From: Kiritimatiellia bacterium
Lineage (GTDB): Bacteria; Verrucomicrobiota; Kiritimatiellia; RFP12; UBA1067
Reading direction: 5' to 3'
NCBI GenBank assembly: GCA_028700415.1
Contig: JAQVSS010000013.1
Location: 1 to 32,897, forward strand
DNA length: 32,897 nucleotides
Positions 1 through 32,897 of this stretch are shown here, piece by piece; positions within the stretch are counted from its first letter, which is position 1, and every line of letters starts with the position of its first letter. Below the pieces are notes generated by a model that was not told the DNA's origin, did not search any database, and was given only the letters and a program-made list of their open reading frames with translations. The translations under genes were made by a program, and so were the position numbers.

Positions 1-127
1 CCGTGCGCGAGCGCGGGTCCACAAAGCGCTCGCAGAACCGGACCGTACCGTCAAAGACGATGCGCGCTTTCTGGAACGAAAGCAGGTTCTCGTAGCCGCC
101 GTGCGGAGGTATGAAGTGCTCAGACAT
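1..127 (-). CDS. four-helix-bundle (suffix-type) protein, N-terminal part only
   Basis: Only the first 42 codons are inside the window; the gene runs off the left edge. It starts at the ATG complementary to 125–127. The visible protein begins MSEHFIPPHGGYENLLSF and continues with QKARIVFDGTVRFCERF and DPRSRT. This is the opening I associate with the 'four helix bundle suffix domain' family, relatives of the 23S-intervening-sequence protein. Members are small, helical and of unknown molecular function. They often sit inside type I restriction or other defence loci. Here the gene lies 81 bp after hsdM on the same strand, between M and whatever subunit follows. I see no clear Shine-Dalgarno; a hairpin lies just upstream of the start. 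Family recognition is from memory of the N-terminal motif, and the function is unknown. Confidence 0.7.
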   Translation of the reverse strand, partial: MSEHFIPPHGGYENLLSFQKARIVFDGTVRFCERFVDPRSRT

Positions 128-134
128 AATCGTT

Positions 135-170
135 AAGAGAAAAGGCCGAATAGCCAAACGCGACGGCCTT
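135..170 (-). terminator. hairpin with T-rich tail between hsdM and the four-helix gene
   Basis: On the minus strand a 7-bp perfect stem (AAGGCCG / CGGCCTT) with a 15-nt loop is followed by TTCTCTT. It has the shape of a weak intrinsic terminator. It lies only about 14 nt before the start of the next gene, so it could also attenuate or occlude that gene rather than end the operon. Confidence 0.4.
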
Positions 171-200
171 CCGTCCCTTCCGTCGTTTGCGTCCCTTGCA
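167..200. repeat. degenerate short tandem repeat (CTTCCGTCC-like units)
   Basis: The sequence reads as degenerate 8–11-base units (CTTCCGTCC, CTTCCGTCG, TTTGCGTCC, CTTGC). It fills the gap between hsdM and the four-helix gene, next to the hairpin. Nothing coding is seen here. Confidence 0.5.
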
Positions 201-208
201 GCGCCCGC

Positions 209-2365
209 TCACGCGGTCACCTCCGCGAGCATTTTCATGATCTCGCCTTCGAGGCGCTTGATGTCGGTCTCGATGACCTCCAGCGGGCGCGGCGGCTCGT
301 AGCGGTAGAAGTGGCGGTTGAGCGGGATCTCGTAACCGATCTTGGTTTTGGTGGTGTCGATCCAGGCGTCGGGCACATGGGGCAGTACCTCGCGCTTGAA
401 ATAGGCCTCGATGTTCTCCTTAAGCGGCACGGTCTCGGTGTCGCGCAGGTCGGCGTCCGGCTCGGGGTTGCCTTTAGCGTCGCGGCAGATTTCGGCGGTC
501 TCGTCGCGCTCGCCGAGGGCGGCAAGCACGGCCTTGAGTTCGGGGCCGGAAAGGCGCAGGTCGCTCTTCTTGGCGGCGGCCTTGAGGCTTGAGAGAAACG
601 CGGCGCGGTCGCGATACAGCTTGGGAGCCATGGGCGGGACGCCCATGCCACTTTGCAGGAAGACCTTGATCTGCCGCTGCCGCTGGCGTCCGGCCTCGAT
701 CTCCTCCTCGCGGGCGGCGGAGGCCTTGCGGGCGCTCGTCGCGAGGTTTTTGAAGGCGCTCTCATCGTCGAGGCGGGCGATGCGTTCGGCGCTGGTCTGG
801 AAGTTCAGGCGCAGGGGGCGCTCGACGGTGATCTTGCTGTAGCCGAAGTCCTCGTTGTCAAAGACCTTGCTGACGATGCGCTTGCGCTGAACAGGCCGGT
901 GGGTGACGGGGTCCTCCTCGGTGAAGGTGCGCGTCTCGCCGTCTTTGAAGTTTCCGAAGATGCGGGTGAGGTCACCGATGTGGTCGGGGTCCTTCTCCTT
1001 GTCGGAAGGGTCGCCGATGCGGCGGCGCTTGTTGCCGAGGCTCTTTTCCATCTGCACCCAGAAGGCGCGGGCGTCGATGAGCTGCACCTTGCCTTTGCGG
1101 GGCTTCTCCTTGCGGTTGGTGAGCACCCAGAGGTAGGTGGAGATGCCTGTGTTGTAGAAGAGCTGCTCGGGCAGGGCGACCACGGCCTCCAGCCAGTCGT
1201 GCTCGATGATCCAGCGGCGGATCTCGCTCTCGCCGCCGCCCGCGTCGCCGGTGAAGAGGGGCGAGCCGTTGAAGACGATGGCGACGCGGCTGCCGCCGTC
1301 CTTCGCGGAGCGCATCTTGGAGAGCATGTGCTGGAGGAAAAGCAGGGCGCCGTCATTGACGCGAGGCGTGCCCGCGCCGAAGCGGCCGTCGAAACCGAGG
1401 GTGTCGCGTTCGCGCTCGATGGCCTTCTGCTGCTGCTTCCATTCTACGCCGAAGGGCGGGTTGGCGAGCATGTAGTCGAAGGTCCACTTCTTGCCGTCGG
1501 GCGTGCGGGTGAACCCGTCCTGCGTGAAGGTGTCGCCGAGGATGATGTTGTCGGCGTCCTCGCCCTTGATGAGCATGTCGGATTTGCAGACGGCCCAGGC
1601 CTCGTCGTTCCAGTCCTGCCCGAAGAGCTTGGGCTGGGCGTGGGCGTTGAGGTCGCGGATGTACTGCTCGGCCACGGAGAGCATGCCGCCCGTACCGCAG
1701 GCGGGGTCGTAGATGGTTTTGACGACGTGGCTGCGGGCGAGGTCCTTCTCGGGGGCGAGGAGCAGGTTGACCATCAGCTTGATGACTTCACGGGGAGTGA
1801 AGTGCTCGCCGGCTTCCTCGTTGGATTGTTCCGCGCCGATCCGGATGAGTTCCTCGAAGACGTAGCCCATCTGAACGTTGTCCACGCGGTCGGGCGAGAG
1901 GTCGATGGCGGCGAACTGCTTGACCACAAGGTAGAGCAGGTTCTTCTGAGACAGGGTGGCGATCTCCTCGCCGAATTTGAACCGCTCGATGATGGCGCGG
2001 ACGTTGGGAGAGAAGGCGCCTATATAGCGGTTGAGGTTCTGGTCGAGCTGGCCGGGGTCGTCAAGCAAGCCGTTGAGACCACTCTTTTCGGCGGGCTTGC
2101 CCATCGTGAACTTCGAGAGGTTGTAGAACGGCACGCCGGTGACCTGGGTCAGGCTGTGGCGCACGATGTTGTCACCCTTCCCCTTGAGGTCGGCGTGCTT
2201 CTTGAGAACGGCAGCACGGGTCGGGGCGAGGATGCAGTCAAAGCGGCGCAGGACGGCCAAGGGAAGGATGACCTTGCGGTATTCGTTGCGTTTGTAAGGC
2301 CCGCGAAGGAGATTACAGATGTTCCAGATGAACGAAGCGATTTGGGCATGGGTTTCAGCGGTCAT
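209..2365 (-). CDS. hsdM: type I restriction-modification DNA methyltransferase subunit M (HsdM, first locus)
   Basis: A 718-residue N6-adenine methyltransferase subunit. In type I systems M pairs with S to methylate the target and joins R for restriction. An N-terminal HsdM helical domain (residues ~1–150, with RKVILPLAVLRRFD) is followed by the AdoMet-dependent catalytic domain. Motif I is YDPACGTGG near residue 221 and the catalytic motif IV is NPPF near residue 302. 'GEHFTPREVIKLMV' is the usual sequence before motif I. The C-terminal third is charged and helical. Residues near 570 (SGMGVPPM) are encoded by a perfect palindrome and look like an in-frame repeat insertion (see findings). 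The ATG at 2363–2365 is the first in frame but has no good Shine-Dalgarno. The next gene downstream encodes a four-helix-bundle protein; S and R are not in the window on this side. Confidence 0.95.
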   Translation of the reverse strand: MTAETHAQIASFIWNICNLLRGPYKRNEYRKVILPLAVLRRFDCILAPTRAAVLKKHADLKGKGDNIVRHSLTQVTGVPFYNLSKFTMGKPAEKSGLNGLLDDPGQLDQNLNRYIGAFSPNVRAIIERFKFGEEIATLSQKNLLYLVVKQFAAIDLSPDRVDNVQMGYVFEELIRIGAEQSNEEAGEHFTPREVIKLMVNLLLAPEKDLARSHVVKTIYDPACGTGGMLSVAEQYIRDLNAHAQPKLFGQDWNDEAWAVCKSDMLIKGEDADNIILGDTFTQDGFTRTPDGKKWTFDYMLANPPFGVEWKQQQKAIERERDTLGFDGRFGAGTPRVNDGALLFLQHMLSKMRSAKDGGSRVAIVFNGSPLFTGDAGGGESEIRRWIIEHDWLEAVVALPEQLFYNTGISTYLWVLTNRKEKPRKGKVQLIDARAFWVQMEKSLGNKRRRIGDPSDKEKDPDHIGDLTRIFGNFKDGETRTFTEEDPVTHRPVQRKRIVSKVFDNEDFGYSKITVERPLRLNFQTSAERIARLDDESAFKNLATSARKASAAREEEIEAGRQRQRQIKVFLQSGMGVPPMAPKLYRDRAAFLSSLKAAAKKSDLRLSGPELKAVLAALGERDETAEICRDAKGNPEPDADLRDTETVPLKENIEAYFKREVLPHVPDAWIDTTKTKIGYEIPLNRHFYRYEPPRPLEVIETDIKRLEGEIMKMLAEVTA
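629..647. repeat. palindromic repeat inside hsdM coding sequence
   Basis: An 8-bp perfect inverted repeat, CATGGGCG and CGCCCATG around a 3-base loop (GGA), lies in the 3' third of hsdM. It is read in frame on the minus strand as GMGVPPM. Similar palindromes are, to my recollection, dispersed in genomes of this bacterial group; only one copy is in this window. Confidence 0.6.
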
Positions 2366-2382
2366 AGTCTGGCATCACAGAT

Positions 2383-2394
2383 TCGTTTAAACGA
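2383..2394. promoter_or_regulatory. 12-bp perfect palindrome upstream of hsdM (possible operator)
   Basis: TCGTTTAAACGA lies about 18 bp before the hsdM start and directly beside a good -10-like hexamer (TATGAT on the minus strand, 2394–2399). I could not find a convincing -35 at 16–18 bp. It could be an operator for hsdM, but a chance palindrome is not excluded. Confidence 0.3.
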
Positions 2395-2510
2395 TCATAA
2401 TCAGAAACAACTTATGCAATAAACAAATACACTTAGCTTATTTCTGGTGAGTTTAGCACCGGCATCCTTGAAATGGCGAGGAGAAAATAGTGACCACGGC
2501 GACGGCCAGC

Positions 2511-3968
2511 CTAGTTTGTCTTTTCACCGGGCTTCAGGAGTTCAATCCGCCCGCGAAGGGCGAGGTCGATGGCTTCAGCCAAGATGCGCGCGGATTCCTG
2601 CGGCGCATGGAAACCCATCGAGTTCTCGGCCGCCACAAAGTCCAGCCGCCACTGCGCTTGGCGGTGCAGCGCGCGGGCAGCTTGCAGGGCGCTGTCCGTT
2701 GCGCCGCTTTTTTGGGCATCGGACAGCTCTCGGATGAGGCCCACGGTGGCCTGTTCGGCGCGGAGCATCAGCGCCGCGGTCCGGCCTTGGATCGCCTCGG
2801 CGCGGGCCATGATTTCCTTTTCAGGATAGCGGTGGCAGGTCTGGCATGAACGCGAGGGGCTCAACAGCGGGCTGCGCACATGGTGGTCGCTGATCTTGAC
2901 CGCGCCTTCGCGCAGATAGGGCATGTGGCAGTCCGCGCAAGAGACGCCGCTGCGCGCGTGGATGCCCTGGCTCCAGGTCTCGAATTCGGGGTGCTGGGCC
3001 TTGAGCATCTTGGCGCCGCTGCCCTCGTGGTTCCAGTCGGCGAACCCCTCCGCATCGTAATAGGACTCGATCTCGTCCATCCGGATGCCCTTGTGCCAAG
3101 GGTAGGTGAGCCTTTTTTCAGGCCCCTTAAAGTAGTATTCCACATGGCACTGGGCGCAGACGAGGGTGCGCAGCTCCTGGCGCGAGGCGTCGGCGTTCAC
3201 GTCATAGTCGCGCACCCGGTTGCCGGCCCGCCAGTGCATAACGCTCGGCAGGTGCGGCAGAGGAGTGTCGGCTTTGGCCAGTTCGCGCAAGCCGTTGAGG
3301 AGTCCGGGGCGGGTCACGCGCAAACCCATGGAGGCCGGGTCGTGGCAATCGATGCAGGCGACGGGATGCTGGATCAGCTTGTCCCCGTTGCTGCCGGTCA
3401 GGTTGCGGGCCTCGGCGTAGGACAGGGCGCAGACGGCCTCGAAGCCCTTCATGATCTGATCCTGCGGGCGAGCGTCGGGCACACCGGCCTTGCGGCCCAT
3501 CTCGCGGTAGGCGGGAATGATCGAGGCGTGGCAGTGGAGGCAAGCGCCGGGCTGCTTGAACTGTTTGACGCGCTCGGTTTGCTCCTGATCCGAAAGCATG
3601 TAGGCGTGGCCCCGCTCCTCGCGGTAGTCGACCGCAAAAGCGTACCCTTGGAAGAGGATACGCCAGAGCGGGTCGGCGTCGAGCTTCTGGAAGGCCTCGC
3701 TGCCGCCGTGGCGCGTGCGCTCGGTATCCACGGTGCGGCGGTAACTGTCATACTGACGCGGGTAGTTCTTGCCCCACTCGGCAGGATCGATCGTATCCCC
3801 GTTGAGTTCCACGATCTGGAAGACGCGCTGCCGCGCCTCAGCTTTGCGTTCCATGATGTTGCGCCAGAGCGCCATCGCGCCAATGGTGGCGGCAGCCGCG
3901 AGGGAAACCGTGACAACGTAGGCCGCCCGGAGACGGGACGGACTGGATGAAGGCATTTTCTGCAGCAT
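2511..3968 (-). CDS. nrfA: ammonia-forming cytochrome c nitrite reductase, catalytic subunit NrfA
   Basis: A 485-residue periplasmic pentahaem enzyme that reduces nitrite to ammonium with six electrons. Five c-type haem motifs are visible: CLHCH (143–147), CIDCH (205–209), CAQCH (271–275), CADCH (344–348) and CQTCH (375–379). Active-site residues align with the family: Arg119 in ERGHAY, Tyr278 in the CHVEYYF motif, and His326 in KAQHPE. Glu277 and Lys323/Gln325 match the calcium site. The first motif is CxxCH, whereas classical NrfA has CxxCK at the catalytic haem; a CxxCH subgroup is known, for example in Campylobacter. Residues 13–35 are hydrophobic and read as an uncleaved membrane anchor or signal peptide. 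The gene starts 17 bp after nrfH, with GGAAGGGG as ribosome-binding site. Confidence 0.96.
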   Translation of the reverse strand: MLQKMPSSSPSRLRAAYVVTVSLAAAATIGAMALWRNIMERKAEARQRVFQIVELNGDTIDPAEWGKNYPRQYDSYRRTVDTERTRHGGSEAFQKLDADPLWRILFQGYAFAVDYREERGHAYMLSDQEQTERVKQFKQPGACLHCHASIIPAYREMGRKAGVPDARPQDQIMKGFEAVCALSYAEARNLTGSNGDKLIQHPVACIDCHDPASMGLRVTRPGLLNGLRELAKADTPLPHLPSVMHWRAGNRVRDYDVNADASRQELRTLVCAQCHVEYYFKGPEKRLTYPWHKGIRMDEIESYYDAEGFADWNHEGSGAKMLKAQHPEFETWSQGIHARSGVSCADCHMPYLREGAVKISDHHVRSPLLSPSRSCQTCHRYPEKEIMARAEAIQGRTAALMLRAEQATVGLIRELSDAQKSGATDSALQAARALHRQAQWRLDFVAAENSMGFHAPQESARILAEAIDLALRGRIELLKPGEKTN

Positions 3969-3985
3969 GGGGAAACCCCTTCCGG

Positions 3986-4456
3986 TTAGCGCGTCGGGCC
4001 GTGGCCGACGCGGTCATGGCACCGTGCGCATTTGAACGGCTCATCGGAGCCGCGGTTTTGGGCGAGCATCTCGCTCACCAAAGCGCCGTGGCAGCGTATG
4101 CAGTTTTTCTGCACGATCCGGGCGCTCTTCGGCTTGATTTGGATCGGCTCGTGGAAATTCTGGAGCGTGAAGGCCTTCGAATGTTCGAACCCGTTCTCGC
4201 CTTTGACGAGATATTTGGGGATGAGGCCGTGGGGCACATGGCAATCGTTGCAGGTTGCCGCGGCGTGATGGCTGGCCTTCTGCCACCCGTCGTATTGGTC
4301 GCGCATGATGTGGCAGTTGACGCAGGTTTTGGACTCGCTGCCCAAATAGGCGAGCCCCTCCCCTTCCCGAAACGTGTATCCTCCAGCGCCTAAAAGCGCG
4401 CCGAGCAAACAACAGAGGACGGTGGCCGGTGATGTGAAGATTGTGGTCCGTTTCAT
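3986..4456 (-). CDS. nrfH: tetrahaem quinol dehydrogenase NrfH (NapC/NirT family)
   Basis: A 156-residue membrane-anchored cytochrome that takes electrons from menaquinol and passes them to NrfA. One hydrophobic segment spans about residues 11–28. Four haem motifs follow: CVNCH (45–49), CNDCH (69–73), CIRCH (119–123) and CARCH (143–147). The first is followed by Ile-Met (Met51), as in NrfH proteins where a methionine serves haem 1. I start at the ATG at 4454–4456, preceded by GGATGTGAT. An in-frame GTG 27 bp further upstream would add nine residues and has a poorer ribosome-binding site. The gene lies between the cupin gene (43-bp gap) and nrfA (17-bp gap). Confidence 0.95.
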   Translation of the reverse strand: MKRTTIFTSPATVLCCLLGALLGAGGYTFREGEGLAYLGSESKTCVNCHIMRDQYDGWQKASHHAAATCNDCHVPHGLIPKYLVKGENGFEHSKAFTLQNFHEPIQIKPKSARIVQKNCIRCHGALVSEMLAQNRGSDEPFKCARCHDRVGHGPTR

Positions 4457-4499
4457 ATCACATCCGTTTTGCAGGCGCCTCACTCGAACGTTCCAAGCC

Positions 4500-4844
4500 C
4501 TATTCGACAGCCTTCTCCCGTATCATAACGAGCAGCATTTTGAAGCGCTTGTCCGCGCGCAGCGAGTGCGGCACGCCTGCGGGCATGATCACCATCTCGC
4601 CGGTCTTGGCCGACACCGGCTTCCCGCCGATGACTAACGTCGCTTCCCCGTCAACGACCAGCACCGTCGCGTCATACGGCGAGGTGTGTTCGCTCAAGCC
4701 CTGCCCCTGATCAAACGAGAAGAGCGTCAGCGTGCCCGCCTTCTTGTCGAGCAGCGTTTTGCTCACAACCGAACCGCCCGCATAATCCACGAACCCGGCC
4801 ATGTCGATCGCTTTTCCGCGCACATCGTTTATCGTCGCGTCCAT
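4500..4844 (-). CDS. small cupin-domain protein, first gene of the nrfHA operon
   Basis: A 114-residue single-domain cupin. The double-stranded beta-helix signature is visible as SEHTSPYDATVLVVDGEA (from residue 51) and GEMVIMPAGVPHSL (from 82). The metal-site residues visible are His53 and His93; the usual second His of motif 1 is not present at HxH spacing. Close relatives that I recall are small cupins of anaerobes with the same 'VVSKTLL..GTLTLFSFD' start. It has a strong Shine-Dalgarno (GGAGG, 7 nt before the ATG) and lies 43 bp upstream of nrfH on the same strand, with a promoter just upstream. A role in sensing or handling nitrogen oxides is only an inference from position. Confidence 0.85.
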   Translation of the reverse strand: MDATINDVRGKAIDMAGFVDYAGGSVVSKTLLDKKAGTLTLFSFDQGQGLSEHTSPYDATVLVVDGEATLVIGGKPVSAKTGEMVIMPAGVPHSLRADKRFKMLLVMIREKAVE

Positions 4845-4878
4845 TGTTGCCTCCGTTCTTGAATTTACGTTTCAATAA

Positions 4879-4907
4879 ACCATAACGGAAAACAGCACTG
4901 TCCGCAA
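4879..4907 (-). promoter_or_regulatory. sigma70-type promoter for cupin–nrfH–nrfA
   Basis: On the minus strand TTGCGG is followed by a 17-bp spacer and TATGGT, ending 34 bp before the cupin ATG. Spacing is ideal and four bases of each hexamer match consensus. No second promoter is evident before nrfH or nrfA, so one transcript for the three genes is likely. Confidence 0.5.
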
Positions 4908-4963
4908 GCTTCTTTCCGGCACCCGGGAACCTTCGGTGGGATTCAAGCTAGTGTCTTCCAGTT

Positions 4964-7900
4964 TTATTTGACATATCGCTTCGCCAAGCTGACGCGAGCG
5001 CGTGCTCCGGCGTCAGCGTCTGATGAAAAACAAACTTCGGCCTTCCCCTTAAGGAACGGCATCTCCTTTGCAAGCGCACCTTTGGCGACAACAAGGCGCT
5101 GCCGCGGAACAATCCGCCTGACATCCCAATTCCTGCCGTCGTAGCACCGGAGACAATCATTGTCCGCAAGATCAACCGGAAAGGTCCAGGTTTCGCCATC
5201 AATCGTAACCGCGGGATGCGATATCGGCCCAAGAAGCCTGATCTCAAGCCGTGCGGTTTCGCCGGGGCGCACCTTGACCGTATGCGCCGCATTCATGCCT
5301 TTCGAAGGCGCATGTATAAGCGGATATTCCGCCTCATACTTGAGATGCTCCGACGCGGTCGCGCCGGGCTTGAAAGCCGGTTCGCCCTGGCCGACCGAAA
5401 TGAGCGTCACCTCGACGCGGGGATAATCGCCCTTCGCCTGCGCTCGCCATGCGAGCTGATTGGCGCCCTTCTTCAGGCCCGGAGCCGGAGCCGCCTTCGC
5501 CTTCGCGATCGGCGAACCGTTGTCGCCGATGAGCGTCCAGACGCCGTCCGCAAATTCCGCGACCTGCGTGGACTTGAGGGTGAACGGCACGGGGATATCC
5601 CGTCCGTTGAGCGTGACGACGGCGTCCGTGATTTCCACCGCATGGCGTCCGATCGACCGGACATCCGTAACCTCGACGTGCGCCTTGCCGCCCGCGGGAA
5701 TGTCATTGAGATAGAGATTCACGCGCTCGACTGTCCGGCCCATGATCTCGGTGCGGTAGACCTCGGTCGCCGTGTTGATGCGGTAGTGTGCGTAGGGCCA
5801 CTTCTGGTGGAAATAATCGTAAGCGTCGCGTTCGCGGAGCTGCAGCGCGAAGTAGCGCCAACCGTTGAAGTCGAGGCGGATGTAATGCTCGCTATAGCCG
5901 TGGTAGCAGAGAATGGACTGCTCGATCTGCACGTTGAGAAGCGCGCCCGACCTGTCGCCCTTCACCCAAAGTCCGACCGCGTTGGTGACGGCGATAAAGG
6001 GAATGGGATAATGCTTTCCGACACGCGCCCACGCGCCGTTCGCGAAGGGATTGGCGTTCTCCGCGTCGATTGCGAGCAACGCGCCCTTTTCGGCATCCGC
6101 ACCTGCGGCGACAGCGGTCTTCACGCCCTTCGCGGACTCGACCTCGAGCGTTTTCACGTCCGACGGCGCGAGAATGGATTCCGAATCCGCCGCGGTGTAG
6201 CCGTTGCCGCCATATAACGCCTCCACCCGGATTTCCGCCTTGCGTGTTTCGGGCTCATCGGCCGTCCACTGCGCGCGATTCGCGTCCGCAACCCGGTGAC
6301 ACGTTACCTGCTGCGGCGCGACGCGCCAAAGGCCGGCCGCGTCCTGCGCGAGGCGGAACTCATCGCCGGGCACACGGATCTTCGCGAGTGTCTCGTCCGA
6401 AAACGCCTTGGCGAGACGCGCGCGCTCCCACTTGCCGAAGATCGCGAGCTGCTGCTCGGTGTGGAAATGCACGGGTTTCCGATTGACGCTGTTCGACGGA
6501 TCGGGCAACTGGAAGCCGTCTGCGGCGTCGATTGCCGCGCCCTTGCAGCCGTTGTATTCCATCTCGTCAGAGAAGTGCTGACGCGCCATATGGCAACCCA
6601 TCATCGGACTCCACCAGCCGAGGTTGACCTTCAGGAGATTCGCCTTCACCGCGTACTCATCCAGACACTTGATGTGCTCGTCGACGAACCGCTTCGCGCC
6701 CCATTCGGCGTGATCCCACGGCCCGATGCGGCTGCGGTACCACCAGGAATACGGATAAAGGCACGCCGATTCGCAGACGATCTCGCCGTCCTTCTGCCTG
6801 AACTGGCGGAAGGTCGTTTCGCGTCCGACTTCGGTGCCGTTCACGGTCATCATGCCCTCCGCGCCGTCGAAGTAGACCCCGTCGCCCTTGCAAGCGTTGA
6901 AGACCCTGCCGATGCGGTCCGAGACCCTCTGCATCAGCTTCGAGCCCGGTTTCGGATAGAACGACCCGTAACGCTGCTGGAAATAATAGACCTTCGTGCC
7001 GACAGGATAGCTGCACGCGCTGACCTTGATCGGAATGGCGCCGTGGTACTGCGTCCCAAACGCGCCGCGGGAGATCTTGGAGAAGCAATACGGTTTCTTC
7101 CAAGACATGTCATGGTACTGGACGATCTCCTTGCCGATCAAAAGCGCATTGCCGTTCGCGTGGCTCTTCATGATGACGGTGTGTCCATCCCACGGCTCCT
7201 CGTTAATATAGAGTTCCGTGTCGCCGGGCGCAAACGGCCGCGCGAGCGTGTAAGTGCGGCGCATGATCACGTCCCCGGGCTCAACCGTAAACTCCGGCAT
7301 AAAAATCGGGTCGAGGTACTGGATGCAGTGTGAAAGGTGATGAACGTCCACGCGCAGTCCCGCGGCATGAAACTTGTCGGCGACCGCTTTCAGATCCTTG
7401 AGGCCGTTCGGGAACATCTCGGGATTGATCGCGTAGGTGCCGTAAAGCACCCACCAGGCATAAGGATGCACAGTCGTGAAGCCGCCAAGTTCGGCCATCT
7501 CGATCCAATCGCCGATGGATCCGACGTCCATCAGGGTCGTGAAGAGATAGCTGCCGCGATTCGCCTCGCATTCCTGCGCCCATGCGCCGCCCGCCTTCGA
7601 ATGCGGCACTCCGGCCACAAGCGTCATCGCCTTGAGCATGGGCTTCAGCGCTTCGCGCGGCCCCGCACAGAGTCCGCACTTCTTGCCAACGAAGCTGTCA
7701 GGCGCGTCCGCCCGGATCATGAGACCGGAAACGACTTCCTCCGGCGTCGGGTAGAACGCCTTGTCCGGCGCATCATATAGCGAATGCGGCGAAGTATTGG
7801 GAATGTCGTCGCAGGCCGTCCGGAGCAGCGGATCGTACGCGCGCAGGGCGACCCCGCTACATTCGTCCGAAACGAGACACGCCATGTCGCCGTACCACTT

Positions 7901-8278
7901 CTTGCAGCCGGGTTTGACGTGCGCGATCGTGAGCGTCTTCGCGTCCGGGACGGTGAAAGAGACCGTCTGCAGCGTCCAGCCGCCGTCGAAAGGGATGAGC
8001 GTGAGGACGCATTCACCCTCGAGCGGCGCGAAACGGAAGACGAGAGCCCCATCGGCGTTTCGGGCCGTTGCGGTGGAAGGATAGATTCTGCCGTCTTTGA
8101 GCGTGACATCCATAAACGGACATCTCTCACCGACGAGCTCGCGTCCGCCCTTCTCCCTGATCGAGGCCAATGCACCCGCATCATCGAAAGTCAGGTCGGC
8201 ATACTTGCCGGTGAAAGTGACGTCGGCGGAAAGCGTGCCGAAAAGGGACGCGGCCAAAACAAAAAACAGCGCTCGCAT
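4964..8278 (-). CDS. large secreted protein, probable TIM-barrel glycoside hydrolase with C-terminal jelly-roll modules
   Basis: 1104 residues. Residues 1–18 are a signal peptide (MRALFFVLAASLFGTLSA), so the protein is exported. An N-terminal beta-rich region (~20–200) precedes a region that reads as a (beta/alpha)8 barrel: GDWIEMAELGGFTTVHPYAWW near 256, an alternating region with LRVDVHHLSH near 310, and GDGVYFDGAEGMM near 471. The Asp in YFDG is a candidate catalytic residue of the kind seen in several alpha-glycosidase clans. From ~740 a beta-sandwich module carries GLWVKGDRSG and NGWRYFALQL and resembles a carbohydrate-binding jelly roll. A similar module is in the next gene upstream. 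I cannot assign a glycoside hydrolase family. AAGGAA lies 7 nt before the ATG. The gene follows its neighbour after 68 bp and is probably co-transcribed. Confidence 0.75.
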   Translation of the reverse strand: MRALFFVLAASLFGTLSADVTFTGKYADLTFDDAGALASIREKGGRELVGERCPFMDVTLKDGRIYPSTATARNADGALVFRFAPLEGECVLTLIPFDGGWTLQTVSFTVPDAKTLTIAHVKPGCKKWYGDMACLVSDECSGVALRAYDPLLRTACDDIPNTSPHSLYDAPDKAFYPTPEEVVSGLMIRADAPDSFVGKKCGLCAGPREALKPMLKAMTLVAGVPHSKAGGAWAQECEANRGSYLFTTLMDVGSIGDWIEMAELGGFTTVHPYAWWVLYGTYAINPEMFPNGLKDLKAVADKFHAAGLRVDVHHLSHCIQYLDPIFMPEFTVEPGDVIMRRTYTLARPFAPGDTELYINEEPWDGHTVIMKSHANGNALLIGKEIVQYHDMSWKKPYCFSKISRGAFGTQYHGAIPIKVSACSYPVGTKVYYFQQRYGSFYPKPGSKLMQRVSDRIGRVFNACKGDGVYFDGAEGMMTVNGTEVGRETTFRQFRQKDGEIVCESACLYPYSWWYRSRIGPWDHAEWGAKRFVDEHIKCLDEYAVKANLLKVNLGWWSPMMGCHMARQHFSDEMEYNGCKGAAIDAADGFQLPDPSNSVNRKPVHFHTEQQLAIFGKWERARLAKAFSDETLAKIRVPGDEFRLAQDAAGLWRVAPQQVTCHRVADANRAQWTADEPETRKAEIRVEALYGGNGYTAADSESILAPSDVKTLEVESAKGVKTAVAAGADAEKGALLAIDAENANPFANGAWARVGKHYPIPFIAVTNAVGLWVKGDRSGALLNVQIEQSILCYHGYSEHYIRLDFNGWRYFALQLRERDAYDYFHQKWPYAHYRINTATEVYRTEIMGRTVERVNLYLNDIPAGGKAHVEVTDVRSIGRHAVEITDAVVTLNGRDIPVPFTLKSTQVAEFADGVWTLIGDNGSPIAKAKAAPAPGLKKGANQLAWRAQAKGDYPRVEVTLISVGQGEPAFKPGATASEHLKYEAEYPLIHAPSKGMNAAHTVKVRPGETARLEIRLLGPISHPAVTIDGETWTFPVDLADNDCLRCYDGRNWDVRRIVPRQRLVVAKGALAKEMPFLKGKAEVCFSSDADAGARARVSLAKRYVK

Positions 8279-8346
8279 ATTATGGTTCCTTGTGTGCTTG
8301 GACGGCTTTTACCTCGGTCACCGACATCTTCGCGCCGGACGCTGTG

Positions 8347-11300
8347 TCAGCGAAGCCCTTTCGTTCTGAACGTTCCCTCCGCAAGAGAGATCGAATGCCG
8401 GACCGACCATGCGTAAACGGTCGCCGGCTTCAAACCGGCGAATTCGAATTCGGACTTATCGGTTTTCGCGCTGTGCAGCACCCTGCCCGAGGGAAGCTCC
8501 TTCAATTCCACGAAATAGGGCGGCTGACTCTCGCCCTGCCAGGCAAACGTGACCGGCCGGGCAGAATCGACATCCGTTGCGCCTGTCGCCGGCGTAACGA
8601 TATCAATCGGAATGGTCTCGTCATACGTGACGTAATCGGGGCTCGCACACGGGCGGTTCAAATCGAAGACACCGATATCCTTGATACGGATCGCCTGGCG
8701 ATATGGGCGCCCGGCGGTCTCGGAAAGGAAGAGCGGCCTTGAACGCGCGGAATAGACAAGCCCTTCGAGTGTGACCGGAAAATCGACCGGCGACCCTCCG
8801 GCCCAGTTCCAAGAAACAACCCCACAGGAAAGCTCTTGTATCGAAGAGGACTGCAAAACCGGGAATGAAACAAAGTTCCACCCGGAGTAGCAGATCGTCT
8901 GTCGGCACTCGTGGTCGAGCTTGCCCTGCATGTCGATCGAGGACGAGACCGTGCGACGGCCTTGCCGGTCGCGAAGCACAAAATACAGCTCACCCCAACC
9001 CGAGTTTCCCTTCACCCACGCACCGATTGAAGCGAACGGCGTCGCGATCTCGACCGGATGCTTGAGCCGCGCAAACATGTATTCGAACACCAGCGGCTTA
9101 AGGGCAAGATCGGGTGCGTTGAGTTCGAGCTCTATGGACGCGCCCTTCTCCCCGTCATTTACCGAACGGACGACGCCCTTTCCTGCGACGCGTGCCGGCC
9201 ACGTCGCCCCCGGATCGTTCTGCACACCGGGCAATTTGCCGGGAATGACTTCCCATTGCGTGGCATCATCCGCATTCGCCTTTACCGAAAAATCTGCTGG
9301 AACCGACATCCCCGGATAATCGCGCCGCGTGACCCGTGCGGAAAGCACCGCTGGCTTGTCGCACACAAGATAGACGGCGGATTCGCCCGCGACGACAGCG
9401 TAATCATGTCGAACCCACGGAATGCGATTCCAGAGAGATCGCGATTCCGGTGCGGTTACACGTCCGTACAAATCGCACATCCGAAAAGCGCCCTTGATTT
9501 TCAAAGCGAAATCGGCCTTTCCACGCGATGTCCAGAACACATAAACTTGCCTTCCGTTCCGGCAGGCAAAGCGGATGGCATAAGCGGTCTTGTCCCCGGT
9601 TTCGAGTATTTCCCGATCCGTGACGCCGTCAAGCATCTTAGTCGCCGTCGCAAAGGCGACATAGGCCTTCTTGGGATAACAAAGCGGCATTCGTCGGCAC
9701 ATGTCGGAATCGCCCCACGCCGTGGACGTGTAGTGGTTGCCTGCTGAAATTACTCCGGAGGCGTAGATGTCGGGGAAGCGCCAGATGTGAGACAAAAGTA
9801 TGTCGCGAACGTACCATTGGGCTTGCCGCTCCTCTCCGAGAACGGTGTCCAGCCTGTAGTTCGATTCGAAGCATTGGTTTGGCAGCCATTTGTATCCGAA
9901 ATGCCGGGCCACCTCGCGCATGCATTCAGCCGTCTGGAGCGAGGCGCCGTGCTCGTGTTCAGGAAGAGTATTCGATCCAACAGCTTCCAAGCCCGTATAA
10001 TCGGCGCCACTTTCCGGAAATCCGCCCTTGATCAGCTCCGCAATGAATTTCGAGCACGTCAACGAGTTCCCGATCATGATCTTGAGTTCCGGGAAATTCT
10101 CGCGCAAAAACTTTGATGTGCGGCGGGCCTCTTTCTGCCGGTCCTCCATGACGGCCGGTATTTTCTTCGGATCGGGCGTGCCGCCGAAACACTCTGCCGC
10201 GTGGGAACCGGGATTTGGATAGCTTTCGTGGAAAATCATTGCCATCTTGGAGTTCGGGTTCTCGCGAAGGCGCTGGGCGATCACTCCTTTCATCTGCTCC
10301 TCATCGCGTTTACCGCCCCACCAATCGCTTGGGAATCGCGCCGCCACGACATCGCCGACCTTCCATTTCCGGCGTTCTTCGTAGGGAACCGTACGGCCGA
10401 CGTCGAATGCGCGGCGGAATCCGGCTTTGTAAAGTAGCTTCAGTCCCTTCTCCCTCTCCGCCGGATCGGTGACGTCGCAACGGTAATGCCCGGAAAACGG
10501 CGACCATGTCCCGTATGTCTCGCCCATCTCAGACTTGCGCGTGTCCTTGCCCAACACGGCGAACGCCGAATTGTGCGTCAGCAGCGTCCGTTCCCCCGCG
10601 CGCAGCTCCCAGTCGACGGAATACCAACCGGCACCCGCATGGGCGAGCGCAATCGTCTTGATTTCGCTGCCCGTAACCGGCCGCGCCTCCTCTTTCAGAA
10701 GTTTGCCGTCCACATCGCGTATCCGCCAAACGATCGAATAGACGCCGGGCACCTTGACCCGGAGCTCGACCCGCGTCTCGGGCTTTTCGTCGTTATGGAA
10801 AATGTTCCCTGGCTCGATGGGTTTCATCTCCATCTCCACGGACGGCTTTTCGAGTTCGACCTTGTAAACGGTCACCGCACTCGTGAAATTGCGATCGGGG
10901 TTGACGCGCTCCTCCCGGCGGGGCGTGCGCTTCGTATGAACACGGCCCATCAGTTCGAGATCGAGATAGCGGCCCTTTTCCTTCAGGTAGTCGCCGCGCG
11001 AGTCCGTGAATATGATGTCCTGGATGTCTCCGGTTTTTAGCGGAACCTCAAGGCGCCACAACGGCATCTTCTTCCCGTTCAGGTCGACCTCGCCCACTTT
11101 CGCTTTCTGCGCCGTCGCGACATCAACAAAAGAATCGGCCATTGCCGAATAGGATCGCCCAAGCCATTTTTTCCGCGGCGCGGTTACGTAACGCGTCAGG
11201 CGTATGGTGAAAAACGGATCCTTCGACGGATCCGGATCGACCGCGCACGTCACCCAAGCCCGCTGGTACTGTTCGCACGGCACTTGCGAGACACTGACAG

Positions 11301-11469
11301 CGAGCGACTTACGGTCAATGTTGATCTGGGCATCCGGACGTGCGACGGTGAGCCCGAGATCGTACGGTTTACCGCCGTTGAATTCGACCGGCACTGTGCT
11401 TCCGGCACCAAACGCCACCGAGCTAAATATGACGGCGGCAAATGTCGCCGTCAGTTTAAAATCCCCCAT
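8347..11469 (-). CDS. large secreted protein, probable glycoside hydrolase with jelly-roll and fibronectin-like C-terminus
   Basis: 1040 residues with a signal peptide (residues 1–~21, ending VAFGAG). The N-terminal 300 residues are beta-rich. The middle (~320–660) has the alternating pattern of a TIM barrel; FHESYPNPG near 416 and DYTGLEAVGSN near 493 each carry a Glu that could be acid/base and nucleophile, as in clan GH-A enzymes. Residues ~790–930 form a jelly-roll-like module (IGAWVKGNSG, YSGWNFVSFPV, RIKDIGVFD) related to the one in the downstream gene. The last ~90 residues (TPATGATDVDSARPVTFAWQ) resemble a fibronectin type III-like domain. No family can be named with confidence. AAGGGG precedes the ATG, and a -35/-10 pair lies 67–95 bp upstream. 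It is the first gene of a two-gene unit. Confidence 0.7.
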   Translation of the reverse strand: MGDFKLTATFAAVIFSSVAFGAGSTVPVEFNGGKPYDLGLTVARPDAQINIDRKSLAVSVSQVPCEQYQRAWVTCAVDPDPSKDPFFTIRLTRYVTAPRKKWLGRSYSAMADSFVDVATAQKAKVGEVDLNGKKMPLWRLEVPLKTGDIQDIIFTDSRGDYLKEKGRYLDLELMGRVHTKRTPRREERVNPDRNFTSAVTVYKVELEKPSVEMEMKPIEPGNIFHNDEKPETRVELRVKVPGVYSIVWRIRDVDGKLLKEEARPVTGSEIKTIALAHAGAGWYSVDWELRAGERTLLTHNSAFAVLGKDTRKSEMGETYGTWSPFSGHYRCDVTDPAEREKGLKLLYKAGFRRAFDVGRTVPYEERRKWKVGDVVAARFPSDWWGGKRDEEQMKGVIAQRLRENPNSKMAMIFHESYPNPGSHAAECFGGTPDPKKIPAVMEDRQKEARRTSKFLRENFPELKIMIGNSLTCSKFIAELIKGGFPESGADYTGLEAVGSNTLPEHEHGASLQTAECMREVARHFGYKWLPNQCFESNYRLDTVLGEERQAQWYVRDILLSHIWRFPDIYASGVISAGNHYTSTAWGDSDMCRRMPLCYPKKAYVAFATATKMLDGVTDREILETGDKTAYAIRFACRNGRQVYVFWTSRGKADFALKIKGAFRMCDLYGRVTAPESRSLWNRIPWVRHDYAVVAGESAVYLVCDKPAVLSARVTRRDYPGMSVPADFSVKANADDATQWEVIPGKLPGVQNDPGATWPARVAGKGVVRSVNDGEKGASIELELNAPDLALKPLVFEYMFARLKHPVEIATPFASIGAWVKGNSGWGELYFVLRDRQGRRTVSSSIDMQGKLDHECRQTICYSGWNFVSFPVLQSSSIQELSCGVVSWNWAGGSPVDFPVTLEGLVYSARSRPLFLSETAGRPYRQAIRIKDIGVFDLNRPCASPDYVTYDETIPIDIVTPATGATDVDSARPVTFAWQGESQPPYFVELKELPSGRVLHSAKTDKSEFEFAGLKPATVYAWSVRHSISLAEGTFRTKGLR

Positions 11470-11535
11470 TGCATAACCCCTTCTTACCTTACAGAGAATA
11501 GCGTCCCATTAAACCCGATCCCGGACTTCAGAAGC

Positions 11536-11564
11536 GTTACACCATGCAGCAGCCCCTCAGTCAA
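11536..11564 (-). promoter_or_regulatory. promoter for the secreted hydrolase pair
   Basis: On the minus strand TTGACT, a 17-bp spacer and TGTAAC end 67 bp before the start at 11469. The -35 matches consensus at five of six bases and the -10 at four of six. Confidence 0.45.
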
Positions 11565-11743
11565 ACCACATAGAAACGCTGACATCAGGACGGCACACAC
11601 GCGGCAGAAAATCAGTATTCGTACTATACTCTAAATTAAATGAACACGAAAGATGACCATGTTCAAAAAACAATTAAAATCGTTTGATGTACAATCCTCA
11701 CTTCGATCAACGTTACTGCATGAAATTTGCCCCCAGGGAACCC

Positions 11744-11772
11744 GTGCAAAAAGATGCGGCGCATGTTATGAT
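11744..11772 (+). promoter_or_regulatory. possible promoter for the nitroreductase gene
   Basis: A good -10 hexamer (TATGAT, 11767–11772) lies 46 bp before the nitroreductase ATG. The hexamer 17 bp upstream (GTGCAA) is a poor -35 match, so this is tentative. Confidence 0.35.
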
Positions 11773-11818
11773 ATGTGCCTTGTGGAAACCGATGAGTCCC
11801 CCACAGAAGGAGTTTGCC

Positions 11819-12337
11819 ATGAACACGAAGATCCTCCCGATCCTGAGCCGCAGAAGCATCCGCACGTATACCCGTCAACCGGTCACGGACGACGAAGTCC
11901 GCGCGCTGCTCGAAGCGGCCATGTCCGCACCTTCCGCCATGGCCACCGACCCGTGGCGCTTTCTCGTGCTGCGCGACCGCGCCGCGCTTTCGGCGCTCGC
12001 CGACATTCTGCCCCACGGGAAGATGCTGAATGAGGCGCCGCTCGGCATCGTGGTCTGCGGCGAACTCGCTCGCGCCCACCGCCAGGAACTCTCTTACCTG
12101 CTGCAAGACTGCAGCGCCGCCGTGGAGAACCTGCTGTTGGCCGCGCACCTGCTGGGGCTGGGCGCGGTCTGGCTGGGCGTACACCCGAACGAAGACCGCG
12201 TCAGCGGCATCCGCGCCCGCTTCGGCGTTCCGGAAGACATCCTGCCGCTTGCGGCGATCGCCATCGGGCGGCCCGCAGAGCATCCCGCGCCCCGCACCCG
12301 TTACAACGCCGCCTCGGTCCACACCGGGCAGTGGTAA
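11819..12337 (+). CDS. nitroreductase-family FMN oxidoreductase
   Basis: 172 residues, the normal size for a small single-domain nitroreductase, an FMN flavoprotein that uses NAD(P)H. RRSIRTYTRQPV (from residue 11) is the family's FMN-phosphate-binding opening. SAPSAMATDPWRFLV (from 36) and GAVWLGVHPNEDR (from ~113) are the other family signatures. The C-terminus ends with AIAIGRPAEHPAPRTRY. I start at the ATG at 11819 because AAGGAG lies 7 nt upstream; an open frame of 45 more codons upstream is not family-like. The true substrate (nitroaromatic, quinone or flavin) cannot be read from sequence. The gene converges on the beta-helix gene, leaving only 19 bp between them. Confidence 0.92.
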   Translation: MNTKILPILSRRSIRTYTRQPVTDDEVRALLEAAMSAPSAMATDPWRFLVLRDRAALSALADILPHGKMLNEAPLGIVVCGELARAHRQELSYLLQDCSAAVENLLLAAHLLGLGAVWLGVHPNEDRVSGIRARFGVPEDILPLAAIAIGRPAEHPAPRTRYNAASVHTGQW

Positions 12338-12356
12338 AGGCTGACGCCCCGCAGGC

Positions 12357-15300
12357 TCAATACCGCCCCATCTCACTGACCGGGGGGAGCGTCCTGAAGA
12401 GGGCTCCGACATCCGGAGCGTCCTCCGCATACGGCACCTCAAAAGAGCGGTTCAGGATCAGTTCCGTCCGCCGCGCGAAGCGGCAGTACTCTGCGCCAAC
12501 GGAATAAAACCGGTTCCGCCAGACAAAGTTCCGGTTTTGCTCCTGCGGGTCGCGGAGCGTCTTCAGCCAAGCGCCGGAGGGCTCCGGGATATGCAGCCTC
12601 TGGGTCAGGTAGGCGGCAAGGGGCCTGCCGTCCAACCTCTTTATGAACCGCCCCTCATCCCACGCCGTGAAACTCACGCCGTAGCGGCACTCGGTGAACA
12701 CGTTGTTGTCGATGATGTTCTGCTGTCCGCCGTGGATCTGCACCGCGCCGAACCCTCCCGCGGAAACACGCTCAAAGACATTGCCGTAGATCAGCGTGCG
12801 GCAGATGGCGTCATCCAGCCGGATTCCCCCTTGGATGCCGCAGATATCGCCGCCGCCGAAGTCTCTCCAGTAATTGAACCGGATGACGTTCCCGCTGTAG
12901 AAGGGGTTGTCGCACATGTCGAGACCGCCCTGGTCGTCCGACTCTTGCACCACCTTCTCGATCCGGTTGTATTCGATGAGCAGGTCGCTGCCCTCGACGC
13001 GCAGGGCGCTGGAGGCGCCGTGGTGAAAATAGTTGTGCGCCGCCCGGGCACCGACGCCGTCCAGCTGCAGGGCCGGATTGTAGGTCCGCGCGCGGAGCTC
13101 GAAATGCCCGACCTCGTTGTTTTCAACCGAATTGCCGCATGGTTCGGCCGTGTCGCGGTTTCCCCGGACCACAATGCCGCCGTGCCCAAACGTATGGAGC
13201 CTGTTCCCGTAAACCGTAAAATCCTTGGCATTTTCCGCAACCAGTCCCGTGCCGCCGAACCGGCGGATTTCACAGTTCGCGACGCAGACACCGGCACACC
13301 CCCCGAACATGAGCCCGTGCTTCCGGCCGTGCTCCAAAGTGAGGCCGTCGATGACAACGTGCCGGACGTTCGTCGCGCTGAGGAAGGGCTGCCCGAAACG
13401 GGGAAAGACGAACCGGGGTGCACGCAGCCGCCCCAGCCAGCCCGCTCGCCTCTCCGGCCAAACATAGAGACGCGCGTTCGCGCGATCCAAGAACCACTCT
13501 CCGGGCTGGTCAAGTTCTTCCAGAAGATTGAAGATGTAGAAGGGCTGGCCCTCACCCAGCCGGATGCGGGGAGCGTCCGGGAGCCGAAACACGCCGGCGG
13601 CAGGATCGGAGACCTCCACCCGCGTCGCGCCTTCGCCCCAAAGGTACGTCCACCACCCGAAGGCCATCAGATCATCCGCCTGTTTCCAGCGGCCTGCCCG
13701 TCCGGTCGCAAACGTGAACGTGCGGTTGGTGTTGTCGCACGCCGTGTAGTGCTGATAGCCCGTATTCGGCCAGCGTGCCACCCGGAGGGGTTCCCCGTCC
13801 TGATAAAAGTCATACACGGTTTTGGGGGAATCTTTGAAGTAGTACCCGTATGAGGGTTGCGGCGCAAAGGGTCCCGGACAAAGCGGCTTCAGGTCCGCCA
13901 CACGGACATGCCCGCGCGCCTCTTCCGGCAGCCGGGCAAGCGTGGCGCGGTCACGCACCTTAGAGAAACCCGTGACGGCACACCCGCCATCCAAGACCGG
14001 CGTCTCCCCAGGGTAGGCCGCATAAACGACGGGGCCGCCCGCCGCGCCGGAATCCCCCGCCGTAAGCTCGAACGTGTTGGTGACGCTGTACCGGCCGCCG
14101 CGCAGCAGGACCCATAGGCTCTTGCCGCCCGCCGCGCCACGCGCCTCCCGGACAGCCTCCCGTGCCCGCTCCAATGTGGCGAAAGGCGTCTTCTCTCCGC
14201 CGGCGTGGGCGTCGCTGCCATCCGGGGCAACATAGAAAATCTTATGCGGCGCTTTCTTCCGCCAGTCCGGCGGAGGCTGGCGGCCCGCCGCCGGGTCGCG
14301 CGCCGGGAGCCCCTTCATCAACCTTTCGCATTCCCCGGCCAGCGCCTTCGCCTCATCCCGCAGATGCGGCCGCAAGAACTCTTCCCCCGCCACACGAATG
14401 TAGGCGTCCCGCGCTTGGGCGTAAAACTTCTCCAGCCGGTAACTGCCCGCAACCGCCATTCTGGAAAAACCCCGTTCGTCCCCCGAGAGTGCCGGATCGT
14501 TGCCGCTCGCCCCGAACTGCTGCCGCGCCTCCTCGAACCTCCGCGCCGACAGCAGCGCCGCCGCATACCTCCAGCGCAGCGCCGCCGCGTCGCCCGGGCC
14601 GCTTACCGGGACCGCCAGCAGCCGCTTGAAAAGGGCCTCCGCTTTGGCGAGATCCCCTTCGCGCAGGGCACTCTCGGCCAGGCAGGCCTCCAGCCCGTGC
14701 CGGGTATCCGCGTTCATCCGCACCTTCGCCAGCACCGACTCGATCTTACGCGCGGACACCTGCCCCGGCGCTTTGCGGCAATGCTCAGCCAGCCGCCCCG
14801 CCGCAATCCCCGCCTTGGCCTCAGGAAGAAACAGCGCCGAGACTTCCCCTGAGCCCAGCGCCCGGCCGAACACCGCGAGGTCGCTGACCGCCATATCCAG
14901 CGAGCCCACACTTCCCACGCGCAGCCCGTTTGCCGTCGGCACCAGCGGCTGGGCATAGGGCTGTTCGGCAACACACGCGCCGTTCAGATAGACTTTCGCC
15001 ACAGTGCCGTCGTACGTGGCCGCCAGATGGTTCCAGAATCCGGGAGTGAGCGTCTCCTCCGCCTTGACGGCCACTCCGCGCGCCGCATGGCCGATGGTGA
15101 GCACGGGACGGAGATCCCTCCATCCAGGAACCGCAACCCGCACGCCCTGCCTCCAGCCATCCCCGCATTCGCAAAGGAGCCCAAAATCAGACTTGCCGCC
15201 CTTGCCCATCCCGAGCGGTTTGACCCAAAAGGAAAACGTGAACGCTTGAGAGGGCAACTGGAGCGTCTCGGCCGTGAAACTCCCGTCCGCGAAACGCGGA

Positions 15301-15548
15301 GCGGTGGCGGAGCCGGACAGGCCCGGCTCCGCCTTGACCCCGGAGTTCAGCGGGAAACGCATCGGGCCTGCGGCGCCGGCGCGGTCCGGCTGCACCGGGG
15401 AATTTCCGTCGAAGGGATAATAGCGGATCAGCCCCGGAACGCGCATGACCTGTTCCGCATAGCCGTCCGCGAGACCGCAGAAAGCGTTTGTCGGAGCGAC
15501 AACCAGTCCGCTTAGCCCCAACCAGATAATGGCCCAGCACTTGTCCAT
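12357..15548 (-). CDS. secreted LamG / helical-repeat / right-handed beta-helix protein
   Basis: 1063 residues with a signal peptide (MDKCWAIIWLGLSGLVVA). Domains in order: a LamG/concanavalin-like fold at ~40–240 (YYPFDGN, FTFSFWVKPLG, WNHLAATYDGTVAKVYLNG); a helical TPR-like stretch at ~250–420 (ALREGDLAKAEALFKRLL); then a pectate-lyase-type right-handed beta-helix from ~435. The last part opens with FYVAPDGSDAHAGG, PFATLERAREAVREAR and VLLRGGRYSV. This opening is shared with GH141-type and other beta-helix polysaccharide enzymes. Stacked N-x-(V/I/F) turns continue to ~1000. It probably binds and cuts a plant or algal polysaccharide; the substrate is not predictable. I use the ATG at 15546–15548, with GGGAG five bases upstream, rather than a GTG six bases earlier. 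Confidence 0.85.
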   Translation of the reverse strand: MDKCWAIIWLGLSGLVVAPTNAFCGLADGYAEQVMRVPGLIRYYPFDGNSPVQPDRAGAAGPMRFPLNSGVKAEPGLSGSATAPRFADGSFTAETLQLPSQAFTFSFWVKPLGMGKGGKSDFGLLCECGDGWRQGVRVAVPGWRDLRPVLTIGHAARGVAVKAEETLTPGFWNHLAATYDGTVAKVYLNGACVAEQPYAQPLVPTANGLRVGSVGSLDMAVSDLAVFGRALGSGEVSALFLPEAKAGIAAGRLAEHCRKAPGQVSARKIESVLAKVRMNADTRHGLEACLAESALREGDLAKAEALFKRLLAVPVSGPGDAAALRWRYAAALLSARRFEEARQQFGASGNDPALSGDERGFSRMAVAGSYRLEKFYAQARDAYIRVAGEEFLRPHLRDEAKALAGECERLMKGLPARDPAAGRQPPPDWRKKAPHKIFYVAPDGSDAHAGGEKTPFATLERAREAVREARGAAGGKSLWVLLRGGRYSVTNTFELTAGDSGAAGGPVVYAAYPGETPVLDGGCAVTGFSKVRDRATLARLPEEARGHVRVADLKPLCPGPFAPQPSYGYYFKDSPKTVYDFYQDGEPLRVARWPNTGYQHYTACDNTNRTFTFATGRAGRWKQADDLMAFGWWTYLWGEGATRVEVSDPAAGVFRLPDAPRIRLGEGQPFYIFNLLEELDQPGEWFLDRANARLYVWPERRAGWLGRLRAPRFVFPRFGQPFLSATNVRHVVIDGLTLEHGRKHGLMFGGCAGVCVANCEIRRFGGTGLVAENAKDFTVYGNRLHTFGHGGIVVRGNRDTAEPCGNSVENNEVGHFELRARTYNPALQLDGVGARAAHNYFHHGASSALRVEGSDLLIEYNRIEKVVQESDDQGGLDMCDNPFYSGNVIRFNYWRDFGGGDICGIQGGIRLDDAICRTLIYGNVFERVSAGGFGAVQIHGGQQNIIDNNVFTECRYGVSFTAWDEGRFIKRLDGRPLAAYLTQRLHIPEPSGAWLKTLRDPQEQNRNFVWRNRFYSVGAEYCRFARRTELILNRSFEVPYAEDAPDVGALFRTLPPVSEMGRY

Positions 15549-15598
15549 TGCCACTCCCTTCCCCGGCGTTTCCCGCCTGAAACCCGACGCCTCCCTTT

Positions 15599-15637
15599 CA
15601 AAAAAGAAAAAGCCTGCAGACGACGAAGTCCGCAGGC
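15599..15637 (-). terminator. intrinsic terminator of the ribosomal-protein operon
   Basis: On the minus strand a 10-bp stem with one mismatch (GCCTGCGGAC / GTCTGCAGGC) and a 6-nt loop (TTCGTC) is followed by TTTTTCTTTTTT. It starts 27 bp after the secY stop. The opposite strand has a shorter T run (15642–15646), so weak bidirectional action is possible. Confidence 0.9.
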
Positions 15638-15663
15638 CTGTCTTTTTGGAAACCGGTTTTCTT

Positions 15664-17052
15664 TTAACGGCGGCCGCGCAAACGCCCGTGTTTCAGGAAA
15701 CCGTCGTAATTACGCATCAGCAGGTGGGACTCCATCTGGCGCAACGTGTCAAGCGCGACGCCGACGATAATCAGCAAGCTCGTGCCGCCGAAGAAAGAGG
15801 CCATTTCCCAAGGCAGTTCCATCAAGCCGCGCAGCAGCTGAGGCACAAGCGCGATCACCAGCAAGCCGGTCCCGCCGATCAGCGTCACCCGCGTCATCAG
15901 CGCATCCAGATACTCCGCCGTGGCACGTCCCGGCCGGATGCCCGGCACATAGGAGCCTTCGCGCTTCAGGTTGTCGGAGATCTGCATCGCGTTGAACTGG
16001 GTGGCCACCCAGAAGAACGCGAAGAACATGATCAGGATCGCGTAGGCCGAGAGATGGATGGGGCTGGTCATATCGGACAACTGAGCCCCCAACCATTTCA
16101 GCCACATGAGCCACTCGATTTCAGCCGGGATACGGCTTAGAAGCGCCGAGGGGAATTGGATGAGCGGCCCCGCGAAAATGATCGGCATCACGCCCGTGTA
16201 GTTCACGCGCAGCGGCATATAGGTCTGCTGCATCCCATACGTGTTGCCGCCCCCGCCCGCCGCACGGCGCGTGGAGTGGATCGGCACCTTGCGCAGCCCC
16301 TGCGTCAGCATCACGGTCCCCATGGTGATGGCGAAACCGAAAAGCAGCAGCAAGAGGAGCTCGATCGGGCTTCTGGTCGCCGAGATGCCGCCCAGGCCGA
16401 AATACCGCGTCCACGCCTCAATGATTGCCACCGGCAGACGGGACGTGATATTGATCATGATGATCAGGGACGTGCCGTTGCCGATGCCGCTCTGGGTGAT
16501 CTGATCCGCCAGCCACATGACGAACAGCGAAGCCGCCGTCATGCAGATCACGGTCATGATGTTGAACCCGAACCCCGGGCGGGTCACGATCTGGACGTTG
16601 CCCAACCCGAACGAGGCCGGATTCTGCAGCGCGGTCGCCAAGGCGAACGACTGGAACACGCAGATGCCGATCGTCAGATAACGCGTGTACTGCGCCAGTT
16701 TCACCCGGCCCGACTCGCCCTCCTGCTTGAGCTTCTCAAACAGCGGGATGACCGCGGTCAGCAACTGGATGATAATCGACGCGCTGATGTAGGGCCAAAT
16801 GCTCAGGAACCCGACGGCGCACTGGTTGAGCGCGCCGCCGCTGAACACGTTGAACCAGTCCATGAGGCCGCCACCGGCGCCGGCAGTCTCACGGATACGG
16901 GCGAGTTCGACCTGCAACGTCTGCCAATCCACGCCGGGCGTCGGAATCATGGAAATCAGACGGCTGACGAAAACAAGTCCGGCAGTCATCAGAATGCGTT
17001 TCCGGAGTTCCGGGATTTTGAAGGTGTTCGCAAAGGTGGCAAGCATGGCCAT
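15664..17052 (-). CDS. secY: protein translocase channel subunit SecY
   Basis: 462 residues with about ten hydrophobic segments, the channel-forming subunit of the SecYEG translocon. Family landmarks are the N-terminal FANTFKIPELRKRIL, the first loop with IPTPGVDW, the plug-region motif FSGGALNQCAVGFLSIWPYISASIIIQLL, and the C-terminal loop YVPGIRPGRATAEYL. The C-terminus is basic (GFLKHGRLRGRR). It lies 11 bp after rplO and is the last gene of the cluster. The usual followers adk, map, infA, rpmJ, rpsM, rpsK, rpsD, rpoA and rplQ are absent here. Confidence 0.98.
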   Translation of the reverse strand: MAMLATFANTFKIPELRKRILMTAGLVFVSRLISMIPTPGVDWQTLQVELARIRETAGAGGGLMDWFNVFSGGALNQCAVGFLSIWPYISASIIIQLLTAVIPLFEKLKQEGESGRVKLAQYTRYLTIGICVFQSFALATALQNPASFGLGNVQIVTRPGFGFNIMTVICMTAASLFVMWLADQITQSGIGNGTSLIIMINITSRLPVAIIEAWTRYFGLGGISATRSPIELLLLLLFGFAITMGTVMLTQGLRKVPIHSTRRAAGGGGNTYGMQQTYMPLRVNYTGVMPIIFAGPLIQFPSALLSRIPAEIEWLMWLKWLGAQLSDMTSPIHLSAYAILIMFFAFFWVATQFNAMQISDNLKREGSYVPGIRPGRATAEYLDALMTRVTLIGGTGLLVIALVPQLLRGLMELPWEMASFFGGTSLLIIVGVALDTLRQMESHLLMRNYDGFLKHGRLRGRR

Positions 17053-17063
17053 AGTGACAACCC

Positions 17064-17504
17064 CTACACAATTTCAACGTTGCCGCCAACGGCCTCAACC
17101 TTCGCCTTGGCCGACGCGCTGACACCGTTGACTTTGACGGTCAGTTTCTTGGTCAGCTCGCCGTTGGCGAGGAGCTTGACGCCGTCATACTTGTTGGCGA
17201 AAAGCCCATTGGCGCGGAGCAGGTCGAGGGTGACTTCCGTCCCGTTCTCGAAACGCTCCAGGTCGCACACGTTCACCGCGAAATATTCGACCCGCGTGGG
17301 ATTCTTGAACCCGCGCTTCGGCAAGCGGCGGACCAGCGGCATCTGGCCGCCCTCAAAGCCCAGCTTGCCCTTATGGCCCTTGCGGGCGTTCTGGCCCTTA
17401 TGGCCGCGGGTGGACGTTTTACCCATGCCCGACCCGCTGCCGCGCCCCACGCGTTTGCGGGGCTTGCGCGCGCCGGGCGTATTCTTCAAAGATGACAAAT
17501 CCAT
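17064..17504 (-). CDS. rplO: 50S ribosomal protein L15
   Basis: 146 residues of normal length. The glycine- and arginine-rich N-terminus (KRVGRGSGSGMGKTSTRGHKGQ) is the L15 hallmark that threads into 23S rRNA. It binds late in 50S assembly. AGGAG lies six bases before the ATG. It follows rpsE by 29 bp, with no room for rpmD (L30), which normally sits between them. Confidence 0.98.
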   Translation of the reverse strand: MDLSSLKNTPGARKPRKRVGRGSGSGMGKTSTRGHKGQNARKGHKGKLGFEGGQMPLVRRLPKRGFKNPTRVEYFAVNVCDLERFENGTEVTLDLLRANGLFANKYDGVKLLANGELTKKLTVKVNGVSASAKAKVEAVGGNVEIV

Positions 17505-17533
17505 AGTTAACTCCTGAAGGATTGGAAGCGCGC

Positions 17534-18025
17534 TTACGCGCGCGCAGAAGCGATCTCTTCTGCCGAACGCAGCTTGTTGAGAGCGTCCACCGTTGCTTTG
17601 ACCACGTTCAGACGGTTCTTGCTGCCCAGCGATTTACCGATCGCGTCACGGACGCCGGCGGCCTCAAGCACGGGGCGCATCCCGCCACCGACGATCAGGC
17701 CCGTGCCGTCCGGAGCGGGCTTGAGCAGCACGCGTCCGCCGTCGCAGATCCCCGTCACCTCGTGCGGAATGGTCTTGCCCACGAGCTTGACACGCATCAT
17801 TTCCTTCTTCGCCGAGTCGCCGCCCTTGCGGATGGCATCGGCGACCTCGTTGGCCTTGCCGAACCCGAAGCCCACGCGGCCGTCGCGGTCACCCACGACC
17901 ACCACAGCACTGAAGCTGAACCGGCGGCCGCCTTTCACGACCTTGGCGCAACGGTTGACGAACACCACGCGCTCGTCGAACTCACTCTGCCCCTCATTGC
18001 GGGAGAATCTTGCCTCTGCGCTCAC
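17534..18025 (-). CDS. rpsE: 30S ribosomal protein S5
   Basis: 163 residues. The S5 N-terminal double-stranded-RNA-binding domain is clear ([29 protein letters not shown], then [13 protein letters not shown]), as is the C-terminal domain with [18 protein letters not shown]5 works in mRNA entry and translational fidelity. The start is a GTG whose GTGA overlaps the rplR stop, with GGAGG four bases upstream, so translation is probably coupled to rplR. Confidence 0.98.
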
Positions 18026-18402
18026 TTCGCCTCCTCTGCCTTTTCAGCGGCACGTTCCGAGATCTTCAGCCCTGCGGCCGTGGCCGCTTCCACGATCTGC
18101 TTCACGCGCCCGTGGAACTTGAAGCCGCCGCGGTCCACGACCACGATCGAGATACCCTTTTCCTTCGCCACGGAGGCGGCCTGCTCGCCGACCAGCTTGG
18201 CGGTTTCCAGATTGCAGGGCTTCGCCTCTTTCAAGGTGGAGGTCGAAGCCAGCGTGTTCATGGCGCTGTCGTCTATAAACTGCACATACATGTGCTTGTT
18301 TGAGATACAGATGGCCATGCGCGGACGCTCAGCCGTGCCATTGACGCGCTGACGCAGGCGCATATGACGGCGGGTGCGTTGTTCTTTACGATTAAAACTC
18401 AT
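18022..18402 (-). CDS. rplR: 50S ribosomal protein L18
   Basis: 126 residues. Landmarks: [21 protein letters not shown] at the N-terminus, the IDD(S) turn, and the C-terminal [24 protein letters not shown]18 binds 5S rRNA with L5 and anchors it in the central protuberance. Its stop overlaps the rpsE start by four bases. Confidence 0.97.
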
Positions 18403-18425
18403 GTTTTATCAGCTCCGTTCGGGCG

Positions 18426-18965
18426 TTACGCGACAGTCTTGCCCTGCTTGCGGCGGATCTGCTCGCCAACGTACTTGATACCCTTGCCCTTATAGGGCTC
18501 GGCCGGATAATAACTGCGGATACGGGCGGCAGCCTGACCAACGAGTTCCTTGCTGATCCCCTCTACCGTCAGGTTCAGGCCAGCCGGATCGACCGTGACC
18601 GTGATCCCGTCCGGGATGGGGTAATCCTTGGGCGAAGCGAACCCCAGCGAAAGGCTGAGTTTCTTGCCCTGCAGCACGGCCTTGAAGCCTGTGCCCTCAA
18701 TGTTCAGCGCCTTCTTGTAGCCCGTCGTCACGCCCTCGATCATGTTCTTGACCAGCGTGCGGCTCAGGCCGTGGCAGCTTTTCTGCATACGGGAATCATC
18801 CGCACGGGCAACAAGCACATTGCCGCCCTCGACTTTCACGTCGATCCCGTTCTGGAAAACGCGGCTCAACTCGCCCAGCTTGCCCTTGACCGTCACCGCG
18901 TTACCCTTGGCGGTCACCGTGACCCCCGCAGGAATCGCGACCGGTAATTTACCTATTCTCGACAT
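18426..18965 (-). CDS. rplF: 50S ribosomal protein L6
   Basis: 179 residues of normal length with the duplicated L6 fold: N-terminal MSRIGKLPVAIPAGV and the C-terminal signature PEPYKGKGIKYVGEQIRRKQGKT (here PAEPYKGKGIKY). L6 sits near the GTPase-associated centre. GAGAGGG lies about nine bases before the ATG; it follows rpsH by 13 bp. Confidence 0.98.
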   Translation of the reverse strand: MSRIGKLPVAIPAGVTVTAKGNAVTVKGKLGELSRVFQNGIDVKVEGGNVLVARADDSRMQKSCHGLSRTLVKNMIEGVTTGYKKALNIEGTGFKAVLQGKKLSLSLGFASPKDYPIPDGITVTVDPAGLNLTVEGISKELVGQAAARIRSYYPAEPYKGKGIKYVGEQIRRKQGKTVA

Positions 18966-18978
18966 CGTTGAAGCCCTC

Positions 18979-19371
18979 TCACCAGATTGTGCAGATTACT
19001 TCGCCGCCCAGCTTACGCTTGCGGGCTTCCTTGCCGCTCAGGATTCCGCCCGAGGTGCTCAGGACCGCGGTGCCCATACCTCCGAGCACTTTGGGAATGT
19101 CCTGCACACCGCAGAACTTGCGGAGGCCCGGCTTGCTCTCGCGGCGGAGGCCGCGGATCGCCGGTTCGGCAGCGTCGTTATACTTCAGTTCAATGCTCAG
19201 CACGCGGGGAACCGCGGTGGTCATCGTGAAGTCCGTGATGTAGCCTTCGGCCTTCATCACGCGGGCAATCTCACCCTTGATCCGGGAGCCCGGAATCTCG
19301 ACCGAGGGCAGCCCGGCTTTAAGCCCATTGCGAATGCGCAACAGCATGTCAGAAATCGGATCCGACGTCAT
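18979..19371 (-). CDS. rpsH: 30S ribosomal protein S8
   Basis: 130 residues. N-terminal DPISDMLLRIRNGLKAG and the C-terminal motif GGMGTAVLSTSGGILSGKEARK are diagnostic. S8 binds helix 21 of 16S rRNA and, in Escherichia coli, also represses the spc operon by binding its mRNA. Whether that control exists here is unknown; a hairpin between rplN and rplX is a possible site (see findings). Confidence 0.98.
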   Translation of the reverse strand: MTSDPISDMLLRIRNGLKAGLPSVEIPGSRIKGEIARVMKAEGYITDFTMTTAVPRVLSIELKYNDAAEPAIRGLRRESKPGLRKFCGVQDIPKVLGGMGTAVLSTSGGILSGKEARKRKLGGEVICTIW

Positions 19372-19380
19372 TGTTCTCTC

Positions 19381-19566
19381 CTACCAGCTTGCCTTGGTCA
19401 CACCCGGGATCATTCCGGACACAGCCAGCTCGCGGAAACAGATACGGCAGAGCTGGAACTTACGAAGGTACGCACGCGGACGCCCGCAACGGGTGCACCG
19501 GTAGTACTTGCGCGTGGAAAACTTCGGCGTGCGCTTGGCTTTCTCCATCAGACAGGTTTTTGCCAT
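19381..19566 (-). CDS. rpsN: 30S ribosomal protein S14, zinc-binding type
   Basis: A short (61-residue) S14 with two CxxC pairs (Cys24/Cys27 and Cys40/Cys43) that bind one zinc ion. This is the 'type Z' form, not the longer zinc-free form seen in Escherichia coli. GGAGG lies nine bases before the ATG. It lies between rplE and rpsH as in the standard spc order. Confidence 0.98.
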
Positions 19567-19580
19567 TGTGGAAATCCTCC

Positions 19581-20120
19581 TTATTTGCCGGCGAACGGCA
19601 TGCCCAAAATCGCGAGCAACTCGCGGGCGCCCTTGTTGTCTTTCGCCGACGTGACGAACGTGATGTCCATGCCGACATCGTTCCCTTGAACGCCCGTATC
19701 CACCATCTCCGGGAAGACCGTGTGTTCTTTCAAGCCCAGCGTATAGTTGCCCCGGCCGTCGAACCCGCGGTTGGGAACCCCGCGGAAGTCGCGGATACGC
19801 GGCAGCGCGCTGTTCACCAAACGGTCGTAAAACTCGAACATCCGCTCGCCGCGCAGAGTCACCTTCGCGCCGATCACCATGCCTTCGCGCAGCTTGAAGT
19901 TCGAGATGCTCTTACGGGCCTTGCACAGCACCGGCTTTTGGCCGGAAAGCTTGATCAGGTCGTCGATAATCCCCTTCTGCACGTCTTTTTCGACAATGCC
20001 GAAGCCCATGTTGATCACCACCTTCTGGAGGCGGGGAACCAACATCTTGTTTTTGACGCCGAGCTTCTCCTGAAGCTTCGCCGCCAGTTCCGTCGCGTAT
20101 TTCTCTTTAAGTCTGGCCAT
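19581..20120 (-). CDS. rplE: 50S ribosomal protein L5
   Basis: 179 residues. Landmarks: [15 protein letters not shown] near residue 28, [25 protein letters not shown], and [29 protein letters not shown]5 binds 5S rRNA and the P-site tRNA in the central protuberance. It begins 11 bp after the rplX stop. Confidence 0.98.
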
Positions 20121-20131
20121 CTCCGCTCCCC

Positions 20132-20449
20132 TTAGTCCAGGATCTTTCCCGACGCCTTGGATTTGCGCACCATCTTGTCGCCCTCGCGGACTCTGCTGAT
20201 GCGGACACCCTTCTTCTTGTCAGGGTCGTAGGGCATCAGGTTCGACAGACTGATCGGCGCCTCGCGCTCCACATAACCGCCGTTCGGGGCAGTCTGTGAA
20301 CGGCGGACAGCCTTCTTCACCATACGAAAACCCTGCACCACCGCCAAGCCCTTGTCGGCCATCACGCGGAGGACTTTGCCTGTCTTCCCGGCGGACTCGC
20401 CAGCGATGGCGATCACCGTATCATTCTTCTTGATTCTGGCAACACTCAT
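20132..20449 (-). CDS. rplX: 50S ribosomal protein L24
   Basis: 105 residues from the ATG at 20447–20449, which has AGGA eight bases upstream and gives the family N-terminus MSVARIKKNDTVIAIAG. The KOW-type loop GESAGKTGKVLRV and the later GGYVEREAPISLSNLM are typical of L24, an assembly initiator bound to 23S rRNA domain I. The frame is open for 68 more codons upstream, but that part covers an intergenic hairpin and the rplN end, and is not L24-like. Confidence 0.96.
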   Translation of the reverse strand: MSVARIKKNDTVIAIAGESAGKTGKVLRVMADKGLAVVQGFRMVKKAVRRSQTAPNGGYVEREAPISLSNLMPYDPDKKKGVRISRVREGDKMVRKSKASGKILD

Positions 20450-20463
20450 GTTTTTCCTGCCTC

Positions 20464-20518
20464 GTAACCGTTTTGACGGGTGCCTGCCGCGCGGCACGCT
20501 GCCCGTCATCGGCGTTAC
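20464..20518 (-). promoter_or_regulatory. RNA hairpin between rplN and rplX
   Basis: In the 83-bp rplN–rplX gap the minus-strand RNA can form three stacked 5-bp stems (GTAAC/GTTAC, GACGG/CCGTC, GTGCC/GGCAC). They are separated by an internal loop and a bulge and capped by an 8-nt loop. There is no T-run, so it is not a terminator. It may be an mRNA regulatory or processing element, or an inserted palindromic repeat. Confidence 0.5.
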
Positions 20519-20532
20519 GGTCGTTCGCCGGG

Positions 20533-20898
20533 TTAGACCACTTCCGGAGCCAGCGAAATGATTTTCATGTGGTTCATGTCGCGCAACTCGCGCGCCACAG
20601 GACCGAAGATGCGCGAGCCGACCGGGTTCAGCTTGTTGTCCACGATCACGCACGCATTCTGGTCAAAGCGGACATACGAGCCGTCGTCGCGGCGGATGGG
20701 CTGCCCCGTACGCACGATCACGGCCGTACAGACCTGCCCCTTCTTGACCGCGCCCGTAGGGGCCGCCTCCTTGATCGCCACGCGGATCTTATCGCCCAAA
20801 TGGGCGTACCGCTTGCGCTGTCCCAGGACGCGGAAACACATCGCGAGCTTCGCGCCGGTGTTGTCCGCAACCACCAATTCTGTCTGTTCCTGGATCAT
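20533..20898 (-). CDS. rplN: 50S ribosomal protein L14
   Basis: 121 residues. [26 protein letters not shown] and the later [26 protein letters not shown] are diagnostic. L14 lies at the subunit interface and contributes to bridges with the 30S. GGAGG is eight bases before the ATG, which directly follows the rpsQ stop. The following 83-bp gap is the longest but one in the cluster. Confidence 0.98.
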
Positions 20899-21165
20899 CT
20901 ACTTTCCCTCCGGCTTCACGACGATGCGCCACCGTTTGGTCGCGCTCAGCGGGCGGGTCTCCATGATAGTGACCGTGTCGCCGACCTTGGCGGTGTTCGC
21001 CTCGTCGTGCGCGTGATACTTTTTGAACCGGCGGATGACCTTGCCGTACTTCGGGTGAAGCTCACGGCGCTCGCCCTGTACAATCACCGACTTCTCGCCG
21101 CTCTTGCTGACCACCTTGCCCTTACGGACTTTCCGGCTGCCGCGATTCTCTGCTGTCTCGGCCAT
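20899..21165 (-). CDS. rpsQ: 30S ribosomal protein S17
   Basis: 88 residues of OB-fold. The core reads [19 protein letters not shown], then [23 protein letters not shown] and [14 protein letters not shown], all family signatures. S17 is a primary 16S binder. The ATG abuts the rpmC stop (TAAATG), with GGGAGG eight bases upstream. Confidence 0.98.
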
Positions 21166-21360
21166 TTACTTAGCCTCCCGTTGGGTTTGCACCGTCTTCA
21201 TACGGGCGATCTCATGACGCAACATACGCATGCGGACCGGTTTCTCAACCCCGGCGCCCGACCGGTGCTTGATCCGCATGTCGTTCAACTCCTGCGACAC
21301 TTCGCGAATCTTCGCCTCGAGTTCCGCCGCTCCAAGTTCTCTCAAGTCTCTTGCTTTCAT
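21166..21360 (-). CDS. rpmC: 50S ribosomal protein L29
   Basis: 64 residues, two helices: MKARDLRELGAAELEAKIREVSQEL and MRMLRHEIARMKTV. L29 lies at the polypeptide exit and helps dock trigger factor and SRP with L23. It starts 7 bp after the rplP stop. Confidence 0.96.
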   Translation of the reverse strand: MKARDLRELGAAELEAKIREVSQELNDMRIKHRSGAGVEKPVRMRMLRHEIARMKTVQTQREAK

Positions 21361-21367
21361 CGTTCCG

Positions 21368-21790
21368 CTAGACTCCCGTTACGTTGCGTGTGACGAGCTG
21401 TGTCCGGATGCCGAGCTTCGTGTCCGCCAAGCGCAGACACTCGCGGGCCACGGAATCGGGAACCCCGCCGATCTCGAACAGCAGCTTGCCGGGAAGAATC
21501 ACGGCGACCCACAGCTCGGGGTTGCCCTTTCCGCCGCCCATGCGCACTTCGATGGGCTTGCGGGTGACAGGCTTGTCCGGGAAGATGCGGATCCACAGTT
21601 TTCCTTTGCGCTTCATTTCGCGGTTGATGACCACACGGCAGGCTTCGATCTGCGTGTTGGTCAGCCAGCCGCGCTCCAGCGCCTTCAGGCCGAACTCGCC
21701 GTACGCAAGCTGCGCGCCTGACGTGGCGTGCCCCGCACGGTTCCCCTTCGATTGCTTGCGGTGTTTAACCCGCTTAGGCATTAGAGGCAT
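21368..21790 (-). CDS. rplP: 50S ribosomal protein L16
   Basis: 140 residues from the ATG at 21788–21790, which has GGAGGA seven bases upstream and gives the near-canonical start [13 protein letters not shown]. Landmarks: [27 protein letters not shown] and [19 protein letters not shown]16 organises the A-site of the peptidyl-transferase centre. The start overlaps the 3' end of rpsC by 17 bp, implying coupled translation. Confidence 0.97.
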
Positions 21791-22451
21791 CTTTTCTCCT
21801 CCGCTGACCGCCGGTACGGACCGGCTGGAAATCATCCTTCTTACAGATCCAAACCTTGACGCCGATCAACCCCGCGGTGGTGTGCGCCTCGGCAAACCCG
21901 TAATCGATATTCGCGCGCAGCGTGTGCAGCGGGACTTTGCCCTGCCTACTCCACTCCACGCGGGAAATCTCCGCGCCGTTGATGCGTCCGCTGCAACGGA
22001 TTTTGATGCCGTCCACGCCCATGTCCATCGCAACCTTCTCGGCGCGTTTCATGGCGCGCTTCAGAGCCACGCGGCGTTCGACCTGCTGCGCGATGCTCTC
22101 CGCCACAAGCTGTGCATTCGCATCGGGATCGCGCACTTCGTGAATCTCGAGGTAGATCTCTTTGCCGGTCGTCTTCGACAAATCCTGACGGATCTTGTCA
22201 ACGTCCTGACCCTTTCGCCCGATCACGACGCCCGGACGGGCGGTGAACAGGTTGATCCGCACGCGGTTCGCGTAACGCTCGATCAGGATCTTCGTGATCG
22301 CTGCGCTCTCGAGGCGTTTCTTCACCAGCTCGCGGATCATCATGTCTTCCGACAACAGTTCGCCGAACTGCTTCTTGTTGGCAAACCAACGGCTACGCCA
22401 CTGCTTGTCAACCGCGATCCGGAACCCAACTGGATTTACTTTCTGTCCCAA
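21774..22451 (-). CDS. rpsC: 30S ribosomal protein S3
   Basis: 225 residues. [14 protein letters not shown] at the N-terminus, the KH-domain loop VVIGRKGQD, and the C-terminal [11 protein letters not shown] are diagnostic. S3 lines the mRNA entry channel and has helicase activity with S4 and S5. The start codon is TTG (22449–22451), with a strong AAGGAG seven bases upstream; no ATG lies nearby, and the TTG start reproduces the exact family N-terminus. The lysine- and arginine-rich tail overlaps the rplP start. Confidence 0.98.
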
Positions 22452-22480
22452 CGTCTTGCTCCTTTAAAAAGCCGCCGGCC

Positions 22481-22816
22481 TCACTGACCGTCGGTCAGGA
22501 CAACCTTGCAATGACAAAGCCTCTTGGCAATCGGGCTCGCGCTCCCTCGGGCGCGGGGCCAGAACCGGCGCATACGCGTGCCCTCGTCGAACACGCACAA
22601 GCTGACCTTGAGCGCGTCCACATCGAGGTTGGCGTTGTTCCGAGCGTTCGCCATCGCCGACTTGAGCGTCTTGCCCAGAATCAGCGCGGCTTTGCGCGGA
22701 CTGAATTCAACAACCTTCAGGGCGGCGGCCACGGGCAGCCCCTGGCACTTGCGGGCCAACGGGCGGCCTTTCTGGGCCGACATCCTGACGTTACGGGTAA
22801 TGGCAGTCACTTCCAT
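22481..22816 (-). CDS. rplV: 50S ribosomal protein L22
   Basis: 111 residues from the ATG at 22814–22816 (GGAG ten bases upstream). An in-frame TTG three codons earlier sits too close to that site. Landmarks: RNVRMSAQKGRPLARKCQGLPVAAAL, ANARNNANLDVDALKVSLCVFDEG and MRRFWPRARGSASPIAKRLCH. L22 lines the exit tunnel. The C-terminal part has an unusual number of cysteines for L22. Confidence 0.97.
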   Translation of the reverse strand: MEVTAITRNVRMSAQKGRPLARKCQGLPVAAALKVVEFSPRKAALILGKTLKSAMANARNNANLDVDALKVSLCVFDEGTRMRRFWPRARGSASPIAKRLCHCKVVLTDGQ

Positions 22817-22831
22817 GATTCTCAAACTCCG

Positions 22832-23113
22832 TTATTTCGCGACCGCTTTGTCCGTATGGACACCGTGCTGCTTGAACGTGCGCGTCGGCGCAAACTCGCC
22901 CAGGCGGTGCCCCACCATGTTCTCGGTGATGAAGATCGGAACATGCTGCTTGCCGTTGTGAATGGCAAACGTGTGACCGACAAAATCCGGCAGGATCATT
23001 GAACGGCGCGACCAGGTCTTGATCGGCTGCTTCCGGCCGGACGCATTCATTTTCTCGACTTTCTCGAGCAGGCTCTTCTCTACGTAAGGGCCTTTTTTAA
23101 TAGACCGTGCCAT
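22832..23113 (-). CDS. rpsS: 30S ribosomal protein S19
   Basis: 93 residues. [44 protein letters not shown] and [16 protein letters not shown] are the standard signatures. S19 sits in the 30S head near the A-site and forms a bridge to the 50S. It starts 3 bp after rplB, whose end carries the GGAG ribosome-binding site. Confidence 0.98.
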
Positions 23114-23116
23114 GCG

Positions 23117-23941
23117 TTACTTTCTCCGCTTCACAATATACCTGCTGCTCGTCTTACGGCGGTTGCGCGTCTTTCCGCCCTTCGAGAGCTTGCCCCAAGG
23201 CGAACGGGGGTGACTGCCGCCAGACGTGCGGCCCTCACCGCCACCCATCGGATGGTCAACCGGATTCATCGCCACACCGCGCACCGTCGGGCGGATGCCC
23301 ATCCAGCGCTTGCGGCCGGCCTTGCCCAGCTTGATGCTGCTCCAGTCCGCGTTGCCCACCTGACCGACCGTCGCCATGCAGCGGGCGTTGATCAGGCGGA
23401 TTTCGCCGGACGGGAGGCGCAGCGTCACGAAATCGCCGTCGCGAGCCATCACCTGGCAACTGTTGCCCGCCGAACGGCACAACTTGCCGCCCTGGCCGGG
23501 AACCAGCTCGATATTGTGGACGAAGAGCCCCAGCGGGATCTGCGCCAGCGGCAACGCGTTGCCGACACTCGGCTCGGCCTCGGTCCCCGCCATCACCGCG
23601 TCATTCACCTTGAGCCCGGCGGGAGCAAGGATATAACGCTTTTCGCCGTCCACGTATTTCAGCAAAGCAAGGTTGGCGGAACGGTTCGGATCGTAGGCGA
23701 TCGCCTCGACCCGGGCAGGGATGCCGATCTTATCGCGACGGAAGTCCACGATACGGTAACGGCGTTTCACACCACCGCCGCGGTGACGCGTCGTGATGCG
23801 GCCCTGATTGTTGCGCCCGGCATTGCTCTTGCGCGCCTCGGTCAGCCTGCGAAGAGGCTTAACCTCGGTAATTTCTTCGAAGGTCGGTGCAACGCGGTGT
23901 CGCAGCCCTTCGCTTCTCGGTTTGAATGTCTTAAGCCCCAT
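23117..23941 (-). CDS. rplB: 50S ribosomal protein L2
   Basis: 274 residues of normal length. Landmarks: N-terminal [37 protein letters not shown], and the C-terminal [16 protein letters not shown] with [19 protein letters not shown]. The conserved His in [11 protein letters not shown] lies near the peptidyl-transferase centre. It follows rplW by 24 bp, within standard S10 order. Confidence 0.99.
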
Positions 23942-23965
23942 GGCCTCTTATCCTCTCCGGCGGCG

Positions 23966-24244
23966 TTAGATGGTCTCGATGCGCTCGCCCGCCTTCACCG
24001 TCACGATCGCGCGCTTCCAACTGGAATCGCGGACCACGCGGCGATTGCGCAGCGTCCGCAACGCGCCCTTGTAATTCTGGGTCCTGACCGCCAGCACATG
24101 CACGCCAAACTGTTCTTCGACGGCTTTCCTGATCTCGATTTTGTTCGCCTTGGGAGCGACCTCGAGAATGTACTGGTTTTCGCAGGCAAGCTTTGTGCCC
24201 TTTTCCGTGATCTGAACCTTACGGACAATTCCGGCGTGCTTCAT
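23966..24244 (-). CDS. rplW: 50S ribosomal protein L23
   Basis: 92 residues. VRKVQITEKGTKLACENQYILEVAPKANKIEIRKAVEEQFGV is the L23 core. It forms the docking site for trigger factor and SRP at the tunnel exit. The ATG overlaps the rplD stop (ATGA), so translation is coupled. Confidence 0.96.
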   Translation of the reverse strand: MKHAGIVRKVQITEKGTKLACENQYILEVAPKANKIEIRKAVEEQFGVHVLAVRTQNYKGALRTLRNRRVVRDSSWKRAIVTVKAGERIETI

Positions 24245-24888
24245 GCGCCCACCTCCGTCTTCCTCTTCCTCATGCGCGCCGTCAACGCCGCAAAACCCGC
24301 CTGCGTGGCGACCAGCGTGCGATACAAAAGAAGAGAATATACATCAACTTCCTCTGCGCTGACAACCTCAACCTTCTGCAGATTGCGGCCCGCCAGCATC
24401 ACCGCCTCCTCGTACTGATCCAAAACGATCAGCGCCGAGCGGTCTGCGCCCAGCTTTTTCAGCAGCGCCGTCAGCAGCTTGGTCTTGGGCTCGGCAAGGT
24501 CGAACTTCTCGATCACCGCCACCTGCCCGCCCGCGATCTTGTCGCTCAGCGCGCGGGTGAACGCGAGCTGCTGCACCTTGCGGTTGATTTTCTGGGAATA
24601 ATCGCGCGGCTTGGGCCCGAAGGCCACAGCGCCGCCGCGCCAGACCGGGCTCTGACGCAGACCCGCGCGGGCCCGCCCAGTCCCCTTTTGGCGCCAGGGC
24701 TTCTTGTTGCTGCCCGCGACTTCCCCCTTGCTCAGGGTCGAGGCCGTGCCGGCGCGGAAGGCGTTTTGAATCGCCACCACCACGTCCTTCACCGCCTGCT
24801 CACCCTTGTCAAGCACCAGGAGCTCATCCGCAACGGTCATCTCGCCTGCGGCATCCCCGGCCGGATTAAAAACCTTGATCGTGCTCAT
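24241..24888 (-). CDS. rplD: 50S ribosomal protein L4
   Basis: 215 residues. The extended loop carries the family motif [30 protein letters not shown]; the remainder reads as the Rossmann-like L4 core (LALSDKI-type helix, here [12 protein letters not shown]). In Escherichia coli L4 represses the S10 operon by acting on its leader, but no separate S10 leader exists here because rpsJ follows fusA directly. GGAGA is six bases before the ATG. Confidence 0.97.
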
Positions 24889-24902
24889 CGGTTCTCCAAC
24901 CC

Positions 24903-25529
24903 CTATTTCTTCAGGGCTTTCCTGATAATGACTACGCCACCCTTTGGCCCCGGCACCGAGCCGGCCACCAGCAGCAGGTTGTCTTCGCCGCGCACCTGCA
25001 CCACGGTCAGGTTCCGCCCCTTGCGGTTGACGTTACCCATGTGGCCCGGCATGCGCTTGCCTTTCTCAACCCAGCCCGGAAGATCGCGCGCACCGATCGA
25101 GCCGATGCGGCGTTTCGAGTGGCCACCGTGCGTCATCGGGCCACCAGCCATGCCGTAGCGGCGCACAACGCCCGCAAAACCGCGGCCTTTGGTGATCCCC
25201 GAAACGTCGACGTATTTCACGCCGTCAAACATGCCGACCGTCACCGCGTCGCCCGCCTTGACCGCTTCGCCCTCGTCCAGCGCGAACTCCTTGGTCACCT
25301 TGCAGGGTTTGACCCCGGCCTTTTCGAAGTGCTTCACCTGCGCCTTACTCAGGCGCGAAGGTTTCTGCTCATCGAACCCGAGCTGCGCGGCGCTGTATCC
25401 GTCGGTCTCAGGCACCTTCACCTGAACCACCGGACAGGGGCCCGCCTCAATCACGGTCACCGCAATCCGACGCCCCTGGTCATCAAAGACCTGCGTCATC
25501 CCAACTTTTCTGCCAATCAAGCCTTCCAT
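24903..25529 (-). CDS. rplC: 50S ribosomal protein L3
   Basis: 208 residues. MEGLIGRKVGMTQVFDDQGRRIAVTVIEAGPCPV at the N-terminus and HGGHSKRRIGSIGARDLPGWVEKGKRMPGHMGN are diagnostic. L3 reaches the peptidyl-transferase centre. The glutamine methylated by PrmB in Escherichia coli (SIGQ) appears as Ala here (SIGA), so that modification is not expected. AAGGAAGG precedes the ATG. Confidence 0.98.
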   Translation of the reverse strand: MEGLIGRKVGMTQVFDDQGRRIAVTVIEAGPCPVVQVKVPETDGYSAAQLGFDEQKPSRLSKAQVKHFEKAGVKPCKVTKEFALDEGEAVKAGDAVTVGMFDGVKYVDVSGITKGRGFAGVVRRYGMAGGPMTHGGHSKRRIGSIGARDLPGWVEKGKRMPGHMGNVNRKGRNLTVVQVRGEDNLLLVAGSVPGPKGGVVIIRKALKK

Positions 25530-25542
25530 GGTGTCACCTTCC

Positions 25543-25851
25543 TTAGATTCGAATTGTGATATCCACGCCAGCAGGCAGATTCAACTTCTTGAGTTCATCG
25601 ACGGTTTTCGCCGTCGGCCCCACAATATCCAGCAGCCGTTTGTGCGTGCGCATCTCGAACTGGTCCATGGACTTCTTGTCCACGTGCGGGCTGCGGTTGA
25701 CCGTGAAACGCTCAATCCTCGTCGGAAGAGGAATGGGTCCCACGACCTGAGCCCCGGTGCCGCGGGCCGTGTCGATGATGTCGCTCACCGCCTGATCCAG
25801 CACCCTGTGATCGTACGCTTGCAAACGAATGCGTATACGCTGACTTTGCAT
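25543..25851 (-). CDS. rpsJ: 30S ribosomal protein S10
   Basis: 102 residues. [42 protein letters not shown] and [12 protein letters not shown] match S10 throughout. S10 is a 30S head protein and, as NusE, a partner of NusB and NusG in antitermination. The gene follows fusA by only 7 bp; its Shine-Dalgarno is weak, so coupling with fusA is likely. No tuf gene intervenes. Confidence 0.98.
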
Positions 25852-25858
25852 TCTAACG

Positions 25859-27997
25859 TTACCTGTTCAGTAGTTGTTCTCTCACCATCCGCGGCACGAC
25901 CGCAAATTCGCCAGGTTCCATCGTATAGCTGGCGCGGCCGCGCGAGAGCGACCGGATTGCGGTTGAGTACCCGAAAAGTTCTGCCAACGGCACCTGCGCG
26001 CGCACGATCTGCATGTCTCCACGCATCGTCATGTCGCGCACCGAACCGCGGCGGCCGTTAATATCCCCCATGATGTCGCCGACATAGTCGGCAGGCGTCA
26101 CGATGTCGAGGGACATGATCGGCTCCAGCAATTCCGGCGCGGCGGCCAAGGCCGCCTCGCGGAACCCCATCACGGCCGCGGTCCTGAAAGCCACGTCTGT
26201 CGCCGTTTCCTCATCCGTGAACACGGCATCCGTCACCGTCGCCAGCACGTCCGTCATCGGGTATCGCGCCAGCACGCCGGTCAGAATGCCGTCCGTCAAT
26301 CCTTGCTCCACACAGTCGGCCAGTTTCTCGTCCGGGAGCTTCCGCCGCACCGTGGAGGAAATCTCCACCGCGTGGCCGCTGCCCCGCTTCCGGGGAACCA
26401 CTTCCACCGTCAGTTGCGCCGTATGACGCTTTCCGCCCAGCTCGCGGTCGAAGAGATACGTGCTCTTCCCCGGCGCTGTGACGGTCTCGTAATACGACAC
26501 CATCGGACGGCCCGTGTTGGCCTCACATTTGAACTCGCGGCGCAGACGGTCCACCAGAATCTCCAAGTGAAGCTCGCCCATGCCGCTCAAAATCGTCTGC
26601 CCCGTCTCCGCATCCACGCGCACCTGGCACGTCGGATCTTCCGCCGAAAGCAGCCCCATGGACTCGGTCAGCTTGTCCTTGTCTGCCCGGGACTTCGGCT
26701 CGATCGCCATGAACATCACCGGCTCGGGAACCGTGATGCGCTCCAAATAGACCGGCTGGTGCTCGGCGCACAGCGTGTCGCCCGTGGTCGCTTCCTTCAA
26801 CCCCACGATCGCGCCGATCTCGCCCGCCCCCAGCTCTTCCACCTCGGTCTGCTCGTCCGCAAAAAGCCGCACGATCTTCATGATGCGCTCGCGCTTGCGC
26901 GACCTGGGGTTATACACGTTCTGACCCTTCTTCAGCGTCCCCGCATACACCCGCACGAAAAACAGGCGCCCCACATACGCGTCCGTGGCAATCTTGAAAA
27001 CCAGCGCCGTCAGCGGCGCCTTCCCGCTCTGCTCGCGCGTCACCTTGGTCTCGCTCTTCACGTCCGTGGCCTCAACCGGCGGACGGTCCAGCGGGGAGGG
27101 CAGATACCACACCACCGCGTCCAGCAACTGCTGCACGCCCTTGTTCCGCAGCGACGAGCCGCACAGCACCGGAACGATCTTGTTCGCGATCACCGCGCGG
27201 CGGACCGCCTCCCGCAGCGCCTGCACCGGCAGCTCCGGCTGCTCGCAGTAGACCTCCATCAGCGCCTCGTCCGCCTCGGCCACCTTCTCGCACAGTTCGG
27301 CGCGGGCCGCCGCGGCGGCCTCCCTCAACTCCGGGGGGATCTCCATTTCCCTGACCTCGCGGCCCTCGGTGTTCTCCTCATACGCGAAAGCCTTCATCCC
27401 GAGAAGGTCAATCACCGCGCTGAACGTCTCGGCTTTGCCGACCGGCAACTGGATACAGACCGGATTCGCGTGCAGCTTTGTCCGGATCTCCGACACGCAC
27501 GCTTCGAAGTCAGCCCCCATCCGGTCCATCTTGTTGACGAACGCGATGCGCGGCACCTGATAGCGGTCCGCCTGGCGCCAGACCGTCTCCGACTGCGGCT
27601 GAACCCCCCCGACGGCGCAAAAAACGCCCACGGCGCCGTCCAACACGCGCAGTGAGCGTTCCACTTCAATCGTAAAGTCCACATGTCCCGGCGTGTCGAT
27701 CAGGTTGATCCGCACGTCCCGCCAGGCGCAGGTAATCGCGGCGCTCGTGATCGTGATCCCGCGCTCGCGCTCCTGTATCATCCAGTCGGTGACAGTGTTG
27801 CCGTCGTCCACGTTCCCGAGACGATGCGTGCGCCCTGCGTAGAAAAGGATCCGTTCGGTCGTCGTGGTTTTCCCCGCGTCAATGTGGGCCACGATGCCGA
27901 TGTTCCGGACGTCGCAAAGCGACACGTCACCGCCCGCCGGCTGTCCGCCGGCCGCAGCAACATGACGTTTGTCTGCCTTGCTTTCCAAGACGCTCAC
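25859..27997 (-). CDS. fusA: elongation factor G, divergent in domain IV
   Basis: A 712-residue translational GTPase that drives translocation. GTPase motifs are complete: AHIDAGKTT (residue 37 on), [18 protein letters not shown] and CGSSLRNKG. Domain III carries [17 protein letters not shown], and the C-terminal domain has [12 protein letters not shown] and [23 protein letters not shown]. At the start of domain IV the usual QSGGRGQYG is replaced by [11 protein letters not shown], and the tip loop has DAVFTDEET where most EF-Gs have a His after the aromatic residue. These features resemble EF-G2-like paralogues. The start is GTG (27995–27997), just after an in-frame stop, with an N-terminal extension of about 20 residues. 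It lies between rpsG (120-bp gap rich in palindromes) and rpsJ. Confidence 0.95.
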
Positions 27998-28033
27998 CCT
28001 TCACCCTGACTTGTCAAAGAACAACGGATGTTC

Positions 28034-28112
28034 CCGGCAACTTGCCGGCTTATCCCGGAAGGGCAGACACGCATGCATGCCCCTACGTGTACGGGCGACC
28101 GGCCGGTCGCCC
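28034..28112. repeat. three consecutive palindromes between rpsG and fusA
   Basis: (a) 28034–28048: CCGGCAA, one base, TTGCCGG. (b) 28061–28082: GGGCA and TGCCC with a 12-base loop. (c) 28093–28112: a perfect 20-bp palindrome made of GGGCGACCGG and CCGGTCGCCC. Palindromes b and c both begin on the minus strand with GTAGGGGC, so they look like two tandem copies of one REP-like unit. They would be transcribed as hairpins in the operon mRNA. No T-run follows. Confidence 0.75.
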
Positions 28113-28117
28113 CTACT

Positions 28118-28588
28118 TTACCATGCGTAATGCGCGAAAGCCTTGTTGGCCTGTGCCATCTTGTGCACATCGTCGCGCTTCTTGATCACGTTCCCCTGGT
28201 TCCCGTACGCCTCGATCAGCTCAGCCGCCACCGCCTTCGGCATCGGCGTGCCGCGGCGGGCGCTGGCGTACATCGACATCCAGCGGAGCGCGAGCGACAG
28301 CTGGCGCGCCGGCCGGATCTCGACCGGCACCGGATAGGTCGTGCCGCCCACGCGGCGGGACTTGACCTCCACTTTCGGCTTCATGTTCGCGATCGCGATG
28401 TCCATCACCTCGATCGGATCCTTGCCGGTCTTCTCTTTAAGCTCTTCGAGCGCCCCGTACACGATGCGCTCCGCCGTGGTCTTCTTGCCGCTTTTCATGA
28501 GCGCGCAAATCACGCGGGCAACCAGCACGCTGCTGTATTTCGGATCAGCGGTCTGTGCCCGCTTCACTGCTCTACGCCGTCTTGCCAT
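28118..28588 (-). CDS. rpsG: 30S ribosomal protein S7
   Basis: 156 residues, normal length. MARRRRAVKRAQTADPKYSSVLVARVI, then KPKVEVKSRRVGGTTYPVPVEIRP and the C-terminal NKAFAHYAW fit S7. It nucleates 30S head assembly and contacts E-site tRNA. It starts 3 bp after rpsL with GGAG nine bases upstream. Confidence 0.98.
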   Translation of the reverse strand: MARRRRAVKRAQTADPKYSSVLVARVICALMKSGKKTTAERIVYGALEELKEKTGKDPIEVMDIAIANMKPKVEVKSRRVGGTTYPVPVEIRPARQLSLALRWMSMYASARRGTPMPKAVAAELIEAYGNQGNVIKKRDDVHKMAQANKAFAHYAW

Positions 28589-28591
28589 GGT

Positions 28592-28975
28592 TTATTTCTC
28601 CGCCTTCTTCTGACGTTTCATGCCGTACTTCGAACGGCTGCGGTTGCGGCCCGCCACGCCCAAGCTGTCGAGACAGCCGCGGACGATGTGGTAGCGGACA
28701 CCGGGAAGATCCTTCACGCGGCCGCCGCGCACCAGCACCACGCTGTGCTCCTGCAGGTTGTGACCCTCGCCCGGAATATACGCGGACACTTCATACCCCG
28801 TCGTCAGACGGACACGGGCGACCTTGCGCAACGCCGAGTTCGGCTTCTTGGGCGTCTGCGTCTTCACAACGAGACAGACCCCGCGGCGTTGCGGACACGC
28901 CTTTAGCGCGGGCGACTTGCTCTTCTTGCGCAGCGGGGTACGCCCCTTGCGCACTAACTGGTTGATCGTCGGCAT
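28592..28975 (-). CDS. rpsL: 30S ribosomal protein S12
   Basis: 127 residues. [34 protein letters not shown] and [17 protein letters not shown] are diagnostic. S12 monitors decoding in the A-site. Lys43 and Lys88, whose changes give streptomycin resistance, are the wild-type residues; Asp89, the methylthiolation site, is present. It is the first gene of the str–S10–spc transcript, with GGGAAGGAA nine bases before the ATG and a promoter 40 bp upstream. Confidence 0.99.
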
Positions 28976-29014
28976 CGGATTCGGTTCCTTCCCAATTGCG
29001 ATAAATGGAGTGTC

Positions 29015-29044
29015 AAAATATCACAGACGGTGACGTGTGTGCAA
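29015..29044 (-). promoter_or_regulatory. promoter of the str–S10–spc operon
   Basis: On the minus strand TTGCAC is followed by an 18-bp spacer and TATTTT, with an extended -10 (TGA before the hexamer). It ends 39 bp before the rpsL ATG. No other strong promoter is evident within the cluster. Confidence 0.6.
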
Positions 29045-29052
29045 GCGCGATT

Positions 29053-29079
29053 TTAGAAAAGTTTCGGACGCGCGGAAAC
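29053..29079 (-). terminator. weak terminator-like hairpin after the second cupin
   Basis: On the minus strand GTTTC, a 9-base loop and GAAAC are followed by TTTTCT. The stem is only five base pairs, so termination between the cupin gene and the rpsL promoter would be partial at best. Confidence 0.3.
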
Positions 29080-29088
29080 CGTCCCTCC

Positions 29089-29484
29089 TCAGGGGACATT
29101 CGGCGGCCACTTGCCGTCCACCGCCACCGCCTCGCCCTCGCCGGGCCACGGGGGCATCGTCACGCCGACCGCCGCAAGCGGGGCCGGGCCGAACGACCGG
29201 AACTGGAACCGCGTGCCCAGCGGGATCGTCAGGCACACGCCCGGCTCGACCGGCACCGTCTCCTCGCATTCGCCCTGCCTGCGCCACATCTCGCCCCGCC
29301 CCGCAACAAAGTACCAGATCTCTTCCACCGTCCGGTGCGTGACCGCCACCGACGTCCGCCCCGGCGCGAGTTCGAAATGCGCCATGCCGCCCCCTCCCAG
29401 CCCGAGCAGCAGCCGCACATCCGACCCGTCCGGCGCAGCGACATCCCGCTCAGCCGGCAACCGCCTGGTCTCAAACTTCCTCAT
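29089..29484 (-). CDS. cupin-domain protein upstream of rpsL
   Basis: 131 residues from the ATG at 29482–29484, preceded by GGGAGG at a spacing of five; an in-frame GTG lies two codons earlier. A single cupin fold is visible: THRTVEEIWYFVAGRGEMWRR (from residue 49) with His50 and Glu54/Glu55, then VEPGVCLTIPLGTRFQFRS. In the second motif the usual histidine is missing (PLGTRF), so the metal site may be incomplete. It ends in a proline-rich tail. The gene is on the same strand as rpsL, 113 bp upstream, but the rpsL promoter and a weak hairpin separate them. Function unknown. Confidence 0.8.
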   Translation of the reverse strand: MRKFETRRLPAERDVAAPDGSDVRLLLGLGGGGMAHFELAPGRTSVAVTHRTVEEIWYFVAGRGEMWRRQGECEETVPVEPGVCLTIPLGTRFQFRSFGPAPLAAVGVTMPPWPGEGEAVAVDGKWPPNVP

Positions 29485-29537
29485 CCGCACCTCCCACGCC
29501 GTCCGGCGTTCAAGTCAATTGGAATACATGAAGATAA

Positions 29538-29551
29538 CCGATCGTGATCGG
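29538..29551. promoter_or_regulatory. 14-bp inverted repeat upstream of the second hsdM (possible operator)
   Basis: CCGATC and GATCGG around two bases lie 50 bp upstream of the hsdM -35 element. It could be a regulator site for the restriction operon or for the divergent cupin gene. No regulator gene is in the window. Confidence 0.3.
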
Positions 29552-29600
29552 CTTCTCCACCGAATGTTTTCCCAAACAGGGAATCTCCAATGATATACCT

Positions 29601-29629
29601 TTGACACGCTTTGCGGTTCAGTCTATTCT
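29601..29629 (+). promoter_or_regulatory. promoter of the second type I restriction operon
   Basis: A consensus -35 (TTGACA, 29601–29606), a 17-bp spacer and TATTCT (29624–29629) lie 41 bp before the hsdM ATG. This is the best sigma70-type promoter in the window. Confidence 0.75.
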
Positions 29630-29670
29630 TTTTAAATGATCGTGTGAGATCTTGAAAATGGATATTGTCG

Positions 29671-31233
29671 ATGAGTAAAGCTGAACCTGTCAAATCGCTG
29701 GAAAACTGGATCTGGGATGCCGCCTGTTCCATCCGCGGGGCCAAGGACGCCGCAAAATTCAAGGATTTCATTCTGCCGCTGATCTTCACCAAGCGGCTGT
29801 GTGATGTCTACGATGACGAGCTGAACCGCATCGCCAAGGAGGTCGGTTCCCGCGCCAAGGCTTTCAAACTGGTCCGGCATGACAAAAAGCTGGTCCGCTT
29901 CTACGTGCCGCTGCAGCCCGCCGACCCCGAGGACGCCGTGTGGTCGGTCATCCGCAAGCTCTCGGATAAGATCGGTGAAGGCCTCACTTCCCATCTCCGC
30001 GCCATCGCGGACGAGAACGCTCTGCTCAAGGGCATCATCGACCGCGTGGACTTCAACGCCACGACCCACGGCGTGCGCGATCTCGACGACACCCGGCTTT
30101 CCAACCTCATCGAGCGCGTCAGCGAAAAGCGGCTCGGGCTGGACGATGTGGAGGCCGACATCATCGGACGCAGCTACGAATACCTCATCCGCAAGTTCGC
30201 CGAAGGCGGCGGCCAGAGCGCGGGCGAGTTCTACACGCCCGCAGAGGTGGGCGAGATCATGGCGCGGATCATGGACCCCGAGCCGGGCATGACCTGCTAC
30301 GACCCCACCTGCGGTTCGGCGGGTCTGCTCATCAAGTGCGAACTGTTCATGGAGGAGAAGCGCTACCCGGTGGGCGCATCCGCCAAAGGCCGCAAGCCCG
30401 CGCCGCTCAAACTCTATGGCCAGGAGTCCGAACCGACCACATGGGCCATGGCCAACATGAACATGATTATTCACGACATGGAAGGCCTGATCGAAATCGG
30501 CGACACCTTCCGGCACCCCAAGTTCCGCAAGGGCAACCGGCTCCAGACTTTCGACCGCGTGGTGGCCAACCCCATGTGGAACCAGACCGAGTTCGCCGAG
30601 AAGGACTACGACGCCGATGAACTGGGACGCTTTCCCAAGGGCGCGGGCTTTCCGGGCAACAAGGCCGACTGGGGCTGGGTGCAGCACATTCTCGCCAGTC
30701 TCAACGAAACCGGACGCGCGGCCGTAGTGCTCGACACCGGCGCGGCCTCGCGCGGCTCCGGCAACGCCAACACCAACAAGGAGAAAGAGGTGCGGCGCTG
30801 GTTCGTCGATCATGACCTGATCGAGGGCGTGATCTATCTGCCCGAAAACCTCTTCTACAACACCACCGCGCCGGGCATCATCCTTTTTCTGAACAAGGCC
30901 AATCCGCACCGGGGAAACATCTTCCTGTTGAACGCCTCAGCCGAGTTCGCCAAGGGCGACCCCAAAAACTACATCCCCGCCGAGGCGGTGCGGCGCATCG
31001 CGGAGACCTTCGGCACGTGGCACGAGGTTGAGAAATACAGCCGCATCGTCACCCGCGAAGAGATCGCCAAGAACGACTACAACATCTCGCCCAGCCGCTA
31101 CATCCACACTGGCGCGGGCGAGGAATACCGGCCGCTGGAGGAGATCGTGGAAGAGCTGGACGCGCTGGAGGCCGAGGCGCGGGCGACCGACAAGGCACTG
31201 AGGAAGATTCTGGAGAAGTTCTTGGGTGCGTGA
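29671..31233 (+). CDS. hsdM: type I restriction-modification DNA methyltransferase subunit M (HsdM, second locus)
   Basis: 520 residues from the ATG at 29671 (GGA nine bases upstream; an in-frame TTG lies two codons earlier). The N-terminal HsdM helical domain reads LENWIWDAACSIRGAKDAAKFKDFILPLIFTKRL. The methyltransferase domain has AGEFYTPAEVGEIMARI, motif I YDPTCGSAG near residue 209, and motif IV ANPMW near 298 in place of NPPF, a variant common in this HsdM subgroup. The C-terminus is a coiled-coil-like helix (LEEIVEELDALEAEARATDKALRKIL). It is a different subfamily from the HsdM at 209–2365, so the two loci are not recent duplicates. It is followed by repeats, a YhcG-like gene and hsdS. 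Confidence 0.96.
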   Translation: MSKAEPVKSLENWIWDAACSIRGAKDAAKFKDFILPLIFTKRLCDVYDDELNRIAKEVGSRAKAFKLVRHDKKLVRFYVPLQPADPEDAVWSVIRKLSDKIGEGLTSHLRAIADENALLKGIIDRVDFNATTHGVRDLDDTRLSNLIERVSEKRLGLDDVEADIIGRSYEYLIRKFAEGGGQSAGEFYTPAEVGEIMARIMDPEPGMTCYDPTCGSAGLLIKCELFMEEKRYPVGASAKGRKPAPLKLYGQESEPTTWAMANMNMIIHDMEGLIEIGDTFRHPKFRKGNRLQTFDRVVANPMWNQTEFAEKDYDADELGRFPKGAGFPGNKADWGWVQHILASLNETGRAAVVLDTGAASRGSGNANTNKEKEVRRWFVDHDLIEGVIYLPENLFYNTTAPGIILFLNKANPHRGNIFLLNASAEFAKGDPKNYIPAEAVRRIAETFGTWHEVEKYSRIVTREEIAKNDYNISPSRYIHTGAGEEYRPLEEIVEELDALEAEARATDKALRKILEKFLGA

Positions 31234-31245
31234 GTGGTAGAGAGT

Positions 31246-31261
31246 CTCACGCGGAGGCGCG
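31246..31261. repeat. GCGGAG-type short repeat, copy 1
   Basis: CTCACGCGGAGGCGCG matches 14 of 16 bases of the copy at 32489–32504. It lies 13 bp after the hsdM stop, in the gap before the YhcG-like gene. Confidence 0.6.
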
Positions 31262-31276
31262 AAAACGCGAAGAGGC

Positions 31277-31308
31277 TTTTTTGACAGGATGAACAGGATT
31301 TACAGGAT
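31277..31308. repeat. ACAGGAT triple repeat between hsdM and yhcG-like gene
   Basis: A run of six T is followed by three ACAGGAT units spaced by two bases (GA, TT). Very similar intergenic sequences recur, in my recollection, in many bacterial genomes. No coding role is apparent; the T-run is upstream of the repeat, so it is not a terminator tail. Confidence 0.65.
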
Positions 31309-31343
31309 CGGATGACGTTTTGATTGCCGGTGGAATGAGCGGT

Positions 31344-32468
31344 ATGGCTGAACGGAAACAGAACAAGAGCGGCGCGAAGCCAAAGGAGAACGGACTTTCC
31401 AGCCCGTCGCGGAAGCTTTACGACAAGATCGTTGTCAAAGATCCCGTGCGCCAGGGATTCTACCGCGAAGTTGCCGAGATTTTGAGAACGGCTCGGGCTC
31501 AGGCTCATCGCGCCGCGAATTTTTTGATGGTGGAGGCGTATTGGAATGTGGGCAGGAAGATTGTAGAAGAGGAGCAGTCCGGCAAAAAGCGTGCCGCCTA
31601 CGGCGAGTTTCTCATCGAACGGCTTTCGGCCAAACTCAGGGAGGAACTGGGGCACGGTTTCGATGTGACGAATCTGAAGCGGATGCGGCAATTCTATGTC
31701 TTGTTTCCAAAAGGTGCTACAGCGTGGCACCTTTTGTCGTGGTCACATTTCAAGGCGGTTTTGCGATTAGAAAAGGCGGATGCCCGCGCCTGGTATCTTC
31801 AGGAGGCATCCGAACAGAATTGGTCGGTTCGCGCCCTTGAGCGGCAGATCGGCTCGCTCTATTACGAGAGGCTGCTGATGAGCCGTGGCAAGCGCGCGCC
31901 AGTCGAGAAAGAGGCGAAGCAAAAGACGGCTGAGGTCGCCGCGGCACCCGAAGATTTCATCAAAGACCCGTACGTGCTCGAATTCCTGGGTATTCCCGAC
32001 GCGCACCCGTTCCGCGAGTCCGAATTGGAGCAGTCGATCATCGTCAAGCTGCAGGCGTTCCTGCTGGAGTTGGGCAAGGGCTTCGCGTTCGTGGCGCGGC
32101 AGCAGCGCATCTCTACGGAGACCAAGGACTTCTTCATCGATCTCGTGTTCTACAACTACCTTCTCAAGTGTTTCGTGCTGATCGACCTCAAAACCGGCGA
32201 GCTCACGCATCAGGACATCGGACAGATGGACATGTACGTGCGGCTATATGAGGATCAGCGCAAGAATCCGGGAGACAATCCGCCGATCGGCCTGATCCTC
32301 TGCACCGGCAAAGACGCGACCGTGGTCAAGTACTCGGTGCTGAGCGAGAGCAAGCAACTCTTCGCCTCCCAGTACCGGCTGGTGCTGCCGACAGAGGATG
32401 AACTGCGCCGCGAAATCGAGCGCGAACGCGACCTCGCTGTCCGGGAACAGGAGGCGCAGTATGGGTGA
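31344..32468 (+). CDS. DUF1016/YhcG-type PDDEXK nuclease-domain protein
   Basis: 374 residues from the ATG at 31344, which has GGTGGA nine bases upstream; an ATG at 31335 and a TTG at 31320 are alternatives. The N-terminal DUF1016 helical domain runs from ~30 (REVAEILRTARAQAHRAANFLMVEAYWNVGRKIVEEE) through FYVLFP and LLSWSHFKAVLRLEKADARAWYLQEA. The C-terminal PDDEXK nuclease core is near 262–285: FFIDLVFYNYLLKCFVLIDLKTG, with Asp in FIDL and Asp-x-Lys in IDLKTG. Such proteins are frequent passengers in type I restriction operons; activity and role are not firmly established. Residues 15–21 (ENGLSSP) are encoded by a repeat also present at the start of hsdS. Its stop overlaps the hsdS start by eight bases. 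Confidence 0.9.
   Translation: MAERKQNKSGAKPKENGLSSPSRKLYDKIVVKDPVRQGFYREVAEILRTARAQAHRAANFLMVEAYWNVGRKIVEEEQSGKKRAAYGEFLIERLSAKLREELGHGFDVTNLKRMRQFYVLFPKGATAWHLLSWSHFKAVLRLEKADARAWYLQEASEQNWSVRALERQIGSLYYERLLMSRGKRAPVEKEAKQKTAEVAAAPEDFIKDPYVLEFLGIPDAHPFRESELEQSIIVKLQAFLLELGKGFAFVARQQRISTETKDFFIDLVFYNYLLKCFVLIDLKTGELTHQDIGQMDMYVRLYEDQRKNPGDNPPIGLILCTGKDATVVKYSVLSESKQLFASQYRLVLPTEDELRREIERERDLAVREQEAQYG
31385..31407. repeat. 23-bp dispersed repeat, copy 1 (inside yhcG-like gene)
   Basis: GGAGAACGGACTTTCCAG plus CCCGT matches the copy at 32517–32539 at 22 of 23 bases. It is read in frame as ENGLSSP in the N-terminal region of the nuclease-like protein. Confidence 0.85.
31709..31735. repeat. 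9-bp inverted repeat inside yhcG-like gene
   Basis: AAAAGGTGC and GCACCTTTT flank a 9-base loop. The segment encodes KGATAWHLL in the DUF1016 domain. The protein length here is normal for the family, so this may be replacement or chance rather than insertion. Confidence 0.45.
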
Positions 32469-32897
32469 AAGAAGAGAGAGAAAAGAGGCTCATGCGGAGA
32501 CGCGGAGAAAAACAACGGAGAACGGACTTTCCAGTCCGTTGAATGGCGGGTTTGAAACCCCGTTAACCGTTAGGCCTTCCGGTCATGCTCGATATGTTCC
32601 AACCGAGATAGGGATGATGCCAGAAAGCTGGCCTGTTCGTCGCTTCGATTCGGTCTTTTCTGTTCAACAAGGCAAGCAAGTTTCAAAATCCAAACGCGCT
32701 GGCGAGAATCAACGTCCATTTCTTCGGACAAAAAATGTCTTCTGGGGACGTCTCGACGTTTCTGAGCTCGACGCGATGCATTTCACCGAACAGGAAATAA
32801 ACCGCTTGGCTCTTGTAAAGGATGACTTGCTTGTCTGCGAAGGCGGCTCTATTGGGAGAACGGCAATATGGGACGGTTCAATTGCCGACTGCTATTA
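32461..32897 (+). CDS. hsdS: type I restriction-modification specificity subunit S (HsdS), 5' part
   Basis: The first 145 codons are visible; the gene leaves the window on the right. The conserved HsdS start (YVPTEIGMMPESWPVRRFDSV) is at residues 45–65, followed by the first target-recognition domain (KSKRAGENQRPFLRTKNVFWGRLD, then LVKDDLLVCEGGSIGRTAIW). HsdS chooses the DNA target for M and R. The ATG at 32461 has an excellent Shine-Dalgarno (AGGAGG, seven bases) and overlaps the end of the preceding gene by eight bases. Residues 1–44 are therefore an extension that covers three short repeats and is not HsdS-like. An ATG at 32626 or 32629 would remove it but lacks a good ribosome-binding site. 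Confidence 0.92.
   Translation, partial: MGERRERKEAHAETRRKTTENGLSSPLNGGFETPLTVRPSGHARYVPTEIGMMPESWPVRRFDSVFSVQQGKQVSKSKRAGENQRPFLRTKNVFWGRLDVSELDAMHFTEQEINRLALVKDDLLVCEGGSIGRTAIWDGSIADCY
32489..32504. repeat. GCGGAG-type short repeat, copy 2 (inside hsdS start)
   Basis: CTCATGCGGAGACGCG matches 14 of 16 bases of the copy at 31246–31261. Here it falls within the first codons of hsdS and is translated as part of AHAETR. Confidence 0.6.
32517..32540. repeat. 23-bp dispersed repeat, copy 2, with 8-bp inverted repeat
   Basis: The copy contains a perfect hairpin, AACGGACT and AGTCCGTT around TTCC (32521–32540). It is read in frame as ENGLSSP at HsdS residues 20–26. Copy 1 at 31385–31407 has one base change that breaks the stem. 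Confidence 0.85.
32548..32560. repeat. short palindrome in hsdS start
   Basis: GGGTTT and AAACCC around one base, eight bases after the previous palindrome, in frame in the HsdS N-terminal extension. It looks like a second unit of the same kind of repeat. Confidence 0.5.

Follow-up and report, generated by a model that had tools for sequence, protein, structure and literature searches.

The window, that is, the whole stretch of 32,897 nucleotides analysed from a Kiritimatiellia bacterium, ends inside a restriction operon. The gene order of this operon is probably hsdM-yhcG-hsdS-rloA-rloB-hsdR (names assigned by eye), and it is cut in hsdS by the contig end. The features concerned are the following, with positions in the window.

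29665..31233 (+): hsdM, with HsdM_N and N6_Mtase domains (Pfam); its loop lacks the BIME carried by the HGW-BRC1-1 orthologue
31344..32468 (+): yhcG, a DUF1016_N plus YhcG_C (PDDEXK) nuclease (Pfam), with a coding signature from the ATG on
31385..31408 (+): copy 1 of the repeat, in yhcG; GGAG head at 31385-31388 plus the imperfect palindrome AACGGACTTTCCAGCCCGTC; encodes ENGLSSP
32450..32454 (+): GGAGG, possible hsdS ribosome-binding site by sequence, 6 nt before ATG 32461
32461..32897 (+): 5' part of hsdS, cut by the contig end; possible starts ATG 32461, TTG 32539 and ATG 32614/32617
32490..32507 (+): second dispersed repeat (TCACGCGGAGACGCGGAG, 1 mismatch), directly 5' of copy 2
32517..32540 (+): copy 2 of the repeat, at the hsdS 5' end; GGAG head at 32517-32520 plus the perfect palindrome
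32545..32568 (-): degenerate inverted partner hairpin (GGCGGGTTTGAAACCCCGTTAACC), by sequence and fold; compare the two-hairpin elements of L088

The 18-mer GGAGAACGGACTTTCCAG matched exactly at 31385-31402 and 32517-32534, and these were its only matches in the whole window with up to three mismatches. Shuffled sequence gave a mean of 0.04 matches, and two were never reached in 100 shuffles. The fullest match between the copies spans 27 nt with 25 identical (31381-31407 and 32513-32539), and the original prediction of a 23-bp repeat with 22 identical positions was confirmed over 31385-31407. The hsdS copy is indeed a perfect hairpin with an 8-bp stem and a 4-nt loop (AACGGACT-TTCC-AGTCCGTT), as had been claimed, and the yhcG copy is an imperfect version of this palindrome. 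The predicted peptide ENGLSSP was found in the same frame in both genes, as residues 15-21 of YhcG (numbered from ATG 31344) and, in hsdS, in the frame that ATG 32461 opens. The repeat at hsdS proved longer than first described, with the inverted partner on its 3' side and the second dispersed repeat on its 5' side. Given the partner hairpin at 32545-32568, copy 2 looks like a decayed BIME or REPIN. The TCACGCGGAGACGCGGAG-type repeat has six copies in the window's genome (up to two mismatches; control, none), at loci L254-L259. An Rfam search of 31200-32897 returned no match. The gap between hsdM and yhcG holds a tandem-like motif (GACAGGATGAACAGGATTTACAGGAT, 31283-31308), which we take to be widespread between genes of environmental bacteria.

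Copy number and membership in a REP family

We counted copies by pattern search in the window's genome, which comprises 4.9 Mb in 548 contigs and is 87% complete. Two copies were found with up to two mismatches, and a third place at three mismatches lay below the reversed-pattern control. The repeat is thus not dispersed in this genome, and the earlier claim of a dispersed element, which was to be given up if only these two copies existed, is much weakened. REPs are usually abundant in their host genomes, and the high copy number that marks a RAYT-associated REP is missing here. Six Y1_Tnp matches were found in the genome, and the flanks taken with them contain none of these REPs.

A different picture emerged from a scan with the pattern GGAGAACGGRYTTTCCARYCCG over one genome per species (84,980 species), which gave 37 stretches in about ten genomes. 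Opitutia UBA4506 has dozens of copies, many of them in arrays with a period of ~102 bp, where GGAG-AACGGACTTTCCAGTCCGTT alternates with inverted GGAG-AACGGGTTTTCCAACCCGTT or close variants, which is the anatomy of a BIME. RAYT (Y1_Tnp) genes are flanked on both sides by these REPs in UBA4506 (L132) and HGW-BRC1-1 (L130), and a RAYT gene of JAFIGC (L144) is flanked on both sides by the GGAGCACGG variant. In the RAYT tree, these three lie close to each other and to RAYTs nested in HsdR (see below), with weak support within the group. The BIME anatomy and the RAYT flanks place the window's copies in a family of RAYT-associated REPs whose head is GGAG. They share with such REPs a short palindrome capped at one end by a conserved tetranucleotide (GGAG) and pairing in opposite orientation, seen in the UBA4506 arrays and, with the degenerate partner at 32545-32568, in the window; in the relatives' genomes, the same repeats flank a RAYT gene. 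The canonical GTAG or GTGG head was not found; the head was GGAG in all matches of the pattern used and GGGG in G029.

Further members were seen at other loci. UBA4506 carries long BIME arrays of the same REP family at L084, L090, L067 and L070, and G029/CAMBQV (L024-L028, L059, L079) has several copies of a related element made of two REPs, one side of which has a GGGG head (GGGGCACGGACTTTCCAGTCCGTG...AACGGGTTGGAAAACCCGTTCTCC). Viral contigs gave one match, which was uninformative.

REP sequences and RAYTs have already been described (PMC2817692), and so have in-frame REPs inside genes in 2013 (PMC3733652). The original prediction was right that the shared peptide stems from a palindromic, mobile, in-frame repeat and not from protein homology, and went too far in suggesting that the element could be undescribed, given its REP anatomy and its RAYT association.

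Translation and origin of the two copies

The YhcG domains start at residue 42 (Pfam), beyond the REP peptide. G025, which belongs to another genus in the same family, carries the two REPs in matching positions, and its YhcG reads ENGLSSP-SRKLYDK; the REP codons of yhcG differ between the window's genome (G000) and G025 at one position, which is synonymous. In G002, yhcG is 86% identical and lies in other surroundings, and KDGHADP replaces ENGLSSP codon for codon without an indel. In all comparisons among G000, G025 and G002, the 5' end of yhcG showed more synonymous than nonsynonymous change per site both before and after the repeat, although few codons are involved. Before the domains there is just one later in-frame start, GTG 31446, which falls among the conserved codons and has no ribosome site. 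From this start and the codon pattern in three genomes, we conclude that the REP in yhcG is very probably translated.

The situation in hsdS is less clear. The downstream in-frame ATGs lie at 32614/32617 and not at 32626/32629, so the extension comprises 51 codons instead of the 44 residues first given. The Shine-Dalgarno argument for translation of this extension stands, the GGAGG before ATG 32461 being the best hsdS ribosome site, but G025 does not keep the frame of this ATG, and hsdS has three candidate starts. In the G025 leader, a one-base difference makes the corresponding ATG run into a stop, and reading through the repeat into HsdS would have to begin at an overlapping GTG. Annotated HsdS relatives, found on plasmids, differ among themselves in the distance to their starts, and at least one begins directly at the PxxW segment. 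The REP in hsdS lies in the leader, where it could be translated or not.

We consider it likely that the window's copies are GGAG-type RAYT-associated REPs at the ends of a yhcG cassette, older than the split between G000 and G025, relics in this genome, and coding in yhcG. With no further copy in the window's genome, they look like relics inherited with the cassette. G025 has the pair in matching positions, and both REPs were most likely present before the two lineages parted. Several observations count against this REP/RAYT explanation, namely the low copy number, the lack of a RAYT found with this REP in the window's genome, the non-canonical GGAG head, the small number of yhcG codons, and the hsdS ATG frame that is not conserved in G025. 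A quite different account, in which both REPs are non-coding hairpins in 5' leaders, with translation truly starting further downstream and no shared peptide produced, seems unlikely overall. It agrees with the caution that REPs at the N-termini of ORFs are in many cases non-coding (PMC3733652), with the alternative hsdS starts at TTG 32539 or ATG 32614/32617, with the frame-changing indel in the G025 leader, and with the HsdS annotated from the PxxW segment. The coding pattern of yhcG from its ATG through the repeat in three genomes speaks against it, as does the position of the sole later yhcG start.

It is also conceivable, though we hold it doubtful, that recombination or transposition at both REPs placed yhcG between hsdM and hsdS. 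The window resembles the stand-alone yhcG of G002 (L094) over 31404-32510, a match that ends within a few bases of both REPs, and the gene preceding yhcG differs in each of the three genomes. However, G002 has no recognisable REP, and G025 and G002 are also partly alike in the leader that precedes the first REP, so the unit may exceed the interval between the REPs. The first reading of the locus, a palindromic element that invades proteins, is active in this lineage, has not been described and resembles the Rickettsia palindromic elements (RPEs), is very improbable by now. It would account for a repeat in frame in two unrelated proteins, and the same frame recurs in G025 and in the HsdM of HGW-BRC1-1, but the two genomic copies, the REP anatomy with its RAYT association and the earlier description of in-frame REPs (PMC3733652) oppose it. 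Chance similarity or convergence of the copies, for which a genome with only two copies might be cited, can practically be dismissed, as none of the 100 shuffles had two matches and the same sequence is high-copy elsewhere.

Under the REP/RAYT explanation, insertion into proteins would be eased by the sequence itself: none of the six frames of the REP contains a stop codon, and it can thus be absorbed into a reading frame. RAYTs most likely move REP-bounded single strands, as has been proposed before for TnpA-REP. Owing to the lack of stop codons, frame-keeping insertions would survive, for the most part in loops. A short REP such as that of YhcG would yield a short peptide that is probably inert; the yhcG REP now encodes residues 15-21, outside the catalytic domains, and evolves as coding sequence. 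Whole RAYTs would become inserted domains, presumably tolerated in chimaeras that would still function.

RAYTs nested in host proteins

The same restriction system in relatives carries larger insertions. The HsdM of HGW-BRC1-1, 73% identical to that of the window, has a BIME in frame in the N6_Mtase loop (KENGLSSPLPSNKSGLENP). The HsdR proteins of HGW-BRC1-1, the Verrucomicrobia MAG RDZR (L077) and G383 (L188) contain REPs and a complete RAYT in frame, inserted between NWK and LE(A/D)KVK. The hsdR of the window's genome (G000:C11, L156), 81% identical to that of HGW-BRC1-1 in the motor part, has the empty site NIFNWKSEEAGNLEAKVK. Upstream of this hsdR, an AAA ATPase and an RloB-like gene occupy L156 1-1402, and in G025 a similar ATPase follows hsdS (L089 7507-8001); these names were also given by eye. 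ORFs with REPs but without Pfam support (L072, L092, L064 and the + strand of L077) were counted as unproven, and a sulfatase ORF at L076 was rejected as an in-frame case, its REPs lying only before the domain.

We searched 388 genomes of the phylum, mostly MAGs, with the HsdR-nested RAYT as the query. About 160 matches were listed, many in open frames of 500-2175 aa. Fifty-two regions with long frames were taken and 53 frames read, a sample selected by length, in which the count covers in-frame insertions. In 43 of the 53, the open frame continued for ~100 or more residues to either side of the RAYT, and the HUH motif was kept in 40 of these 43 nested RAYTs. Pfam domains of one host protein lay on both sides of the RAYT in at least 25 nested frames. 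The hosts include LeuRS (4), ValRS, PriA (4), CarB, MetH (2), HypF, the exonuclease VII large subunit, a B12/radical-SAM protein, glycosyltransferases, HsdR, and Eco57I-type and MmeI-type restriction enzymes; in three further hosts, namely IspG, a creatininase and a mevalonate-diphosphate-decarboxylase-like protein, two stretches matched the host family. With hosts of so many kinds, an apparent preference of REPs for restriction genes was dropped. Loci with such insertions include the following.

Type I restriction genes in relatives, with REPs in frame in HsdM and HsdR and a RAYT nested in HsdR: L153 (G164:C8); L086 1485-5456; L074 4133-5809; L077 3-2543 (-); L188 1894-6003
Nested in LeuRS: L189, L191, L192, L193
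Nested in PriA: L202, L209, L220, L224
Nested in CarB: L217
Nested in MetH: L228, L229
Nested in ValRS: L207

In the four LeuRS genomes, which are 97-98% complete, the nested gene was the sole full-scoring LeuRS match, and all others were far weaker. The insertion lies in the editing domain between residues 364 and 373 (Thermus numbering), and the KMSKS motif is kept. Nested RAYTs showed dN clearly below dS, with synonymous sites often saturated. At the LeuRS and PriA sites, the relatedness of the RAYTs was at odds with that of their hosts, and these RAYTs were spread over several parts of the tree, a pattern suggesting that a single site was entered repeatedly. Nesting also occurs in the HGW-BRC1-1 phylum, where a LeuRS carries a RAYT in another loop of the editing domain and a PglX/Eco57I-like enzyme has a nested RAYT, the latter judged by eye. 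As a control, PF01609 transposases from 155 genomes of the phylum had no open frame longer than 646 aa among the ~150 matches listed. No Hint (intein) domain was found at E ≤ 1e-5 in the 43 nested frames scanned, and splicing is therefore not indicated. AlphaFold2 models of YhcG and of the HsdR-RAYT chimaera, made from two-row alignments, had mean pLDDT values of 41 and 34 and were not used.

On balance, we favour the view, with some reservation, that RAYTs of Verrucomicrobiota and of the HGW-BRC1-1 phylum live embedded in proteins. They would lie in frame together with their REPs and without a stop of their own, at recurrent sites that include sole copies of essential enzymes, entering repeatedly, held under purifying selection, and tolerated as an inserted domain that is not spliced. 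The window's pair would be a short, non-autonomous trace of this in a restriction operon; taken alone, it is a modest case of a kind of REP already known. REPs are usually viewed as extragenic and RAYTs as stand-alone domesticated genes. If our view is correct, nested RAYTs form a reservoir of transposases sheltered by essential genes, offer mobile DNA a way to add domains to proteins, and give a testable answer to the question of how RAYTs persist. We found no published description of whole RAYTs nested in frame in host proteins in the part of the literature covered, and a 2018 survey of the RAYT family excluded members of unexpected length, regarding them as gene fusions or errors of annotation (PMC6006769).

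Comparison with known systems

The parallel drawn earlier to the RPEs is apt, as both are palindromes in frame in unrelated proteins. The sequence and the host group are different. RPEs are also longer than the window's repeat. Inteins with homing endonucleases likewise bring a mobility enzyme in frame into recurrent sites of essential proteins, with discordant histories of element and host. In contrast to inteins, the nested frames scanned had no Hint domain, and the enzyme is a HUH transposase.

The closest match is with the REP/BIME/REPIN and RAYT (TnpA-REP) systems (PMC2817692; PMC3733652), which show the same short tetranucleotide head and palindrome of ~20 bp, the same head-to-head pairs in arrays and the same REP-flanked RAYT gene. 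The family described here differs in having GGAG (GGGG in G029) instead of GTAG or GTGG, and in the window's genome it has two copies and no cognate RAYT was found. Among the GTAG-type repeats, the verrucomicrobium Opitutus terrae has the most in-frame REPs; there too, a REP is read as part of host proteins, with DNA- and RNA-processing genes among the hosts (PMC3733652). The REP peptides described in the passages of that study considered here reach up to 82 residues, whereas here whole RAYT genes lie in frame inside host proteins.
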